Shown here: piece after piece, positions 1 to 64,000 of the stretch | How the letters are laid out: each line of letters opens with the position of its first letter | Numbering within the stretch: position 1 is the first letter of the stretch | NCBI GenBank assembly: GCA_944392985.1 | Contig: CALXYL010000001.1 | Span: forward strand, 124,001 to 188,000 | From: an uncultured Spirochaetaceae bacterium | Lineage (GTDB): Bacteria > Spirochaetota > Spirochaetia > Sphaerochaetales > Sphaerochaetaceae | Direction: 5' to 3' | DNA length: 64,000 nt | Notes under the pieces: model-generated | Seen by the model: only the letters and a program-made list of their open reading frames with translations | What the model was told of the DNA's origin: nothing | Database searches by the model: none | Program-made: the position numbers and the translations under genes

Positions 1-230
1 CAGATGCAGCTCTCAGCACAGACGAGCTTCTGGAGAGGACAGGGCTTTTTTCCTCAATATCCCTCGACAGCGCTTTCAGGAAGGCGATTGACAACGGAGT
101 ATCAAAGCCACGCTTCATCATCTCCGACAGCGATCGTTCGCGCCCATACGCATTCCTTTCATTCGATGGTGTCCCATATGGTATAGCAGAGAAAAGGGAA
201 GGCGGCTTCTCCGTTCTTGCGAGGTTATGA
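1..230 (+). CDS. truB: tRNA pseudouridine(55) synthase TruB, C-terminal end (partial)
   Basis: An open frame enters from the left edge (first whole codon at base 3) and ends at a TGA at 228-230, giving 75 residues that finish SVLARL. No catalytic motif is left in this fragment. The call rests on gene order (truB-ribF-rpsO-pnp is a widely conserved order) and on the tail, which resembles the small C-terminal domain of TruB that holds the substrate tRNA (residues such as PYGIAEKREGGFSVLARL). TruB makes pseudouridine 55 in the T-loop. The stop overlaps the ribF start in an ATGA arrangement, so the two are probably translated together. Confidence 0.7.
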   Translation, partial: DAALSTDELLERTGLFSSISLDSAFRKAIDNGVSKPRFIISDSDRSRPYAFLSFDGVPYGIAEKREGGFSVLARL

Positions 231-1063
231 TGAAGGTTGTCCCATTCTCTTCGCTCTCTGATACTGCAGTGCCGCCGAAGCGGACATCCGTCATCTCAAT
301 CGGTGTCTTTGATGGGGTGCATAAAGGGCATCAGGCGATTTTCGAGCGTCTCATGGCCGCAAAGGATGAACTTGATGCTGACAGCGCGGCTGTCATCACG
401 TTCTCCATCAATCCAAAAGGAAGTACGGGTGCGCTTGATACACTGCGCCTCAGGGAGGAATATATCGCATCATTCGGGGTGGATGTCCTTGCAGTGATTG
501 ACTTTTCTCCTAGATTCAGTAAGATATCAGCCGTTGGGTTCGTGTCCCTTCTCAGAAGGGCATTCAATCCAATAGGCGCGGTTGTCGGCTCTGATTTCCG
601 ATTCGGGAATCCTCAGAGCCAGGGAAACGGAGAGGATCTGGGGAAACTGCTTCTCCAGGAAGGCTCTGTATGCCGCGTCGAGACAATAGAATCCGTTCTG
701 GACGATGAAGGGGAGAGGATCTCCTCGACGCGTCTCAGAAAGATGATAGAGGTTGGGGACCTCGGGAGTTTCCTGAGGCTCTCAGGTCAATTCTACAGGG
801 TGGATCTTGTGCCGTTACCTTACGGATCCGGCTCTGGAGAACTGATTTTCAGCAGAGCATCGATTCATCAGCTCCTGCCGCCACCAGGTGCTTATGAAGC
901 CGGACTCCTGACTGCTGACAGAAGATGCATCAGAGCAGAAGCGAGGATTGACGGGGATTCGCTCCGTGTCCTTCCTCTCTCTAAGAGCATCGACGGATGC
1001 GGATATGGAAACGGGAAAGAGGCGCTGCCGCTCGATTCTTTATATCTGGAGAAGAGAAGATGA
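227..1063 (+). CDS. ribF: RibF-family FAD synthetase; riboflavin kinase half not recognisable
   Basis: This 278-residue protein has the N-terminal FMN adenylyltransferase (FAD synthetase) fold: the nucleotidyl-transferase motif GVFDGVHKGHQ is near residue 27 and the ISSTRLRK motif near residue 165. RibF is normally about 310 residues, and its C-terminal riboflavin kinase domain carries a PTAN-type motif and an ENF-type flavin-binding segment. Neither is visible here; the last 95 residues read as an unrelated or decayed domain. It may therefore only convert FMN to FAD, with FMN made by another enzyme or imported. Tandem ATG codons at 227 and 230 overlap the truB stop, and the rpsO start overlaps its own stop. 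Confidence 0.85.
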   Translation: MMKVVPFSSLSDTAVPPKRTSVISIGVFDGVHKGHQAIFERLMAAKDELDADSAAVITFSINPKGSTGALDTLRLREEYIASFGVDVLAVIDFSPRFSKISAVGFVSLLRRAFNPIGAVVGSDFRFGNPQSQGNGEDLGKLLLQEGSVCRVETIESVLDDEGERISSTRLRKMIEVGDLGSFLRLSGQFYRVDLVPLPYGSGSGELIFSRASIHQLLPPPGAYEAGLLTADRRCIRAEARIDGDSLRVLPLSKSIDGCGYGNGKEALPLDSLYLEKRR

Positions 1064-1326
1064 TTACGAAGGAACAGAAGAAGGAAATCGTGGTCAGGTT
1101 CGGCAATGATGCCAGGAACACAGGTGACGAGAAGGTGCAGGTTGCACTCCTTACAGCGAGGATCAATGACCTGCAGGGCCATTTCAAGGCCAATCCGAAG
1201 GATCATGCCTCACGGCGTGGACTTCTGAAGCTCGTCGGCCAGAGAAGGCGCATCCTGAAGTACATCAGGAACCGTGACATCAACGAGTACCGCCAGCTCA
1301 TCGCAGACCTCGGTCTGAGGAAGTAA
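1060..1326 (+). CDS. rpsO: 30S ribosomal protein S15
   Basis: The 88-residue product begins MITKEQKKEIV and has the usual S15 length and pattern (GDEKVQVALLTARI, then HASRRGLLKLVGQRRRILKYI). S15 binds 16S rRNA early in assembly of the 30S platform. The start at 1060 overlaps the ribF stop (ATGA); a longer frame from 997 was rejected because it only adds ribF-overlapping residues with no family match. It is followed by a hairpin and then pnp, the classical rpsO-pnp pair. Confidence 0.97.
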   Translation: MITKEQKKEIVVRFGNDARNTGDEKVQVALLTARINDLQGHFKANPKDHASRRGLLKLVGQRRRILKYIRNRDINEYRQLIADLGLRK

Positions 1327-1334
1327 GCAGGATA

Positions 1335-1360
1335 AGGAAGCCAGCTTTGCCTGGCTTCCT
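1335..1360 (+). terminator. rpsO-pnp intergenic hairpin
   Basis: Two perfect 10-base arms (AGGAAGCCAG and CTGGCTTCCT) flank a 6-base loop just after rpsO. There is no U-run behind it, so it is unlikely to be a complete terminator. In other bacteria this position holds an attenuator or an RNase III processing site that controls pnp; that role is inferred here. Confidence 0.6.
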
Positions 1361-1413
1361 CTGCATATAGATAGAAAGAACAAAGAACAGAAAAGAACAA
1401 AGAAGGATTGTCT

Positions 1414-3543
1414 ATGTCAGAAATGCATTCAGTCTCGGTCAGGATAGGGGATATCGATCTCGTATTCGAGACCGGAAAGATCGCAAAGCAGGCAAATGGC
1501 GCAGTCTACGCCCATTACGCCGGCAGTGCGGTCATCGCCACGGTCTGCTGTGGCGACGCACCATCGGAACCGATTGACTATGTCCCAGTATCGGTCGAGT
1601 ACAACGAGAAATACTATGCGGCAGGAAAGATCCCTGGAGGATTTTTGAAGAGGGAATCGAGGCCGAAGGATAAGGAGATCCTTGTCTCAAGGCTTATCGA
1701 CCGCCCGATGAGGCCGCTTTTCGATAAGGCTTTCGGACGCGAGATACAGATCGTTCCTACGGTTGTCTCCTCCGACATGTCCCATACACCTGATATCGTT
1801 GCGATCAACGCGGCATCATGCGCTGTCACGATCTCCGATATCCCGTTCTATGGCCCGATTGCCGCTGTCCGTGTAGCGAAGATCGGAAATGAGTATGTCA
1901 TCAATCCGACATTCCAGCAGATGCCCCAGGCAGAGCTTGATATCGTCGTTGCCGGTACGCATGACGGAATCACGATGGTTGAGGGCGGAGCAAAGGAAGT
2001 CAGCGAGGATGATATGCTCGGCGCCATTGCCGCAGCCCAGCCTGTCATTTCCCGCATCTGCGAGGCACAGGATGAGCTCAGGAGGATCTGCGGCAAGGAG
2101 AAGCTGCCTCTAATGGAGATCGAGGAGGCTGATCTTTCGTGGCTTGAGCCTGTCAAGGAGTATGCTTATCCGCTTGAGAAGGAAGCGTCCTTTGTAAAGG
2201 GCAAGATGAACCGCTATGCCGCACTTGAGAAGGTGCATGCTGAGGTCAAGGAGAAATTCGCAGCCCTCATCGCTGAAGGCGAGAAGAGGATGGGCGAGGT
2301 AGACAAGATGTTCGAGGATATGGAGTACAATATCCTCCGCTCCTCGATCCTCAATGATGGAATAAGGACAGATGGAAGGAAGGTCACTGAGATCCGTCCG
2401 ATCACATGTGAAGCAGGTCTCCTGCCATGCACACATGGCTCTGCGCTCTTCACCCGCGGTGAGACGCAGTCCCTTGCTGTTACTACTCTCGGAACAGTCC
2501 AGGATGAGCAGCTCTTCGACAATATTGACGGAGAGAAGACATACTCCAACTTCATGCTGCACTACAATTTTCCGCCGTACTCCGTCGGTGAGGTCGGAAG
2601 GCTCACCACAGGCAGGAGGGAGATCGGGCATGGTCATCTTGCCCAGCGTGCACTCGAGGCTGTCATCCCCAAGAAGGAGGACTTCCCTTACACGATCCGT
2701 GTTGTATCCGAGATCATGGAGTCCAATGGATCTTCATCGATGGCCTCTGTCTGTGGCGGCTGTCTTTCCCTCATGGATGCAGGCGTGCCTATCAAGAAGC
2801 CTGTAGCCGGCATTGCAATGGGGCTTATCACGGAAGGCGCGGATTATTCCCGCTATGTGATCCTTTCCGATATCCTCGGAGAGGAGGATCACCTCGGTGA
2901 TATGGACTTCAAGGTCGCTGGAACAAAGGACGGCATCACCGCATTCCAGATGGACATCAAGATTGCAGGAGTCACTCCAGAGATCATGCGCAAGGCGCTC
3001 AACCAGGCCAAGGAAGGACGTCTGCACATCCTCTCGATCATGCTTGAGACACTGCCAGCACCACGTGCGGAGATCTCTGAGCTTGCTCCGAAGATCCTTA
3101 CACTCTCCGTCCCAGAGGACAAGATCGGCGCTGTCATCGGAACAGGCGGAAAGACGATCAAGTCGATTGCCGCGCAGTCCAATGCTGAGATCAATATCGA
3201 TGATGATGGCACTGTGATGATCTATGGCCGCAACAATGCTGCAGCACAGGAAGCAAAGAGGCTTGTGCTTTCGATCATCGAGGAACCGGAAGTCGGCAAG
3301 ATCTACAGCGGTACTGTGAAGAGGATTGTTGACTTCGGTGCATTCATCGAGATCCTCCCAGGCAAGGAAGGGCTCTGTCATATCTCCAAGCTCGCACGCA
3401 CAAGGGTAAAGAACGTCTCCGATGTCCTTTCCGTTGGCCAGACGGTCGATGTGAAGCTCATCGAGATCGACAGGATGGGAAGGCTCAATCTCTCTTACAT
3501 CGATGCACAGCCTGATGCGGAGAAGGAGAAGAAGAACAGCTGA
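1414..3543 (+). CDS. pnp: Polyribonucleotide nucleotidyltransferase (PNPase)
   Basis: PNPase degrades RNA 3' to 5' by phosphorolysis. The 709-residue product has two RNase PH domains (about 5-215 and 310-540), a KH domain with [14 protein letters not shown] near residue 575, and an S1 domain ([22 protein letters not shown]) at the C-terminus. ATG 1414 is preferred over the in-frame TTG at 1408 because the AGAAGGA ribosome site at 1401-1407 lies six bases before it. The length matches the family. The stop overlaps the dut start (TGATG). Confidence 0.97.
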
Positions 3544-3971
3544 TGATCCGGATAAGGGCAAGCGAAGGGGCAAGGATGCCCGAATACAGGACTTCGGGAG
3601 CAGCCGGGGCGGATGTCTCGGCCCTGCTTTCCGAGCCTGTCACGCTTCACCCTGGTGAATTCCGGGCAATCCCTACGGGTCTCTTCGCGGAGATACCTGA
3701 AGGATATGAGATACAGGTGAGACCTCGTTCGGGCCTTGCCGCAAAAAATGGTGTCACGGTGCTCAATGCGCCTGGCACCATTGACGCAGACTACAGGGGA
3801 GAGATAAAGGTCCTCCTCATAAACCATTCGGACAGGGACTTCATCATCAACAGCGGGGATCGGATCGCACAGCTTGTCATCAGCCGCGTCGAAAGGGCTC
3901 TTTTCATACCTGCTGATAGCCTCTCCGACACAGAAAGAGGAGAGGGAGGGTTCGGTTCCACAGGTGTCTGA
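3543..3971 (+). CDS. dut: dUTP diphosphatase
   Basis: The 142-residue protein is a trimeric-type dUTPase that hydrolyses dUTP to dUMP and pyrophosphate, keeping uracil out of DNA. The conserved motifs are present in order: [34 protein letters not shown] and the C-terminal P-loop-like GEGGFGSTG that closes on the substrate. Its start overlaps the pnp stop, and its final codons overlap the GTG start chosen for lptF. Confidence 0.96.
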
Positions 3972-5235
3972 TCGTCGTACGAATGGACGCTATTCCCTAC
4001 TATATGGATATGTGCTGAAGGAGGCGCTGCAGGATTTTGCCGCCGCGTTTGCGTTCTTCTTCTGCATTTTCTTCATCAATTCAATACTGCTTCTTGTGCA
4101 GAGGATCCTTCTCAGGAACATCGACTTCTTCACGATGCTTGAGATGGTTGCGCTTTCAATGCCGCAGTTCCTGATCTACACATTCCCGTTCGCTTCCCTT
4201 GCATCATCCTCGATGGTTCTTGGTGATCTTGGATCTTCCAATGAGCTGCTTGCCCTCAGAAGCTCAGGCATAGCGCTCAGCCACGTCCACCGACCTCTGA
4301 TCTGGATGTCAATCGTGCTTTCAGCTGTCACATTCTTCTTCGCAGATGCTGTTCTGCCATGGTCATCCGTGATCTATGAGGAACGTCTTTCCGTCCTCAT
4401 GCAGGAGATGCCGACATTCGAGATCGAACCAAACAGCGTGAACACAGTGGGGAACATCGTGCTGTCAAATGGTGATACAGAAGGTGGCACGATCCATGAT
4501 ATCATCCTCCTTTCAAGCGACGACGGTGAAAGCCGCACAGTCACATCCCCTTCCGGCACACTCTCGCTTATCGATAGCTGGAACTACATATACTCACTCT
4601 CCCTTGAGGATCCTGATATCCTCATCACCGATGACAGCGACCCCGGCTCATACGGGCTTGCACGTGCTGAGAGCGCTGTATTCTTCCTCGATTTCTCGGA
4701 GCAGATCCCATCGCTGACAAGCACTGCGCCCGTTAATCTCTCTTCGCGTGATCTGATAAAGGGAATACAGGACAGAGCACAGGGCGAGGCCGATGACAGG
4801 GCAAGATGGCATGAGAGGGGAGAGGATGCATTCCTCATGCTCTCTGATGCGCTGAAATCCGGAAGCAGGGCAGCCATCACAGAGGCCTCTAAGAATGCAG
4901 AGGATGAGCTTCTGAGGAGGGGAGACGCACCTCCAAGGAATTTCTATTCACAATACTACAAAGCGGAGCTGACGAAGAAATTCGTCCTCTCTGCAGCATG
5001 CTTCTGCCTCACGCTTGTGACGCTGCCTCTTTCGATGCTCCGCGTCAAGCATGGCAAGCTCACAGGATTTGCCATCTCCTTGCTGATAGCCGTTGCATAC
5101 TGGTATATGCTCTTCGCTGTCCAGCTTGGGATCTTCAGCATTTCTTCATCACCATACTGGCTCATTGCACTGCCTGATCTGGCGGTGCTTGCGGCCGCGC
5201 TCCTTCTGGGACTGCGCTTCAGGAAGGCAAGATGA
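3964..5235 (+). CDS. lptF: LptF/LptG family permease (first of pair)
   Basis: The protein of about 423 residues has the YjgP/YjgQ architecture: three membrane helices in the first 125 residues, a large periplasmic beta-rich domain of about 215 residues, and three more helices at the C-terminus. This family forms the LptB2FG exporter that drives lipopolysaccharide (or a related glycolipid) toward the outer membrane. GTG 3964 is chosen because it follows an AGGGAGGG stretch and overlaps the dut stop; no better ATG is in frame. It is paired with the next gene through an ATGA overlap, as is usual. Which partner is F and which is G is assigned by order only. Confidence 0.85.
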
Positions 5236-6311
5236 GGATACTTACACGCTACATCATCACGTCCATCATGCGGACTGCCTTCGTCACGATCCTCATCTTC
5301 GCCCTTCTGCTTGCTGCTGTCGAGCTCTTCTCGAAGATGGATAGCATCATGCATTCCGAAGTCCCTCTCCATCTTCTTGTGGAATATACGATACTCTCGA
5401 TTCCTGAGTACATGCTGATGGCGGCATCAATATCGCTCCTATTCGCTGTGACATACTTCCTGTCCTCGCTTTCAGCTAACAATGAGCTCATTCCACTTCT
5501 GAATGCAGGGATAAGCCCGCTGAGGCTGCGCCTTCCCGTGATGGTTCTCGCCATTATCCTCACATTCCTCGGATCGCTTTTCCAGGAGCATGCGGTGATT
5601 GCCGCCGCAGGGCGTCATGACGAGCTTGAGACAGAGCTCTTCGGCTCATCCTCGACACGTGACACCAGGAACATCGTCCTTTCAGACGAGGATGGCTTTC
5701 TGATATACACAAGGCGCTTCAGCGAAGCGACAGGGGAGATCAGGGATCCGGTACTGGTACAGACTGACGGGGACAGGATCATCAGAAGGGTGCAGGCCTC
5801 ACGCGCGCGTTTCGAGGATGATCAAGGATACTGGGTATTCACCGATGCGACAGTCTACAACATCGACGGCAGCAGTATCACTGCAGAACGCCGCAGCACA
5901 TATTCAGATCCTCTTTTTGACCTTGATCCACGTTTGTTCCGCAGCCAGAATACCGCAATCGAGACGATGGACAGGGATACGGCCCTTGATTATCTTGAGC
6001 GCCTCTGGGAATCTGACAGGGCAACATGGCAGGAGAAGGCCACTGACTATTACCGCAGGGTCGCTTCTCCTCTTGCCATCCTCACGCTGATGTTCATAGC
6101 TGTATCAATGAACTATAATTTCAAGAAGAACGTTCTTCTGTTCTCGGTGATACAGTCGCTGTCCATCGCCGTGATATATTATGTTGCCGATATGGTATTC
6201 TCGATAATGGGCCATCAGGGGGCCGCCTCACCGCTTGCCGCGGTACTGTTCCCGATTGTCCTTACAGTGCTCCTGTCACTGGTCATATCGCTGCTAGGGA
6301 GGAAGATTTGA
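5232..6311 (+). CDS. lptG: LptF/LptG family permease (second of pair)
   Basis: This 359-residue membrane protein has the same plan as its neighbour: N-terminal helices with the family-like stretch NNELIPLLNAGISPLRLRLPV near residue 80, a periplasmic domain, and C-terminal helices. It should be the other membrane half of the lipopolysaccharide transporter. The ATPase LptB is not in the window. Its stop overlaps the TTG start of tgt. Confidence 0.85.
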   Translation: MRILTRYIITSIMRTAFVTILIFALLLAAVELFSKMDSIMHSEVPLHLLVEYTILSIPEYMLMAASISLLFAVTYFLSSLSANNELIPLLNAGISPLRLRLPVMVLAIILTFLGSLFQEHAVIAAAGRHDELETELFGSSSTRDTRNIVLSDEDGFLIYTRRFSEATGEIRDPVLVQTDGDRIIRRVQASRARFEDDQGYWVFTDATVYNIDGSSITAERRSTYSDPLFDLDPRLFRSQNTAIETMDRDTALDYLERLWESDRATWQEKATDYYRRVASPLAILTLMFIAVSMNYNFKKNVLLFSVIQSLSIAVIYYVADMVFSIMGHQGAASPLAAVLFPIVLTVLLSLVISLLGRKI

Positions 6312-7447
6312 GCATCATCAGGATAGTGAAGAAAGACAAGGATACAGAGGCCCGGCTTGGAGTGCTTTCCCTGCCGCACGGGGATGTGGAGACACCCGCA
6401 TTCATGCCGGTAGGCACGAATGGAACCGTGAAGGGAATCTACCATGAAACAGTCCGCCGCATGGGCTATAAGATCATACTCGGGAACACATACCACCTCT
6501 ATCTGCGTCCCGGTACCGAGGTCCTGAAGGATTTCGGAGGGCTTCATAGCTTCTCCCATTGGGACAGGAACATCCTCACTGACTCCGGCGGATTCCAGGT
6601 ATTCTCCCTTTCAGGACTGAGGAAGATCAAGGAAAACGGCGTGACATTCCAGAGCCACATCGATGGATCGAGGCATATCTTCACGCCTGAGAAGGTCGTT
6701 GATATACAGTCCGTCATAGGTTCCGATATAGCGATGATGCTTGATGTATGCACACCTCCAGGCATCGATCACAGAGCCGCCGAGGAAGCCTGGCGCATCA
6801 CAGAGGGTTGGGCAGAAAGGGCTCTCAAGGAGAAGGAGAGGCTGGGAGAGTCCTTCCCTGGCAATCTCTTCGGCATCGTCCAGGGCAATTTCTATGAGGA
6901 TCTCAGGAAGGAGTCCGCTATCACCATCTCCGGGATGGATTTCCCAGGAGTCGCGATAGGAGGGCTCTCCGTAGGCGAGGAGAAGAATGTATTCTGTGAT
7001 TTCCTTGCATACACAGCTTCATATGTCACGAAGGAGAAGCCAAGGTATGTGATGGGAATCGGAAGTCCTGACTACATCCTTGAGGCTGTGGAGAATGGAA
7101 TCGACCTCTTCGACTGCGTGCTCGCGACAAGGATGGCAAGGAACGGGGGCCTCTTCACCGATGATGGTGTCATCGCACTGAAGAAATCAATCTACCGGTT
7201 CGACCACGGTCCGATACAGGAGGGGTGCCAGTGCACAGCGTGCAGGGATTACTCACGCGGCTATATGCACCATCTGATCAAATGCAATGAGATGCTTGGG
7301 GGAATGCTTGCGACAGAACATAACCTGCAGTACCTCTATGATCTCATGATCAGGATCCGCAAGGCGATAGCGGAAGATCGATTCAAGGAGTTCAAGAAGG
7401 ATTATCTTGACCGCTTCTACAGGGGTAGGAATGGCAGGCAGGGATGA
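6308..7447 (+). CDS. tgt: Queuine/preQ1 tRNA-ribosyltransferase
   Basis: Tgt exchanges guanine 34 of GUN-anticodon tRNAs for the queuosine precursor. The 379-residue sequence has the catalytic aspartate segment LTDSGGFQVFSL near residue 88, the GGLSVGE loop, the RMARNGGLF segment, and a zinc site CQCTACRDY followed by a downstream histidine. The start is TTG, supported by AGGGAGGA a few bases upstream and by overlap with the lptG stop. Confidence 0.95.
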   Translation: MSIIRIVKKDKDTEARLGVLSLPHGDVETPAFMPVGTNGTVKGIYHETVRRMGYKIILGNTYHLYLRPGTEVLKDFGGLHSFSHWDRNILTDSGGFQVFSLSGLRKIKENGVTFQSHIDGSRHIFTPEKVVDIQSVIGSDIAMMLDVCTPPGIDHRAAEEAWRITEGWAERALKEKERLGESFPGNLFGIVQGNFYEDLRKESAITISGMDFPGVAIGGLSVGEEKNVFCDFLAYTASYVTKEKPRYVMGIGSPDYILEAVENGIDLFDCVLATRMARNGGLFTDDGVIALKKSIYRFDHGPIQEGCQCTACRDYSRGYMHHLIKCNEMLGGMLATEHNLQYLYDLMIRIRKAIAEDRFKEFKKDYLDRFYRGRNGRQG

Positions 7448-7922
7448 TGTCATTGCCCTGCTGGATAGCAGGGGCATCGAATACACAGTCGCGCACCATG
7501 AGGCGGTTTTCACTATTTCCGAGATGGAACGGACAGGGATTGAGGACGCTGACAGGGTTGCCAAGAACCTGTTTCTTCGGGACGAGAAGAAGCGGGCATA
7601 CTTCCTTGTCTCCATCAGGCATGACAGGACAGCTGACCTCAAGGCGCTACGACGGATCCTTGTCTCAAAACCGCTCTCATTTGCTTCAGAGGATGATCTC
7701 CACTCCATGCTTGCACTCTCAAAAGGAGAGGTCACGCCATTCGGACTTCTCAATGATGCAGAGCACAGGGTCACATTCGTAATGGATTCATACTTCAGTG
7801 ACGGGATCATCGGGGTGCATCCAAACGACAACAGGGAGACAGTGTTCCTCAAGGCAGAGGATCTGACCGGGCTTCTCAGCGGAAGAGGAACCAAGGTCTC
7901 CGTTGTTGATCTTGATCAGTGA
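7431..7922 (+). CDS. YbaK/ProX-type aminoacyl-tRNA deacylase
   Basis: The 163-residue protein belongs to the YbaK/ProXp superfamily, which hydrolyses mischarged tRNA (for example Ala-tRNA-Pro or Cys-tRNA-Pro). Family marks include HHEAVFTISEM near residue 25, RVAKNLFLRD near residue 45, and GEVTPFGLLND near residue 105. The length suits the ProXp-ala/PrdX group of free-standing editing proteins. ATG 7431 follows AGGGGTAGGA and overlaps the tgt 3' end. The exact substrate cannot be told from sequence. It converges with the ferredoxin gene across an 18-base gap. Confidence 0.85.
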   Translation: MAGRDDVIALLDSRGIEYTVAHHEAVFTISEMERTGIEDADRVAKNLFLRDEKKRAYFLVSIRHDRTADLKALRRILVSKPLSFASEDDLHSMLALSKGEVTPFGLLNDAEHRVTFVMDSYFSDGIIGVHPNDNRETVFLKAEDLTGLLSGRGTKVSVVDLDQ

Positions 7923-7940
7923 CTGCGGGCCTGATGTTCC

Positions 7941-8546
7941 TCACTTCAGCTTCTCAAGTGCTTTGCCGGAGGCATGGCACATCGGACAGCTTCTGTCCTC
8001 CCCAGGATTTACGCTGAATTCAGTGAAGCAGACAGTGCAGCGGTAATGCTCCTCTCCAGAGTCATTGCAGGCAATGGATGAAAGAAGCTCAGCGGCAGCG
8101 GAGGCGGTCTCAGGGTATGCTTCGGCAACCTCCTTCAATAAGCTGAGCGAGTTGTTGCTCTCTGGAAGCATGAAGCCTGCTTCGCGGAGCAGATCCTCAG
8201 CGCTGAGCCTTGCGAAGCGGGCGAGGGCTGTCATCAGATTCCTCGTCTCCTCTGAGGATGCCTCCTCTGCAAGATGCCTTGCAATGCTCTCTTCCGAAGC
8301 CTTGTTCACTGCTTCAGCGATAAGGGCCCGGACAACTGATCCATACTTCTTCTGCTGCGGAGGATACTCAACAGGAACAAGGCTGATCGCGCCGCTTGGA
8401 CATGCATCGCTGCATGCTCCACATCCGATGCACTTCGATGCGTCGATGATGCTGTCCTCCGTGTCGCTTGCTCCAGTAGGGCATACATACAGGCAGAGAC
8501 AGTCCTTGGTGCAGAGTCTGAGATTCCTTACAGCGATCTTCTTCAT
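7941..8546 (-). CDS. 4Fe-4S ferredoxin-like protein with C-terminal rubredoxin-like zinc ribbon
   Basis: This 201-residue protein starts with cysteine clusters [15 protein letters not shown] and [15 protein letters not shown] that could hold two 4Fe-4S clusters. A helical middle region of about 110 residues follows, and the tail has CTVCFTEF...CPMCHA, which resembles a rubredoxin/rubrerythrin iron site. The ATG at 8546 follows GGGGAGG and overlaps the stop of the upstream gene (ATGA), so the pair is coupled. An electron-transfer role, perhaps in oxidative-stress defence of an anaerobe, is inferred. I do not recognise a named family for the full length. Confidence 0.75.
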
Positions 8547-9193
8547 AACGGCCTCCCCATTCTCTCGAACCTCCAGTCTGGAACCTTGCACACGGGACAG
8601 ATCGGCGGAGGGTTCTCGCCGGTGTAGATGAAACCGCATATGGAGCACACCCAGATAGTGCTTCCCTTGAGGAATGAATCACCTTCAGCAAGGTATTTCC
8701 CAACGATCGACTTCGCCATCCTCGTGACCTTCTCTGACCAGGTTATTGCGCGAAGTGCACCCCTGTCATGAGATGCTTCAGCTTCCTTCCTCGCAGAGGG
8801 GAAGGCAGATCCAAGATCATCAGACAGGAGGTTATCAAGGGCTTCGGCGCCCATTCCGTCAGCAGGTGGAAGCAGTGATGAAAGGCAGGAGGAAATCTGC
8901 CTGAGAAGCTCTGCTTCCTTAGCCATGTACTTCTTCTCAGCCCCTCTTGAAAGATTCGAGAAAACAGCGGAAAGGACTGATGCTGGAATGGAAGTAATTT
9001 CTTCAGGCTGTGCGGCAGGAGGCATGGATTTTTCCTCATCATCCTGGACAGGTTCAGGGCTTTCCTCCGCTTCAAAGAGGGACTTCGGTGCCCGGCACAT
9101 CGGGCATACCCAATCATCAGGAAGCTCGGAGAACGGGACGCCCTCCACATCCTCATCGTAGACATATCCACAGACAGAACAGATATACTTCAT
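8543..9193 (-). CDS. Rubredoxin-domain protein with a second C-terminal rubredoxin-like domain
   Basis: The 216-residue protein opens with a rubredoxin motif ([10 protein letters not shown] near residue 5, then [12 protein letters not shown] near residue 29). It closes with a rubrerythrin-type iron site ([23 protein letters not shown]). The helical middle of about 100 residues lies where a rubrerythrin would hold a ferritin-like diiron domain, but I see no pair of ExxH motifs there. It could be a reverse-rubrerythrin relative that lost its diiron centre. Its stop overlaps the start of the ferredoxin-like partner. No clear ribosome site precedes the ATG at 9193. Confidence 0.75.
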
Positions 9194-9230
9194 AGAAGAA
9201 GTCTATCATGCTTCTGGTTCCTGTCATCAG

Positions 9231-9262
9231 AAAAAAAGCCCTCAGCTCAAGAGGCCAAGGGC
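9231..9262 (-). terminator. Rho-independent terminator after the GreA-fusion gene
   Basis: On the minus strand a nine-pair stem (GCCCTTGGC with GCTGAGGGC, two G-U pairs, seven-base loop) is followed by seven T residues. It lies just past the stop at 9281. Confidence 0.85.
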
Positions 9263-9280
9263 AGAGGATCGGAAGCTGTA

Positions 9281-12016
9281 TCAGAACCCAACCGGATCGA
9301 TTGAGAGAACAGTCAGGTCATACTGCCTCTCATTGATCTCAAAGGTGATATGATCTCCGGCGGCATGGTTGACAAGATGCTGTCCCAGAGGAGCATTGAT
9401 GTCTATGATGCCTTTCTCCGGTTCTGATTCCCAGCGTCCCATGAACGTGTAAGCGATATCCTTACTATCGATATTATCGTGGAGAGTGACCTTCGTTCCG
9501 AATCCGATAAGGCCAGGAAGCACATCCTGCGGCGTCATGACACGCACGGACGCAAGATCACTATTAAGCTCACCGATGCGGCGTTCAAGCTCCCTCTTAT
9601 GCTCCTTCGCATACTGGTATTCGCTATTCTCCCTAAGATCGCCTAGCTCACGAGCGAAGTTGATCTCCTTCAGGATCTCGGGCATCTGGACCGTGTTGAT
9701 ATCCTTCAGTTCCTCCTTCTTCCTGTCATAGCTTGCCTGGGTGCAGAGGAAACCCGAAATTACCTTCGGAGAGGCCGGCTTCGGAGCTTCCTTCTTCACC
9801 TCATTGAAGCTGTAGTCAGGGAAGCGCTTGGTTATCATCTCCTTGTACCTGGACTTCTCATCAGCCTCAAGCCCCTCATTGAAGAGGATCAGAGGACGCA
9901 TATCATCGATATCCGTGCGGGAAGCGGTGGAAATGAAGCGATCGATCTCCCCGTCCTCAACAAGTGCCTTGCGCAGGGTCTTGATGTTCTTCCTCGTCTC
10001 AGCGCTTGCCTGTGCCTTCATGATATGGGAAAGCGCAAGAAGCTCAGAGCGGAATATCATCTCCTTCGTGACACCTGCCTTCTTCATATCGCTGTCTGAG
10101 AGGTTCGCATCGCAGGCAAAGAAGAGGAAAGCGGGGATGGCATCGCGGAAGGACTCGATCGACTTCCTGATAAGCGCATAGTATTCAGCACCCTTATTGA
10201 GGCGCCTCAGCTTCGTCGGGATGTAAGAGCTGATGTAAAGAGGGAAGAGGGAGACAAGGGTCTCCGCGGCTCCGACTTTATCAGCATCGATGAGATGATC
10301 GACGAATTCCTTCTTAAGCACAGTGCTGTCAATGGCGGCGAATGCTTCCTTCCTCTCCGCTTCCCCGAGCTCGTTGTAAAGAACGTCGAATGGGATATCG
10401 AAGGAGACGGAGACACCTTTCTCGGAAAGGTAGTCAAGAAGGAGCGCAGATGCGATGCGGGATGCGATCGGATTCTTCTCCGAAGCAAGATGATCCTGGA
10501 AATATGAGACCATCTCCATGAATGCATCGGATGATTTCTCGATCCTTGTATTCTGCAGTGCATCAAGCACAGCGGAGACCTTGCCATAGAAACCGGTTTC
10601 ACTGCGGAAAACGAAAAGCTGCTTCTCCTCAGGCGTTGAAGGATACGCCGTAAGCTGGTATGTATCTGTCGCACCCGGGATGATCCTTATGTAGCTGTTC
10701 TCCCTCAGCTCTGCCTTTATCCGCTCGGCAATATCCTTCCATTCGCTTTCAGTCAGTATCGATGGGACGGTATCAGCCTTCATCTCCTTCAGGGTTTCCT
10801 TATTGTCCTGAGCGGAATAGAGAAGCGTCCTGACAAGCCATGCAATACCGCCTTCTGCCATGATCTTCGCCTTGATCTTCTGGGCCGGAACTCCCTTCTT
10901 GATCGCCTTCAGATGCTGCTTGGAGAGGGGAGTAAGGCTGTCAAAGGCGCTTTCGAGGCGAATCTCCTGCACATCATTGGCACCGTAGCGCACAGTGACG
11001 ACACGGTTTGAAACGCCTGTAATGAGGCCAACGCGCCTTGTCGCTTTCTGCAGCACATATGTCGATGAGGAGAATGCGATATCACGTTCAAACTCATTGA
11101 GTGTCCTGATAGGATCCTTGCTGCTCTGCATCAGATTATGCTGCTTCATGCATTCCTGCAGACGGGAGGAAGAGGCATATTTGAGCTTCAGCGTCTCTGA
11201 AAGCGTCCTCCTTGTCTCCATGTCGTCAGGAACGATCTGCAGGATGCGCCTTGAGACCTCAATCGTATTGTCGAGGTTCCTCCTGTACTCTGAGGAGGAA
11301 GCATCATGACCTTCACGCTCCTTGAGGATGGAAGAAAGGAGAAGCATATAAAGCTCAAGGGCAAGATCCTCCTTCTTCTCAGCTTCCTTCTCGACGAATG
11401 ATGAGTAGAAGGGGTAACCTGTCCTTCCATTGTCCAGGAGCTTCTGGAAGATCTCCTTGATATGTGCGTTGTCATCTGCCTTCTGCAGCCTCTGCAGTGC
11501 CCTCTGGTAGTAGTTCATCGCCTTGGCCTTGTCGCCAAGGGACTCGAAGTGGTCGGCGACAAGGATGATGATCTCCCTCTCGCTGCTGTCCGCCTTCACA
11601 AGGCGCTCATAGTAATCCCACTTTCCCTCTTCATCTCCCTGCTCCTCGGCAACATCACCAAGAACGCGGAGGGCCTTCGGAGACTCCCCGGCAGAGAGGA
11701 TAAGGGCTCCGATATACTTGACGACATCCCAGTTCCCCGCCTCATAGAAGGAAAGGAGGAGGTTGTTCAGCCTCATGCTGTACTCATGAGGGCGGAGCAT
11801 AAGCCCGATGCGGCCGGCAACGTAGCTGAGGACAAGAGAGTCCTCATTCGTGAGAAGCTCCTTCTTTGCCTCGTCACGAAGATCCATCCTGCTCTCATCA
11901 TCAGGAATGGAAGCAAGCTCCTTGTCTATGTTCTCGAAAGCCGTTCTCTTATATGACGCAGCTGGATTCTTGCCAAGGCTCTTCTCCTCCGCTGCCAGAT
12001 GCCTGAGGTCTATCAT
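9281..12016 (-). CDS. greA: Transcription elongation factor GreA with long N-terminal helical-repeat extension
   Basis: The product is about 911 residues, against roughly 158 for ordinary GreA. Only the last 150 or so residues are GreA: a coiled-coil hairpin with the acidic tip ARELGDLRENSEYQYAKE, then the FKBP-like domain. GreA rescues backtracked RNA polymerase by stimulating transcript cleavage. The first 750 residues are helical, with TPR-like repeats around residues 90-200; fusions of this kind are known in spirochaetes. ATG 12016 is chosen because AAGGAG lies six bases upstream; the longer TTG frame from 12124 has none. It is transcribed divergently from rpe. Confidence 0.9.
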   Translation of the reverse strand: MIDLRHLAAEEKSLGKNPAASYKRTAFENIDKELASIPDDESRMDLRDEAKKELLTNEDSLVLSYVAGRIGLMLRPHEYSMRLNNLLLSFYEAGNWDVVKYIGALILSAGESPKALRVLGDVAEEQGDEEGKWDYYERLVKADSSEREIIILVADHFESLGDKAKAMNYYQRALQRLQKADDNAHIKEIFQKLLDNGRTGYPFYSSFVEKEAEKKEDLALELYMLLLSSILKEREGHDASSSEYRRNLDNTIEVSRRILQIVPDDMETRRTLSETLKLKYASSSRLQECMKQHNLMQSSKDPIRTLNEFERDIAFSSSTYVLQKATRRVGLITGVSNRVVTVRYGANDVQEIRLESAFDSLTPLSKQHLKAIKKGVPAQKIKAKIMAEGGIAWLVRTLLYSAQDNKETLKEMKADTVPSILTESEWKDIAERIKAELRENSYIRIIPGATDTYQLTAYPSTPEEKQLFVFRSETGFYGKVSAVLDALQNTRIEKSSDAFMEMVSYFQDHLASEKNPIASRIASALLLDYLSEKGVSVSFDIPFDVLYNELGEAERKEAFAAIDSTVLKKEFVDHLIDADKVGAAETLVSLFPLYISSYIPTKLRRLNKGAEYYALIRKSIESFRDAIPAFLFFACDANLSDSDMKKAGVTKEMIFRSELLALSHIMKAQASAETRKNIKTLRKALVEDGEIDRFISTASRTDIDDMRPLILFNEGLEADEKSRYKEMITKRFPDYSFNEVKKEAPKPASPKVISGFLCTQASYDRKKEELKDINTVQMPEILKEINFARELGDLRENSEYQYAKEHKRELERRIGELNSDLASVRVMTPQDVLPGLIGFGTKVTLHDNIDSKDIAYTFMGRWESEPEKGIIDINAPLGQHLVNHAAGDHITFEINERQYDLTVLSIDPVGF

Positions 12017-12167
12017 CACATACTCCTTATCAAACAAAACTGTGAATGTAAAATAAAAGCCGGGCAGGCAATATCCCTGCTCGGAACCTAGAATGAATAT
12101 ACCATACCTTCCGTGGTTTGGCAAATTATATTCTTATGCCGTGAGTGCAACGGAATCCCATATATGC

Positions 12168-12180
12168 TATACTTCCAGCA
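12168..12180 (+). promoter_or_regulatory. Extended -10 promoter of rpe, probably leaderless
   Basis: TGC-TATACT (TATACT at 12168-12173) is an extended -10 box. The ATG starts six bases later, where the +1 is expected, and no ribosome binding site lies between. No good -35 is visible. Confidence 0.55.
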
Positions 12181-12845
12181 TGATACACAGAAGCCCAATG
12201 TTCTCTCCATCGCTTCTCGGCGGTGACTTCTCCAGAGCAGGCGAGGAACTTATGGAGATTGCCTCCTCAGGAGCGGATGCTGCCCATTTCGATGTGATGG
12301 ATGGATCCTTTGTCCCGGAGATCACCTTCGGCGCCAAGTTCATCGAGGATCTCAGGCCGCTTTCCGATATTGTGTTCGATGTCCATCTTATGATCAGCGA
12401 ACCCGAAAGGCACATACAGCGCTTTGCAAGGGCTGGAGCGAACATCATCACAGTGCATGCTGAAGCGACAAAGCATCTATGGCGGACACTCTCGATGATA
12501 AAGGAAGAAGGGCTTGACGCCGGCGTTGCCATCAATCCGGGCACTCCGGTTTCCTTCATCGAACCAGTGCTTCCCATCGCGGACTATGTTCTTGTGATGA
12601 CAGTCAACCCGGGCTGGGGCGGACAGCGCTTCATCCCATACTGCCAGGAGAAGATATCAGAGCTGGATGAGAGGCGGAAAGAGACAGGAAACGAATATCT
12701 CATCGGCGCTGATGGCGGCATCGGGGCTTCAAACGCTGCGGAGCTTTTCTCGAAGGGACTCGATCTTGCGGTCATGGGATCTGCATTCTTCGCGGAGGAG
12801 GACAAGGCGGCATTCATCAGGACGCTGGAGGATTCTATACTATGA
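12180..12845 (+). CDS. rpe: Ribulose-phosphate 3-epimerase
   Basis: Rpe interconverts ribulose 5-phosphate and xylulose 5-phosphate in the pentose phosphate pathway. The 221-residue TIM barrel shows SPSLLGGDFS near residue 9, the metal-ligand segment HFDVMDGSFVPEITFG near residue 38, DVHLMI near residue 68, MTVNPGWGGQ near residue 142, and GADGGI near residue 178. ATG 12180 is preferred; ATG 12198 is possible. The stop overlaps the dtd start. Confidence 0.93.
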   Translation: MIHRSPMFSPSLLGGDFSRAGEELMEIASSGADAAHFDVMDGSFVPEITFGAKFIEDLRPLSDIVFDVHLMISEPERHIQRFARAGANIITVHAEATKHLWRTLSMIKEEGLDAGVAINPGTPVSFIEPVLPIADYVLVMTVNPGWGGQRFIPYCQEKISELDERRKETGNEYLIGADGGIGASNAAELFSKGLDLAVMGSAFFAEEDKAAFIRTLEDSIL

Positions 12846-13327
12846 AGGCTGTCGTGCAGCGCGTTCTGGATGCATCATGCACAGTAGAGGGTACTGTCAC
12901 CGGATCAATCAGCAAGGGGCTTCTCATCTATCTGGGCATCGACAGAGGGGATGAGGAAACTGCGATAGCTCCATTCATGGAGAAGATCGCCAAGCTGAGA
13001 TGCTTTGAGGATGATAATGGCAGGATGAATCTCTCCATAAGGGATGCGGGAGGGGATGCCCTGATCATCAGCCAGTTCACGCTCTCAGCGGATGTCTACC
13101 ATGGCAACAGGCCATCCTTTGACAATGCGGAAGATCCAGAAAAGGCTCGGGCGATGTACCGCAAGGCAGTTGATGCCTTCCGTTCCCTCGGGATAAGAAC
13201 TGAGACCGGAGTATTCGGTGCTCATATGGAAATAAGCTATATTAATGACGGACCGGTGACTTTTGTCTATGATTCAGCATGCTTTCCAAAGGGAAAGCTC
13301 ACAGGACAGGCCGGTCAGGGCGTATAA
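12842..13327 (+). CDS. dtd: D-aminoacyl-tRNA deacylase
   Basis: Dtd removes D-amino acids (and glycine from tRNA-Ala) from mischarged tRNA. The 161-residue sequence starts MKAVVQRVLDASCTV, carries the SQFTL motif near residue 80, and has the C-terminal NDGPVTF segment, corresponding to the cross-subunit Gly-cisPro region of the dimer. Length is near the family norm of about 145-150 plus a short tail. It overlaps rpe by four bases and precedes recA by 21. Confidence 0.95.
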   Translation: MKAVVQRVLDASCTVEGTVTGSISKGLLIYLGIDRGDEETAIAPFMEKIAKLRCFEDDNGRMNLSIRDAGGDALIISQFTLSADVYHGNRPSFDNAEDPEKARAMYRKAVDAFRSLGIRTETGVFGAHMEISYINDGPVTFVYDSACFPKGKLTGQAGQGV

Positions 13328-13348
13328 GGGAATACAGGAGGAAGAGTT

Positions 13349-14407
13349 GTGGCAAAAGGCGATGCAGAAAACCCAAAGGGAAAGAGAGAAGCGCTGGAGG
13401 CAGCGCGCCTTCAGATAGATAAGCAGTTCGGCAAGGGATCGCTGATGAAGCTGGGGGATAGCAAGGAGACACTGGATGTCGAGGTGATTCCCTCTGGATC
13501 GATACTCCTCGATGAGGCGCTTGGAGTGGGAGGATATCCGAAGGGCAGGATCATTGAGATATATGGCCCTGAATCATCGGGAAAGACGACCCTTGCACTT
13601 CATGCGATCGCAGAGAGCCAGAAGATGGGAGGGATCGCGGCATTCATCGATGCCGAGCACGCTCTTGATCCAGGATACGCAAAGGCACTTGGCGTGAATA
13701 TCGACGAGCTCTGGATATCACAGCCGGACAACGGGGAGCAGGCGCTTGAGATAACGGAATCCCTTGTCCGTTCCGGAGCTGTTGACATCATCGTCGTCGA
13801 CTCCGTTGCGGCCCTCACACCGCAGGCTGAGATCGAAGGTGATATGGGAGACAGCCATGTTGGACTCCAGGCCAGGCTTATGAGCCAAGCACTGAGGAAG
13901 CTCACAGGCATCCTCTCCAAAAGCAATACGACGATCATCTTCATCAATCAGATAAGGATGAAGATCGGCGTCATGTTCGGTAACCCTGAGACGACCACAG
14001 GCGGAAATGCGCTGAAGTTCTATGCCTCGGTACGCATGGATGTGCGTCGGATCGAGAGCATCGGGAAGAATGCGGATGAGGTCTCGGGCAACCGTGTCAG
14101 GGTGAAGATCGTGAAGAACAAGGTCGCGCCGCCGTTCCGCAAGTGCGAGCTTGACCTGATGTTCGGAAGCGGGATCTCCTATACAGGCTCACTGCTTGAT
14201 GCTGCGCTGAAGTATGAGCTCATAGAGAAAGCGGGAGCATGGTATTCATATAATGGCGAGAAGATCGGACAGGGAAGGGACAAGACGCTTGAATACATCA
14301 AGGACAACCCTGAGTTCGCTGCCGAGCTCGACTCCAGGCTCCGCGAAGTGATGTTCCCCAGAAAGGGATCGGAAGAGAAGGGCAGCGGGGACGTTGTTGA
14401 GCAATAG
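13349..14407 (+). CDS. recA: Recombinase RecA
   Basis: The 352-residue protein is full length, with Walker [10 protein letters not shown] near residue 72, Walker [11 protein letters not shown] near residue 145, and the L2 region [20 protein letters not shown]. RecA forms the ATP-dependent filament for homologous recombination and SOS induction. The start is GTG 13349 behind AGGAGGAAG. No SOS box was identified upstream; the gene appears to be read through from rpe-dtd. Confidence 0.97.
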
Positions 14408-14434
14408 CCCCGCGGCAGGTATAATCGTCGGCTA
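14397..14434 (+). promoter_or_regulatory. Sigma-70 promoter of scpA, near-leaderless
   Basis: TTGAGC (14397-14402), a 17-base spacer and a perfect TATAAT (14420-14425) end eight bases before the scpA ATG. The predicted +1 is at or one to two bases before the start codon, and no ribosome site is visible. The promoter overlaps the end of recA. Confidence 0.7.
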
Positions 14435-15408
14435 TGGGCGAGGAACGTGACCGCCTTCTTGAGAAGGAAGAGAAGCATGAATTCCATGTCGAGGGGTTTG
14501 ATGGACCCCTCGATGTCCTGCTTGTCCTCATCAAGAAGAATGAGCTGAATATCTACAACATCGATATAGCGATCCTGACAGAGGAATTCCTTGCATACAT
14601 CAGTGAACACGAAGCTGAGCTGCCGGAGCTTGCTGACTTCTATGAGATGGCCGCGGAGCTTCTTTACATAAAGAGCAGGATGCTGCTTCCGATCGAGACA
14701 GAGGCTGATGATGACGAATTCGAGGATCCGAGGCAGGATCTCGTCGACAGGCTCATCGAATACCAGAAATACAGGAAGTACACGGAACTCCTCGTCAATG
14801 GCCGGAATGCCGACACATTCCATGTGGAACGGAATGAGAACTTCTTCCTTGTTCCATTCGAGGGAAAGGATCTCTTCCGCGGCGTTACAGCGGAGATGCT
14901 GATGAAGGCGTTCGCCGACCTCATTGCCGCCGCCTCCCCGGTACAGAAGATATTCAACACCTATGAGAAGGTTTCCCTGGAGGAGAAGAAAGCGCTTCTT
15001 CTGGAGCTTCTGGAGAACAAGGAGAGCTTCCCTCTCATCGATCTTGTCGTCCATCCTGAGGACAGGATGCATATCATCTGCGCTTTCATGGTCATACTCG
15101 AGGAGGCCTGGAACCAGCTTATCGTCCTGTACCAGAAGGAAGAGTATGGAACGATCTACATAATGCGGCGTCCGCAGGACTGGAATCCCGAGCTTGCCGA
15201 CGAATACGATGATGATTACGATGAGATGGTCGAGGAGAACCTCGCTGACCCATCTGATTTCTCCGTCCTGACGAAGGAGGCTGAGGCACGTCTGAGAGCA
15301 GAGGAGGAAGAGGAGCGGAAGGAAGAGGTTGAATTCATCGGAGAGGAAGAGGAAATAGACCTTCTTGAGGATGAAGTGGAGGATAGCAATGACGACGATG
15401 CTCAGTGA
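14434..15408 (+). CDS. scpA: Segregation and condensation protein A (kleisin)
   Basis: ScpA bridges the SMC heads in the bacterial condensin. The 324-residue product has the N-terminal kleisin region FDGPLDVLLVLIKKNELNIYN-like near residue 17 and is longer than the usual 250 or so. The extra length is a C-terminal run of glutamate and aspartate after residue 265. It precedes scpB with a 20-base overlap. SMC is encoded 18 kb away in this window. Confidence 0.92.
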   Translation: MGEERDRLLEKEEKHEFHVEGFDGPLDVLLVLIKKNELNIYNIDIAILTEEFLAYISEHEAELPELADFYEMAAELLYIKSRMLLPIETEADDDEFEDPRQDLVDRLIEYQKYRKYTELLVNGRNADTFHVERNENFFLVPFEGKDLFRGVTAEMLMKAFADLIAAASPVQKIFNTYEKVSLEEKKALLLELLENKESFPLIDLVVHPEDRMHIICAFMVILEEAWNQLIVLYQKEEYGTIYIMRRPQDWNPELADEYDDDYDEMVEENLADPSDFSVLTKEAEARLRAEEEEERKEEVEFIGEEEEIDLLEDEVEDSNDDDAQ

Positions 15409-16108
15409 GGAGGCACGGCTCTGCGAAACCGTGCTGTTCATAGAGAACCAGCCGCTGTCCATTGATAGGATTACGGAGCTGACAGGCGTCAGGCCGGATC
15501 GTGTTGAGGATGCCCTCCAGGAGCTGCAGGAGGATTACAGGGAGAGAGGAAGCGGGCTCATGCTTACGGAGGATGAGGATCTGTACTCATTCTCTCCTTC
15601 GCCCGATCTTTATCCGCAGCTCAAGCAGAACTATGGGCGCAAGGTTGACAAGCGCCTTTCACGGGCAGCCCTTGAAACCCTTGCCATCGTAGCCTACAAG
15701 CAGCCGGTGACTCGCAAGGAGATCAAGGAGATACGCGGTGTCGATTCCGACTCGATCGTCAAGCTCCTCAGGGAGAAAGAATATATAAAGGTCGTCGGAA
15801 GAAGCAGCATCCAAGGGCATCCATGCCTATACAGCACTACGAGGAAATTCCTCTTTGAATTCAAGCTGACTTCGATTGCTGATCTGCCGAGGCTTTCTGA
15901 AGTGGACAGGAAGCGCTTCGAGAAGGAAGATGAAGAGGACGAAGAGGAAGAAGAGGCTCTTCCAGTGTCTGAGACAGAGACGGGTGAAGTAGAGAGCATC
16001 GATCTTTCCGGAGATGATATACCTGAAAGACGTTCAGGCAGGAAGAAGAGGACAGAGGAAGAGCCGAAGGAGACAGAGAATGGCGGAAATGAGGAAAAGA
16101 GTGAGTGA
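15389..16108 (+). CDS. scpB: Segregation and condensation protein B
   Basis: ScpB is the winged-helix partner of ScpA in the SMC complex. The 239-residue protein has the twin winged-helix core (LCETVLFIENQPLSIDRI early, and RAALETLAIVAYKQPVTRKEIKEIRGV near residue 90). It then has a charged tail of about 70 residues rich in glutamate and basic residues. ATG 15389 follows GGAGG and is preferred to the upstream in-frame start. The end overlaps the start of rluB. Confidence 0.93.
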   Translation: MTTMLSEEARLCETVLFIENQPLSIDRITELTGVRPDRVEDALQELQEDYRERGSGLMLTEDEDLYSFSPSPDLYPQLKQNYGRKVDKRLSRAALETLAIVAYKQPVTRKEIKEIRGVDSDSIVKLLREKEYIKVVGRSSIQGHPCLYSTTRKFLFEFKLTSIADLPRLSEVDRKRFEKEDEEDEEEEEALPVSETETGEVESIDLSGDDIPERRSGRKKRTEEEPKETENGGNEEKSE

Positions 16109-16901
16109 TATAGCCAGCTTCCCGATGAGGCTGCAGGCCTACATGGCAAAATGCGGCGTTGGATCAAGAAGGGCATGCGAGGAACTCATACGCGAGGGAC
16201 GCGTCATGGTCAACAACCGCGTCGTCAGGGAGATGGGCGTGAAGGTTGAAGAGGATGATATCGTCCAGGTCGATACTGAGACGATTGAGCTTGCCGACAG
16301 GCTCTACTATATCGCGCTCAATAAGCCACGGGGATATGTCTGCACCAATTATGATCCGAATGAGGACAGATACGCGAGGGATCTTATAGGCATCAGGGAG
16401 AACGGGATGCTCTTCAATGTAGGACGCCTTGACAAGGATTCAAACGGACTGATCATCTTCACCAATGATGGGGATTTCGCAAATAGGATGATGCACCCCC
16501 GCTATGAGGTGGAGAAGGAATACATCGTCAAGCTGGACAGGGATGTAGTGATCGATGACCTCACGAGGGCCCTCAACGGAATCTATATCGATATCCCAAA
16601 GCCATACCGCATCAAGCGCTATGACCTCATGCCGCGCACGAAGGAATATGTTCGCATCACGCTCATAGAGGGGAAGAACAGGGAGATCAGGAAGATCTTC
16701 TCCTATCTTGGCTATGACGTCAAATCACTGACACGTATCCGCGTTGGCTGCGTTGAGCTGGGAGACCTGAAGCCAGGGGAATGGAGGAACCTCACGAGGG
16801 AGGAGGTCTCCGGGCTTCTGAATGGAAGAGGCGGGGATAACGGCAGGAAGCGCCGCATCACCGTAAAGGCAAAGGAGGAAGGGCATGGTAATCGCGATTG
16901 A
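16080..16901 (+). CDS. rluB: Pseudouridine synthase of the RluB/RsuA family
   Basis: The 273-residue enzyme has an N-terminal S4 RNA-binding domain (LQAYMAKCGVGSRRACEELI) and a RsuA/RluB catalytic domain with the aspartate motif GRLDKDSNGLIIFTNDG near residue 120, plus EGKNREIRKIF near residue 203. It probably modifies 23S rRNA in the peptidyl-transferase region. ATG 16080 follows AAGGAG. The scpA-scpB-rluB-cmk-rpsA order is common in bacteria. Confidence 0.9.
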   Translation: MAEMRKRVSDIASFPMRLQAYMAKCGVGSRRACEELIREGRVMVNNRVVREMGVKVEEDDIVQVDTETIELADRLYYIALNKPRGYVCTNYDPNEDRYARDLIGIRENGMLFNVGRLDKDSNGLIIFTNDGDFANRMMHPRYEVEKEYIVKLDRDVVIDDLTRALNGIYIDIPKPYRIKRYDLMPRTKEYVRITLIEGKNREIRKIFSYLGYDVKSLTRIRVGCVELGDLKPGEWRNLTREEVSGLLNGRGGDNGRKRRITVKAKEEGHGNRD

Positions 16902-17520
16902 CGGACCGGCAGGCTCTGGAAAGAGCACGATTGCGCGCATGGTTGCCGAGAGGCTCGGCTTCTACTTCCTGAATACAGGTTCCTTCTACAGGGCATATAC
17001 GCTCTCCGCGCTCGACCGTGGAATCGATCCAGAGGACAGGGAGAAGGTCTACTCCAACGCGCTTTCAGTCAGTATCACTGTGGAGAACGGGAATATCTGC
17101 ATAGACGGGAAGGACTGCGAGGACAGGCTGCACACGCCGCAGGTCGACAGATGGAGCTCGCCGATCTCCGCAGATCCTCGGATACGCACGCTTGTCAACA
17201 GCGCTGTACGGCTTCTTGCAAGGGGCCTTGATATCGTTACTGAAGGCAGGGACACGACGACAGTGATCTTCCCCGATGCTGATTTCAAGTTCTATTTCGA
17301 TGCTTCCCCTGAAGTAAGGGCTGAGAGGCGTGTCAAGGATCAGCCAGGAATGGAATATGAAGAGGTTCTTGAAGCGATAAAGGCACGTGACAAGCTGGAT
17401 ATGGAGAAGGCATCCGGCGCGCTCAGGATAGCTGAGGATGCGCTATATATAGACACCTCTCTATTGACGATAAACCAAGTTTGTGAGAAAGTGATTAAGA
17501 CTGTCAGAGGCACCCTCTGA
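16885..17520 (+). CDS. cmk: Cytidylate kinase
   Basis: Cmk phosphorylates CMP and dCMP. The 211-residue sequence begins MVIAIDGPAGSGKST (P-loop), with LNTGSFYRAYTL at the NMP-binding site near residue 30 and TEGRDTTTVIFPDA near residue 120. In the last motif the family usually has GRDIGTV; the TT replacement is a mild variant. It overlaps rluB by 17 bases and precedes rpsA by 29. Confidence 0.93.
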   Translation: MVIAIDGPAGSGKSTIARMVAERLGFYFLNTGSFYRAYTLSALDRGIDPEDREKVYSNALSVSITVENGNICIDGKDCEDRLHTPQVDRWSSPISADPRIRTLVNSAVRLLARGLDIVTEGRDTTTVIFPDADFKFYFDASPEVRAERRVKDQPGMEYEEVLEAIKARDKLDMEKASGALRIAEDALYIDTSLLTINQVCEKVIKTVRGTL

Positions 17521-17549
17521 CGAGTAATTCAGTTGGTAGGAGCAGAGAA

Positions 17550-19253
17550 GTGGAAAATGAAACTCAGATGACTGAAAAGCAGTCCTATCTGCGGCAGCAT
17601 CTTATGTCAATTCCGGAATTAGAAGTCGGTCAGATCGTAACCGGTACTGTAGTACAGACGAATGACGAATCAGTTTTGGTTGATATCGGCTACAAGAGCG
17701 AGGGGAAGATCCCCGTTGATGAGTTCATGGAGCTGCCAAAGCTCGGTGACAAGGTAGCCGTTACGATAGTGAAACTCGATGATGGCCGCGGCCAGGTCGT
17801 TGTCTCAAAGAAGAGGGCTGAGTCGAAGGAGAGGGCAGAGATCCTCAAGAAGGCAGCAGAGGACAGGAGCCCTGTCCTTGGAAAGTTCTCAAAGGTTATC
17901 AAGGGTGGCTATGAAGTCGATCTCGGTGCGGATTACAAGGGATTCTGCCCGCTGTCAAAGGCTGATGTCGTCCGCGTTGAGGATCCGGAGAGCCTGATCG
18001 GCAAGACGGATTACTTCGTCATCGACAAGTTCCACGCAGGAACGAAGCTCAAGAGCGTTGTTTCCCGCCGTGAGTATCTCGAGAAGAAGATCAAGGAGAA
18101 CAAGGACGCTTTCTTCCAGACAGTCCAGATCGGCGATGTCGTACAGGGAGAGGTAAAGTCCTTCACATCATTCGGTGCATTCATCGACCTCGGTGGATTC
18201 GACGGTCTTCTCCACATCAATGATATGTCCTGGGGACATGTCACAAGGCCGAAGGATTTCGTGAAGAAGGGACAGATCGTGCAGCTCAGGCTCATCAACA
18301 TCGATCCTGAGACCCAGAAGATCAACCTTTCCCTCAAGCACATGACACCGGATCCATGGACAACCTTCGAGGAGAGGTATCAGGTAGGCGATGTCGTGAA
18401 GCGCCCTGTTACGAAGATTACATCATTCGGTGTTTTCATCGAGCTTGAGCCTGGCATTGAGGGACTGGCACATATCTCTGAGCTTTCATGGACGAAGAGG
18501 ATCACGAACCCGAAGGAAATCGTCAGCATCGGCGATGTCGTTGAGGCGAAGATCCTTGGCTATGATCTTGATAAGAAGAGGGTTTCCCTTGGTCTCAAGC
18601 AGCTCCAGGACAATCCTTGGGACACGATTGCTGAGCGCTATCCTGTCGGAAAGGTCATCAATGGACCAGTTGTGAAGGTCACTCAGAGCGGTGCATTCAT
18701 CAACCTTGAGGACGGAATCGATGGATTCCTCCATATTGACGATATCTCCTGGACGAAGAAGATCAAGAGCATGGATCAGTTCTGCAAGGAAGGTGACGTG
18801 GTCGAGGTCGCAATCTCCCGCGTTGAGCCGGAGAACAGGAGGATCAGGCTTTCCGTCAAGCAGCTTGAGGGCAATCCCTGGAGCACGCTGAAGAAGGATT
18901 ATCCGAAGTATTCGACAATTACCGGTACAGTCTCTTCCGTTGCTGATTTCGGTGTATTCGTGAAGGTTCTCGGTGATATCGAAGGTCTTATTTCCAAGTA
19001 CAACCTTGTCGGACCAGATGAGGAGTACACTGATGCAGTGCTTGAGAGCTACAAGGAGAAGATCGGTGAGCCCATCACCGCGATGGTCATCGATATCAAT
19101 CCGCAGGCACAGAAGCTGAGCCTCTCAATCAAGGAGATGGTCAAGCGTTCCCAGGAATCCGAGATGGCCAAGTACATGGCAGATACAAAGGAGGATGATG
19201 ATACATACAACCCCTTTGCAGCCATGCTCAAGACCACGAAGGAAGATAACTGA
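17550..19253 (+). CDS. rpsA: 30S ribosomal protein S1
   Basis: The 567-residue protein consists of six S1/OB repeats (beginning roughly at residues 25, 110, 195, 280, 367 and 454), seen as recurring segments such as VVQGEVKSFTSFGAFIDL and VVKRPVTKITSFGVFIEL. S1 brings mRNA to the 30S subunit. The start is GTG 17550, seven bases after TAGGAG. The cmk-rpsA order is the same as in many proteobacteria. Confidence 0.95.
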   Translation: MENETQMTEKQSYLRQHLMSIPELEVGQIVTGTVVQTNDESVLVDIGYKSEGKIPVDEFMELPKLGDKVAVTIVKLDDGRGQVVVSKKRAESKERAEILKKAAEDRSPVLGKFSKVIKGGYEVDLGADYKGFCPLSKADVVRVEDPESLIGKTDYFVIDKFHAGTKLKSVVSRREYLEKKIKENKDAFFQTVQIGDVVQGEVKSFTSFGAFIDLGGFDGLLHINDMSWGHVTRPKDFVKKGQIVQLRLINIDPETQKINLSLKHMTPDPWTTFEERYQVGDVVKRPVTKITSFGVFIELEPGIEGLAHISELSWTKRITNPKEIVSIGDVVEAKILGYDLDKKRVSLGLKQLQDNPWDTIAERYPVGKVINGPVVKVTQSGAFINLEDGIDGFLHIDDISWTKKIKSMDQFCKEGDVVEVAISRVEPENRRIRLSVKQLEGNPWSTLKKDYPKYSTITGTVSSVADFGVFVKVLGDIEGLISKYNLVGPDEEYTDAVLESYKEKIGEPITAMVIDINPQAQKLSLSIKEMVKRSQESEMAKYMADTKEDDDTYNPFAAMLKTTKEDN

Positions 19254-19259
19254 TCACAG

Positions 19260-19279
19260 CTGCGGGCTACGGCCCGCAG
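19260..19279 (+). terminator. Hairpin after rpsA
   Basis: An eight-pair GC-rich stem (CTGCGGGC and GCCCGCAG) with a TACG loop is followed by only three T residues. It is probably a partial terminator or processing site that lowers expression of the downstream TPR gene. Confidence 0.6.
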
Positions 19280-19300
19280 TTTCAGAAAAGGAACGCAGGG

Positions 19301-19975
19301 ATGGAGATTGAAAAGACAAAGAAAGGGGGAGTCGAGAGCAAGCTCGATTCCTTCATCGGAAAATACAGGAAGCCAATTCTCGCAATCGGTATCGTCCTTG
19401 TCGTCGTTATCATTGCGCTTTGCATAGCTGTTGTCATGATCCAGAGAAGCACCGATAGCAAGTTCGATGACCTAGTTGATGTCGAGGCTCTTTACACTGG
19501 CCTTGGATCACTTGATCCTGAATCACAGGAATATGCTGATGCATATGCCGGCTTCACTGCTGCCGCCGATGCTCTCATTGCCTCGGCCGGACTTGATTCC
19601 TATCCTGGTGCGAAAGCCAGGCTGATGGAAGCTGATGCAGCCTATGCGAATATGGATTACGCTGAGGCGGCCTCAATGTATGCCGAGATATCCGCAACTC
19701 AGAGTGGGACATATCTTGCCGCTCTCTGCCAGATGAACGAGGCAGCATGCTATGAGAACCTCGGAGACCAGGAAAGGGCTCTTGAGCTCTATACGATGGT
19801 CAGGGATGGAAACAGCACATTCGGAACGAAAGCCTCATTCAGCATTGGCCGCATCTATGCAGCCATGGGCAATGACGCTCTTGCTGAAGCTGAGTTCGCT
19901 ACGCTTGCTGATTCTGGTATCCAGAGTGAGTATGCACGCATGGCAGAGGCTTATCTGATCAATTACGCTGACTGA
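19301..19975 (+). CDS. TPR-repeat protein with single N-terminal membrane anchor
   Basis: The 224-residue protein has a cytoplasmic basic start, one membrane helix at about residues 29-49, and then two to three tetratricopeptide-like helical repeats, for example AAYANMDYAEAASMYAEI and EAACYENLGDQERALELYTMV. The layout resembles YfgM-type periplasmic scaffold proteins, but the match is only architectural. A GGAACGCAGGG stretch precedes the ATG. It follows rpsA and a hairpin. Confidence 0.75.
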   Translation: MEIEKTKKGGVESKLDSFIGKYRKPILAIGIVLVVVIIALCIAVVMIQRSTDSKFDDLVDVEALYTGLGSLDPESQEYADAYAGFTAAADALIASAGLDSYPGAKARLMEADAAYANMDYAEAASMYAEISATQSGTYLAALCQMNEAACYENLGDQERALELYTMVRDGNSTFGTKASFSIGRIYAAMGNDALAEAEFATLADSGIQSEYARMAEAYLINYAD

Positions 19976-20006
19976 TTGTCTCTCAGTGCAGCAAGGAGGG
20001 TAGCTG

Positions 20007-20801
20007 ATGAAAGGAAGGAGAAGATGCATTCTCTTCCTCATATTCAGCGCCCTCTTTCTTTTTATGACGTTATCATGCGGCATTCCACGCATGTTCCCAT
20101 GGGAAGAGGGATACCAATATGAATTCACTGATTCTTCCCTGACTTTCCATCTTAGCTTCGATTACGAGACTGATAACGGAACGGAGACATGGCCGACTAT
20201 GACGCCAAGTCCTGGAACACCTGTATTCCGCCTTTACTATTTCATCAATCCTTCAGGAAGCTCGATATCAACAGAGAGCCTTTCATCCAGTCTTGCAAGC
20301 AGCTTCCAGAGCACCTACCGCAATACATTCCCGCCAGAATTCGAGAGGCGCAACTACGCAGCACGGCGTTCCGTGACAATCAATGATGAGACAGTATATG
20401 TAAACGCATACGAACCACTGGTTGTGGCTATAGATGACAATCCACACAAACCAGAACCGCTTTCCACGGTGCTTAAAGGCAATATATTCCAGCAGGATGG
20501 AAATACGTATACAGCTCAGTATACACTGGAGATGGAAGAGCCAACAGCATCAACAACGTATATCATTCTGACATTCAATGGAACAAAGTATCATCTTGCC
20601 AGGATGAACAATGAGAGGTTCTCTGTTTCTGACATCTCTGCATACATCCAGAATGCCAGTAGGGCAGGGGAGTTCCTTCCCGAGGAAGGGGATGTGCTTT
20701 CAGGCTCGCCTTCCATAGGCTTCTTCGCTGGTTGCTCATTCGCCTTTGAGGACTACACTACCCGACGTACAATCTCCCACGCTGTAAGATCCATCATCTG
20801 A
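20007..20801 (+). CDS. Hypothetical lipoprotein
   Basis: The 264-residue product starts with a basic signal peptide and a lipobox (MTLSC, cysteine at about residue 24), so it is likely lipidated and periplasmic or surface-exposed. No known domain was recognised. The mature part is rich in serine, threonine and tyrosine and looks beta-rich. It follows the TPR gene by 31 bases. Confidence 0.75.
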   Translation: MKGRRRCILFLIFSALFLFMTLSCGIPRMFPWEEGYQYEFTDSSLTFHLSFDYETDNGTETWPTMTPSPGTPVFRLYYFINPSGSSISTESLSSSLASSFQSTYRNTFPPEFERRNYAARRSVTINDETVYVNAYEPLVVAIDDNPHKPEPLSTVLKGNIFQQDGNTYTAQYTLEMEEPTASTTYIILTFNGTKYHLARMNNERFSVSDISAYIQNASRAGEFLPEEGDVLSGSPSIGFFAGCSFAFEDYTTRRTISHAVRSII

Positions 20802-20851
20802 TTCACCGATTTGGCAACCTGCTGCGTATTATTATGCAGGAGGAAATGCCA

Positions 20852-21331
20852 ATGAACAGGAAAAGAATCTGTATCTTCGATGTATTTGGAGATGTCATGC
20901 CTAAGTCACCGAAAGCAGTCGAGCATACCCTGCGTGTATTTCTTGAGAAGGATATCAAAGTAAGCCGTGTTTCACGCGAGGAGTGGAAGTATATCGACAA
21001 GGATTATACATTGCTGAGCGTGATCGCATACGATGAGAAGGATAATATCTATCTTCTCGGTACGCGCCATATACAGGATCCCGAAAAGGAAAGAGACCGG
21101 GTAATGAAAAGCTGCATACGTCAGATCTGCAGACACATTGATACATTGACGGAGGAAGGGAGAAAACAACCAGAAACAATAACAGCCATAGCGTTGCTCG
21201 ATAAGGATATCCTGGGACGGAAAAAGTTATATGTACAGACGCTTGATTTCACCTATGAGGACGATATCCCAGTTGAGAAAGTGGTTATCGTGATCAGCTA
21301 CATGGAGAATCCCTATGCAAATGAAGAGTAA
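20852..21331 (+). CDS. Hypothetical protein
   Basis: A 159-residue protein of unknown function. ATG 20852 is chosen because AGGAGGAA lies eight bases upstream; the in-frame ATG at 20834 has no ribosome site. The sequence is soluble and mixed alpha/beta, beginning MNRKRICIFDVFGDV. It could be a distant relative of small nuclease-like proteins, but I cannot identify catalytic residues. Base composition is lower in G+C than the neighbours, and very AT-rich DNA follows, which suggests recent acquisition. Confidence 0.6.
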   Translation: MNRKRICIFDVFGDVMPKSPKAVEHTLRVFLEKDIKVSRVSREEWKYIDKDYTLLSVIAYDEKDNIYLLGTRHIQDPEKERDRVMKSCIRQICRHIDTLTEEGRKQPETITAIALLDKDILGRKKLYVQTLDFTYEDDIPVEKVVIVISYMENPYANEE

Positions 21332-21362
21332 TCAATTCCAAAAAGAAGTATGATCGATACAG

Positions 21363-21393
21363 GTTTCTCTCAATAATTCTTATTGAGAGAAAC
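21363..21393 (+). repeat. Perfect 14-bp inverted repeat with 3-base loop
   Basis: GTTTCTCTCAATAA, loop TTC, then its exact complement, 31 bases past the stop of the hypothetical gene. There is no T-run on either side, so it is not a standard terminator. It could stabilise the mRNA 3' end or be a protein-binding site. Confidence 0.75.
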
Positions 21394-21824
21394 AAACAAC
21401 CCCGAATCAATGTTGATAAATACCCTGCAAAATAGGTATTTATAATATTATATTAAATCTTTTAATACTATTTTGTTTTATAGACGATTATATTTTTCAA
21501 TAGATTTATTATATTAAATATTTTAACTTTGAAAGATTTGCTTGAAAATCCGATTGTATATATGATTTTAATGGATCTTTCATGGATATAATGTATATTC
21601 TGTCAATTATAATATAAAACCTTCGTTATTACGCATATTATTATATTTTATAAAGCATTCAATTAAATAATACTTAAATAACTTATCTTATAAATAAATA
21701 AGAACAAAAGAAAGAATAAAATTATTTATTAATTAAAATGAATAAAACAATTAATGATTCAGTTTATGCTCACCTATCCCTTTGCAACAGTTCTAGACGA
21801 TTCTGTTATTGTTTATAGTAATTA

Positions 21825-21868
21825 TTGATTTCGTATAGTGTTTCACATAATATTGGGAATATAAGGAG
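21825..21868 (+). promoter_or_regulatory. Promoter and ribosome site of the frameshifted small membrane-protein gene
   Basis: TTGATT (21825-21830), a 17-base spacer and TAATAT (21848-21853) form a clear promoter. AAGGAG at 21863-21868 lies six bases before the ATG at 21875. Confidence 0.7.
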
Positions 21869-21874
21869 TTTCAT

Positions 21875-22151
21875 ATGACATTTTTTTGACAATGCTGGAG
21901 ACAAGCTGAAAACACTCATCAACGTGCTATTCATTCTATTCGTCGTTATATTCGCAATCATCGGGATTGTAATTATGGTAGATGATAGCTTCTTCGCTGG
22001 ATTGGTATTCATCGTACTTGCCGCTCTCTTCACATGGATCGGTTTCCTTGTTCTTGCTGCGTTCAGTGAGCTGGTCATAGTGAATAATTATCAGGCGCAG
22101 AAACTGAATGAGCTTTCCGAGAAGCTCGATAAGCTGACAAAGACCGAATAA
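21875..22151 (+). CDS. Small two-helix membrane protein; decoding needs a +1 frameshift at UUU-UGA-C
   Basis: A promoter, a strong ribosome site and ATG 21875 open a frame that reads M-T-F-F and stops at TGA 21887-21889. Skipping one base of the seven-T run puts GAC AAT GCT in frame with an 87-codon stretch ending at 22151. The joined product, about 91 residues, has two membrane helices (roughly residues 20-37 and 42-65) and an amphipathic tail. It resembles small DUF-type membrane proteins common in Firmicutes and spirochaetes, of unknown function. Possible explanations are programmed frameshifting, transcript slippage, a phase-off state, or a sequencing error. The conserved reading after the run argues against long-standing decay. 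Confidence 0.6.
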
Positions 22152-22184
22152 CCCCTAACCTTCTGTATCTCAAGTCCTGAATAG

Positions 22185-22200
22185 TGGTAATATCCTCATA
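22185..22200 (+). promoter_or_regulatory. Extended -10 promoter of mazG, apparently leaderless
   Basis: TGG-TAATAT (TAATAT at 22188-22193) lies six bases before the mazG ATG, and no ribosome site is present. Confidence 0.5.
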
Positions 22201-23012
22201 TGTACGAGAATTACCGCGACAAGGCTCCCGACTTCAATTCAAGCCTTGACAGACTTTATACGATCATATCGATTCTCAGGGCACCGGGTGGATGCCCATG
22301 GGATCGTGAGCAGACGAACAAATCAGCGACAATATCACTCATTGACGAAAGTTATGAATACCTTGATGGCATCCTCAAGCATGATATCCCCTCAGAAAGG
22401 GAGGAGATCGGGGATGTGATGATCAATGTTTTCATGAATCTCCGTATCCATGAGGAAAGCGGTGACTTCCATCCAGAAGAGGCGGTCAATGAAGTCTGCG
22501 ATAAGCTCATCAGGCGTCATCCACATGTTTTCGGAGAGGAACACGCATCAACGGCAAAGGAGGTCCTTTCCCTCTGGAACAGCGTCAAGGAGAATATAGA
22601 AGGACACAAGGACAAGGCTGCATCCTTCTTTGAGCATATCCCCTCTTCCCTTCCTCCCCTTGAGGAAAGCTATGAGATACAGAAGAAACTGAAGAAGGTC
22701 GGCTTTGACTGGCCTGAGGCATCAGGAGTTATCGCGAAGGTAGAGGAAGAGCTTGAGGAAGTAAATGAAGCGATTGCCGAAGGGGATGCTGATCACCTCG
22801 AGATGGAACTCGGAGACCTCCTTTTCTCTGTGGTCAATCTCTGCCGCTTCATGAAAATCAGGCCGAATGTTGCTCTTCACAGATGCAATGACAAAGTAAA
22901 GGATCGCTTCCAGAAGCTGTTCCGCATGGCGGATGAACGCGGCATTCCAATCGACAAGGATCATGTCAATGAGATGAATGAGCTCTGGGAGGAAGCCAAA
23001 AGAAGCGAATGA
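22200..23012 (+). CDS. mazG: Nucleoside triphosphate pyrophosphohydrolase MazG
   Basis: MazG hydrolyses (d)NTPs to monophosphates and limits ppGpp or damaged nucleotides. The 270-residue protein has the two tandem MazG helical domains: CPWDREQTNKS and EEIGDVMINVFMNLRI in the first half, and VEEELEEVNEAI with EMELGDLLFSVVNL in the second. The EExxE and ExxD metal ligands are present in both. Length matches the tandem-domain type (about 263). Confidence 0.93.
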   Translation: MYENYRDKAPDFNSSLDRLYTIISILRAPGGCPWDREQTNKSATISLIDESYEYLDGILKHDIPSEREEIGDVMINVFMNLRIHEESGDFHPEEAVNEVCDKLIRRHPHVFGEEHASTAKEVLSLWNSVKENIEGHKDKAASFFEHIPSSLPPLEESYEIQKKLKKVGFDWPEASGVIAKVEEELEEVNEAIAEGDADHLEMELGDLLFSVVNLCRFMKIRPNVALHRCNDKVKDRFQKLFRMADERGIPIDKDHVNEMNELWEEAKRSE

Positions 23013-23035
23013 GGCACGACCTCGTTTCAATCCAG

Positions 23036-23068
23036 ATCAGAAAAGAAAACAGCAGGAGATCCTGCTGT
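23036..23068 (-). terminator. Terminator of rnpB
   Basis: On the minus strand ACAGCAGGA and TCCTGCTGT form a nine-pair stem, followed by TTTTCTTTTC. It lies ten bases past the 3' end of the RNase P RNA. Confidence 0.8.
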
Positions 23069-23078
23069 CAACTAAAAA

Positions 23079-23400
23079 CCAGGTCCCGGATAAGCCGGGT
23101 TCTGTTTAGGTAATCATCTATCTAGGCCATGGATTGCTCCATGGCTCAAGCAGCCTACCCGCAGCCATGGCCGGACCAGCCGACTGCATACTTGGCCTTG
23201 CTCCTGGTGGGGTTTGCCGTGCCCTGTCCATCACTGTCCAGGCGGTAGTCTCTTACACTGCCGTTTCACCCTTGCCCGTAGGCGGTCTGCTCTCTGCTGC
23301 ACTTTCCGTAGCATTACTGCTCCTGGCCGTTAACCAGCACCATCGTCCTTTGGAGCCCGGACTTTCCTCTGCTTACGCAGCGATTACCTCCGGAACCTGG
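23079..23400 (-). ncRNA. rnpB: RNase P RNA, bacterial class A
   Basis: The minus strand contains the diagnostic 5' segment GAGGAAAGTCCGGGCTCC, the central GGGTGAAACGGC region, and the 3' segment ACAGAACCCGGCTTA. The ends (CCAGGTTCC and GGGACCTGG) pair to form helix P1, which sets the boundaries within a few bases. This ribozyme matures tRNA 5' ends. It lies seven bases after the stop of the zinc-ribbon gene; I saw no strong separate promoter, so it may be released from the dnaG-rpoD transcript or have a promoter inside that gene. Confidence 0.95.
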
Positions 23401-23406
23401 GAATGA

Positions 23407-24279
23407 TCAGAAATCCTCAAAGCCTCCATCCATGCCCATGGACTCATCGTAGGAATCAGAATCCTGCTGGGAATCATGGGAAGATGCAGCCTTGGAGTCA
23501 CCTGCACCCTTCGATTCGAGCTGCTCGAAGATATAGCTCTTCTCGGTCTCAGGATCGAGAGGTTCATACCAGAGGATCCTTGAGCAGTATGGGCAGTAAT
23601 CGATTTCATTCTTCTCCTGCTTAAGGCGAAGATCGATTACAAACTGCATCGGGAGAACCCTGTCGCAACCCATGCAAACCTGCCCATGAACAGGAACAAT
23701 TCCCGTTCCATCCTTCTTCCTCACAATATTGGAGAACTTCTCATAGAGCTCATTGGATATAGAGGAACCCTTGATCGAAAGGCACTGGGCATCAAGCGCT
23801 GCGATCTTCTCGTTGATTCCTGAAAGCTCAGAGTCAACCTTAGCCCTCTCCTCATCAACCTTTGCCTTCTGCGCCTCGACTTCTGCCTGCTTTGCCTCAA
23901 CATCCTTAGCGAGCTTATCAGCTTCCTTCGTCTTGCTGTTGCGCTGCTTGAGAAGAGTCTCCTCATTTGCCCTGGCATCTTCGAGCTGCTTGGAAAGAGC
24001 CTCATATTCACGCTGCGTGCTCAGGAACTCCATCTGCTTCTCATAACTCGTCCTGAGCTGTGTCGCGTCATCGTATCTGATCCTAAGCGATTTCACTTCA
24101 TCAGCTGTCTCCTCAGCAAGCGTCCTGAGATCGGAGAAATCCTTTTCCATGCTTCTCAGCACAGCCTCTTCCTTCCTCAGCTCCCTCGGTAGGGTCTCAA
24201 CCTGCTGCTCCAGAGTGAACTTCTCCTGAAGCACATCCTGAAGTTTCCTGAGACAATCCAGCTTCTCGTTCTCTGCCAT
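23407..24279 (-). CDS. Coiled-coil protein with C4 zinc ribbon (zf-RING_7 type)
   Basis: The 290-residue protein is a long antiparallel-looking coiled coil (about residues 5-175) followed by a zinc ribbon, CMGCDRVLP...YCPYCSRILWYE, near residues 210-245. A low-complexity acidic and serine-rich tail ends it. The arrangement matches the widespread C4-type zinc-ribbon family (Chlamydia CT398-like), often found near rpoD or rnpB, whose role is not well defined. It is the third gene of the dnaG-rpoD unit, 60 bases after rpoD. Confidence 0.8.
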   Translation of the reverse strand: MAENEKLDCLRKLQDVLQEKFTLEQQVETLPRELRKEEAVLRSMEKDFSDLRTLAEETADEVKSLRIRYDDATQLRTSYEKQMEFLSTQREYEALSKQLEDARANEETLLKQRNSKTKEADKLAKDVEAKQAEVEAQKAKVDEERAKVDSELSGINEKIAALDAQCLSIKGSSISNELYEKFSNIVRKKDGTGIVPVHGQVCMGCDRVLPMQFVIDLRLKQEKNEIDYCPYCSRILWYEPLDPETEKSYIFEQLESKGAGDSKAASSHDSQQDSDSYDESMGMDGGFEDF

Positions 24280-24339
24280 ATACCCTTATTCTCCTCGCTC
24301 CGCATATCTTAGCGGATTATGTCCTTTCTTTCTACAGTG

Positions 24340-26769
24340 TCAATTCCAGTCCTTGAGCTGGCGGCTTCTCTTCGGATGCCGCAGCCTTCTGAGCGCCTTG
24401 GCCTCGATCTGCCTGATACGCTCCCTTGTGACATCGAAGTAGAGCCCGACCTCCTCAAGTGTCAGAGCATATCCATCATCAAGGCCGAATCTCATCCTCA
24501 GAACCTCCTGCTCACGCTGTGGAAGCGTTGAAAGCAGCTCACGGATCTTATCCTGAAGGAGCACGAATGCGGTCCTTGAAGCAGGATTCTCCGCATCCTT
24601 GTCCTCGATGAAGTCAGAAAGGACGCTGTCCTCCTCCTCTCCAACCGGTGTCTCGAGAGAAATAGGCTCACGCGCAACTGACTTCACATTCTTCACCTTC
24701 GCCTCAGGCCATCCAAGGTGATCAGCGATCTCCTTGTCAGTCGGTTCCCTGCCAAGGCTCTGCATCAGGACCCTTGACTCCCTGACGACCTTGTTGATCT
24801 GCTCGATCATGTGAACAGGAACCCTGATCGTCCTCGCCTGATCCGAGATGGAACGCGAAATCGCCTGCTTGATCCACCATGTAGCGTATGTCGAGAACTT
24901 GAATCCCTTCTCATACTCAAACTTCTCAACAGCCTTGATCAGACCGATGTTCCCCTCCTGGACAAGATCGAAGAACTGAAGTCCCCTGTTCGTGTACTTC
25001 TTTGCAATCGAAACGACAAGACGGAGATTCGCCTTGATGAGGCGGTCCTTCGCGCTCTTGAGTATCCGCTGCCCAAGCTGGATATTCTTCACAGCCTGGA
25101 TGATCTCATCGGAGGAACACTCGAAATCAGCCTCGATCGACCTAAGCTCCTTCTCAGTCATCTGGAGCTCCTTGATCTCCTCCTTGATCTGATCTGCGCT
25201 CATTCCAAGAGCTTCCTCGATCCGTTCTGCCTTTGAACGCGTTGCGAGATCACGGCCAAGCTGACGAAGCTCCTTGATGCTCGAGACCTTCAGATGGCTT
25301 TCGGAGAGCTTCTTCTTCTCATTGCAGACGGAGATGCGGTCCTTAGCCTTGATGAAGATATCCGTAAGCTCGTCGATATCCTCCTTCTGGATCTCAAACG
25401 GCTCTATCCAGTCAGCGACAGGAAGGTAGTTGCCCTTCTCCACGCCCTCAAGCTCATTGCGGAAATCAGTATAGCGCCTAGCAAGCTCCGTCTCCGTTGC
25501 GCTATGCTCCTCCTTGACGCGGCGATGTATCTTCTGGATCTCCTTCTCGATATCAGCTTCCTTCATATCAGGATGATCCTGCCTGAACTGACGATCCTTC
25601 TCAGCAACAGTCTCTGCTATGCGCTGATTGAGGCTGCTTTCCTCCTTATGCAGGCTATCCAGCTTATCCTCAAGCTCCTTGAGACGGCGATCCCGGGAGC
25701 ATGAACGGCAGTATTCGATCCACGCCTCACGTGTCGGGAAATCGCTGCGCTTCTTCCCCTTGTAAAGCTGGGACGATTCATCGGGCTGTCCACCAAGCTC
25801 TGAAAGCAGGCGTTCACGCAGGGAAACAACATCAACATTCAGCTCGGGAGTATCACCGGAGAGGAGCATCCTGCTCTTCATCTCACCATACTCCCTGATC
25901 TCCTTTGGAATATCCTTCCCTATTGCATCGCGGTATGCAGCATTATAGCGCTTCTGCAGTGAAAGGAACTCCTTGAGCTCCTCTGTTGAAAGGGATTCCT
26001 CAGCATCATCCTCGATACGCATGTTCATCTTCTCGATGACACGCTGGAAGAATGTGATGAGGATGCCGCTCTCACGGATGACGGAACGCACAATATCACC
26101 GCCGCGCTCCATCTGCATCGCAAGCTCGACCTCCTGCTCACCAGTGAGGAGATTCTCATTGCCGATCTCCTTGAGATAAAGCCTGATCGGATCATCCTGG
26201 GATGTATCATAACGGCTCTGGGAGGAATGGCTCTTATGCTCGCTCTGATGCTCAGAGACTGAGGAAATGTCTATAAAACGCTCGGTAGAGACCTCAGTAT
26301 CATCATCGGTTCCCTTCCATTCGTTTATATTCTCTTCCTCTTCCTCCTCCTCTTCCTCCTCATCTTCGTCATCATCATCGCTTCCACCGTCCTTGGCTCG
26401 GACTGCATCAGACTCCTCGCCCTCTTCGATATCAGCAAGATCCTCATCAGTCGGACCTTCCTCTTCCTCGCTTTCCTCAGCCCCTTCCTCTTCATCAGGA
26501 AGAGGTTCATCGTCGAAATCCTCGCTGAAGTTCTCCAGGTCCTCCTCGGACGGTTCTTCGGAGAAATCAGGTTCCCCTTCTTCCTCACCCTCCGTGTACT
26601 GGACTCCCTCATCCTTGAGAGACTCGATGATCGCATCGATATCGCCATGTGGATCCTTGTGCTTCTTCATGACCGTGACGATATCAAGGAGCGTGACATA
26701 GCCCTGCTCCTTCGACAATGCGATGAGTTCCTTGTAGAAAGGTGAATTCCTGAAATCCTGATCTGCCAT
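24340..26769 (-). CDS. rpoD: Primary RNA polymerase sigma factor RpoD
   Basis: The 809-residue protein is the housekeeping sigma-70. An N-terminal region 1.1-like part is followed by a strongly acidic stretch (about residues 65-165). Region 1.2 begins at [13 protein letters not shown] near residue 190, with a long non-conserved insert after it. Regions 2 to 4 are canonical: [36 protein letters not shown], and a C-terminal helix-turn-helix [28 protein letters not shown]. It begins directly after the dnaG stop (zero gap). It is longer than typical RpoD because of the acidic block and the insert. Confidence 0.96.
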
Positions 26770-28608
26770 TTATCCCTCTTTATCCGTACTTCTGAAAAGC
26801 TCGCTCCGAAGCGCGCTTATCCTTTCATCCAGCTCCTTCTTACGCAGCAGCGCATCCGAAAGCTGATCCTGATCCATCGAATCAGAGAAAGCCCTTAGCT
26901 GGTTAAGGAGAACATCACGTCTTTCTTCCATTTCCCTGAGGTCAATCCGGTCTGCGGCTTCATCCAGTGCGCTTCTCCCGCCTTCGGAAAAGGTATCCCC
27001 CAAGGCAAAGGAGGCTGCGGTATCATTCCTTGCGTCCTCATCGGCTATCATGGTAAGGAAGAGCTCGTTCGTCGTTATCTCATTCCTCATGGCGTTCTCG
27101 AGCGCCATGTAAATCTCACGGGCCTCGCTGTCACGCAGTTTCTCCAGAGTGATCCTTGATCGGTATTCAGGGAAAAGCTCCCTGTGCCTCGCCAGATAAA
27201 GCATTGCGAAAAGATCCATCGATACTGCTGCTGGATTGAACTGCCTATGCTCCCGAATGCCCTGTACTGTGCCTTTCTCGCCCTCCCCGGCATCCCCCTC
27301 AGGCTGGCCGCCTGATGAGATATCTGCTCTGATCGATTCCTCCGACACCGAAAGAAGCGAGGAAAGGCTATGGATATACGAAGCCTGCTCGACGCTGGAA
27401 ACGGTAGACAGAAGAAATGGAGAAAGATACCGCACAAAGTCGGACTTTCCCCTGCCTGACTGGATATTATACGTCTTACTTCCTTTGCTGACAAGATATG
27501 CAAAGGCATTCTCCGAAGGAGAGAAGTCATTGTAAAGCGCTTCCGCACCCTCTTTTTCCAGTATCTCTGAAGCATCCTTTCCACGCGAGAGATGATGCAC
27601 CCTGCATTCCAGTCCAGCGCGGTGGATTATGGCGATCGCCTTGTCCGTTGACTTCTGTCCCGCCTCATCGCTGTCGAACATTAAATCGATGCGGTCAACA
27701 TACCTGGAAAGCAGCTTTACCTGCTCCTCTGTCAATGCCGTGCCAAGCGATGCGACTGCTGAGGTGACGCCGCTCTGCTGCAGTGATACGACATCGAAAT
27801 TGCCTTCGACTATGACCGCGGCTTCCTTTCCTTTCTTCAGCGTATCCAGCGCCTGATAAAGACCGAAGAGATTATGGCGTTTTGAATAGACAGGGGTATC
27901 CGATGTGTTCTTGTATTTGGGGACATTGTCGCGGCCGGAAAGATCCCTGCCGGAGAAAGCGATATACCTCCCTTGCCATGAGCGGACAGGGAACATCAGA
28001 CGGTCTGCGAACATCGGATAAGGATAGCTATTGGGAGAGAAAAGCCCCGAAGAACGCAGCACCTCCTCAGAGTACCCCTTCTTAGTAAGGAACGCATGAA
28101 GCCATGATGGGTCGGATGGAGCATAGCCAAGCTCGAAGCGCTCTATCATCGTCTCTGAGATTCCCCGCCTTGCAAGGTACTCCCTGGCCTTCCCCGCCTC
28201 CGCGCTGTTCAGCAGAAGATAATGGAACGTACCGGAAATCCGCTTGTTCAGGTCATACAGCGTTTCCAGCTGATCCTTGTCCTTCCTTTCTCCCGTCCCC
28301 TGTCTGGTCTCCAGCTCGACGCCCGCCTTATTGGCAAGGATCTCAACAGCCTCGTTGAATGTGACATGGTCCATCTTCTCAACGAACGTGAACATGTCAC
28401 CGGATTCACCGCATCCGAAACAATGGTAGAAGCCGTTCCTGTCGTTTATCGCGAAGGAAGGAGTGCGCTCATTGCCATTGCCATGGAACGGGCATTTCGC
28501 CCAGTTCCTGCCGCTTCTTGTGACGACTGGAATATATGACTGGACGACCTCGGTCATCGTCAGTCGTGTCTTGATGGCATTTATCGTACTGTCAGTATAT
28601 ATCGGCAA
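26770..28608 (-). CDS. dnaG: DNA primase
   Basis: DnaG makes RNA primers at the replication fork. The 612-residue sequence has a CHC2 zinc finger (CPFHGNGNERTPSF...FYHCFGCGESG, with a three-residue insertion relative to the common CPFHxEKTPSF) and the TOPRIM domain (AAVIVEGNFDVVSLQQSGV near residue 263 and DLMFDSDEAGQKS near residue 307). The C-terminal helicase-binding part is less conserved. TTG 28608 is the best start (CCGATATATAC follows it), with GGAG nine bases upstream. Confidence 0.93.
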   Translation of the reverse strand: MPIYTDSTINAIKTRLTMTEVVQSYIPVVTRSGRNWAKCPFHGNGNERTPSFAINDRNGFYHCFGCGESGDMFTFVEKMDHVTFNEAVEILANKAGVELETRQGTGERKDKDQLETLYDLNKRISGTFHYLLLNSAEAGKAREYLARRGISETMIERFELGYAPSDPSWLHAFLTKKGYSEEVLRSSGLFSPNSYPYPMFADRLMFPVRSWQGRYIAFSGRDLSGRDNVPKYKNTSDTPVYSKRHNLFGLYQALDTLKKGKEAAVIVEGNFDVVSLQQSGVTSAVASLGTALTEEQVKLLSRYVDRIDLMFDSDEAGQKSTDKAIAIIHRAGLECRVHHLSRGKDASEILEKEGAEALYNDFSPSENAFAYLVSKGSKTYNIQSGRGKSDFVRYLSPFLLSTVSSVEQASYIHSLSSLLSVSEESIRADISSGGQPEGDAGEGEKGTVQGIREHRQFNPAAVSMDLFAMLYLARHRELFPEYRSRITLEKLRDSEAREIYMALENAMRNEITTNELFLTMIADEDARNDTAASFALGDTFSEGGRSALDEAADRIDLREMEERRDVLLNQLRAFSDSMDQDQLSDALLRKKELDERISALRSELFRSTDKEG

Positions 28609-28652
28609 GGCAAGGACTCCACTCTAGAATATATCACGATATGGCGGAATCG

Positions 28653-29087
28653 TCATTTCCTGATGACAATATAAGGCGGCTCTTCACCTGCTTTGAGCAG
28701 CTTCTCTATCTCCTTTGCTGAATATAGCCTGCCTTTGCCGATTCCGGGACAGCTCCTGCCTTCCCTCTCCCAGCTTTCCCTGCTCTCAAGGACATTCTTC
28801 CAGAATGGATATGTCCTGCACTGCAGCGGCCTTGCCTCATAGATTGCACAGCCTCTCTCCGTGAGCATTATGCAATCGTAATCCGAGCGTTCAAGAAGGG
28901 ATACAAGGCTGTATGATCCGAAATCCACAAGGCGGCAGCATTTCCTGATGAATTCCTCCTCAGTCATACCCATCGCACGGGATGCAGCCTCAATATCCTT
29001 CTTTGTCAGATAAACGTATCCCGGCTCTGCTGAGCAGCAGTAGCGGCACATGCGGCAATCGAATCTCAAACCATTATCGTAGAACAT
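28653..29087 (-). CDS. YkgJ-type cysteine-cluster protein
   Basis: The 144-residue protein has the family marks FDCRMCRYCCSAEPGYVYLT near the N-terminus, then CCRLVDFG, CIMLTERGCAIYEARPLQCRTYPFW in the middle, and CPGIGKG. These cysteines probably hold an iron-sulfur cluster or zinc. The cellular role of the family is not settled. Two ATGs (29090 and 29087) follow GAGG; the second has better spacing. The tRNA-Tyr terminator ends only about ten bases upstream, so expression is by leakage or an unseen promoter. Confidence 0.8.
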   Translation of the reverse strand: MFYDNGLRFDCRMCRYCCSAEPGYVYLTKKDIEAASRAMGMTEEEFIRKCCRLVDFGSYSLVSLLERSDYDCIMLTERGCAIYEARPLQCRTYPFWKNVLESRESWEREGRSCPGIGKGRLYSAKEIEKLLKAGEEPPYIVIRK

Positions 29088-29096
29088 CATACCTCA

Positions 29097-29122
29097 CGAA
29101 AAAACCTCCCGGTAACGGGAGG
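29097..29122 (-). terminator. Terminator of tRNA-Tyr
   Basis: CCTCCCG, loop TTAC, CGGGAGG and then TTTTTT on the minus strand, ten bases past the tRNA 3' end. Confidence 0.9.
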
Positions 29123-29132
29123 CATATGATTC

Positions 29133-29214
29133 TGGAGAGAGAAGGATTCGGACCTTCGAAGGCTTAGCCAACAGATTTACAGTCTGCCCCCTTTGACCGC
29201 TCGGGAACCTCTCC
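29133..29214 (-). tRNA. tRNA-Tyr (anticodon GTA)
   Basis: An 82-base class II tRNA with acceptor arms GGAGAGG and TCTCTCC, anticodon loop CTGTAAA (GTA), a long variable arm and a standard T-arm (GGTCCGAATCC). CCA is not encoded. GTA tRNA-Tyr is a substrate for the Tgt enzyme encoded at 6.3 kb. Confidence 0.95.
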
Positions 29215-29228
29215 ATAAAACCATTGGT

Positions 29229-29257
29229 ATTAAACAGGAAATGCCGACATTAGTCAA
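29229..29257 (-). promoter_or_regulatory. Promoter of tRNA-Tyr
   Basis: On the minus strand, TTGACT (29257-29252), a 17-base spacer and TTTAAT (29234-29229) lie about 15 bases before the tRNA. Confidence 0.75.
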
Positions 29258-29311
29258 TAGAATATGGGCACATTCCTTGAATAATATTCCAAGTATCTAC
29301 AATGAAAGGCA

Positions 29312-29791
29312 TTACTTCGGGAATTTCTCCTTCATGGCCTTCAGCACAGGCTCTGTTACCATGGAGGAGAAATCAGCGCCAAACGCAGCAAGCTCCTTGA
29401 TCTGCGATGATCTGATGAGGAAGTACCTGGAATCCGTAGGCATGAAAAGCACCTCCAGCTCAGGAAAGAGCTGCTTGTTCGTCATCGCCATCTCCAGCTC
29501 ATAGGAGAAATCACCGGCCCCACGAACGCCGCGGATCATCACGGAAATACCGTTGTTCCTTGCATAATCAACAGTAAGCCCTGAATGGACTGCATATACG
29601 ATATTGCTCGCATGGGGAATCGATGATCTGATCAGCTCAATCCTCTCCTCGGGTGAGAAGAGGGATTTCTTCGCGATATTGTCCGCGACGATCACATGGA
29701 GCTCATCGAAGAGCGCTGCCGCCCTCTCGATTATATTGATGTGCCCAAGAGTGGGAGGATCGAATGATCCTGGAAGGATGGCCCTCCTCAT
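29312..29791 (-). CDS. coaD: Phosphopantetheine adenylyltransferase
   Basis: CoaD makes dephospho-CoA from 4'-phosphopantetheine and ATP. The 159-residue protein has GSFDPPTLGHINII (HxGH-type T/HxGH motif) at the N-terminus, RGVRGAGDFSYELEMAMTN near residue 88, and SRYFLIRSSQIKELAAFGAD near residue 120 (ISSSxVRE-type). Length is typical. The start overlaps the stop of the upstream zinc-ribbon gene (ATGA). The pantothenate kinase coaX is at 39 kb. Confidence 0.95.
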   Translation of the reverse strand: MRRAILPGSFDPPTLGHINIIERAAALFDELHVIVADNIAKKSLFSPEERIELIRSSIPHASNIVYAVHSGLTVDYARNNGISVMIRGVRGAGDFSYELEMAMTNKQLFPELEVLFMPTDSRYFLIRSSQIKELAAFGADFSSMVTEPVLKAMKEKFPK

Positions 29792-30231
29792 TGGGCGCTC
29801 CTCAGGGATGAGATATACGCCTTCATCTCCTTCGTGTGCTCCGGGCTTTCAAACGGAATCTTCCTTATGATCACGCTGTGCCCTTCCTCATCCTTTCCGA
29901 TGAGAGCGAATGAACCGCTTCCGACATAGGAGACGCACTCACCCTCCTTCGGCTTCACCTCATCGGTGATACGCGAGAGGACGCAATCAAAATGAACATA
30001 GCTTCCATCCGAGGCAACAAGAGCAGATGCGATATTCTCGATTGTCTCACCGCAGTACGGGCATACAGGCCGAGGCTCCATGATCGTTCCGGGGCTTTCC
30101 ACCGGAATCGATGAATGATGCTCCCTCGGCTTGGGAACTCCCGCAACCTGATTGAGTGTAGAGAATCCAGAGATTCCGCCGCTCTTCCTCTTCTTCCGAT
30201 CCTTCTGCCTTGAAGGTTTCTGCTTTGCCAT
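29788..30231 (-). CDS. Small zinc-ribbon protein, function unknown
   Basis: The 147-residue protein starts with a very basic, lysine-rich stretch of about 18 residues, then has a CPYCGETI ... HFDCV cluster near residues 59-83 that probably binds zinc. The rest is small and beta-rich. The ATG at 30231 is 14 bases from the end of the rplS terminator T-run. A TACAAT box six bases before the ATG suggests a leaderless mRNA. It overlaps coaD by four bases. Confidence 0.65.
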   Translation of the reverse strand: MAKQKPSRQKDRKKRKSGGISGFSTLNQVAGVPKPREHHSSIPVESPGTIMEPRPVCPYCGETIENIASALVASDGSYVHFDCVLSRITDEVKPKEGECVSYVGSGSFALIGKDEEGHSVIIRKIPFESPEHTKEMKAYISSLRSAQ

Positions 30232-30246
30232 AGCAGGATTGTACCA
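30229..30246 (-). promoter_or_regulatory. Extended -10 promoter of the zinc-ribbon/coaD unit, apparently leaderless
   Basis: On the minus strand, TGG-TACAAT (TACAAT at 30243-30238) sits between the rplS terminator and the ATG at 30231, with six bases between box and ATG. Any -35 would fall in the terminator stem. Confidence 0.5.
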
Positions 30247-30275
30247 AAAAACAAACGGCAGGAAAATCCTGCCGT
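30245..30275 (-). terminator. Terminator of the ffh-rplS operon
   Basis: ACGGCAGGA, loop TTT, TCCTGCCGT, then TTGTTTTTT on the minus strand, just after the rplS stop. Confidence 0.9.
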
Positions 30276-30280
30276 CCATC

Positions 30281-30637
30281 TTACGCGTTCTTCCTGATGA
30301 GAAGCTCTGGTACCTTCGCGGCCTTTCCAACGCGGGAGCGAAGATAATACAGCTTGGCCCTTCTGACGCGGCCCCTTCTCACGACCTCGATCTTCTCGAT
30401 CCTGGGTGAGTGCAGCGGGAAGATCCTCTCGACACCTACACCATAGCTGATCTTCCTGACAACGAACGTCCTTCTGATGCCGGTATTGTTCTTTGCAATG
30501 ACAATACCCTCATAGACCTGGATCCTTTCCGTTGCTCCCTCAACGATCTTGAACGAAACACGAACGGTATCGCCGATGCTGAAATTCTCGGCGTTCTCCT
30601 TCATCTGCTTTGCTTCTACAGCTCTGATAATATCCAT
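30281..30637 (-). CDS. rplS: 50S ribosomal protein L19
   Basis: The 118-residue protein matches L19 in length and sequence ([29 protein letters not shown], then [33 protein letters not shown]). It sits at the subunit interface. ATG 30637 is chosen over the in-frame TTG at 30646 because GAGGAC is nine bases upstream. It overlaps the end of trmD and is the last gene of the operon. Confidence 0.97.
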
Positions 30638-31374
30638 TCCTGACAAGTCCTCTTATCCTGTTCTAGTATCGACAGCAGTCGTTTCCGCTCCTCGATGCTG
30701 AGAGAGGCATCTGAGAGCAGGTCAGGCCGGTTGAGCATCGTTTTCTCCAGCCTGCGGTCACATCGCCATTGGGTAATATGGCCATGGTGACCGGTTAATA
30801 ATACATCTGGCACGGATTTAGTGCAATACCTATATGGCCTTGTATATTGAGGATATTCAAGAAGTCCATCACTGAAGCTCTCATCCTCAAGGCTCTCGGA
30901 GGCTATGACGCCTGGAATCAGGCGGAAAAGCGCATCGATTATGACGACAGCCGCGCTCTCCCCCGAGGAAAGAACATAGTCACCGATCGATATCTCATCT
31001 GTGACGTATGTATCGATCACGCGCTGATCAAGCCCTTCATAATGGCCGCAGATGAAGAAGAGCTCCTTCTCCTGGGAAAGAGAATAGGCATATTCCTCCG
31101 TAAGGAGCCTGCCTGAAGGAGTGGGGAATACAACCCGCTTTCCGCTGGCCCCCTCGGCCTCAAGCGCCTTCGATATCGGATCCGGCATCAGGACCATCCC
31201 TGCCCCGCCGCCGTATGGTATATCATCAGTTTTCTTATGCACGCCCTCGGCATAATCCCTGAAATCGACGATGCGATACTCTATGATCCCCTTCTCCACC
31301 GCCCTCTTCATTATGGAGGAAAGGAAGAATGGCTCGACCATAGCTGGAAAGAGCGTGAAAACAGTTATCTTCAT
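30616..31374 (-). CDS. trmD: tRNA (guanine(37)-N1)-methyltransferase
   Basis: TrmD adds the m1G37 methyl that prevents frameshifting. The 252-residue protein has the trefoil-knot SPOUT features [16 protein letters not shown] near residue 80, [15 protein letters not shown] near residue 108, and [29 protein letters not shown] near residue 130. It overlaps rimM by four bases. Confidence 0.96.
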
Positions 31375-31877
31375 AGATCCATGAGCTCTCCCATGAGAAG
31401 CTCAATCGTTCCATTTGCGAAGTCAGGCTTCGAGACGAACACAGGAAGGTATGGAACGAGGTAGATGCGACCGTTCCGCCTGACCTGGAGAAGCATCGCC
31501 TGTGCTCCATCGGAGACATCGACGATCTCTCCGACCTTCTCCGAATTGAAAACAACATCGAGACCATAGAGGTCTGCAATGTAGAACTCCCCCTTCCCAA
31601 GCGGCCTGGCATCACGGCGATGGACCTTCATCACCGAGCCAGAAAGCCCCCTCGCGCTCTCCGGCGTCTCATAGCCAGAGAACTTCATAAGGAACAGGTC
31701 TCCGTCACTGCGGACTGCAGAAACGGAAAGAAGCCTCTCCTTCCCGTCAGGAAGGACAGCAACAGCCTCCTTGAGCTTCTTCAGATGATCATAATCCCCT
31801 GAAAGGGAATAGACCCTGAGAAAGCCATGGACGCCATGTGTCCTTCCTATGGTGGCGGTTGAGAGAAGCTCCTGCAT
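31371..31877 (-). CDS. rimM: Ribosome maturation factor RimM
   Basis: RimM helps mature the 30S head. The 168-residue protein begins with TIGRTHGVHGFLRVYSLSGD, the usual RimM N-terminal motif, and has a PRC-barrel C-terminal half (GEFYIADLYGLDVV and LVPYLPVFVSKPDF). It starts at the khpA stop and overlaps trmD. Confidence 0.92.
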   Translation of the reverse strand: MQELLSTATIGRTHGVHGFLRVYSLSGDYDHLKKLKEAVAVLPDGKERLLSVSAVRSDGDLFLMKFSGYETPESARGLSGSVMKVHRRDARPLGKGEFYIADLYGLDVVFNSEKVGEIVDVSDGAQAMLLQVRRNGRIYLVPYLPVFVSKPDFANGTIELLMGELMDL

Positions 31878-32110
31878 CAGTCGAGGATCTCCAGAACGGC
31901 ACGCTTTCCATCGCGCGTAGCGGAGGCTGACAGGATCGTCCTGATGGCCTTCGCGATGCGGCCCTGCTTGCCGATCACCTTGCCAACATCACCTTCAGCG
32001 ACATGAAGCTCAAGTATGGTCGATTTCTCGCCTTCTATCACATTCACAGTCACTTCATCCGGCTGGTCAACAAGGCTCCTGACCATGAATTCCACAAGTT
32101 CCTTTTCCAT
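31877..32110 (-). CDS. khpA: KH-domain RNA-binding protein KhpA
   Basis: The 77-residue protein is a single KH domain with the GxxG loop GKVIGKQGRIAKAIR near residue 42. KhpA usually pairs with KhpB/Jag to regulate RNA and cell elongation. Its place between rpsP and rimM is the conserved one. Confidence 0.93.
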   Translation of the reverse strand: MEKELVEFMVRSLVDQPDEVTVNVIEGEKSTILELHVAEGDVGKVIGKQGRIAKAIRTILSASATRDGKRAVLEILD

Positions 32111-32124
32111 AGGCCCTCCTGGAA

Positions 32125-32385
32125 TCAGTCGTGCTTACGGATGATCTGGATACCCTGGGAATTGAGAAGATCCTTGACAGTCGGCGAAACGACGACACCC
32201 TTGCCAAGCCACTCCTTGATCTTTTCCTCATTGAGAGTGACCTGGTTCTCAGCCTCAACCGGGCGGTATGTCCCGACCTCGTCGATTGTCTTGGATGACG
32301 CTGCAAGGCGGCTGTCCTGTACGACGACCCTGTAATAAGGTCTCTTCTTCGTTCCGAAGCGCTTAAGTCTCATTGTTGTGCTCAC
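32125..32385 (-). CDS. rpsP: 30S ribosomal protein S16
   Basis: The 86-residue protein has the S16 pattern RLKRFGTKKRPYYRVVVQDSR and a length typical of the family. GTG 32385 is the start because AAGGAG is six bases upstream; the ATG four codons later would also give a plausible protein. Confidence 0.96.
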   Translation of the reverse strand: MSTTMRLKRFGTKKRPYYRVVVQDSRLAASSKTIDEVGTYRPVEAENQVTLNEEKIKEWLGKGVVVSPTVKDLLNSQGIQIIRKHD

Positions 32386-32411
32386 GGTATTCTCCTTATA
32401 CTGCTTGAAAG

Positions 32412-33746
32412 CTACATGCCGAACTGCTTCAGCATCGCAGCCTGTAATTTCCTGTTCGTCATCATCTTCTTCATCATAAGGCGGGACTTCTCGAATTTCT
32501 TCAGAAGCCTGTTGACCTCAGCAACAGAGGTTCCTGATCCCCTTGCGATCCTCTTCCTCCTGGATGGTCCGATGATCCTGTAATTTCCCCTCTCGAAGCG
32601 TGTCATGGAGCGGATAATCGCTTTCTCCTTCTCCATTTCCTCGAGGTGGAGATCCTCCTCCGAGATATTCCCCTTAGCCCCCGGAATCATCTCAAGCAGC
32701 TTATCAGGGGATCCCATCTTCTTGAGATTCTCCAGCTGGTCAAGGTAATCCTGGAGATCGAAGGTATTCTTCTCCATCTTGCGCTGAAGCCGTTCTGCTT
32801 CAGCGGCATCAAACTGCTCCTGCGCCTTCTCGACGAGGGATACAACATCCCCCATGCCGAGTATACGCGTTGCGATCCTCTCCGGATGGAATACCTCAAG
32901 GTCCTCCATCTTCTCGCCGGTTCCGATGAATTTGATCGGCTTGCCAACAACGGAGCGCAGCGATAACGCCGCACCGCCCCTGGTATCGGAATCGAACTTC
33001 GTCAGGATGACGCCGGAAATACCGACCTTCTCCTCGAATTCCTTCGCGATATCAACAGCGCTCTGACCTGTCATCGCATCCGCCACAAAGAGCGTCTCAT
33101 CAGGTCTCGAGACCTTAGCAACGCGCTGTATCTCCTCCATCAGCGTCTCATCGAGGTGCATACGTCCGGAGGTATCGATTATGACGGTATCTATAAGATC
33201 ATGCTTTGCCTTTGAGATGGCGGCCTCTGCGACCTTTGCAGGATCCTTCTCGCCGGGAATCGTGAAAACCGGAACACCAGCCTTCTCTCCCAGCACCTGA
33301 AGCTGCATGATCGCTGCGGGCCTTACGAGGTCAGCTGCAACGAGCATTACACGCCGACCATCCTTCTTCAGGCGATACGCCAGCTTATGGGCAGCTGTCG
33401 TCTTTCCTGAACCCTGAAGGCCCATCAGGAGGATAACGGATGTCGCATCCTTTCCCTTGAGGTTGAGGGCAGTGCTGCCTGTCCCGCCAAGAAGCTCGAC
33501 CATCTTATCATAGACGATCTTCGTGAACTGCTGTCCCGGATCAACCGATGCAAGAACCTTCTCACCGAGGGCTTCATCAAGCGTGGAGTTGACAAAGCGC
33601 CTGACGACCCGGAGATTGACATCAGCATCAAGGAGGGCTTCCTTGATCTCATCGACTGCGTCGCGGACGTTCTTCTCCGAGATCTTCCCCTTGCCGGCAA
33701 GGGTTCTCATAATACCTGTGAATTTTCCTGCTATACTATCAAACAT
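32412..33746 (-). CDS. ffh: Signal recognition particle protein Ffh
   Basis: Ffh binds signal sequences and 4.5S RNA and delivers ribosomes to FtsY. The 444-residue protein has the N domain, the G domain (GLQGSGKTTAAHKLA, DTSGRMHLDE, TKFDSDTRGG), and a methionine-rich M domain ending with QAAMLKQFGM. A strong promoter lies 33 bases upstream, so the ffh-rpsP-khpA-rimM-trmD-rplS operon probably starts here. The SRP RNA is not in the window. Confidence 0.97.
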   Translation of the reverse strand: MFDSIAGKFTGIMRTLAGKGKISEKNVRDAVDEIKEALLDADVNLRVVRRFVNSTLDEALGEKVLASVDPGQQFTKIVYDKMVELLGGTGSTALNLKGKDATSVILLMGLQGSGKTTAAHKLAYRLKKDGRRVMLVAADLVRPAAIMQLQVLGEKAGVPVFTIPGEKDPAKVAEAAISKAKHDLIDTVIIDTSGRMHLDETLMEEIQRVAKVSRPDETLFVADAMTGQSAVDIAKEFEEKVGISGVILTKFDSDTRGGAALSLRSVVGKPIKFIGTGEKMEDLEVFHPERIATRILGMGDVVSLVEKAQEQFDAAEAERLQRKMEKNTFDLQDYLDQLENLKKMGSPDKLLEMIPGAKGNISEEDLHLEEMEKEKAIIRSMTRFERGNYRIIGPSRRKRIARGSGTSVAEVNRLLKKFEKSRLMMKKMMTNRKLQAAMLKQFGM

Positions 33747-33778
33747 CGTGTTTCCGAGCCGAAATACCAGCCTTTATG

Positions 33779-33807
33779 CTTATACAATATCGACGTGGTG
33801 CTGTCAA
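33779..33807 (-). promoter_or_regulatory. Strong sigma-70 promoter of the ffh operon
   Basis: On the minus strand, a perfect TTGACA (33807-33802), a 17-base spacer and TATAAG (33784-33779) lie between smc and ffh. Confidence 0.85.
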
Positions 33808-33809
33808 TC

Positions 33810-36641
33810 TCAGAGCCTCCTTCCTTCACTGTCGAATTCGGCCTCTGTATCATCATCATTGAGGATAACCGGCTTGCCTTCCACCCTGCCAAGACGATAG
33901 CTGACTGTCTTTGACACACCCTTCTCCTCCTGAGTGACACCGAGAAGCGTTTCCGCGCCTGTGACAGTATGCTTGTTATGGGTGATGATGATGAACTGGC
34001 TTGACTCGCCGAAATCAGCAAGCACATCAAGGAAGAACCCGACGTTCTTGTCATCAAGGGCGGCATCAAGCTCATCCAGGATGCAGAACGGAGACGGCTT
34101 TACCTGATAGGTTGCGAAGAGCAATGCGACAGCTGTCATGCTCCTTTCCCCTCCGGAGAGAAGGGAAAGCGTCACGAGCTTCTTTCCTGGCGGCTGGGCG
34201 AAGATATCGATGCCGGAAGTCAGTACATTCTCTGGATCCTCCAGCGTCAGCTTTGCAACTCCTCCGCCGAAAAGCCTCGTGAACATCGACTGGAAGTTAT
34301 CGCTTATTTCAGTATAGGTCTGCAGGAACAGCTCCTTTGCCTTGTCCTCTATCTCTGTCAGAACCTTCTCAAGGTCGATCCTGGCCTTGTTCAGATCATC
34401 CAGATGCTTTGCGTAGAAGTCGAACTGCTCCTTCGCGGCGTTGTAGTCATCCTCTGCAAGGTAGTTGACAGTGCCTAACTTCTCAAGCTCCTTCTTCGTC
34501 TCAGAGAGCTCATTCATCAGAAGGGTGTCATCAGGAAGCTCCTCCTCTTCCATCACCTTCTGGAATTCCCCGAGATTGCGGGAATAGGTCGCAAAGAAGG
34601 AATCGACGACATTCTTTATAAGCTCATCGGTGGAATTGATGTTAGCAGTCTGCTCTGAGAGTATCCTGTTCTGCTCTGCAAGGCTGCGGAAGGCTGCATC
34701 CTTCTCCCCTCGCTTCTGCTGCAGCGCCTGGCTCAGATCCTGAACCCCCTTCCTCATTCCATCAAGCGCGGCTCCTGATGACTGGAACTCCCTCTTCATC
34801 CCGGCCTTGCGCTCCTCCTCTTCCCTGATCCTGTCATTGAGATCCTGGACAAGCTCCCTGTCATGCTCTGAGTCGATTATCGAGGATTCGATGCTGTTTT
34901 CCTTCTCCTCTATGGAGGCGATGAGGTTCTGAAGAGACTCCTTGGCAACCTCTATATTCCGGAGGACGGATGAATAGTGATCCTTCTGCTGATCATGTGT
35001 CTGGGAAAGGGAATCGACATCAGTGCGGAGGATCTGGATCTCGTTCCTTTCCGCCTGTATGGCGGCTCTGTTCCTCTGGCTCTGGGCACGGATCTCCGTC
35101 TCCTTCGCCTCTATGCCGCGCTTGCGGCTGATGAGACCGTCGGAGGAAAGGAGGCTGTCAACGACAGGAGGTATCGATGCCTTGTATGCCTGATACAGCT
35201 CTATCAGATGATCGATATACCCATAAAGGCGAGAGAAGTCCTTCTCCGCGATCTCCCTGGAGATAAGGGCCTCCTCCTTGAGCGAGGAAAGGAATGAAAG
35301 GCGATTGGATATCACGCCCTTTGCTTCCTCCGCGGCTGCAAGGAACTCCCTATCCGCCTTGTCACGCCTCTCCCCGGAATATGCAGTGTCGGTATTCGCG
35401 TCGATTTCAGAGATGAGATCCTCGATTACAGCCTTGAGCTCCTCTGTCAGAGATGCAAGCTCGCTGTCGAATGCGGCATCCTTTTCCTCCCTCTCCTGGA
35501 CATCCTTCTCAAGGAAGGAGATGCGGGCTTTCTTCTCCTCGATCATCTTCATGATGGCTGTGATCTGCCCAAGCTCCTCATCAGCCATCTCCTGCTTCTC
35601 TGAAATGCTCTCCTCAAGATCTTCCCTCTCCGAGGAAAGCCTCTCGACAATACTCCGCATCCCGGCAATGCGATCATCGGCGGTCTTGAGCCTCGCCGCC
35701 GCCTCCTGGAAGCTCTCCGTCCAGTGGTTGATCCTCTCATCTGAGAGATTGATTTCACCCTCGATGCGATTGAGCGCGATCTGTGCGTTGTAGAGCGCCT
35801 CGTTCTCCGCTTTCAGTCGTTCCGAATCCTCAGCAATCTCCGTCTCAAGAGATGCCATAAGCGTCTGGAGCCTATCGATCTCCTTTTCGGCATTGGCCTT
35901 CCATTCCGCCCTCTTGTCCTTCATCATGGAGTACGTCCTGATGCGGGCAAGGTTGTAGCGGACATCGAGATCGAATACGCGGCTGTTGAGCTCGCGGGCT
36001 TTCTTCACCTTCTCAGCCTGGCTTCTGGAGCGGTCGCACGCACGCCTCGCATCATTGTAGGAACGAGTGATGTCCTCGATGTTCTGCGCAGTCTTTTCCA
36101 GGTCAAGCTCCGCACGATGGCACTGCTCCTTATAGCGGGAAATCCCGGCAGCCTCCTCGAAAAGATAGCGTCTGTCCTCTGGCTTCGTGGAAAGGATCTG
36201 GTCGATTTTGCCTTGCTCTAGGATCGAGTAGGCGCTCTTTCCTACTCCTGTATCAAAGAAGAGCTCCCTGACATTCTTCAGAAGGCAGCGCTGCCCATTG
36301 ATGAAGTATTCATTCTCGCCCGCCCTGAAGTATCTGCGCTTGATCGCGACCTCTGCCAGATCTGTGGGAAGCTGGTGCTCTGTGTTGTCTATCGTCAGCT
36401 CAACCTCGGCAAAAGGCATGGGCTTCCTGAGCTCAGTGCCGTTGAAGATGACATCCTCCATCTTGCCCGCTCTAAGCGATTTGGTGCTTTTCTCCCCCAG
36501 TACCCACTTGATTGAATCGACGATGTTCGACTTGCCGCATCCATTCGGGCCAAGAAGGGCCGTGATGCCATCAGCGAAGTCGATATGGGTCCTGTCAGCA
36601 AAGCTCTTGAAGCCGTAGATATCGAGAGACTTGAGAAACAA
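33810..36641 (-). CDS. smc: SMC chromosome-segregation ATPase, short form without visible hinge
   Basis: The 943-residue protein has the SMC head halves: Walker A GPNGCGKSNIVDSIKWVLGE near residue 32 and, at the C-terminus, the signature LSGGERSMTAVALLFA and Walker B FCILDELDAALDD. Between them is almost continuous coiled coil. Typical bacterial SMC is about 1,150-1,200 residues with a globular hinge of about 150 residues in the middle; none is seen here, only a short break near residues 420-510. ScpA and ScpB are both encoded at 14-16 kb. TTG 36641 follows AGGAGGG. Confidence 0.9.
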   Translation of the reverse strand: MFLKSLDIYGFKSFADRTHIDFADGITALLGPNGCGKSNIVDSIKWVLGEKSTKSLRAGKMEDVIFNGTELRKPMPFAEVELTIDNTEHQLPTDLAEVAIKRRYFRAGENEYFINGQRCLLKNVRELFFDTGVGKSAYSILEQGKIDQILSTKPEDRRYLFEEAAGISRYKEQCHRAELDLEKTAQNIEDITRSYNDARRACDRSRSQAEKVKKARELNSRVFDLDVRYNLARIRTYSMMKDKRAEWKANAEKEIDRLQTLMASLETEIAEDSERLKAENEALYNAQIALNRIEGEINLSDERINHWTESFQEAAARLKTADDRIAGMRSIVERLSSEREDLEESISEKQEMADEELGQITAIMKMIEEKKARISFLEKDVQEREEKDAAFDSELASLTEELKAVIEDLISEIDANTDTAYSGERRDKADREFLAAAEEAKGVISNRLSFLSSLKEEALISREIAEKDFSRLYGYIDHLIELYQAYKASIPPVVDSLLSSDGLISRKRGIEAKETEIRAQSQRNRAAIQAERNEIQILRTDVDSLSQTHDQQKDHYSSVLRNIEVAKESLQNLIASIEEKENSIESSIIDSEHDRELVQDLNDRIREEEERKAGMKREFQSSGAALDGMRKGVQDLSQALQQKRGEKDAAFRSLAEQNRILSEQTANINSTDELIKNVVDSFFATYSRNLGEFQKVMEEEELPDDTLLMNELSETKKELEKLGTVNYLAEDDYNAAKEQFDFYAKHLDDLNKARIDLEKVLTEIEDKAKELFLQTYTEISDNFQSMFTRLFGGGVAKLTLEDPENVLTSGIDIFAQPPGKKLVTLSLLSGGERSMTAVALLFATYQVKPSPFCILDELDAALDDKNVGFFLDVLADFGESSQFIIITHNKHTVTGAETLLGVTQEEKGVSKTVSYRLGRVEGKPVILNDDDTEAEFDSEGRRL

Positions 36642-36672
36642 GCTCTACCCTCCTTGAAACAGAATCCCGTTG

Positions 36673-36681
36673 ATTATAGCA
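36673..36681 (-). promoter_or_regulatory. Extended -10 promoter of smc
   Basis: TGC-TATAAT on the minus strand (TATAAT at 36678-36673) lies 31 bases before the smc TTG. It overlaps the region just before the divergent rnhB start, so the two genes may compete for polymerase. Confidence 0.55.
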
Positions 36682-36684
36682 TCT

Positions 36685-37311
36685 ATGGCAATTATGGAAA
36701 ACGGGCTTTTCGATTCACTGCCAGAGGCGGATGATGGCATCATATGCGGCGCAGATGAAGCAGGACGCGGACCGCTTGCAGGCCCTGTGACTGCCGCTGC
36801 CGTCGTGCTCCCGCCAGACTTCCCGGTAGAGATCCTGAATGACTCCAAGAGGATGTCTGAAAAGGAGCGTGATGAAGCTGCTGCCATCATCAGGGAAAAG
36901 GCTGTGGCGTGGGCAATCACATCCGTAAGCCACATAGTGATCGACAGGATAAACATCCTGCAGTCCTCCATGGAAGCGATGGCGAGATCACTGAGGAAGG
37001 TCATGGAAAGGACACATGTCGACACCTTCCTCGTTGACGGGAACAGAATACCCGATGTCCCTATCCCATGCAGAGCTATCGTCAAGGGTGACAGCAAGGT
37101 GCCAGAGATCATGGCAGCCTCCATACTTGCCAAGACGGAAAGGGACCGACTGATGGTACTCTGCGGCAGGAAGTGGCCCTCCTATGGCTTTGAAAAGCAC
37201 AAGGGCTATCCGACAGCAGAGCATCGGAAGGCCATACTCAAATACGGCCCATCCCCTATAGAAAGGCTCTCATTCCATGTCGGAGAGGATAAGGAGCAGA
37301 GCCTATTCTGA
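36685..37311 (+). CDS. rnhB: Ribonuclease HII
   Basis: RNase HII nicks RNA in RNA-DNA hybrids and single ribonucleotides in DNA. The 208-residue protein has the catalytic GADEAGRGPLAGP motif near residue 23, DSKRMSEKER near residue 53, and DGN / SILAKTERDR segments downstream. ATG 36685 gives a normal length. No ribosome site precedes it, and a GATTAT box lies seven bases upstream, so this mRNA may also lack a leader (weak evidence). It converges with the PUR-domain gene, overlapping by nine bases. Confidence 0.95.
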   Translation: MAIMENGLFDSLPEADDGIICGADEAGRGPLAGPVTAAAVVLPPDFPVEILNDSKRMSEKERDEAAAIIREKAVAWAITSVSHIVIDRINILQSSMEAMARSLRKVMERTHVDTFLVDGNRIPDVPIPCRAIVKGDSKVPEIMAASILAKTERDRLMVLCGRKWPSYGFEKHKGYPTAEHRKAILKYGPSPIERLSFHVGEDKEQSLF

Positions 37312-37605
37312 ATCCTTCCTCGCATCTCCTCCGCGCTGCCTCCGCATCGAGAAAGAGGAACGCTCCTTCCTTGTACCATGCATCTTTATGTAATCAATGG
37401 ATTTCTGGAACTCCTTGATGAATTCGCCCATATCCTCCTGATAGACGATGATGGACTGCCTGAGGAAGCGGCCTTCCGTGTCTGTCGGCCTTGACTCCAC
37501 GACATTGAGGAAGAGATCACCGTAGATGTTCTCCTTCACATTGAAGAAATACGTCCTGTCATCCTTGACCAGCTTTGTCGAGAATACCTCACCACGCTCA
37601 CCCAT
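37303..37605 (-). CDS. PUR-domain nucleic-acid-binding protein (DUF3276/BpuR-like)
   Basis: The 100-residue protein begins MGERGEVFSTKLV and contains DRTYFFNVKENIYGDLFLNVVESR and the SIIVYQEDMGEFIKEFQKSIDYI segment, which fits the bacterial PUR-alpha-like family. In Borrelia burgdorferi the homologue (BpuR) binds DNA and RNA and regulates genes. ATG 37605 is chosen since the longer frame overlaps a terminator and tRNA-Gly. The tail is basic, which may extend the nucleic-acid surface. Confidence 0.8.
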   Translation of the reverse strand: MGERGEVFSTKLVKDDRTYFFNVKENIYGDLFLNVVESRPTDTEGRFLRQSIIVYQEDMGEFIKEFQKSIDYIKMHGTRKERSSFSMRRQRGGDARKDSE

Positions 37606-37650
37606 ATGGCTCCTCCGTTGCGAATCATCAGAAAATCTTCCGCTTCCTGA

Positions 37651-37678
37651 AAGAAAAGCTCCTTTCACTGAAAGGAGC
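37651..37678 (-). terminator. Terminator of tRNA-Gly
   Basis: GCTCCTTTC, loop AGT, GAAAGGAGC and then TTTTCTT on the minus strand. Confidence 0.85.
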
Positions 37679-37686
37679 GGAAGTGA

Positions 37687-37758
<72 letters not shown>

Positions 37759-37777
37759 ATTGAAGCTAACGGACAAG

Positions 37778-37807
37778 ACAATATCCCAGAGTTGGAATGT
37801 GTGTCAA
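37778..37807 (-). promoter_or_regulatory. Promoter of tRNA-Gly
   Basis: On the minus strand, TTGACA (37807-37802), an 18-base spacer and TATTGT (37783-37778). Confidence 0.65.
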
Positions 37808-37905
37808 TCGGATTTGCGAAAATTTCATCCTTTCTGGAAATCATATATCTCATCATTTGTCATATACCCGCTCTATGGCAACGGAATCATGGATGCCAAT
37901 GAAGA

Positions 37906-37941
37906 TTGGAAAGAGTTGGTACAATGGCTATAATCATGGCA
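37906..37941 (+). promoter_or_regulatory. Sigma-70 promoter of the M29-like gene, leaderless
   Basis: TTGGAA (37906-37911), exactly 17 bases, then a perfect TATAAT (37929-37934). The ATG begins at 37941, where +1 is expected. No ribosome site is present. Confidence 0.75.
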
Positions 37942-39086
37942 TGAACATGCTGATGGAACGCTATGCTGACGTCATTCTCCGCCAGGCGCTGCGTCTGAAG
38001 GACGGGGATGTGCTCTCGATCAACACCGAGGAGGAGAACAGCGATTTCGCCCACCTCATCGCAAGGAAAGCCAGGGCCATCACAGGAAACGGCAGCTACA
38101 TACAGAACATTGAGAACGGGAAGGTGACGGGAACAGTTGAAGCTGCTTCTGACTACCCTATTGAAAAGAAGCCGACAGCCCTCCTCTACCTTCCCGTATA
38201 CAAAGGATATGAGGAAGCGGAGACAGGAAAGCTGTACACCGCTCCTGAACTCCAGCGCTTCCGCCATCTTTCAGATCCGCTTGAGACGGGGAAGCCAATG
38301 CTCCCATTCGTCTCCGCTCCTGTTCCATCAGAAGCGTGGGGACGTGTCCTTGATGAAGAAGGATCCCTATCGCTTCCATTCTCCCTCCTTTCCGACCTTC
38401 TGTCCCTTGGGGAGGATGAGTACCTGCAGCCGCTGGATGAAATTGACCTGCTTCTCTATGAGCGCGACAGGCTCAATGGCCTTGGTGCTGTTTCAGCGCG
38501 CATCAGGGATGAGGAAGGAACGGATCTCTCCTTCAGGTTCCTTCCAGGCTCCAGATTCGCTTCGGGAATAGAGGAGACTGCAGACGGGAGGCGGTTCATC
38601 CCATCTGTCTATGCCTCCGACATCTTCAGGGCGATTGATCCCTCGTCCGCTCAAGGGTACTTCACGGCAACAAGGCCTTTCCTCCTGTTCGGTCATATCG
38701 TTCATTCATTCTCTGCACGTGTCGAAAGCGGAAGGATCACGGAATGGACAACCGATGATGAGTCCGCACGGCTTTTTAGGATCTATCTGGAACAGGATAA
38801 TGCAGCAGGCAATGTATCGGAGCTGTCAATGGCTGAGGAAAGCTCCAAAGCGGCCTTCATAGAGTATTTCGCCCTGCCCGAATGGGACAGGATGAGAGGA
38901 GCAGCGATAACACTGGGAGGCCCCAGGCCGGAAAGCCTTGTAGATGATCAATCAAGGTCGATGGCGAATGATTCCCTGCTGACACTTACGATTCCCATCG
39001 GTTCCGACACGACCGTTATAACGGCGGCAATGGAGGATTGGAGCGAGACAGTGCTAATGGAGGATGGCTACATCAGGGAGGAATGA
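37941..39086 (+). CDS. M29-type aminopeptidase-like protein, probably without catalytic metal site
   Basis: The protein of about 381 residues follows the thermophilic-aminopeptidase (AmpS/M29) plan: an N-terminal domain starting with MERYADVILRQALRLKDGDVL, then a C-terminal half with DLSFRFLPGSRF and GHIVHSFSARVESGRITEW. Active M29 enzymes have conserved EE, GE, H, Y, H and D metal ligands. Here the EE position reads PSV, and the HIALG-type motif is missing. It may be inactive or act differently. The start is ATG 37941, set by the promoter. The stop abuts the coaX stop on the other strand. Confidence 0.7.
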   Translation: MNMLMERYADVILRQALRLKDGDVLSINTEEENSDFAHLIARKARAITGNGSYIQNIENGKVTGTVEAASDYPIEKKPTALLYLPVYKGYEEAETGKLYTAPELQRFRHLSDPLETGKPMLPFVSAPVPSEAWGRVLDEEGSLSLPFSLLSDLLSLGEDEYLQPLDEIDLLLYERDRLNGLGAVSARIRDEEGTDLSFRFLPGSRFASGIEETADGRRFIPSVYASDIFRAIDPSSAQGYFTATRPFLLFGHIVHSFSARVESGRITEWTTDDESARLFRIYLEQDNAAGNVSELSMAEESSKAAFIEYFALPEWDRMRGAAITLGGPRPESLVDDQSRSMANDSLLTLTIPIGSDTTVITAAMEDWSETVLMEDGYIREE

Positions 39087-39851
39087 TCAGCTGTTGAGCG
39101 AGGCGATGAGATCCAGTCCCTTCAGCGTATGGAGGCCATCCACGGAGTCGAGCCTTGGAATAAGCGGGGATATCGTCTGTGAAAGGCCGCCTGTGGCAAT
39201 GACATGAAGCCTCGTCCCGATCTCCTCCTCGGTACGCGTTATGATCGAGCTGACAAGACCGGCATATCCGATCATTATCCCGCCTCTGATTGACTGCTGG
39301 GAATCCCTGCCCATCGGGGTGTCAGGCAACTTGAGCTCAACCTGGGGAAGCTGGGCTGTACTGCCGAAAAGCGCATTGACTGCAGTGACAAGACCAGGTG
39401 CGATGGAGCACCCCAGGACCTCTCCCCTGCTGTTGACGGCGCTAAGGGTAAGCGCGGTGCCGAAATCAACGACCATCACCGCCTTCTCCGGCTGTATATG
39501 ATGGGCATATGCAAGATTCGAGAGGATATCCGTGCCAAGCTCAGAGGGGATCGAAGAACGCACAAGACCTGTCCTTACATCATGTGTAACGATCAGCGGA
39601 TCGATGTGGAACAGACGGCGGATGTTCTTCTCAACAGAGCGTGTCATGTTGGGGACAACGGAGGAGATTATGGCGCTATCCACCATGTCGGAATGTATCC
39701 CACCCTCGCGGAAGAGCGCATTGAAGATGACGAAGTACTCATCACCGGTTTTCTTCGTATCGGTATAGACACGCCAGGAATCAATGAAGCGCCCTTCATC
39801 GAAGAGCGCAAGTACGATATTCGTATTCCCTATATCACAGGCGACAAGCAT
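39087..39851 (-). CDS. coaX: Type III pantothenate kinase
   Basis: CoaX starts CoA synthesis and, unlike CoaA, is not inhibited by CoA. The 254-residue protein has the ASKHA phosphate motif DIGNTNIVLALF at the N-terminus, GTDILSNLAYAH near residue 108, VVDFGTALTLSAV near residue 127, and PGLVTAVNALF. The start shares bases with the stop of the ABC-F gene. Together with coaD at 29 kb, two CoA steps are encoded here. Confidence 0.94.
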   Translation of the reverse strand: MLVACDIGNTNIVLALFDEGRFIDSWRVYTDTKKTGDEYFVIFNALFREGGIHSDMVDSAIISSVVPNMTRSVEKNIRRLFHIDPLIVTHDVRTGLVRSSIPSELGTDILSNLAYAHHIQPEKAVMVVDFGTALTLSAVNSRGEVLGCSIAPGLVTAVNALFGSTAQLPQVELKLPDTPMGRDSQQSIRGGIMIGYAGLVSSIITRTEEEIGTRLHVIATGGLSQTISPLIPRLDSVDGLHTLKGLDLIASLNS

Positions 39852-41488
39852 CAGAGAAGCACGACTCCCTTAACATCCTCATAGGCCTTTGCCCTGAGGT
39901 CCTTGATGTTCTCATCATTGATGTAATCATCGAACTTCATCATGCGGTCGATCATTCCCTTCGGGGTGAACTCGATGATGCGGTTTGCGATTGAATCAAC
40001 GAACTGATGGTCATGTGAATTGAAGAGCACCACGCCCTTGAAATCGATGATGCCATTGTTCAGCGCCTGGATTGCCTCAAGGTCGAGATGCGATGTCGGC
40101 TCATCGAAGATCATGCAGTTTGCCCCTTCAAGCATCATGCGAGCAAGCACAACGCGGACACGCTCACCTCCGGAGAGGACATTGCAGGGCTTGAGAGCCT
40201 CATCCCCCGTGAACAGCATCCTGCCGAGGAATGAGCGCACATATGTGTCATCATCCTCCTTGGAGAACTGCTGGAGATAATCCGCGATGGACTCATCTTC
40301 CTTGAACATGCCCGTATTGTCCTTCGGGAAATAGGAAAGGGAAGTTGTGACACCCCATGTGAATGTACCTTCGTCTGGCTCCATCTCACCTGCGAGGATC
40401 TGGAAAAGCACAGTCTTCTCATAATGATTCGGCCCGACGAATGCCACCTTGTCCCCTGGGTTGATCGTGAGGGTGAGATTGTCGATGACCTTCACCCCCT
40501 CGATTGTCTTGGAAAGGTTCTTGATCTCAAGCACATTCTTCCCGATTTCCCTGTTCGGCTTGAACGCGACATATGGGAAGCGTCTGGACGAAGGCTTGAT
40601 ATCATCAATGGTGAGCTTGTCAATGAGCTTCTTGCGGCTCGTTGCCTGCTTGGCCTTTGCCACATTCGAGGAGAAGCGCTGGATGAACTCCTTGAGCTCG
40701 GCGATCTTGTCCTCCCTCCTCTTCTTCTCATCCTTCATCTGCTTTGCTGCAAGCTGAGAGGACATATACCAGAAGTCATAGTTGCCGACATAGAGCTGGA
40801 TCTTCCCGTAGTCGATATCACAGATATGGGTACAGACTGTGTTGAGGAAGTGCCTGTCATGGGAAACAACGATGACGGTGTTGCTGAAGGTCTCCAGATA
40901 GTCCTCCAGCCAGTGGATCGACTCAAGGTCGAGGTGGTTCGTAGGCTCATCAAGCAGGAGGATATCAGGATTGCCGAAGAGCGCCTGCGCAAGAAGGACA
41001 CGGACCTTGAGATTATCCTCAATCTCCGACATCTTCCTCTCATGCAGATCCTGCGCGATCCCAAGGCCATCAAGCATCTGGCCTGCATTGGCCTCCGCCT
41101 CCCAGCCTCCAAGCTCAGCGAACTCGCTCTCAAGCTCAGCGGCGCGGATTCCATCCTCTTCCGTGAAGTCGGCCTTCTCGTAGATCGCGTTGCGCTCCTG
41201 CATCACGTCATACAGCTTCTGGTATCCCATGATGACAGTATCGATTACACGATAGTCATTGAAGGCGAAGTGATCCTGCCTGAGCACTGTCATCCTTTCG
41301 CCAGGAGTGATGATGACCTCCCCTGTATCCGGCTCGATCTCCCCAGAAAGGATCTTGAGGAATGTCGATTTCCCTGCGCCATTGGCGCCGATGATGCCGT
41401 AGCAGTTGCCCGGCGTGAACTTGATGTTCACTTCCTTGAAGAGAACCTGTGTCCCGTAGGAGAGCGAAATATTGGATGCTGTAATCAT
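39851..41488 (-). CDS. ABC-F family ATPase (YbiT/YkpA-like)
   Basis: The 545-residue protein has two ABC domains in one chain and no membrane helices; ABC-F proteins act on ribosomes. The first domain has Walker A GANGAGKST and Walker B ILLLDEPTNHLD. The second has the signature LSGGERVRVVLARMM and Walker B CMIFDEPTSHLD, but its P-loop reads GPNHYEKT instead of GxNGxGK(S/T). Related YkpA-type proteins also have an unusual second P-loop. Length and linker fit the YbiT group. No antibiotic-resistance role can be assigned. Confidence 0.88.
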   Translation of the reverse strand: MITASNISLSYGTQVLFKEVNIKFTPGNCYGIIGANGAGKSTFLKILSGEIEPDTGEVIITPGERMTVLRQDHFAFNDYRVIDTVIMGYQKLYDVMQERNAIYEKADFTEEDGIRAAELESEFAELGGWEAEANAGQMLDGLGIAQDLHERKMSEIEDNLKVRVLLAQALFGNPDILLLDEPTNHLDLESIHWLEDYLETFSNTVIVVSHDRHFLNTVCTHICDIDYGKIQLYVGNYDFWYMSSQLAAKQMKDEKKRREDKIAELKEFIQRFSSNVAKAKQATSRKKLIDKLTIDDIKPSSRRFPYVAFKPNREIGKNVLEIKNLSKTIEGVKVIDNLTLTINPGDKVAFVGPNHYEKTVLFQILAGEMEPDEGTFTWGVTTSLSYFPKDNTGMFKEDESIADYLQQFSKEDDDTYVRSFLGRMLFTGDEALKPCNVLSGGERVRVVLARMMLEGANCMIFDEPTSHLDLEAIQALNNGIIDFKGVVLFNSHDHQFVDSIANRIIEFTPKGMIDRMMKFDDYINDENIKDLRAKAYEDVKGVVLL

Positions 41489-41686
41489 TACTGCGATCTA
41501 CCTCTGTGGATTGAATAGAGCATAGCTCCCGAAAACCGGTGCTATGTTAGCAACTGCTCCTTTTAGTGTCAACAATTACGCTTTCCGGGATAACTTTCCT
41601 TCCCATGGTTTGCAAACCCTTCCATTTGTTCTATATTGTCTCATAGCCGGATCGGGATCTTCAACCATCCGAGCAGGAGGCTTTCC

Positions 41687-41911
41687 TTGGAGGAAATCAC
41701 ATTTGATGAAGCATTCGGCCAGGAGGGGATAGCCAAGGCAATCCTTGCATCCATCACTGAGAAGGCCAGGACCGAGGGAACACAGATCGGAATCCCATGG
41801 TCAAAGGATGTGTATGACTATCTCCTTGAGGCATCAGCAGAAGCGGATATCGAGGAAATTCTGGGCATCGTCGCCGGCGATGCCTATAGCGATATGGATA
41901 TAATCGGATGA
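41687..41911 (+). CDS. Small acidic hypothetical protein
   Basis: The 74-residue protein begins (M)EEITFDEAFG. TTG 41687 is the start because AGGAGG lies six bases before it; the longer frame from 41636 has no ribosome site. It is acidic and probably helical, with no known domain. Its stop overlaps the tsaD ATG, so it is translated with tsaD. Confidence 0.6.
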   Translation: MEEITFDEAFGQEGIAKAILASITEKARTEGTQIGIPWSKDVYDYLLEASAEADIEEILGIVAGDAYSDMDIIG

Positions 41912-42918
41912 TCGTACTAGGGATTGAGACAAGCTGCGATGAATGCAGCGCCGCCGTTGTCAGGGATGGGCATGAGATCATGTCCAATGTAATAGCGACC
42001 CAGATAGAGCTCCACAAGCCTTATCAGGGAGTCGTACCGGAGCTTGCTTCAAGGCTTCACACGGAATGGATACAGCAAGTCGTTGAGGCTGCTCTTGCAC
42101 AGGCTGGCATCACCAGGAATGATCTCGATGCCGTTGCTGTCACATCCCGTCCGGGACTGCTTGGCTCGCTTCTTGTCGGCGTCAGCTTTGCGAAGTGCTA
42201 TGCTTCCGCCCTCTCAATACCCTTTATCGGAATCGACCACATCAGAGCCCACCTCTACGCCTCGCAGATCGAGAATCCACTTGAGTATCCATACCTAGGG
42301 GTGCTTGTCTCCGGCGGGCATACCGTCATCTGCCGCGTGGAAGGATATGATGATGTCACTGTCCTGGGAACGACGATTGACGATGCTATCGGGGAAGCAT
42401 TCGACAAGGTTGCCAAGTTCTATGATCTCGGATTCCCTGGAGGCGTTGTCATCGACAGGCTTTCGCAGAAAGGCGATCCGACTGCCTTCCTCTTCCCCGG
42501 ACCATCCCTTGATGAGTCCCATCGCTTTGACATGAGCTATTCCGGTCTTAAGACCGCTGTCATCAACCAGAAGGACAGATTCCGCCGCCCGGATGCAGAG
42601 GACACGCCGGAGAACCTCGCGGCTTCCTTCCAGAGGCAGGCTGTCGGCATACTGATGAAGAGAGTGCGTCTTGCCCTCAAGGAGACTGGGCTCAAACGGA
42701 TCTCAGCAGGAGGCGGCGTCGCTGCGAACTCGCTTCTCAGATCAGAACTGAAGGCATTGGAGAAATCAGGATATACAGTCACCTTTCCATCGCTCAAGCT
42801 GTGTACGGACAATGGTGCGATGGTTGCAGGACTTGGATACCGCTATCTGAAAGATGGAATAACAAGTGATGCGCATCTCTCTGCAACAGCGAGAGTTACG
42901 GCATTCAAGAAAAAATAA
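41908..42918 (+). CDS. tsaD: tRNA N6-threonylcarbamoyladenosine transferase subunit TsaD
   Basis: TsaD transfers threonylcarbamoyl to A37 of ANN-decoding tRNAs. The 336-residue protein has the ASKHA motifs GIETSCDECSAAVV, HTEWIQQVVEAAL (a threonine replaces the usual R-x-H variant HxxxH-like segment ASRLHTEW), HIRAHLYAS, LVSGGHTVI, and ISAGGGVAANSLLR. Length is typical. TsaB, TsaC and TsaE are not in the window. Confidence 0.95.
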   Translation: MIVLGIETSCDECSAAVVRDGHEIMSNVIATQIELHKPYQGVVPELASRLHTEWIQQVVEAALAQAGITRNDLDAVAVTSRPGLLGSLLVGVSFAKCYASALSIPFIGIDHIRAHLYASQIENPLEYPYLGVLVSGGHTVICRVEGYDDVTVLGTTIDDAIGEAFDKVAKFYDLGFPGGVVIDRLSQKGDPTAFLFPGPSLDESHRFDMSYSGLKTAVINQKDRFRRPDAEDTPENLAASFQRQAVGILMKRVRLALKETGLKRISAGGGVAANSLLRSELKALEKSGYTVTFPSLKLCTDNGAMVAGLGYRYLKDGITSDAHLSATARVTAFKKK

Positions 42919-42952
42919 TCCTGAAATTCTGGCACTTTTTTGCAGAATCGTA

Positions 42953-42981
42953 TTGACATACATCGAGCCTTCCTTTAGTAT
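42953..42981 (+). promoter_or_regulatory. Promoter of the tRNA-Gln/tRNA-Glu unit
   Basis: TTGACA (42953-42958), a 17-base spacer and TAGTAT (42976-42981) lie 19 bases before tRNA-Gln. Confidence 0.8.
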
Positions 42982-43000
42982 GTCGAAGGATTCGGAAAAT

Positions 43001-43071
43001 TGGGATGTGGTGTAACGGTAACACTGCAGATTCTGGTTCTGCCTTTGGGGGTTCGAGTCCCTCCATCCCAG
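43001..43071 (+). tRNA. tRNA-Gln (anticodon CTG)
   Basis: A 71-base tRNA with acceptor arms TGGGATG and CATCCCA (U1-A72 as is common for tRNA-Gln), anticodon loop TTCTGGT (CTG) closed by GCAGA/TCTGC, and T-arm GGGGGTTCGAGTCCCTCC. CCA is not encoded. Confidence 0.95.
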
Positions 43072-43080
43072 GAGTAAAAT

Positions 43081-43152
43081 GGTCCCTTCGTCTAACGGTT
43101 AGGACGGGAGATTCTCAGTCTCTAAATAGCGGTTCGATTCCGCTAGGGACTA
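43081..43152 (+). tRNA. tRNA-Glu (anticodon CTC)
   Basis: A 72-base tRNA beginning GGTCCCTTCGTCTAACGG, with anticodon loop TTCTCAG (CTC) and T-arm GCGGTTCGATTCCGC. The acceptor's first pair is G-U. It is nine bases after tRNA-Gln, so the two are cotranscribed. Confidence 0.94.
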
Positions 43153-43156
43153 AAGA

Positions 43157-43185
43157 AGCGGCTCAGGAATGAGCCGCTTTTCCTT
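43157..43185 (+). terminator. Terminator of the tRNA-Gln/tRNA-Glu unit
   Basis: AGCGGCTCA, loop GGAA, TGAGCCGCT, then TTTCCTTT. Confidence 0.85.
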
Positions 43186-43235
43186 TCAGTGCTGATTGAT
43201 ATAATAGGCACCGCCATCAAGCGGTGCCGCATCGC

Positions 43236-44654
43236 TTATCTTGTAACGATCTCTACAGGCACATTGAGTATCTTTGCAACCTTCAGGATCGTATCGATGT
43301 GGCGTCCAGAAGCCGCCGCGAAATGGTGCGTCGGTCCGCACTCGCTCCATCTGGTTACGAATTCCCTTGCTCCGCATGTGAAGCGCGTCCTCATGTTCGT
43401 ATCACCGAATGAGAGTATCTTCCCATCCTCATTGATTCCCTCTGCGACGACGAACTTGAAATGCCCTTCCCCATCCTGGGTTATCGCGAGATATGTCACA
43501 GGCCCGAGATGAGGATAGAACTGCGTGAGGTATCCACCGCCGGTCTTTCCATGGAACACCTTGACGATCTTCATCGTAGGCTTCCTGCTTGAGATATCGG
43601 CATCGCCTGACCCGCTATGTCCTATTATCGCGATATCATCATTGAAATCGATGGAATACATCTCCGCAAGCTGGCCCATGCCGGAAATCGTCTTGAGGAT
43701 GCTCATTGCCATCGCGACCTTCATGTCTCCCTCTACAGCACATGCAGTTCCCTGCTTGATGAGCATCGAGAATGCAGGGATCAGCATGCTGTCAAGCACT
43801 CCGGCCTTTCCTGTTGCATAGCCATCATAGTGCGAAGCGATGAGCCCGAGCTTCTCCTCCTTCACCCACGCCTCGAAAGCAACGACATACCTTGCCATGT
43901 CCCAGACCTTCTCAATGGTGCCGCCCCCCTCGATATCAAACGTATCCAGGATATCCTGTGCCTTGCTGCGGATTGCATCCTCATCGGTGATTCCATCTGC
44001 AATCGCCCACATCTTCTCCCAGTCGAACTGCTTCGTATAAAGGCCCATCCTCCTGTAGAGATTCGACTCATCGATGTAAAGATCCATCATTCCGGGATAA
44101 GGACGGCCGATCTGCGCGATGTTCGTATCGCGGAAGCGCCTCCTGACCTGCGCGGCCCTGCACCAGTCCTCGATCTCCTTCCTCACCTCATCATCGCCAC
44201 CTTCCACAACACCCGTGATCGTTGCATGGCGCTTTCCGAAGCGCTCGAGATCAGCAACCATCTCTCCAACGGCTCCGCATGCATAGCCCTCACCAAGCCA
44301 TGTGGCTATATCAGTATGGTCATAATCAAGGGCCTTGAGCTTCTGCAGGTTCACAAGCACGACAGGAACATCAAGATCCTTTACGGCAGGAAGCATATTA
44401 TACGATGTGGCATAGGTCAGCAGCTGCATGATCACAAGATCGACATCAGCAGCACGGAAGAGATCACCCGCGCTCTGTGACTGCTCCTTTGTCGTCACCA
44501 TACCGCCATCAATCACCTCAACAGTATCAGGAAGCGTCTTAAGGAAGGCCGCATACTGTGCCTTGAATTCAGGCACGAGCGAAGGAAACTGCGGAAGGTA
44601 AGCACCAAGCGCAATCGAAAAGACACCGACTCTCGCTTTTGTCTCGACTAACAT
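43236..44654 (-). CDS. L-fucose/L-arabinose isomerase family protein
   Basis: The product is about 472 residues, nearer to AraA (about 500) than to FucI (about 590). It would convert an aldose to a ketose. The C-terminal half has features of the superfamily: ASHYDGYATGK, CAVEGDMKVAMAMSIL, AIIGHSGSGDAD, and GPTHHFAAASGRHID, which places acidic and histidine metal ligands. ATG 44654 follows GAGGAG. No sugar kinase or transporter is adjacent, so the substrate cannot be inferred from context. Confidence 0.82.
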   Translation of the reverse strand: MLVETKARVGVFSIALGAYLPQFPSLVPEFKAQYAAFLKTLPDTVEVIDGGMVTTKEQSQSAGDLFRAADVDLVIMQLLTYATSYNMLPAVKDLDVPVVLVNLQKLKALDYDHTDIATWLGEGYACGAVGEMVADLERFGKRHATITGVVEGGDDEVRKEIEDWCRAAQVRRRFRDTNIAQIGRPYPGMMDLYIDESNLYRRMGLYTKQFDWEKMWAIADGITDEDAIRSKAQDILDTFDIEGGGTIEKVWDMARYVVAFEAWVKEEKLGLIASHYDGYATGKAGVLDSMLIPAFSMLIKQGTACAVEGDMKVAMAMSILKTISGMGQLAEMYSIDFNDDIAIIGHSGSGDADISSRKPTMKIVKVFHGKTGGGYLTQFYPHLGPVTYLAITQDGEGHFKFVVAEGINEDGKILSFGDTNMRTRFTCGAREFVTRWSECGPTHHFAAASGRHIDTILKVAKILNVPVEIVTR

Positions 44655-44727
44655 ATCAATACATCTCCTCAATAGGGATTTCCCACCTTCAAGGATACCA
44701 GCTAAACAGCTCAGCACGCAATGGAAA

Positions 44728-46026
44728 TCAATGCCGCAGAACGCTCTTCGCATAGAGCAGAAGGGAGGAAGCAGCAAGAAGGACATATGGCAGGAGACCA
44801 TCGGATACAGGCAAGGAAGAAGCGATGAGGAAGAGTTTCTCTGAAGCTGTATAGAGAAACTGGAGCACAATAGCGGCAGGAGGCAACGCGATGGTTATGA
44901 TTGCAGTCCACATATAGAGAATGATCAGCAGGCCAAAAGGATAGGAAGTGATGATCGCCCCCAGCTGGTACTCACCGAATACGGAGATCGTCAGCGGAAT
45001 GGAGAAAAGAAGAGCAGCGGTGGATGCGGCTATCGAACCAGAGAGCGATACAGGAAGCGGAAGCAGCGAGCACACTGCCCTGTTGAGCGTCCTCGACATA
45101 AGGAAGATCCCTCCAAGCGATAGGAAGCTGTATGCAGCTCCTAGATCAACGGCTGACCATGGAGCAAGGATCAGCAGCGCGGCAAGTGACAGCGTAAACG
45201 ATTGCTCAATGCTGAACCCAAGGGAGAGAAGGAAGCGGAACAACAGCGCGCGGAGCAGCGAAGGACGGAAACCCGCGAGGAAAGTGAAGAGGAAAAGAAC
45301 CACAAAGACAGCCGCCTTGCCGCCTCTCTGACCGAAAATCCTCTCAAGGGGCCAGGAAATCATCATTGCAAGAATGGAAAGATGCATCCCGGACAGCGCA
45401 ATGACATGGGACAGCCCTGCTTTTCTTGCATTATCCATCAGCGGAAACGCCCCGTCACGGCCAGTACCAAGAAGCAGTAGCGAAGCGAACTCACCCGCAT
45501 CGGAGAAAGGTGAAAGTCGGTCCTTGATCCATTCAATCACATGGCTCCTCATCTTTCCTATCAAGCCCCGCTCTCCCCTGCTGATTGAATGCGCGTAGAA
45601 AACATCCCCGTCAAGGGTGCCGAAGAGGACAGCGCTGTCACCGAAAGCAAGATCGGATGCAGGGGCAATGACATAGATGCTGCCTTCTGCAGAGAAGAGG
45701 TTTCCGTCCTCATCAGCAGCTGAACTGAGCATGATTCGCACTCCGGTCCTTCTTCCGGTTTTCTGCTGGCTATCCTGGATGACAGTGCCGCGGATAGATG
45801 CGACAAGAGGCTCATCAATCCCGATATCAGGGGAAGAAAACGATAACGTTGATGCAATCACAGAAAAGAGGAGCACCGATACAAGAACCGGCAGGACATC
45901 CTGTGAAAGATGCAGAAGAAGGAGCGCAAGCAGTGCGGAAAGAGGGAGGACAAGAAGCGGTCTGGAGAAGAATCCAGGGAAGAACCAGATCAGATAGACA
46001 GAGGAAATGACTGCAGCGTATCCCAT
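44728..46026 (-). CDS. comEC: ComEC/Rec2-type membrane protein (competence domain only)
   Basis: The 432-residue, highly hydrophobic protein has an N-terminal OB-like region and the Competence domain with its hallmark LSHVIALSGMHLSIL near residue 210, then about eight membrane helices. Full-length ComEC (700-800 residues) ends with a metallo-beta-lactamase-like domain, absent here. It would form the channel for imported single-stranded DNA. Only 35 bases separate the ATG from the tRNA-Thr terminator and no ribosome site is seen, so its leader is short or absent. Confidence 0.85.
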   Translation of the reverse strand: MGYAAVISSVYLIWFFPGFFSRPLLVLPLSALLALLLLHLSQDVLPVLVSVLLFSVIASTLSFSSPDIGIDEPLVASIRGTVIQDSQQKTGRRTGVRIMLSSAADEDGNLFSAEGSIYVIAPASDLAFGDSAVLFGTLDGDVFYAHSISRGERGLIGKMRSHVIEWIKDRLSPFSDAGEFASLLLLGTGRDGAFPLMDNARKAGLSHVIALSGMHLSILAMMISWPLERIFGQRGGKAAVFVVLFLFTFLAGFRPSLLRALLFRFLLSLGFSIEQSFTLSLAALLILAPWSAVDLGAAYSFLSLGGIFLMSRTLNRAVCSLLPLPVSLSGSIAASTAALLFSIPLTISVFGEYQLGAIITSYPFGLLIILYMWTAIITIALPPAAIVLQFLYTASEKLFLIASSLPVSDGLLPYVLLAASSLLLYAKSVLRH

Positions 46027-46060
46027 ATAATGAAATACGCTCTGAACGATTGAAATGGAC

Positions 46061-46092
46061 TAAAAAACCTCGACCAAGCGTATTGATCGAGG
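46061..46092 (-). terminator. Terminator of tRNA-Thr
   Basis: CCTCGATCAA, loop TACGC, TTGGTCGAGG (ten pairs, one G-U) and then TTTTTT on the minus strand. Confidence 0.9.
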
Positions 46093-46109
46093 CATTTCCT
46101 GAAGAACCG

Positions 46110-46181
46110 AGCCAAAGATGGGAGTCGAACCCGCGACCTGCTCATTACGAGTGAGCTGCTCTACCACTGAGCTACTTTGGC
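46110..46181 (-). tRNA. tRNA-Thr (anticodon CGT)
   Basis: A 72-base tRNA with acceptor arms GCCAAAG and CTTTGGC, D-arm AGCTCAGTGGTAGAGC, anticodon loop CTCGTAA (CGT) and T-arm GCGGGTTCGACTCCC. CCA is not encoded. Confidence 0.95.
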
Positions 46182-46259
46182 ATTTCCATGCATCGCTGCA
46201 TGAGCGAGTGCAAGCATACTACAACTCGGCATCCTTTTGCAAGTATCCTGATTGCGGAA

Positions 46260-46841
46260 TCAGAGGATGGAGAACATGATTCCAATGCCTCTGTATCTTT
46301 CATATGCAGGATACAGCGGGAACTGGTAGAACACACCGACGGAGATCCCATACCATTTCCCGATATTCAGCTCAGTCATCAGCTTAGGCCGAAGCATGAT
46401 GCCATTGAAGCCAAGCGTATATGAATCGCTCTGGTATGGCGTTATGACGAACTGCATGAAATACCCGATATCGCAGGCGACATAGACGTCGAAGCTCCAG
46501 AACTTCATGAACTTCCATCCAAGGGACAAACCGCTCTCGATATCGAATTCAAGAAGCGCCAGAGAGCCAGTCGATCCAAGCGGGGACATGAAGTAATCCC
46601 CCTGCGCATAGAACTCGAAGCGGAAGAGATCTGTCTCTGCGCCTATCGTGAAACCTCCCCCGAAATTCATCGAGTCACCGAAGAGGACGGAACGGGCATA
46701 CAGATCATATGTAGGATATACACCATCCCACAATGCAGCCCACCACCCTTCGGGATCGAGCTTTACATCCTCGCTCTCAGCCGCAGCAGCAGGAAATGAA
46801 AGCGCAAGGACAATCATGATCAGAACAGGAAATCTTCTCAT
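46260..46841 (-). CDS. Putative outer-membrane barrel protein
   Basis: The 193-residue product has a cleavable signal peptide (MRRFPVLIMIVLALSFPAAAA) and a mature part with alternating hydrophobic and polar residues and many aromatic residues, for example LFRFEFYAQGDYF and KWYGISVGVFYQFPLYP. This fits an eight-strand-like barrel. It is the last gene of the surface locus. ATG 46841 follows GGAAGGGG and overlaps the upstream lipoprotein stop. No named family was recognised. Confidence 0.65.
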   Translation of the reverse strand: MRRFPVLIMIVLALSFPAAAAESEDVKLDPEGWWAALWDGVYPTYDLYARSVLFGDSMNFGGGFTIGAETDLFRFEFYAQGDYFMSPLGSTGSLALLEFDIESGLSLGWKFMKFWSFDVYVACDIGYFMQFVITPYQSDSYTLGFNGIMLRPKLMTELNIGKWYGISVGVFYQFPLYPAYERYRGIGIMFSIL

Positions 46842-47335
46842 ATGCTTTCCCCTTCCCACTTCTCAAGCTGGGCTGCGAATACCTCATCATCCATCGACAC
46901 AGCATCTTCCGGGAATCCGTTCTCTCCAGCTGCAGGGGAAAGGCGGAGAATCCTGGACGGAGTGGATGCATCTGCGCTCCACTCGAAAAGATAGACGTTG
47001 TCAACACCTTCCGCGAAGCAGTACCCGCCTTCAAAGAGTCCGGGAGTCTGTCTATCAACGCGGAAGCGTATCTCGCCGGTTGCCATCTCGAAATCAAAGG
47101 AAGCGAGATCAATCGCATAAGTGCCGCTTGTGACATACCCTCTGTCCTCTACATACTGGATCATGCTGTATGTACCATCCTCCCTGAGCGTGAAGGCATA
47201 TGAGAAGCCCTCCTCCGCCACAAGTATCTTATAGCTCCCGATAAGCGGATTCGGGTGGACAATCACTCCACAGCTGGATGCCAGAAGAAGAACAGCAACT
47301 GCAACGAGGATCCTACTCAGAACTGACTTCCGCAT
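46838..47335 (-). CDS. Small lipoprotein of the FN3 surface locus
   Basis: The 165-residue protein has a signal peptide ending in a lipobox (LASSC, cysteine at about residue 22). The mature part is beta-rich, with a GSYKILV...FTLREDGTYSM...TSGTY pattern reminiscent of lipocalin-like or META-type small lipoproteins; this is only a resemblance. The start at 47335 overlaps the end of the 740-residue FN3 gene by 23 bases, and its stop overlaps the next start by four. Confidence 0.65.
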   Translation of the reverse strand: MRKSVLSRILVAVAVLLLASSCGVIVHPNPLIGSYKILVAEEGFSYAFTLREDGTYSMIQYVEDRGYVTSGTYAIDLASFDFEMATGEIRFRVDRQTPGLFEGGYCFAEGVDNVYLFEWSADASTPSRILRLSPAAGENGFPEDAVSMDDEVFAAQLEKWEGESI

Positions 47336-49535
47336 ACACATCGCTCCATCCCTGCTTGACAAGGTAGTTTCCAGAGAACTTCTGGTTATTCGTATTGAGA
47401 CTGTTGAAATCAATCTCCCCGGGGTACATCTGGGATTCAATCACGAGGTTTCCAACGACGCCGCTTCCCCATCCGCTCATCTTCGCGCCCTTCATCACGT
47501 ACTGTCCAGTTCCGCGAAGCTCTGATCTCTCTCCGAATGCGTTATATACGAAGGTTATATCAGCGGACATATTGGTGATGCTCACATTCCCCGTGAAGTA
47601 GCGGAGTGTTCCTCCCGCGTTTCCGCCAACAGTCACATCCCCCTGGCTGCTTATCCCAGGATTGTAGATCTTATATGAAAGCTGGTTCGAGGCCGCGCCG
47701 TTCTTATCTGGATTCCACTTCGACTGAAGCTCCGCAGACATCTCGCTGCGGTACTCCCACGGCTTTAGGATCCACTTCTCGAACATCCTGACATACGCCT
47801 CATCCGTCATCGCGCCCCAGCCTTCCTGCCATGCTGTCCATTCTGTCGTCCTTCCGAATGGATTCATCTTCCTTGCCCTGTATGAATACTTCACGAAGAG
47901 CTCCGGTGGCGAGATTTCAAGCGCATTGACACCTGAGGTGATCTTATCAGCAGCAACGGTGAAGGTCTCTGTTCCTTCACTGCCCATATTGACCTCGATC
48001 TCCATCGTCACGCCAGGCGCTTCCGCTGTCGCGGTGTATGCAACAGGATACAGGCCATTGGCATCCGAAAGGGATATATCATCAGGAGGCATGTTCGGAA
48101 CAACAGTGAAGTCATTTGCCTTGATCTCATCAGGAGAGACAACTGCGGAGGAGGCTGACTTCTCACTGCCGCTGAGGACGGAAAAACGGAAGTCATTTGC
48201 ATTCACAGTGCTGAAATCATATTCACGAGTGACCTCTTCCTTGACAGGAACCCTTTCTATCTCCTTCCATGCGCCATCACCATTGAGACTGCCCTCGACA
48301 AGGTAATCCCAATCCCTGTCATCATCAAATCCAAGCGGCGCATCGATAGTGATTGCCATCTTTCCGGAACCATAGTCAACAGAGCTCTCAAATGATGTCG
48401 GAGGAGAGAGAAGGTATCCTTCATCCCTGACAGCAGGCCCAGGAAGATTCATCTCACCGCTGCCCTCGACATCAACAAGGCACGATGCCTTCACGCTGTA
48501 CTCATATGTGATGTTCGGCTCAAGGCCGCTCATGTCCTCGAAGCGGTAGATATCACCTGTCCTGGTGACTCCAGCGGGGAACACCTCATCCACGCTTTGG
48601 AAGGTTGCAACGACGATCTCCTCCTCTCCCGGAGCCATCCTTGTGATCTCCCAGGTATATCCCCCGTCAGTCTGTGCCTCACGTGCCGGAACATCCCATT
48701 CAACAACGATCCTGTCACCATACCCTGCCTTGCTGACGGATACACCGGTAGGAGCTGAAGGAGCGCCCTCGACATATGTGTATCCGATCCTGGTGACAGA
48801 GGGACTGCTCTTAGAGCTCGACTGGACGCTGATGATGCGGAAATAAAGCTGTTTGCCGTAATCAGCGGAATCAGGATAGTAATAGAATGAATTATTGCCA
48901 GACCTAAGAGGAGGCACACCGGATTCGACATCCACCCAATCAATCCTGTCCGTGGATGTCTGGATATCATAGCTCTGGACCTTCTCGACCCCGGACCAGC
49001 GGATCTCAATGTAGTCCGTAGCGACACCCTGGTCTGCACTGACAGTCTGAGGAGGCGTCAGGAGCCAGCCCTTCTCCACCTTTGAGAACTGCGGCTTTAC
49101 GCCGAAACGCATCTCCGCATTGTCATTGTGAGCCTGAACAACATAGAGATAGGCTTTGTCAGCTGTCGCGGAGAGATCCTGCGTATCCGAATAAAGCACG
49201 CTGTTCTTGCCATCAGCATCAATCGAATCAATCAATGTCCAGTAAAGCGAATCATAACCGCCAGTGCTCTCGAAGGAGCTATCTACCTCCGCCCTGTAGA
49301 TCATGTAGTATTCAGCATGCTTTACTGAGCTGAATGAAAGCGTGATGCGATCCGAGAATGCGGCCTGTGACACACGGAGATTGCGCGGTGCCGCCCCTGT
49401 GAAAAGCACGCTCGATGAGGATGAGGACGGATTGCGCTCCACATCCAGCATATCACCATTGATGATGTTCCAGTTGCAGGATCCAAGGAGCACTGAGAGG
49501 AGCATGACAGCAATGATTGTTCTTAGACCTTTCAT
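47313..49535 (-). CDS. Fibronectin type III-repeat lipoprotein (740 residues)
   Basis: The protein has a lipoprotein signal (VLLGSC, cysteine at residue 20), a serine-rich linker, and a series of about five FN3-like domains (starting near residues 48, 155, 255, 380 and 480). Each opens with a P/A-x-N/S-x-x-V line and a DRI-x-(L/V)-x-(W/F) strand such as GYGDRIVVEWDVP. The last 170 residues form a different domain with many glycine and asparagine residues. It is probably surface-exposed and adhesive or ligand-binding. AGGAGG precedes the ATG, ten bases after the larger neighbour. Confidence 0.78.
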   Translation of the reverse strand: MKGLRTIIAVMLLSVLLGSCNWNIINGDMLDVERNPSSSSSSVLFTGAAPRNLRVSQAAFSDRITLSFSSVKHAEYYMIYRAEVDSSFESTGGYDSLYWTLIDSIDADGKNSVLYSDTQDLSATADKAYLYVVQAHNDNAEMRFGVKPQFSKVEKGWLLTPPQTVSADQGVATDYIEIRWSGVEKVQSYDIQTSTDRIDWVDVESGVPPLRSGNNSFYYYPDSADYGKQLYFRIISVQSSSKSSPSVTRIGYTYVEGAPSAPTGVSVSKAGYGDRIVVEWDVPAREAQTDGGYTWEITRMAPGEEEIVVATFQSVDEVFPAGVTRTGDIYRFEDMSGLEPNITYEYSVKASCLVDVEGSGEMNLPGPAVRDEGYLLSPPTSFESSVDYGSGKMAITIDAPLGFDDDRDWDYLVEGSLNGDGAWKEIERVPVKEEVTREYDFSTVNANDFRFSVLSGSEKSASSAVVSPDEIKANDFTVVPNMPPDDISLSDANGLYPVAYTATAEAPGVTMEIEVNMGSEGTETFTVAADKITSGVNALEISPPELFVKYSYRARKMNPFGRTTEWTAWQEGWGAMTDEAYVRMFEKWILKPWEYRSEMSAELQSKWNPDKNGAASNQLSYKIYNPGISSQGDVTVGGNAGGTLRYFTGNVSITNMSADITFVYNAFGERSELRGTGQYVMKGAKMSGWGSGVVGNLVIESQMYPGEIDFNSLNTNNQKFSGNYLVKQGWSDVYAEVSSE

Positions 49536-49545
49536 ATCATCCTCC

Positions 49546-52500
49546 TCAGTATGGCCTCACAAGGCTGTCGCTGTCCGGAACGCGGACAGGTTCACCGTTG
49601 TTTATCGTGACGTTGTAATAAGCATTAGACGAAATCGTTGTCACATCGATGTTATGCAGCTGCACGACCGCAGGCCAGTATCCTTCTCCCGTGATATCAA
49701 CAAAGCCCTGGCGTGCCTCCGCGTTGCTGTCATTATCCATGTAGCCTATGTATTGGAGAGGATCGACACCAAGATATCCACTAGATCCACCATCAGCCCA
49801 GATCCTTATATCAATCCAGTCCCCACCTGTGCGGGTGTTGAATAGAAGGGAACCATACTGGCTGTAATCCCTCAGTCCGATCCACCCAGGATTGGATCCC
49901 TGAGGATCGCCATGCGCCGAATGCACCTCAAACCCGTTTCCTGGAGCATATTCATTCTGGGAACGATCACCTCCAACATAATCAACAGATCCAGTCCACC
50001 AGTCAGAGAAGCCTACATTTGCAAGATTGGAGCTGAGAACGCCATTGAGAAGGTTCACATATTCCTCTGCCTTGAGCTGTCTCCTTGCGCTTCCCTCAAC
50101 TGACACAGCCTCAGATGAAAGGCCGCTGCCGTTTGATGCTGCGATGGTGTAGCCCGTTATGTCGAGGCTGTCACGGAGGATGCCTGTATCATCGTGGTAT
50201 ATGTATGTGCCTTCAAGGAGCCCTGTCGGCTGGTATGACAGATCACCGTCTGTGAATGCAGCGCTGTGGTCGTTGCCGGAGACAGGCACAGTGACGCTTT
50301 CGCCAAGAACGGAGATCGTGTATTCAGAGGCACCGGGTACCCTCGTCCATGTCAGGACTGTGTATGGCATGTAGTATCCGCCCCCATCCTTTGATGCTGT
50401 TCCAGCAGATGCTGATGTGACAGAACCTAATGCATAGCCAAGGTTGACCTGCTCCATCTCGAGTGTCACTTCATTCTTCTCGGATCCGAAATCTGAAGGC
50501 TTCTCCGTCTCCCCTGTCCCCATTGCTGATGTGACAGTGTAATAGGGCTTAGAGAGATCGGGAGACTGGTCGGAATACTCTGTGTCCGTGATGCCGCTTG
50601 CGATCCGTACGGCATCGGAAAGATCTGACAGGGAGTATCTGTAGACGGAATAGCTCTCCGCGCCTTCCACACCATCCCATGTGATCACGACCCTGTCCTT
50701 ATACTCTCCCTTCGTTGCCCTGATGTTCTCCGGCGCTGACAGGAAACCACCTTTGACAATGTCTGAATAAACACTGCCTTCGCCATCATGAGAAGCGTTG
50801 TATGCTTTGAATCTGATAAGGATATCATTGCCTTCGATGCTGTCCTTTCCGATGGAAAGCCCATTGGAACTTATATCCACAGCAAATGGCTCCGACCAGG
50901 AATCCCCATCCTCGCTGTACTGGTACTCATATACGATGCCGTCAAGTATGGCATTGCTGCTGTTCCACGAGAGATCAACCCTATCAGGGAAGGATGAGAT
51001 CGAGAGTGAGAAGTCATCGGGGAATGAGAGGACACTCGCCTCGGAAGTCGAAACGGAGAAATACTGATCATCAAGAGCAGAAGCAAAGAGCCTCAGATCG
51101 ACCTTCCCCGTTTCCTTCATATCGATAAGAGCGCTGAAGCGGCCGTTTCCTATATCATGCGCGTTGACCACCGGATGCGCCTCCCCTCCATCGATCGAAT
51201 AGCTGTAGGTATAGCTTTCAGGGCTGACGTACTCATCACCGGCGAATACACCCCAGCTGATCTCGATCCTCCCGACTCTGTCATTCCTTGTTGATATATC
51301 CTCCGTGATGAGCGGTTTCACAGCAAGCGACAGAGGGGATTCAGACGTGAATTCCTGGTACTCCCTATAGATGCTCCCATCTTCGCGGAGAAGCACGAGC
51401 TCATAGCTGTACTGATGCTCTTCGTAAAGGGATGGATCTTCCTTTGAAAGTGTTTCCGTGAATCCGAATGATCCGTCCACATGCGCTGCGTCAGGGATAA
51501 CCGATACCTCAGCATCCCCTTCAGGATGCATGACAGTCCTTCTCACTCCCCACTTCAGGCCAAGATCGTCAGCAAGCTGATATGGAGCGAATGAGAGGGT
51601 GACACCAGCCTTCGCCGGCCCCATCGCCTGATAAGCGGCGCTTGCAGAATCCACTTCAGGACAGAAGAGATGGCCCTCTTCAGAGGCAATGGGTGTCCCG
51701 GATCGGTAGACACTCTCATCATCGCCTTCAATCGGCTTGAGGACCGTCGTCACGCGATAGCGGTAGGAGACACCGGGAACCGCATTGCGATCCTTGTACT
51801 GATACGCCAGCGTTTCCCCGATATCATCCTCGCTGATCAGCTCCGTCTCCTTGCGCTGACCATCTGCTTCCTCATCGAGGATTACTGTCCACTCTTCACT
51901 GCTGCCTTCTGCCCGTTCGATTATGAAGTAGCAGAAATCATCAGCGATCATCTCCGTCAATGACCATTTCGGGACAACCCACTGTACTCCGATGTAGTCG
52001 CTTCTGTCAGATATGATCGTATAATCGCTGACGGCATCAGGCGTGTAATCCTCTGATATCACGGCGGAGATCACATCCGAGGCGATCTCCGTTTCTGAGC
52101 CATCCTCACCCTTTATCCTCATCAAAGCCTGGAAATCATAGGACTTGCCGTATTCAAAGCTGCTCTCATTGTTTCCCAGCTTCACAGTGTCCCCTGTCAC
52201 CGGCCTGCCCTCATCATAATGCGTCCAGCTTTCCTCTCCACTCATCCTGTACCGGACAAAATACTCAGCTTCATAGAGCAGCTGGCCTTCATAGCCAACC
52301 TGATTGGGGCTGTGCCATACGAGAGTGACATCATGGACGGTAGGGAAAACAAGGAACTGGATGCTGCGCGGAGCCATTGCAGCCTCGACGATATCACTAT
52401 GTACCGACTCCCTGGTTTCAGATCCGAAGCTGGTCACCGCCTTGACAGCAAAGAAATAGGATTCATTCGGATTGATGTTAAGCCCCCCTGCTCCATCAGG

Positions 52501-52791
52501 GCCTGTGATGACACAGCTTGTGGAAGCAACTGGAGGGGCTGCCCTCCCGAAAGCAGATGGCTGATCCGCAGAAGCATACTCAACAACATACCAGTCAGCC
52601 TCCTCCACCTCATCCCAGGTCAGCACGAATCTGTTCTCAAGTCCGCTCTGTACCTGAAGGTTCTGCACCTGAGGCGGATCCAGATATGGCTTGTCCGAAG
52701 AGGATGGCAAAGGGGGGATGCTCGCAGGGCATGATACGAAAAGCATCAGACAGAGGAGAAGGAGCATCATGATATATGGTTTTCTATTCAT
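49546..52791 (-). CDS. Large fibronectin type III-repeat lipoprotein (1,081 residues)
   Basis: This is the first gene of the surface locus. It has a lipoprotein signal (LMLFVSC, cysteine at about residue 21), a proline-rich linker, and about eight FN3-like domains; a clear one near residue 700 is SAPENIRATKGEYKDRVVITWDGVEGAESYSVYRY. The C-terminal 160 residues are a distinct, aromatic-rich domain (WWTGSVDYVGG and GYWPAVVQLHN) that may bind a ligand. The domain order parallels that of the 740-residue neighbour, so the two probably arose by duplication and divergence. Confidence 0.78.
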   Translation of the reverse strand: MNRKPYIMMLLLLCLMLFVSCPASIPPLPSSSDKPYLDPPQVQNLQVQSGLENRFVLTWDEVEEADWYVVEYASADQPSAFGRAAPPVASTSCVITGPDGAGGLNINPNESYFFAVKAVTSFGSETRESVHSDIVEAAMAPRSIQFLVFPTVHDVTLVWHSPNQVGYEGQLLYEAEYFVRYRMSGEESWTHYDEGRPVTGDTVKLGNNESSFEYGKSYDFQALMRIKGEDGSETEIASDVISAVISEDYTPDAVSDYTIISDRSDYIGVQWVVPKWSLTEMIADDFCYFIIERAEGSSEEWTVILDEEADGQRKETELISEDDIGETLAYQYKDRNAVPGVSYRYRVTTVLKPIEGDDESVYRSGTPIASEEGHLFCPEVDSASAAYQAMGPAKAGVTLSFAPYQLADDLGLKWGVRRTVMHPEGDAEVSVIPDAAHVDGSFGFTETLSKEDPSLYEEHQYSYELVLLREDGSIYREYQEFTSESPLSLAVKPLITEDISTRNDRVGRIEISWGVFAGDEYVSPESYTYSYSIDGGEAHPVVNAHDIGNGRFSALIDMKETGKVDLRLFASALDDQYFSVSTSEASVLSFPDDFSLSISSFPDRVDLSWNSSNAILDGIVYEYQYSEDGDSWSEPFAVDISSNGLSIGKDSIEGNDILIRFKAYNASHDGEGSVYSDIVKGGFLSAPENIRATKGEYKDRVVITWDGVEGAESYSVYRYSLSDLSDAVRIASGITDTEYSDQSPDLSKPYYTVTSAMGTGETEKPSDFGSEKNEVTLEMEQVNLGYALGSVTSASAGTASKDGGGYYMPYTVLTWTRVPGASEYTISVLGESVTVPVSGNDHSAAFTDGDLSYQPTGLLEGTYIYHDDTGILRDSLDITGYTIAASNGSGLSSEAVSVEGSARRQLKAEEYVNLLNGVLSSNLANVGFSDWWTGSVDYVGGDRSQNEYAPGNGFEVHSAHGDPQGSNPGWIGLRDYSQYGSLLFNTRTGGDWIDIRIWADGGSSGYLGVDPLQYIGYMDNDSNAEARQGFVDITGEGYWPAVVQLHNIDVTTISSNAYYNVTINNGEPVRVPDSDSLVRPY

Positions 52792-52824
52792 AGATTCTAT
52801 CGAAGGGTTCCTTTTTCAGCAGAT

Positions 52825-52842
52825 GATGGGACATGTCCCATC
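52825..52842. promoter_or_regulatory. Perfect 18-bp palindrome upstream of the FN3 locus
   Basis: GATGGGACATGTCCCATC reads the same on both strands. It lies 34 bases before the start codon of the 1,081-residue lipoprotein, at or just after the predicted +1. That position suits a repressor operator. The regulator is not identified. Confidence 0.7.
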
Positions 52843-52849
52843 GTGCCGG

Positions 52850-52878
52850 ATGCTATCGGATAAAAACCTTTGTTGCAA
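52850..52878 (-). promoter_or_regulatory. Predicted promoter of the FN3 surface locus
   Basis: On the minus strand, TTGCAA (52878-52873), a 17-base spacer and TAGCAT (52855-52850). The palindrome begins eight bases downstream of the -10. Confidence 0.55.
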
Positions 52879-52931
52879 TAGAGAAAAATGACAGTTGGGG
52901 TAAGAATTGTTCGATTATCTGTTTTTAATTG

Positions 52932-52964
52932 ATGGAAAAGAAGGGCACGCCAACAGACGTGCCC
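52932..52964 (-). terminator. Terminator of ppdK
   Basis: GGGCACGTC, loop TGTT, GGCGTGCCC (nine pairs, one G-U), then TTCTTTTCC on the minus strand. Confidence 0.8.
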
Positions 52965-52983
52965 CTCCATGCATGTGCGTATC

Positions 52984-55689
52984 TTACTTCGATGCGCCCT
53001 GTGCAATAGCAGCCTGAGCTGCTGCAAGCCTCGCGATAGGAACACGGAACGGTGAGCAGGATACGTAGTCAAGGCCAACTGACTGGCAGAAGGCGATTGA
53101 CTTCGGATCGCCGCCATGCTCGCCGCAGATACCCATCTTCATTCCAGGCCTTACGCCGCGACCAAGACTGACAGCCGTCTTGATGAGCTTTCCAACACCA
53201 TCGAAATCAATGGTCTGGAACGGATCATACGGATAGAACTGCTTGTCAGGATCGTTGACATAGTGCGAGAGGAACGAAGCCGCATCATCGCGTGAGAAGC
53301 CGCATGTCATCTGAGTCAGGTCATTCGTACCGAACGAGAAGAACTCAGCGGACTTCGCAATCTCATCTGCAGTGATTGCAGCCCTTGGCACCTCGACCAT
53401 CGTACCGAGCCTGTACTCGATCTTGAGTCCCTGCTCCTCGAATACCTTGGCAATGACTGCCTCAGCATGCCTCTTGCAGAAATCGAACTCCTTGTAGATG
53501 CCTACGAGAGGAATCATGATCTCCGGATGGACATCGACACCCTGCCTCTTGACTGTGATCGCAGCCTCGATGATAGCCCTGACCTGCATCTCAAGGATCT
53601 CAGGATAGACAATCGCCAGACGGCATCCGCGGAAGCCAAGCATCGGGTTGAACTCCTGGAGAGCGTTGATCTTCTTCGAGATCGCCTCAACGGTCGTTCC
53701 AAGCTGGAGAGCCATCTCATGGCGCGATGTATGGTCATTCGGAAGGAACTCATGGAGTGGCGGATCCAGGAGCCTGATCGTGACAGGAAGTCCCTTCAGC
53801 TCACGGAAGATGCCGATGAAGTCCTCCCTCTGCATCGGAAGGAGCTCGGAAAGCGCAATCTGGCGCTCGCCATAGGTATCAGCAAGGATCATCTTCCTCA
53901 TGGAGATGATTCTCTTTCCTCCGAAGAACATATGCTCAGTGCGGCAGAGACCGACACCCTCAGCGCCAAGCTGTACAGCATGGTGTGCATCCGCAGGTGT
54001 ATCCGCATTCGTGCGGACAGCCATCGTCTTCAGCTCGCTGACATATCCCATGAACTTGCTGTAGTTCTGGTAGAGTGTCGACTCGCTCTCCTGCATCGTG
54101 CCTTCAAGCACCTGCATGATCTCCGACGGCTTTACAGGGATCTTCTGAGCATAGACAGCGCCCGTGAATCCATCGATTGCCATATAGTCGCCCTCAGAGA
54201 GCATCTGGCCATTGACCTCAAGAGTCTTCTTGATCTCATCGACATGGATCTCTCCACAGCCGGAGACACACGGGCATCCCATTCCTCTTGCAACGACTGC
54301 AGCATGGCTTGTCATACCGCCGCGGCATGTGACGATACCCTTGGAAACCGCCATGCCTCCGATATCCTCAGGGGATGTCTCGGTGCGGACGAGAAGGACA
54401 TCCTTGCCCATCGCTGCAGCTTCCTCAGCCTCAGCTGCGGTGAAATAGATCTGGCCGCAGGCTCCTCCTGGGGATGCATTGAGACCATGCGTTGTCTCCT
54501 TAAGTCCGAGATCGTGGATATAGGTATTGTCAAGGATAGGAGCAAAGAGCTTGTTGAACTCGGAAGCAGGAACGCGTGATACCGCTGTCTTCTTGTCGAT
54601 GAGTCCTTCCTCAACCATCTCCACCTGGCTGCGGAGCCATGCGAAGATCGTCCTCTTTCCGTTCCTCGTCTGGAGCATGTAGAGCTTGCCTTCCTGGATC
54701 GTGAACTCAATATCCTGCATATCATGATAATGCTTCTCAAGAGTCTCGCGGATCCTGCAGAGCTGCTCATATACTGCGGGATTAGCCTTCATCAGCGTAT
54801 CGATCTTCTGCGGCGTGCGGATACCTGCAACGACATCCTCACCCTGCGCATTCATCAGGTACTCACCGAAGAACTTGTTCTCGCCTGTCGACGGGTCGCG
54901 TGTGAAAGCAACACCGGTACCGGAAGTCTCTCCCATGTTGCCGAACACCATGGACTGGACATTGACAGCAGTTCCGAGAAGGCCGCGGATATCATTCATC
55001 AGCCTGTACTTGATCGCCCTGTCATTGTTCCATGACCTGAATACGGCATCGATTGTCTTGAAGAGCTGGTACTCAGGATCGGTCGGGAAGTCCTCACCTG
55101 TTGCCTTCTTGTAGATGATGTTATAGCGCTTGATGACTTCCTTGAGGTTGTCAACATCAAGCTCTGTATCGAAATGCTTGCCATTCTCATCCTTCACGGA
55201 CTGGAGCGCATACTCGAAGCTGGAGTGAGGAACACCCATGACGACATCACCGAACATCTGGATGAAGCGCCTGTAGCTATCCCATGCAAAGCGCTCATTG
55301 CCAGTCTTCTTGATCAGAGCCTGGAGCGAATCGGGATTGAGACCGAGATTGAGGACGGTATCCATCATGCCGGGCATCGACTGAGCAGCGCCGGAGCGGA
55401 CGGAAACAAGGAGCGGATTCTCCTTATCGCCGAGCTTTGCGCCCATCATCTTTTCCAGCTTATGGAGATTCTCGATTACCTGATCCCTCATTCCTTCGGG
55501 GTATGCCTTATGCTGATCCCAGTATGCACACGCTTCTGTCGTGATGGTGAATCCAGGAGGGACAGGAAGCCCGATGGATGTCATATCCGCCAGGTTCGCA
55601 CCCTTGCCTCCGAGAAGATCCTTCATATCGGCTCTTCCCTCAGCCTTTCCCTCGCCAAAGAAATAAACATACTTTTTCGTTTCTGCCAT
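52984..55689 (-). CDS. ppdK: Pyruvate, phosphate dikinase
   Basis: PPDK interconverts pyruvate, ATP and phosphate with phosphoenolpyruvate, AMP and pyrophosphate; in anaerobes it often runs glycolysis toward pyruvate using pyrophosphate. The 901-residue protein has all three parts: the ATP-grasp domain (GGKGANLADMTSIGLPVPPGFTI), the swivelling phosphohistidine domain (CRGGMTSHAAVVARGMGCPCVSG), and the PEP/pyruvate TIM barrel with the catalytic cysteine (MGICGEHGGDP). Length is full. Its own promoter and terminator make it a single-gene unit. Confidence 0.97.
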   Translation of the reverse strand: MAETKKYVYFFGEGKAEGRADMKDLLGGKGANLADMTSIGLPVPPGFTITTEACAYWDQHKAYPEGMRDQVIENLHKLEKMMGAKLGDKENPLLVSVRSGAAQSMPGMMDTVLNLGLNPDSLQALIKKTGNERFAWDSYRRFIQMFGDVVMGVPHSSFEYALQSVKDENGKHFDTELDVDNLKEVIKRYNIIYKKATGEDFPTDPEYQLFKTIDAVFRSWNNDRAIKYRLMNDIRGLLGTAVNVQSMVFGNMGETSGTGVAFTRDPSTGENKFFGEYLMNAQGEDVVAGIRTPQKIDTLMKANPAVYEQLCRIRETLEKHYHDMQDIEFTIQEGKLYMLQTRNGKRTIFAWLRSQVEMVEEGLIDKKTAVSRVPASEFNKLFAPILDNTYIHDLGLKETTHGLNASPGGACGQIYFTAAEAEEAAAMGKDVLLVRTETSPEDIGGMAVSKGIVTCRGGMTSHAAVVARGMGCPCVSGCGEIHVDEIKKTLEVNGQMLSEGDYMAIDGFTGAVYAQKIPVKPSEIMQVLEGTMQESESTLYQNYSKFMGYVSELKTMAVRTNADTPADAHHAVQLGAEGVGLCRTEHMFFGGKRIISMRKMILADTYGERQIALSELLPMQREDFIGIFRELKGLPVTIRLLDPPLHEFLPNDHTSRHEMALQLGTTVEAISKKINALQEFNPMLGFRGCRLAIVYPEILEMQVRAIIEAAITVKRQGVDVHPEIMIPLVGIYKEFDFCKRHAEAVIAKVFEEQGLKIEYRLGTMVEVPRAAITADEIAKSAEFFSFGTNDLTQMTCGFSRDDAASFLSHYVNDPDKQFYPYDPFQTIDFDGVGKLIKTAVSLGRGVRPGMKMGICGEHGGDPKSIAFCQSVGLDYVSCSPFRVPIARLAAAQAAIAQGASK

Positions 55690-55721
55690 TTTCTTTCTTC
55701 CTAATTCTAGTTTTCGCTATG

Positions 55722-55750
55722 ATGTTATCGATTCAGTGTGTTATGGTCAA
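55722..55750 (-). promoter_or_regulatory. Promoter of ppdK
   Basis: On the minus strand, TTGACC (55750-55745), a 17-base spacer and TAACAT (55727-55722). AGGAAGAAAG precedes the ATG. Confidence 0.7.
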
Positions 55751-55827
55751 TCATATCCGGGATGTTAACTCTTACCAGATCAGCAAATTAAATCCATCAA
55801 AAAATGAAACATCATTCCATTTTGATG

Positions 55828-55854
55828 CAAAAGCTCCCGGTTGTTTCCGGGAGC
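55828..55854 (-). terminator. Terminator of the feo operon
   Basis: GCTCCCGG, loop AAACAA, CCGGGAGC, then TTTTG on the minus strand, 47 bases after the HMA gene stop. Confidence 0.85.
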
Positions 55855-55901
55855 ACGCACCAATGCGTGAAGCATATCCTTCCGAAGAAACGGATAAGCT
55901 C

Positions 55902-56261
55902 CTACTGCCCTGAGATGGACAGGACTGTGTAGCCCGCCTTCTCAACAGCCTTTTTCAGTACGATATCATCGATTGACCTGTCCATGCGGACAACGGCGAT
56001 GCCAGAAGCGAAGTCAACTTCAGAAACAGCCCCTTTAATCTCATCGATTGCCTTCTTCACCCTTGCCGCGCAGTTCTGGCAATGCATCCCATCGATCCTC
56101 ATCCGGCGCTCAGCCATGACAGGGCCTGAAAGCGTCTTTTCCCGCACGGGAGAGGATGATCCACCACAGCATGGCCCTTCTCCCCTGAAATGCCTGACAC
56201 TTCCCTTCAGCGCTATGAACAGCAGGACAAGGACGATGATGATTATCAAGGCATCAACCAT
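55902..56261 (-). CDS. Membrane-tethered heavy-metal-associated (HMA) domain protein
   Basis: The 119-residue protein has an N-terminal membrane helix (about residues 4-18), a linker with CC, and a C-terminal HMA fold with the metal-binding motif GMHCQNCAARV near residue 58. HMA domains usually carry Cu(I), Zn(II) or similar soft metals. Its place at the end of an iron-uptake operon is unusual. It starts inside the end of the 43-residue gene. The role is unknown; metal delivery or sensing at the membrane is an inference. Confidence 0.8.
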   Translation of the reverse strand: MVDALIIIIVLVLLFIALKGSVRHFRGEGPCCGGSSSPVREKTLSGPVMAERRMRIDGMHCQNCAARVKKAIDEIKGAVSEVDFASGIAVVRMDRSIDDIVLKKAVEKAGYTVLSISGQ

Positions 56262-56385
56262 TTCCCTTCCTCCTTCCTGCCTGCTTCCTGATCCTATTCA
56301 CAAGAAGGTATATGGACATGCCGACGGCATAGACCAGGAGGAAAATGGCGACAAGATAGAACATGGAAGCTCCGCCCTGTCCCAT
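56254..56385 (-). CDS. 43-residue single-helix membrane protein
   Basis: A short reading frame encodes MGQGGASMFYLVAIFLLV... with one membrane helix (about residues 8-30) and a strongly basic tail (RIRKQAGRRKGNG). AGGGGAGA lies six bases before the ATG. The start overlaps the Cys-rich gene stop, and its own stop overlaps the HMA gene start. Tight coupling in this operon argues that it is real. It might associate with FeoB. Confidence 0.7.
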   Translation of the reverse strand: MGQGGASMFYLVAIFLLVYAVGMSIYLLVNRIRKQAGRRKGNG

Positions 56386-56567
56386 CACATTCTCCCCTTT
56401 CCCGCCTGTGCTTCGCGGATCAGTCTTTCAATGCTGGTTGCAGAACACCCCGTGCATCCTGTGCATCCACCAGAGCAGCATCCCTTCCTCCTCCTGGCAA
56501 GCAACCTTGCCAGGATGAAGACTGAATATGCGGCAATCAGGGAAATGATCAGGACATCCGCGATCAT
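56385..56567 (-). CDS. FeoB-associated Cys-rich membrane protein
   Basis: The 60-residue protein has one membrane helix (about residues 3-21), a basic RRRK stretch, and the cluster CCSGGCTGCTGC, six cysteines in all. It matches the FeoB-associated Cys-rich family in size, layout and location. The ATG overlaps the feoB stop (ATGA). The cysteines may accept or pass metal at the cytoplasmic mouth of FeoB. Confidence 0.85.
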   Translation of the reverse strand: MIADVLIISLIAAYSVFILARLLARRRKGCCSGGCTGCTGCSATSIERLIREAQAGKGRM

Positions 56568-58744
56568 GAAGCGGCCTCCAGCGAGCGCTTCGAGAACACC
56601 TTCTGATCCTTGTACGGATCGGGGCGGAAGAGCATGTACAGCATTGCAGCAAGCAGCACGAAAGCAACAGCCGTCCAGATTCCGAAGCCACCTCCTGCGA
56701 TGAACGTTCCAATCTGATAGACAATGAGCGAAAGCACATATGCGAATACATTCTGGAAGATGATCGCGAACCAGAACCACTTCCTCGACTGGAGCTGCTG
56801 AGCCATCGTTGCGATAGCCGCGAGGCAGGGGGAATCAAGGAGGTTGAACATCAGGAAGCTGAATGCCGCTATGGCGCTCGGGAACCAGAGTGCAACACCC
56901 GGAGCAACGTTTGCAGCATCCTCAACATCCCCTGCGACACTTGCAAGCACGCCCATGGTGGAGACGATCGCCTCCTTCGCAGTGAAGCCGGAAAGCGATG
57001 CAGCGACAGGCTGCCACGCCCCGAATCCAAGCGGAGCGAACAGAGGTGCGATCAGGGATCCGATTGCCGCGAGCAGGGAATCATCGGACGAATCGACCAT
57101 TCCAAATCCATCAGGACCGAATCCGAAGCCCGCGAGGAACCACATGACGACACAGGCAAGGAACAGGATCGTACCAGCCTTGACAATGAAGCCCTTGAGC
57201 CTTTCCCAGACATGGAGAAGGACTGTCCTAGGCGATGGGATGTGATACGAAGGAAGCTCCATTACAAACGGTGCGGGCTTGCCGCTGAATGGTTTTGTCT
57301 TCTTCAGCATGATCGCCGATACAAGCACGGCAGCGATACCGATGAAGTACATTGCGGGAGCAACCCACGCAGCCTCTGCATATCCCATCGCACTTCCCGC
57401 GATGACACCGGCCATAAGCGCGATGACAGGGAGCTTGGCGCCGCATGGTACGAATGTCGCAGTCATGATCGTCAGCCTGCGGTCATTGTCCTGCTCAATC
57501 GTGCGTGAGGCCATGATTCCCGGGATTCCGCATCCAGAGGAGATCAGAAGCGGTATGAAGCTCTTCCCGGAAAGCCCGAAATGGCGGAACACCCTATCCA
57601 TGACGAATGCGATGCGGACCATGTAGCCGCAATCCTCAAGGATGGACAGGAACAGAAAGAGGATCGCCATCTGCGGAACGAAGCCCAGGACGGCGACAAG
57701 GCCACCTATGATACCGTCGACAACGAGGCTTGTCACAGCACTTCCTGCTCCTATTGCCTCCAGCCCTGATGTGAAGAGCCCTGCAACCCAGCCTCCGAAT
57801 GTATCATTCGTCCAGTCGGTCACCCACGTTCCGACTGTCGTGACTGAGATGTAGTACACAACGAACATCACCAGGACGAAGATAGGAATGCCAAGGATAC
57901 GGTTCGTGACAACGCGATCGATCCTGTCAGAGACAGAGAGCTTTGCTCCCTTCTTCTGAACTGCTGTCTTGACTATCTTCTGGATGTATCCATAGCGCTC
58001 ATCGGTGATGACGGACTCCATCGAATCATCATGGACAGACTCTGCCTCCTTCCTGATGGCTCCAGCCTCATCCTGCTGATCCTTTCCGAGCCCAAGCTCC
58101 TCAATGACCTTGGAATCGTTCTCGAGCACCTTCACGCTGTACCATCTTCTCTTCGAGGCGGGAAGAGCGGGAGGAAGAAGCTGATCCACATCAGCAATCG
58201 CCTTTTCGATGTCAGAGGAGAATATCTCCTGCATCTTCTTCACTTCCTTCTTCTTCGCCGTCCTGACCGCAACCGCGATAAGCTCATCCAGTCCAGTCTT
58301 TTTCAGAGCACTTGTCTCAACAACGGGGCATCCAAGGAGCATCGAGAGGCGGGATGTGTCGATCCTAAGCCCCCTCTTCTGGATAAGATCAGCCATGTTG
58401 AGGGCGATGACGACAGGAACGCCTGTCTCGATAAGCTGCGTCGTAAGGTAGAGGTTGCGCTCTATGTTCGTCGCATCAACGAGATCGATGATGACATCGG
58501 GATTCTCCTTGAGGATATAATCACGGCTGACGACTTCCTCAAGCGTATACGGAGAAAGCGAGTAGATGCCAGGAAGATCAGTCACGATGATCTCGCCATT
58601 GCTCTTGTCGCGAAGTCTTCCCTCCTTCTTCTCAACAGTCACACCAGGCCAGTTGCCGACATACTGGTTCGCGCCGGTAAGCGCATTGAACATCGTTGTC
58701 TTGCCGCAGTTCGGATTCCCTGCAAGCGCCATCCTAATGCTCAT
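56564..58744 (-). CDS. feoB: Ferrous iron transporter FeoB
   Basis: The 726-residue protein has the N-terminal G domain (GNPNCGKTT, then the G3 motif DLPGIYSLSPYT, and NMAD as G4), a helical GDI-like region, and the polytopic core with two Gate segments (for example IFIPLL-type SFIPLLISSGCGIPGIMA). It imports Fe2+. ATG 58744 is chosen since AAGGAGG lies five bases upstream. The feoA stop overlaps the start. Confidence 0.96.
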   Translation of the reverse strand: MSIRMALAGNPNCGKTTMFNALTGANQYVGNWPGVTVEKKEGRLRDKSNGEIIVTDLPGIYSLSPYTLEEVVSRDYILKENPDVIIDLVDATNIERNLYLTTQLIETGVPVVIALNMADLIQKRGLRIDTSRLSMLLGCPVVETSALKKTGLDELIAVAVRTAKKKEVKKMQEIFSSDIEKAIADVDQLLPPALPASKRRWYSVKVLENDSKVIEELGLGKDQQDEAGAIRKEAESVHDDSMESVITDERYGYIQKIVKTAVQKKGAKLSVSDRIDRVVTNRILGIPIFVLVMFVVYYISVTTVGTWVTDWTNDTFGGWVAGLFTSGLEAIGAGSAVTSLVVDGIIGGLVAVLGFVPQMAILFLFLSILEDCGYMVRIAFVMDRVFRHFGLSGKSFIPLLISSGCGIPGIMASRTIEQDNDRRLTIMTATFVPCGAKLPVIALMAGVIAGSAMGYAEAAWVAPAMYFIGIAAVLVSAIMLKKTKPFSGKPAPFVMELPSYHIPSPRTVLLHVWERLKGFIVKAGTILFLACVVMWFLAGFGFGPDGFGMVDSSDDSLLAAIGSLIAPLFAPLGFGAWQPVAASLSGFTAKEAIVSTMGVLASVAGDVEDAANVAPGVALWFPSAIAAFSFLMFNLLDSPCLAAIATMAQQLQSRKWFWFAIIFQNVFAYVLSLIVYQIGTFIAGGGFGIWTAVAFVLLAAMLYMLFRPDPYKDQKVFSKRSLEAAS

Positions 58745-58968
58745 ACCGCCTCCTTTACGATAACGCATGAAGCATCATTCTTTCTGACGCTCAGCTCATA
58801 GCCGCGTACGGTTATCTCAACCGGATCCCCAAGTGGAGCAACCTTCCTTATGAAGAGCTCCGTACCCTTCGTGATCCCCATGTCCATGATGCGCCGCTTA
58901 TACGCACCATCGCCTTCGATCCTCAGCACAGTAACAGTGCTTCCGACCTGAGCTTCACCTAATGTCAT
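58741..58968 (-). CDS. feoA: FeoA-domain protein (first)
   Basis: The 75-residue SH3-like protein starts MTLGEAQVGSTVTVLRIEGDGAYKRRIMDMGITKGTEL, which fits FeoA well, and ends with the usual EITVRGYELSVRKNDA strand pair. It probably modulates FeoB at its cytoplasmic face. It overlaps feoB by four bases. Confidence 0.93.
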   Translation of the reverse strand: MTLGEAQVGSTVTVLRIEGDGAYKRRIMDMGITKGTELFIRKVAPLGDPVEITVRGYELSVRKNDASCVIVKEAV

Positions 58969-58989
58969 ATATCCTCCCTCAGGGAAGGC

Positions 58990-59199
58990 TCACACATAGA
59001 TATGGCGAGCCATCTCCCTGTTGATTGCAACGCGGGAATCAAGGATGCCGACAATGACATCACCTCCCATCTCAGAAAGCACAGTGACTTCCTTCCCTTC
59101 CACAAAACCAAGGCCGGCAAGGAATCTCCTCACGCTGCCAGGACCGCTGATGCGGCGTATCATCCCTGATCTTCCTGTGCCGATCATAGATAAAGGCAT
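58990..59199 (-). CDS. FeoA-domain protein (second)
   Basis: The 69-residue protein has FeoA features (RRISGPGSVRRFLAGLGFVEGKEVTVLSEMGGDVIVGI...RVAINREMA). Two ATGs (59202 and 59199) follow AAGGAGG; the second has better spacing. It is the first gene of the operon. Two separate FeoA proteins before one FeoB occur in several Firmicutes and anaerobes. Confidence 0.85.
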   Translation of the reverse strand: MPLSMIGTGRSGMIRRISGPGSVRRFLAGLGFVEGKEVTVLSEMGGDVIVGILDSRVAINREMARHIYV

Positions 59200-59224
59200 C
59201 ATATTCCTCCTTGGTTGCTCTTTG

Positions 59225-59265
59225 CTAACCGTAGTTAGTTTATGCAAATCATAGTTAGCAGTCAA
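59225..59265 (-). promoter_or_regulatory. feo promoter with overlapping DtxR-type operator
   Basis: On the minus strand, TTGACT (59265-59260), a 17-base spacer and TAAACT (59242-59237) form the promoter. CTAAC-CGTA-GTTAG (59225-59238), an inverted repeat, covers the downstream edge of the -10 and +1, and another GTTAG half-site is at 59254-59258. CTAAC/GTTAG half-sites resemble those of DtxR and TroR-class repressors. Confidence 0.75.
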
Positions 59266-59331
59266 CAACTACAAGGCGTTGGAAATCATTTTCTTCTTCG
59301 TGAAGTGAAAATCAGCTATAATCATCGCAAT

Positions 59332-59712
59332 ATGAAGATGCATGAATCAGGAGAGATGTACCTTGAAACGATACTCCGCCTATCAGAAAGGCTCGATATC
59401 GTGCGATCGATAGACGTAGCGGAGGAAATGGGATTCTCAAAGCCCTCAATAAGCCGGGCAATGAAGATGCTCAGGGAAAATGGATACATCTCCATCGATC
59501 CCGGCACTGGAGCCATCAAGCTCCTTGCCAAAGGAAGGGAGATTGCGGAGATGATCTACGAACGGCATAGGGTGCTGTCAGAATGCCTTGAGGCCCTGGG
59601 GGTATCGCCAGCGACAGCGCAGGATGATGCCTGCCGCATCGAGCACGTCATCTCCCCTGAATCCTTTGAGGCGCTGAAAGCCCATATGATGGAATACGGC
59701 AGAAAGAAATAG
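59332..59712 (+). CDS. DtxR/MntR-family metal-dependent repressor
   Basis: The 126-residue protein has the winged helix-turn-helix (GEMYLETILRLSERLDIVRSIDVAEEMGFSKPSISRAMKMLRENGYI) and the metal-binding/dimerisation helices (HRVLSECLEALGVSPATAQDDACRIEHVIS). It lacks the SH3-like third domain, like MntR and TroR. It is divergent from the feo operon. A perfect TATAAT (59317-59322) lies nine bases before the ATG and no ribosome site is seen. The CTAAC/GTTAG sites lie about 95-110 bases upstream of its start. Confidence 0.92.
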   Translation: MKMHESGEMYLETILRLSERLDIVRSIDVAEEMGFSKPSISRAMKMLRENGYISIDPGTGAIKLLAKGREIAEMIYERHRVLSECLEALGVSPATAQDDACRIEHVISPESFEALKAHMMEYGRKK

Positions 59713-59733
59713 GGAGCCACCGAAGCAGCTCCC
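59701..59733 (-). terminator. Terminator of the second sigma gene
   Basis: On the minus strand GGGAGCTGC, loop TTCG, GTGGCTCCC (two G-U pairs) is followed by TATTTCTTTC. On the plus strand the G-U pairs become A-C mismatches, so it favours the minus direction. It overlaps the last codon of the repressor gene. Confidence 0.75.
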
Positions 59734-59739
59734 CTTTGC

Positions 59740-60612
59740 TCATACAGCCTGGCTGAATGCACCCAGATCACGTTCTTCGGAAACAGATCTAAGGCGTTCA
59801 AGCGCCCTTTTCTCTATCTGCCTGATCCTCTCCTTGGTAAGCCCATAGACCTCGCCGATCTCCTTGAGTGACATTGGCTTGGTTCCATCGAGACCGAAAC
59901 GCCTAGTGATGATGTCCTGCTCCTTGTCGGAAAGGGTGGAAAGAAGTCCTCTGACAGCAGTCCTCATGCTCTGCTCCATCACCTGATCCTCCGGCCCCTG
60001 CTCCTGAGCCTCGATGAAATCACCGAATGTCGAATCAGAGTCCTCACCCTTTTTCACCGGGCTGTCAAAGGAGACAACATCGCCGGAGATGGAAATCAGA
60101 TCGCTGATCAGCTTCGGATCAAGCCCTGTGGCTGCAGCGACATCCTCCACGGATGGATCCGTGGTCTCCTTCTCATGCATGATCGCCTTCTGGGCCTTCT
60201 GGATCTGCATCAGCTCGTTCGAACGGTTGAGAGGAAGGCGTACCGTTCTTCCCTTCTCTGAGATTGCCTTCATGATCGACTGCCTGATCCACCAGACAGC
60301 ATATGAAATGAAATGGTATCCCTTGTCGGGCTCGAACTTGTCGAGCGCAGTGATCAGCCCTATATTGCCTTCATTGATCAGATCGGAAAGGGCAAGCCCC
60401 TGTCCACGGAACTTCTTTGCAACCGATACAACGAAGCGGAGATTCGACCTGATGAGCTTCTCACGCGCGGCCTTGTCGCCGTTCTTTGCCTTCACTGCAA
60501 GCTCGTACTCCTCCTCATGGGAGATCAGCGGTATCCTGTTTATTTCCCTGAGATAGATCGAAAGCACCTCATTGTCGCTGTCCATCATCTCTGTCCTAAT
60601 CATATCTTCCAT
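59740..60612 (-). CDS. Alternative (group 2) sigma-70 factor, RpoS-like
   Basis: The 290-residue protein has regions 1.2 to 4 of the sigma-70 family but no region 1.1: DNEVLSIYLREINRIPLIS, then DLINEGNIGLITALDKFEPDKGYHFISYAVWWIRQ, and a C-terminal SLKEIGEVYGLTKERIRQIEKRALERLR. The size is that of RpoS or small SigA paralogues. ATG 60612 follows AAGGAGG; the in-frame ATG at 60633 lies at the predicted +1. A -24/-12 promoter precedes it. It should direct a stress or stage-specific regulon. Confidence 0.92.
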   Translation of the reverse strand: MEDMIRTEMMDSDNEVLSIYLREINRIPLISHEEEYELAVKAKNGDKAAREKLIRSNLRFVVSVAKKFRGQGLALSDLINEGNIGLITALDKFEPDKGYHFISYAVWWIRQSIMKAISEKGRTVRLPLNRSNELMQIQKAQKAIMHEKETTDPSVEDVAAATGLDPKLISDLISISGDVVSFDSPVKKGEDSDSTFGDFIEAQEQGPEDQVMEQSMRTAVRGLLSTLSDKEQDIITRRFGLDGTKPMSLKEIGEVYGLTKERIRQIEKRALERLRSVSEERDLGAFSQAV

Positions 60613-60642
60613 GGCGTCCTCCTTGGGTTGCATAAAGTGGTA

Positions 60643-60659
60643 TGCAGGAATCGTGCCAA
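60643..60659 (-). promoter_or_regulatory. Sigma-54 (-24/-12) promoter of the second sigma gene
   Basis: TTGGCACGATTCCTGCA on the minus strand fits YTGGCACG-N4-TTGCW with one mismatch, and GG and GC are exactly ten bases apart, as required. The predicted +1 is near 60632, leaving a 20-base leader that contains AAGGAGG. Confidence 0.75.
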
Positions 60660-60734
60660 AGATGCAGAATCAATTTATTTGATTACAACATAAGATATTA
60701 AATGAAGGTTTGCATGATTGCGAAAATCAAAAAC

Positions 60735-60789
60735 GGGTCATTATGACCCAACAAAGGAAAACTCACTGAAGAATGGGACATTATGACCC
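60735..60789. promoter_or_regulatory. Two palindromic sites upstream of the sigma-54 promoter
   Basis: GGGTCATTATGACCC (60735-60749) and GGGACATTATGACCC (60775-60789) are 40 bases apart, about four helical turns, and centred roughly 110 and 150 bases before the predicted +1. That is the usual range for activator enhancer sites. On the minus strand the nearer copy is followed by GTTTTTG, so it could also act as a small terminator for the upstream gene. Confidence 0.6.
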
Positions 60790-61167
60790 TCAGAGTGCAT
60801 CGGAGAGCGAGTCAGGGTCACTTTGCCACGGAAAGCAGATACGGACAGACTCCAAGAGATTCTCCCTGCCCTCCCCTGTCACGTTGAAAGGAGAGCTCTC
60901 AAGTGCTGAAAGGGAGCTGTCATATGCCTCCCTGATCAGATCGGAGATCATGTCACCCTCTGGCAGGGAAAGCGTGAAAACAGGCTTGGAGCGTAGGTAG
61001 CGTGCCATCTGGTAGCGGTAAAACGATACGAATTCAAGAGTAAGCTCGCAGCCGGTCAGGCGGGAGAGGAAGGCATCAACATACTCCTCATATGCTTCCT
61101 CATATGAAAGCAGCCTCGCCTTCCTGTTGCCATCCTTATAAAGAACCAAGCTCATCGTCCTGTCCAT
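60790..61167 (-). CDS. Hypothetical protein
   Basis: The 125-residue protein is mainly helical and aromatic-rich (SYEEAYEEYVDAFLSRLTGCELTLEFVSFYRYQMARYLRS). No family was recognised. ATG 61167 is chosen since AAGG lies seven bases upstream; 61155 is possible. It lies just upstream of, and on the same strand as, the second sigma gene. Its stop is immediately next to the farther palindrome. Confidence 0.6.
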   Translation of the reverse strand: MDRTMSLVLYKDGNRKARLLSYEEAYEEYVDAFLSRLTGCELTLEFVSFYRYQMARYLRSKPVFTLSLPEGDMISDLIREAYDSSLSALESSPFNVTGEGRENLLESVRICFPWQSDPDSLSDAL

Positions 61168-61248
61168 TTCCACACCTTACAGTCGGAAGATAATCAATAT
61201 GCGGAAAAAGTGAAGAGCTGATGGAGAAGTTTTGTGCATCAATCCCAC

Positions 61249-61277
61249 TTGCCGCGCTGTGAAAGCATTTGTATATT
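61249..61277 (+). promoter_or_regulatory. Promoter of groES
   Basis: TTGCCG (61249-61254), a 17-base spacer and TATATT (61272-61277). No CIRCE element (TTAGCACTC inverted repeat) is present between this and the gene. Confidence 0.6.
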
Positions 61278-61321
61278 CCATAGTAGCCGCTAAGGCTTAT
61301 CAAATTACATGAGGTGATACC

Positions 61322-61585
61322 ATGAAGATCATTCCGCTTGGTGACAGGGTTCTTGTAAAGGCAAAGGAAGTCGAGGAGAAGACAGCCTCCGGCATCTTCA
61401 TCCCGCAGACTGCTCAGGAGAAGACGCAGATCGCTACAGTCGTTGCAGTAGGCGATGACGAGACGATCAAGGTCAAGGCCGGACAGGAGATCCTGCATGA
61501 CAAGTATGCTGGCACAGCGATAAAGGACAACGGAGAGGATTATCTCATCCTCAACTATGCGGACATCCTCGCAGTCATTGAGTAA
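61322..61585 (+). CDS. groES: Co-chaperonin GroES
   Basis: The 87-residue protein starts MKIIPLGDRVLVKAKEVEEKTASGIFIP and has the GDD and KVKAGQEILHDKYAGTAIK features of Hsp10. It caps GroEL. groEL is not adjacent; a split arrangement is known in Treponema. GAGGTGA precedes the ATG. Confidence 0.96.
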   Translation: MKIIPLGDRVLVKAKEVEEKTASGIFIPQTAQEKTQIATVVAVGDDETIKVKAGQEILHDKYAGTAIKDNGEDYLILNYADILAVIE

Positions 61586-61604
61586 CAGGCATTGAACCGC
61601 AGCT

Positions 61605-61628
61605 AAAGGCAGGGAAACCTGCCTTTTT
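61605..61628. terminator. Bidirectional hairpin between groES and dinG
   Basis: AAAGGCAGG, loop GAAA, CCTGCCTTT, with TT following on the plus strand. It separates two converging genes. Confidence 0.7.
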
Positions 61629-61631
61629 CCA

Positions 61632-63701
61632 TCAGTAGAGGAAGCGCTCTATCTTATCCCCCAGATTCGCAAGCATGGCATCCTCCGGGATATAGCAATC
61701 GGGAAGCGATGAGATCATCATCCGGCCATAGGCCTTGCGCAGTATCCTGCCATCAAGGATCAGCACAGCCCCGCGGTCGCTTTCAGAGCGTATCAGCCGT
61801 CCGATGCCCTGCTTCAGGCGGAGCGTTGCCTCCGGGACCATCATCTCCATGAAGGAGGAGCCCCCATGCTTGTCAATCGCTTCGGAGCGGGCTCTGACGA
61901 TAGGTGTCGTAGGTGCGGTGAACGGCAGCTTCACTATGATCACAAGGCGCAGCGTGTCCCCAGGAGCATCAACGCCTTCCCAGAATGATGAGACTGCGAA
62001 TAGCGAGCTGTCCTTCCGCTTCCTGAAATCAGAGAGGAGACGGCCCCTTGGTATCCTGTCATCCTGGATCATCAGGTCATCAATGGAAGATGCGAGCGAG
62101 GCATAGACTGCCTTCATCATCATTTTCGACGTGAAAAGCACAAGCGCTCCCCCTCCCGATGCCTCTATCGCAGTCTTGATGCAGTGCGTGACATAGCCGG
62201 TATATGATTCAGTGCTCCCGGCGGAAAAGAGCACACCATCCTGCGGAAGCAGAAGCATCAGATTGCGCCTGAAATCAAACGGGGAAGCGAAGATTCCTGA
62301 AAGCAGCCTCTCCTTCTCCTCAGCCAGTCCCGAACGTGAAGCAAAGTAATCGAAGCTGCCATTGACGCTAAGAGTCGCAGAGGAGAAGATCATCGAATCA
62401 AGATGGCTGACAAGCAGGCGTGAAAGAAGCGGGCCTGTATGCATTGGAGCAAGGTGTATCTCCGCTTTTCCATCGATCCCTTCGACAGCGTATGGGATCT
62501 CATCATCCCATCGGGAGAACCGTATCCAGTCACGAAGCGTATCAGCAAGATGACAGAGCGTAGCCCCATATCTTCCAATAAGGTCAACATAGACCTCATT
62601 CGACTCAGACGGGTGGTCGCTGTATGCACTCATCACAAAGCTGCCGATCCTCTCCATCTCCACAGCGATCCCTTCCCCCTCGCGGAGCCGGTCCCCATAG
62701 GCATCATAGAACTGCGGAGTGAAAAGAAGCTCCTTTTCCTTGAAACGTGAAAGTATCGAGGAAATGATGGAATCATACTGCCCAAGCATCGTGCGAAGGT
62801 GCGCGATATCTTCCTTCGTGCGTTTCCCGCTGCCCCTTTCCTTCTCCTCCGTGGAAAGGAAATCAAGGATCGAAGCAGACCCGAATCGCTTCTCACGGCG
62901 TGTCAGATAATCCAGCACGCGCTCGACGCGCCATGATGAGTAGATACGGGAAAGCACATCAGTCGCCTCATTCTCTATATGATGGGCCTCATCCATGACC
63001 GCGCACTGGTAGCTGGGAAGGATCACATCCTCAGAGAAATCGATCTCCGCCTCCCCTCGGTTCTTCGCATCAAGAAGGAGCAGATGATGGTTCGTCACAA
63101 CAAGCGAAGCGCGCTGTGCTTTCTTCCTCGCCCCATAATAGAAGCAATCCTGCTGGAAGGGACAGCGGTATCCTAGGCAGTCCTTGTCGTCAGAAGCGAA
63201 ATCAAGGAACATCCGTACCGGGACGGAACGCGGAAGATCCTGCAGTACGCCGCTATCGGTTTCAGTGACCCACTTCTCGAACTCCCGGTCAGTTTCCGTC
63301 CTGGTTTCATTAAGAAGGCTCTTCTCATTGCGCGCATCATTGAAGCGCCGTACGCAGAGATAGTTAGAACGGCCGAACAGGATCGCCGTCTCTATATCAA
63401 GGCCAAGGGTCTCCTTCACGACGGGGATATCCTTGTCGTAGAGCTGCTTCTCAAGCGTGATCGTGCTTGTCGCTATGACAAAGCGCCTTGATCGGTCCTT
63501 CCCAATGCTCAGCATCGCCGGAACAAGGTATGCGAAACTCTTTCCCGTCCCGGTTCCAGCCTCTATGATCGCGTGGCATCCGCTGAGGAACGCCTTTGAG
63601 ACGAGTTCCGCCATCTCAAGCTGGCTTTCACGGAACGTGTAAGAGGAAAGCGCCTTCTCAAGGGCACCGCCAGGGGAGAATACATCCTCTGTATCCATCA
63701 C
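61632..63701 (-). CDS. dinG: DinG/XPD-family ATP-dependent DNA helicase
   Basis: The 689-residue superfamily 2 helicase has FRESQLEMAELV (Q-like region), Walker A EAGTGTGKSFAYL near residue 49, a cysteine cluster CLGYRCPFQQDCFYYGARKKA near residue 174 for a probable 4Fe-4S cluster, the VMDEAHHIENEA box near residue 234, and a C-terminal GRLIRSESDRGAVLILDGR. It unwinds damaged or blocked DNA. The helicase stop is 46 bases from the groES stop. The start overlaps the end of the sigma-54 activator gene by four bases. Confidence 0.92.
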   Translation of the reverse strand: MMDTEDVFSPGGALEKALSSYTFRESQLEMAELVSKAFLSGCHAIIEAGTGTGKSFAYLVPAMLSIGKDRSRRFVIATSTITLEKQLYDKDIPVVKETLGLDIETAILFGRSNYLCVRRFNDARNEKSLLNETRTETDREFEKWVTETDSGVLQDLPRSVPVRMFLDFASDDKDCLGYRCPFQQDCFYYGARKKAQRASLVVTNHHLLLLDAKNRGEAEIDFSEDVILPSYQCAVMDEAHHIENEATDVLSRIYSSWRVERVLDYLTRREKRFGSASILDFLSTEEKERGSGKRTKEDIAHLRTMLGQYDSIISSILSRFKEKELLFTPQFYDAYGDRLREGEGIAVEMERIGSFVMSAYSDHPSESNEVYVDLIGRYGATLCHLADTLRDWIRFSRWDDEIPYAVEGIDGKAEIHLAPMHTGPLLSRLLVSHLDSMIFSSATLSVNGSFDYFASRSGLAEEKERLLSGIFASPFDFRRNLMLLLPQDGVLFSAGSTESYTGYVTHCIKTAIEASGGGALVLFTSKMMMKAVYASLASSIDDLMIQDDRIPRGRLLSDFRKRKDSSLFAVSSFWEGVDAPGDTLRLVIIVKLPFTAPTTPIVRARSEAIDKHGGSSFMEMMVPEATLRLKQGIGRLIRSESDRGAVLILDGRILRKAYGRMMISSLPDCYIPEDAMLANLGDKIERFLY

Positions 63702-64000
63702 GCCTCGCCTTCCTCGATCCTCAGCTCCTGTATGCGGCGCGTGATTGTCTTGCGTCCGATGCCAAGAAGCTCTGCAGCCTTCGTCTTGTTTCCCTTTGCA
63801 AAGGAGATCGTCTCAAGTATCAGCCTGCGCTCAGCCTCATCCATCGTAATCGGGAGCTCAAGAGTAAGGCTTGAACCCCCTCCTGCATTCCTCACCTGCT
63901 CAGGAAGGTCGTCCTTGTCGATATACTTCCCCTTTGCAAGCACCACAGCTGATTCAATCGCATTCTGAAGCTCCCTGATGTTGCCCGGCCAGGAATAGGA
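63698..64000 (-). CDS. Sigma-54-dependent transcriptional activator, C-terminal end (partial)
   Basis: The gene runs off the right edge; about 100 C-terminal residues are visible. They contain the AAA+ hallmark SWPGNIRELQNAIESAVVLAKG and a Fis-type helix-turn-helix (EAERRLILETISFAKGNKTKAAELLGIGRKTITRRIQELR). This identifies an NtrC-type activator for RpoN polymerase. The N-terminal sensor or receiver is outside the window. It may be the activator for the sigma-54 promoter at 60.65 kb. Confidence 0.93.
   Translation of the reverse strand, partial: SYSWPGNIRELQNAIESAVVLAKGKYIDKDDLPEQVRNAGGGSSLTLELPITMDEAERRLILETISFAKGNKTKAAELLGIGRKTITRRIQELRIEEGEA

Follow-up and report, generated by a model that had tools for sequence, protein, structure and literature searches.

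A sigma-54 promoter with phased candidate enhancers precedes an RpoS-like sigma factor gene in the Spirochaetia

The window analysed here is a 64-kb stretch (64,000 nucleotides) of contig CALXYL010000001.1 from an uncultured member of the Spirochaetaceae (assembly GCA_944392985.1). Near its end, on the minus strand at 59740-60612, lies the gene for a sigma-70-family factor of 290 aa, counted from ATG 60612, which Pfam and NCBIfam models identify as a group-2 factor and in which Pfam recognizes regions 1.2, 2, 3 and 4. The best curated match is the proteobacterial RpoS family TIGR02394, at 276.1 bits against a curated cut-off of 378.7; the description "RpoS-like" given in the initial annotation can be kept for a group-2 protein of this kind, but the factor falls outside the curated RpoS family itself. 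The closest named relatives are spirochaetes assembled from gut metagenomes, among them Candidatus Ornithospirochaeta species; the Sphaerochaetaceae lie further out. Upstream of the sigma gene, and also on the minus strand, is a small conserved ORF of 127 aa (60790-61173), which is retained in part of the class and matched no family in Pfam or NCBIfam. It is followed by groES (Cpn10, Pfam PF00166; 61322-61585, plus strand) and by a DinG-like helicase gene (61632-63701, minus strand; named by reading of the sequence), both of which are conserved neighbours of the sigma gene by synteny. The window closes within the gene of an NtrC-type response regulator, whose C-terminus, comprising the AAA lid and a Fis-type HTH, occupies 63698-64000 on the minus strand. 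On the other side and convergent with the sigma gene, 58990-59712 encodes a FeoA-like protein divergent from a DtxR/MntR-type regulator beside feoB, a probable iron or manganese regulon.

The sigma gene is preceded by a sigma-54 (-24/-12) promoter, TTGGCACGATTCCTGCA, at 60659-60643 on the minus strand, about 30 bp from the gene, and the exact -24/-12 spacing that had been claimed for this 17-mer was confirmed. No other site in the window matches the full set of 12 scored sigma-54 positions. The motif is short: with up to two mismatches allowed, the window contains 55 matches where shuffled sequence gives 52, which is no enrichment, and the exact motif occurs five times in the 1.96-Mb genome, so that the bare motif is at about chance level and sequence alone is weak evidence for a promoter. 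The call is settled by position and conservation. From the -12 GC, transcription is predicted to start at about 60632, which would leave a leader of 20 nt (60632-60613) before ATG 60612; the leader and ribosome site proposed earlier are borne out as a prediction, with a Shine-Dalgarno sequence AAGGAGG at 60624-60618. The longer frame reported by the ORF caller begins at ATG 60633; that codon falls where the transcript itself is predicted to start, and in relatives the gene opens at the equivalent of ATG 60612. A search of the leader for a special fold found none, and no Rfam family matched.

Upstream regions of the sigma gene were compared across the class, using 92 sequences, 32 from the same genus and 60 from other genera and families, with one gene counted twice. 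A sigma-54 site scoring at least 10 of 12 lies within 200 bp of the gene in 89 of the 92, against 3.8% in shuffled upstream sequence, a control that leaves the kinship among the 32 same-genus sequences in place; outside the genus, 57 of 60 pass the same cut-off. A clear promoter is missing at three sigma genes of the set. An independent set of named organisms gave the site in 47 of the 49 spirochaetes that had upstream DNA. Outside the spirochaetes it preceded only 2 of the 29 homologues compared, which came from Ignavibacteria, Zixibacteria, Latescibacterota, Gemmatimonadetes and other groups. The promoter is therefore a trait of the spirochaete lineage within this sigma family, not of the family as a whole. 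The comparison of relatives that the initial annotation proposed thus shows a TGGCA-N8-TGCW-type site kept before the orthologue in almost all the Spirochaetia compared. In one 1.14-Mb single-contig genome of Treponema type (G110, locus L151) the sigma frame ends after region 2 and the promoter still scores 12/12, which may mark a relay in decay.

Further upstream lie three candidate enhancer palindromes of the form GnGTCAnnnTGACnC, starting at 60735, 60775 and 60815 and thus spaced by exactly 40 bp, which the initial annotation had overlooked. Palindrome 1, GGGTCATTATGACCC (60735-60749), is conserved class-wide and has its centre 84 bp upstream of the -24 element; palindrome 2, GGGACATTATGACCC (60775-60789), and palindrome 3, GGGTCACTTTGCCAC (60815-60829), each follow 40 bp upstream of the last. 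These three account for all but one of the four strong palindrome matches in the window. Among 87 upstream regions of the class, 79 carry a palindrome scoring at least 8 of 10, compared with 4% in shuffles; 51 of the 87 have at least two copies, and successive copies are exactly 40 bp apart in 78 of 86 cases. The palindromes are weak in several Treponema-type genomes. Elsewhere in the genome, most of the palindromes inspected sit within genes, and none was found near the other four exact sigma-54 motifs. The third site lies inside the 3' coding end of the 127-aa ORF, where a double constraint on DNA and protein is possible.

The genome contains the components that such a promoter would need. 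A search for rpoN, which had been suggested as a check, found it intact: the gene, on contig 2, encodes the three domains of a sigma-54 factor (AID, core-binding and DNA-binding), and it is present in all 60 relatives searched. The regulator fragment noted 3 kb from the sigma gene proved real, and the full-length gene continues just past the window end, encoding a receiver, an AAA+ domain with GAFTGA and a Fis-type HTH; it is preceded by genes for a HisKA/HATPase kinase, holB and cvpA. Two other proteins in the genome match the sigma-54 activation domain strongly, which makes three in all: a regulator on contig 19 that has GAFTGA and forms part of a kinase-regulator pair, and a protein on contig 3 without GAFTGA. 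The Rrp2-type regulator beside the sigma gene occurs in 147 of 148 class genomes, with GAFTGA and a conserved recognition helix, and the order cvpA-holB-kinase-regulator-dinG-groES-sigma recurs, with some insertions, in many of the families compared. Upstream of groES (61249-61277 in the window; loci L140-L186), many families share a conserved TTGACC-N15/17-CGTATATT promoter, which is degenerate in the window's own genus and has a -10 element unlike TATAAT; judged by its sequence, it is a candidate target of the RpoS-like sigma factor or of RpoD.

A search of the genome for the palindrome led to a second target. On contig 14, GGGTCATTTTGACCC is followed by a sigma-54 site and then by two Hsp20 genes, and a second hsp20 locus on contig 17 carries a weaker version of the same module. 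In relatives, both elements occur in 23 of 29 hsp20 upstream regions and in none of the shuffles. The composite pattern of palindrome and promoter was then used in strict whole-genome scans of 148 and 80 genomes, blind to gene identity. The 38 loci that these yielded comprised 22 in front of the sigma gene, 14 at Hsp20 genes, one at a PspA-like gene and one unassigned. The reversed composite pattern, serving as control, matched once in the class scan and not at all in the scan of relatives. The PspA-like gene lies behind the module in a genome of the same family (G060, locus L238) and hints at an envelope-stress branch.

The RpoN-RpoS cascade of Borrelia, called unique by a 2025 review (PMC12472547), is the nearest known system. 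There, Rrp2 is the sole protein of NtrC type and activates rpoS (PMC2940757), and RpoS production also requires BosR (PMC11109971). The present system shares with the Hk2-Rrp2-RpoN-RpoS cascade of Borrelia burgdorferi a sigma-54 promoter before a group-2 sigma gene, an NtrC-type regulator with GAFTGA adjoining its kinase, and the order holB-kinase-regulator. The two regulators are about 50% identical and each Borrelia genome has one strong match, so that ours is an apparent orthologue of Rrp2 by sequence and gene order. The recognition helix of the Borrelia protein, IGRKTLHNK, is close to the IGRKTLHRK of enhancer-bearing relatives. In B. turicatae, B. hermsii and B. anserina the sigma gene lies within about 8 kb of the regulator on the same strand, although upstream of it, whereas it is downstream in the window organism. 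The likeness to the Borrelia cascade that the initial annotation had drawn is well founded, with rpoN intact, the promoter conserved and the activator syntenic with Borrelia Rrp2, and a relay outside Borrelia is supported; it is, however, class-wide rather than peculiar to one genome.

The parallel holds for the type of relay but not for its enhancer. The rpoS promoters of four Borrelia genomes keep the sigma-54 site and lack the tandem palindromes, of which the window organism has three, and across 11 Borreliaceae genomes the core GTCAnnnTGAC shows no excess over its reversed control. Borrelia Rrp2 has been reported as enhancer-independent, to go by the title of Blevins 2009 as cited in PMC2940757; the three phased palindromes set the present promoter apart in this respect. 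Borrelia RpoS is also very divergent and sits on a very long branch: in a sigma tree with RpoD it stands apart from the other spirochaete sigmas, and in a tree lacking RpoD it is placed on the spirochaete side relative to non-spirochaete homologues. In one B. turicatae genome (G053, contig 1, about 472400-473570) rpoN is split into several frames while the rpoS promoter and rrp2 are retained; the absence of a sigma-54 orthologue in that strain was noted already (PMC3162934).

We consider it very probable that the sigma gene is controlled by a sigma-54 promoter with phased enhancers and an Rrp2-type activator, with Hsp20 as a co-target. A chance match to a short motif would agree with the five exact matches genome-wide and the lack of excess in the window, but it is refuted by the class-wide positional conservation, and its probability is negligible. 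It is highly improbable that the sigma gene owes most of its transcription to read-through from the upstream ORF or to a sigma-70 promoter, and that the sigma-54 site plays a small part or is a relic. The ORF does share the strand of the sigma gene and stops 178 bp short of ATG 60612, yet no minus-strand sigma-70-like promoter was found in 59600-61500, and the sigma-54 site persists amid diverging surroundings, as vestigial sites do not.

The palindromes could instead be terminators of the upstream ORF or sites of an unrelated repressor, with the promoter activated from solution in the manner reported for Borrelia Rrp2. Palindrome 1 of the window does score as terminator-like, a run of T follows 18 of 31 proximal copies in the genus, and this copy could double as a terminator. 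Such a run is found, however, at none of 32 distal copies in the genus and at 2 of 20 hsp20 copies, so that a terminator role was mostly rejected; one palindrome lies within coding sequence, and both the exact 40-bp phasing and the linkage to sigma-54 sites at unrelated genes speak against this reading, which we regard as very unlikely. It is also unlikely, to a lesser degree, that the promoter is real and that a different NtrC-type regulator, such as that of the contig-19 pair, occupies its enhancer, with the Rrp2-type gene as a bystander. Two regulators with GAFTGA are present in this genome and several in many members of the class, but only the Rrp2-type protein is both near-universal and syntenic with the sigma gene. 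Some palindrome-bearing genomes (family f11) show this regulator alone at the cut-off used, and its Borrelia counterpart, the only protein of its kind there, is the rpoS activator.

Under the preferred reading, activation by sigma-54 and an Rrp2-type protein, RNA polymerase with sigma-54 would switch on the sigma gene from the -24/-12 promoter, and opening of the promoter would need an activator seated on the three palindromes and looping to it. Since the exact 40-bp spacing corresponds to about four helical turns, the palindromes would all lie on one face of the DNA. The likeliest activator is the Rrp2-type regulator, whose gene lies 3 kb from that of the sigma factor and which the adjacent kinase would phosphorylate. 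The same enhancer-promoter module would drive the Hsp20 genes, so that small chaperones are made directly, and the alternative sigma factor, once made, would switch on a second set of genes. Because the module also precedes Hsp20 genes, the kinase probably responds to protein or envelope damage, and proteostasis is the likely theme of the sigma factor.

Classical NtrC-type systems (NtrC, NorR and ZraR) likewise place palindromes about 80-170 bp ahead of a -24/-12 promoter, and the GT-N7-AC core of the present palindrome resembles the NorR site. The system of the window differs from them in driving another sigma factor and small heat-shock proteins, and it shares neither its site sequence nor its strict 40-bp phasing with them. 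Within the class, the pair likened to it by name is Hpk2-Rrp2 of Treponema denticola (TDE1970-TDE1969); an oxygen-sensing PAS domain is part of that kinase, and its partner Rrp2 is a predicted sigma-54 activator whose targets are unstudied (PMC12070737). A class-wide relay predicts an RpoS-like sigma gene and hsp20 as targets of Rrp2 in that organism. Our literature search, with most subscription journals outside its coverage, returned no report of the relay outside Borrelia or of sigma-54-driven hsp20 in spirochaetes. Relays of this type are known from Borrelia, and the literature searched described none that spans the class and combines a tandem enhancer with an Hsp20 branch.

On balance we favour the view that this is an ancestral stress circuit of the Spirochaetia, probably in origin a response to damaged protein, in which an Rrp2-type regulator on phased tandem enhancers would switch on a second sigma factor together with small heat-shock proteins. 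The virulence cascade of Borrelia would then be a derived, pared-down form, having lost the enhancers of rpoS and kept the recognition helix of Rrp2. Should the relay be class-wide, the task it first served, its signal and its enhancer could be studied in harmless or tractable relatives, and the enhancer-independent Rrp2 of Borrelia, the essentiality of that protein and the dependence on BosR become questions of what was lost.
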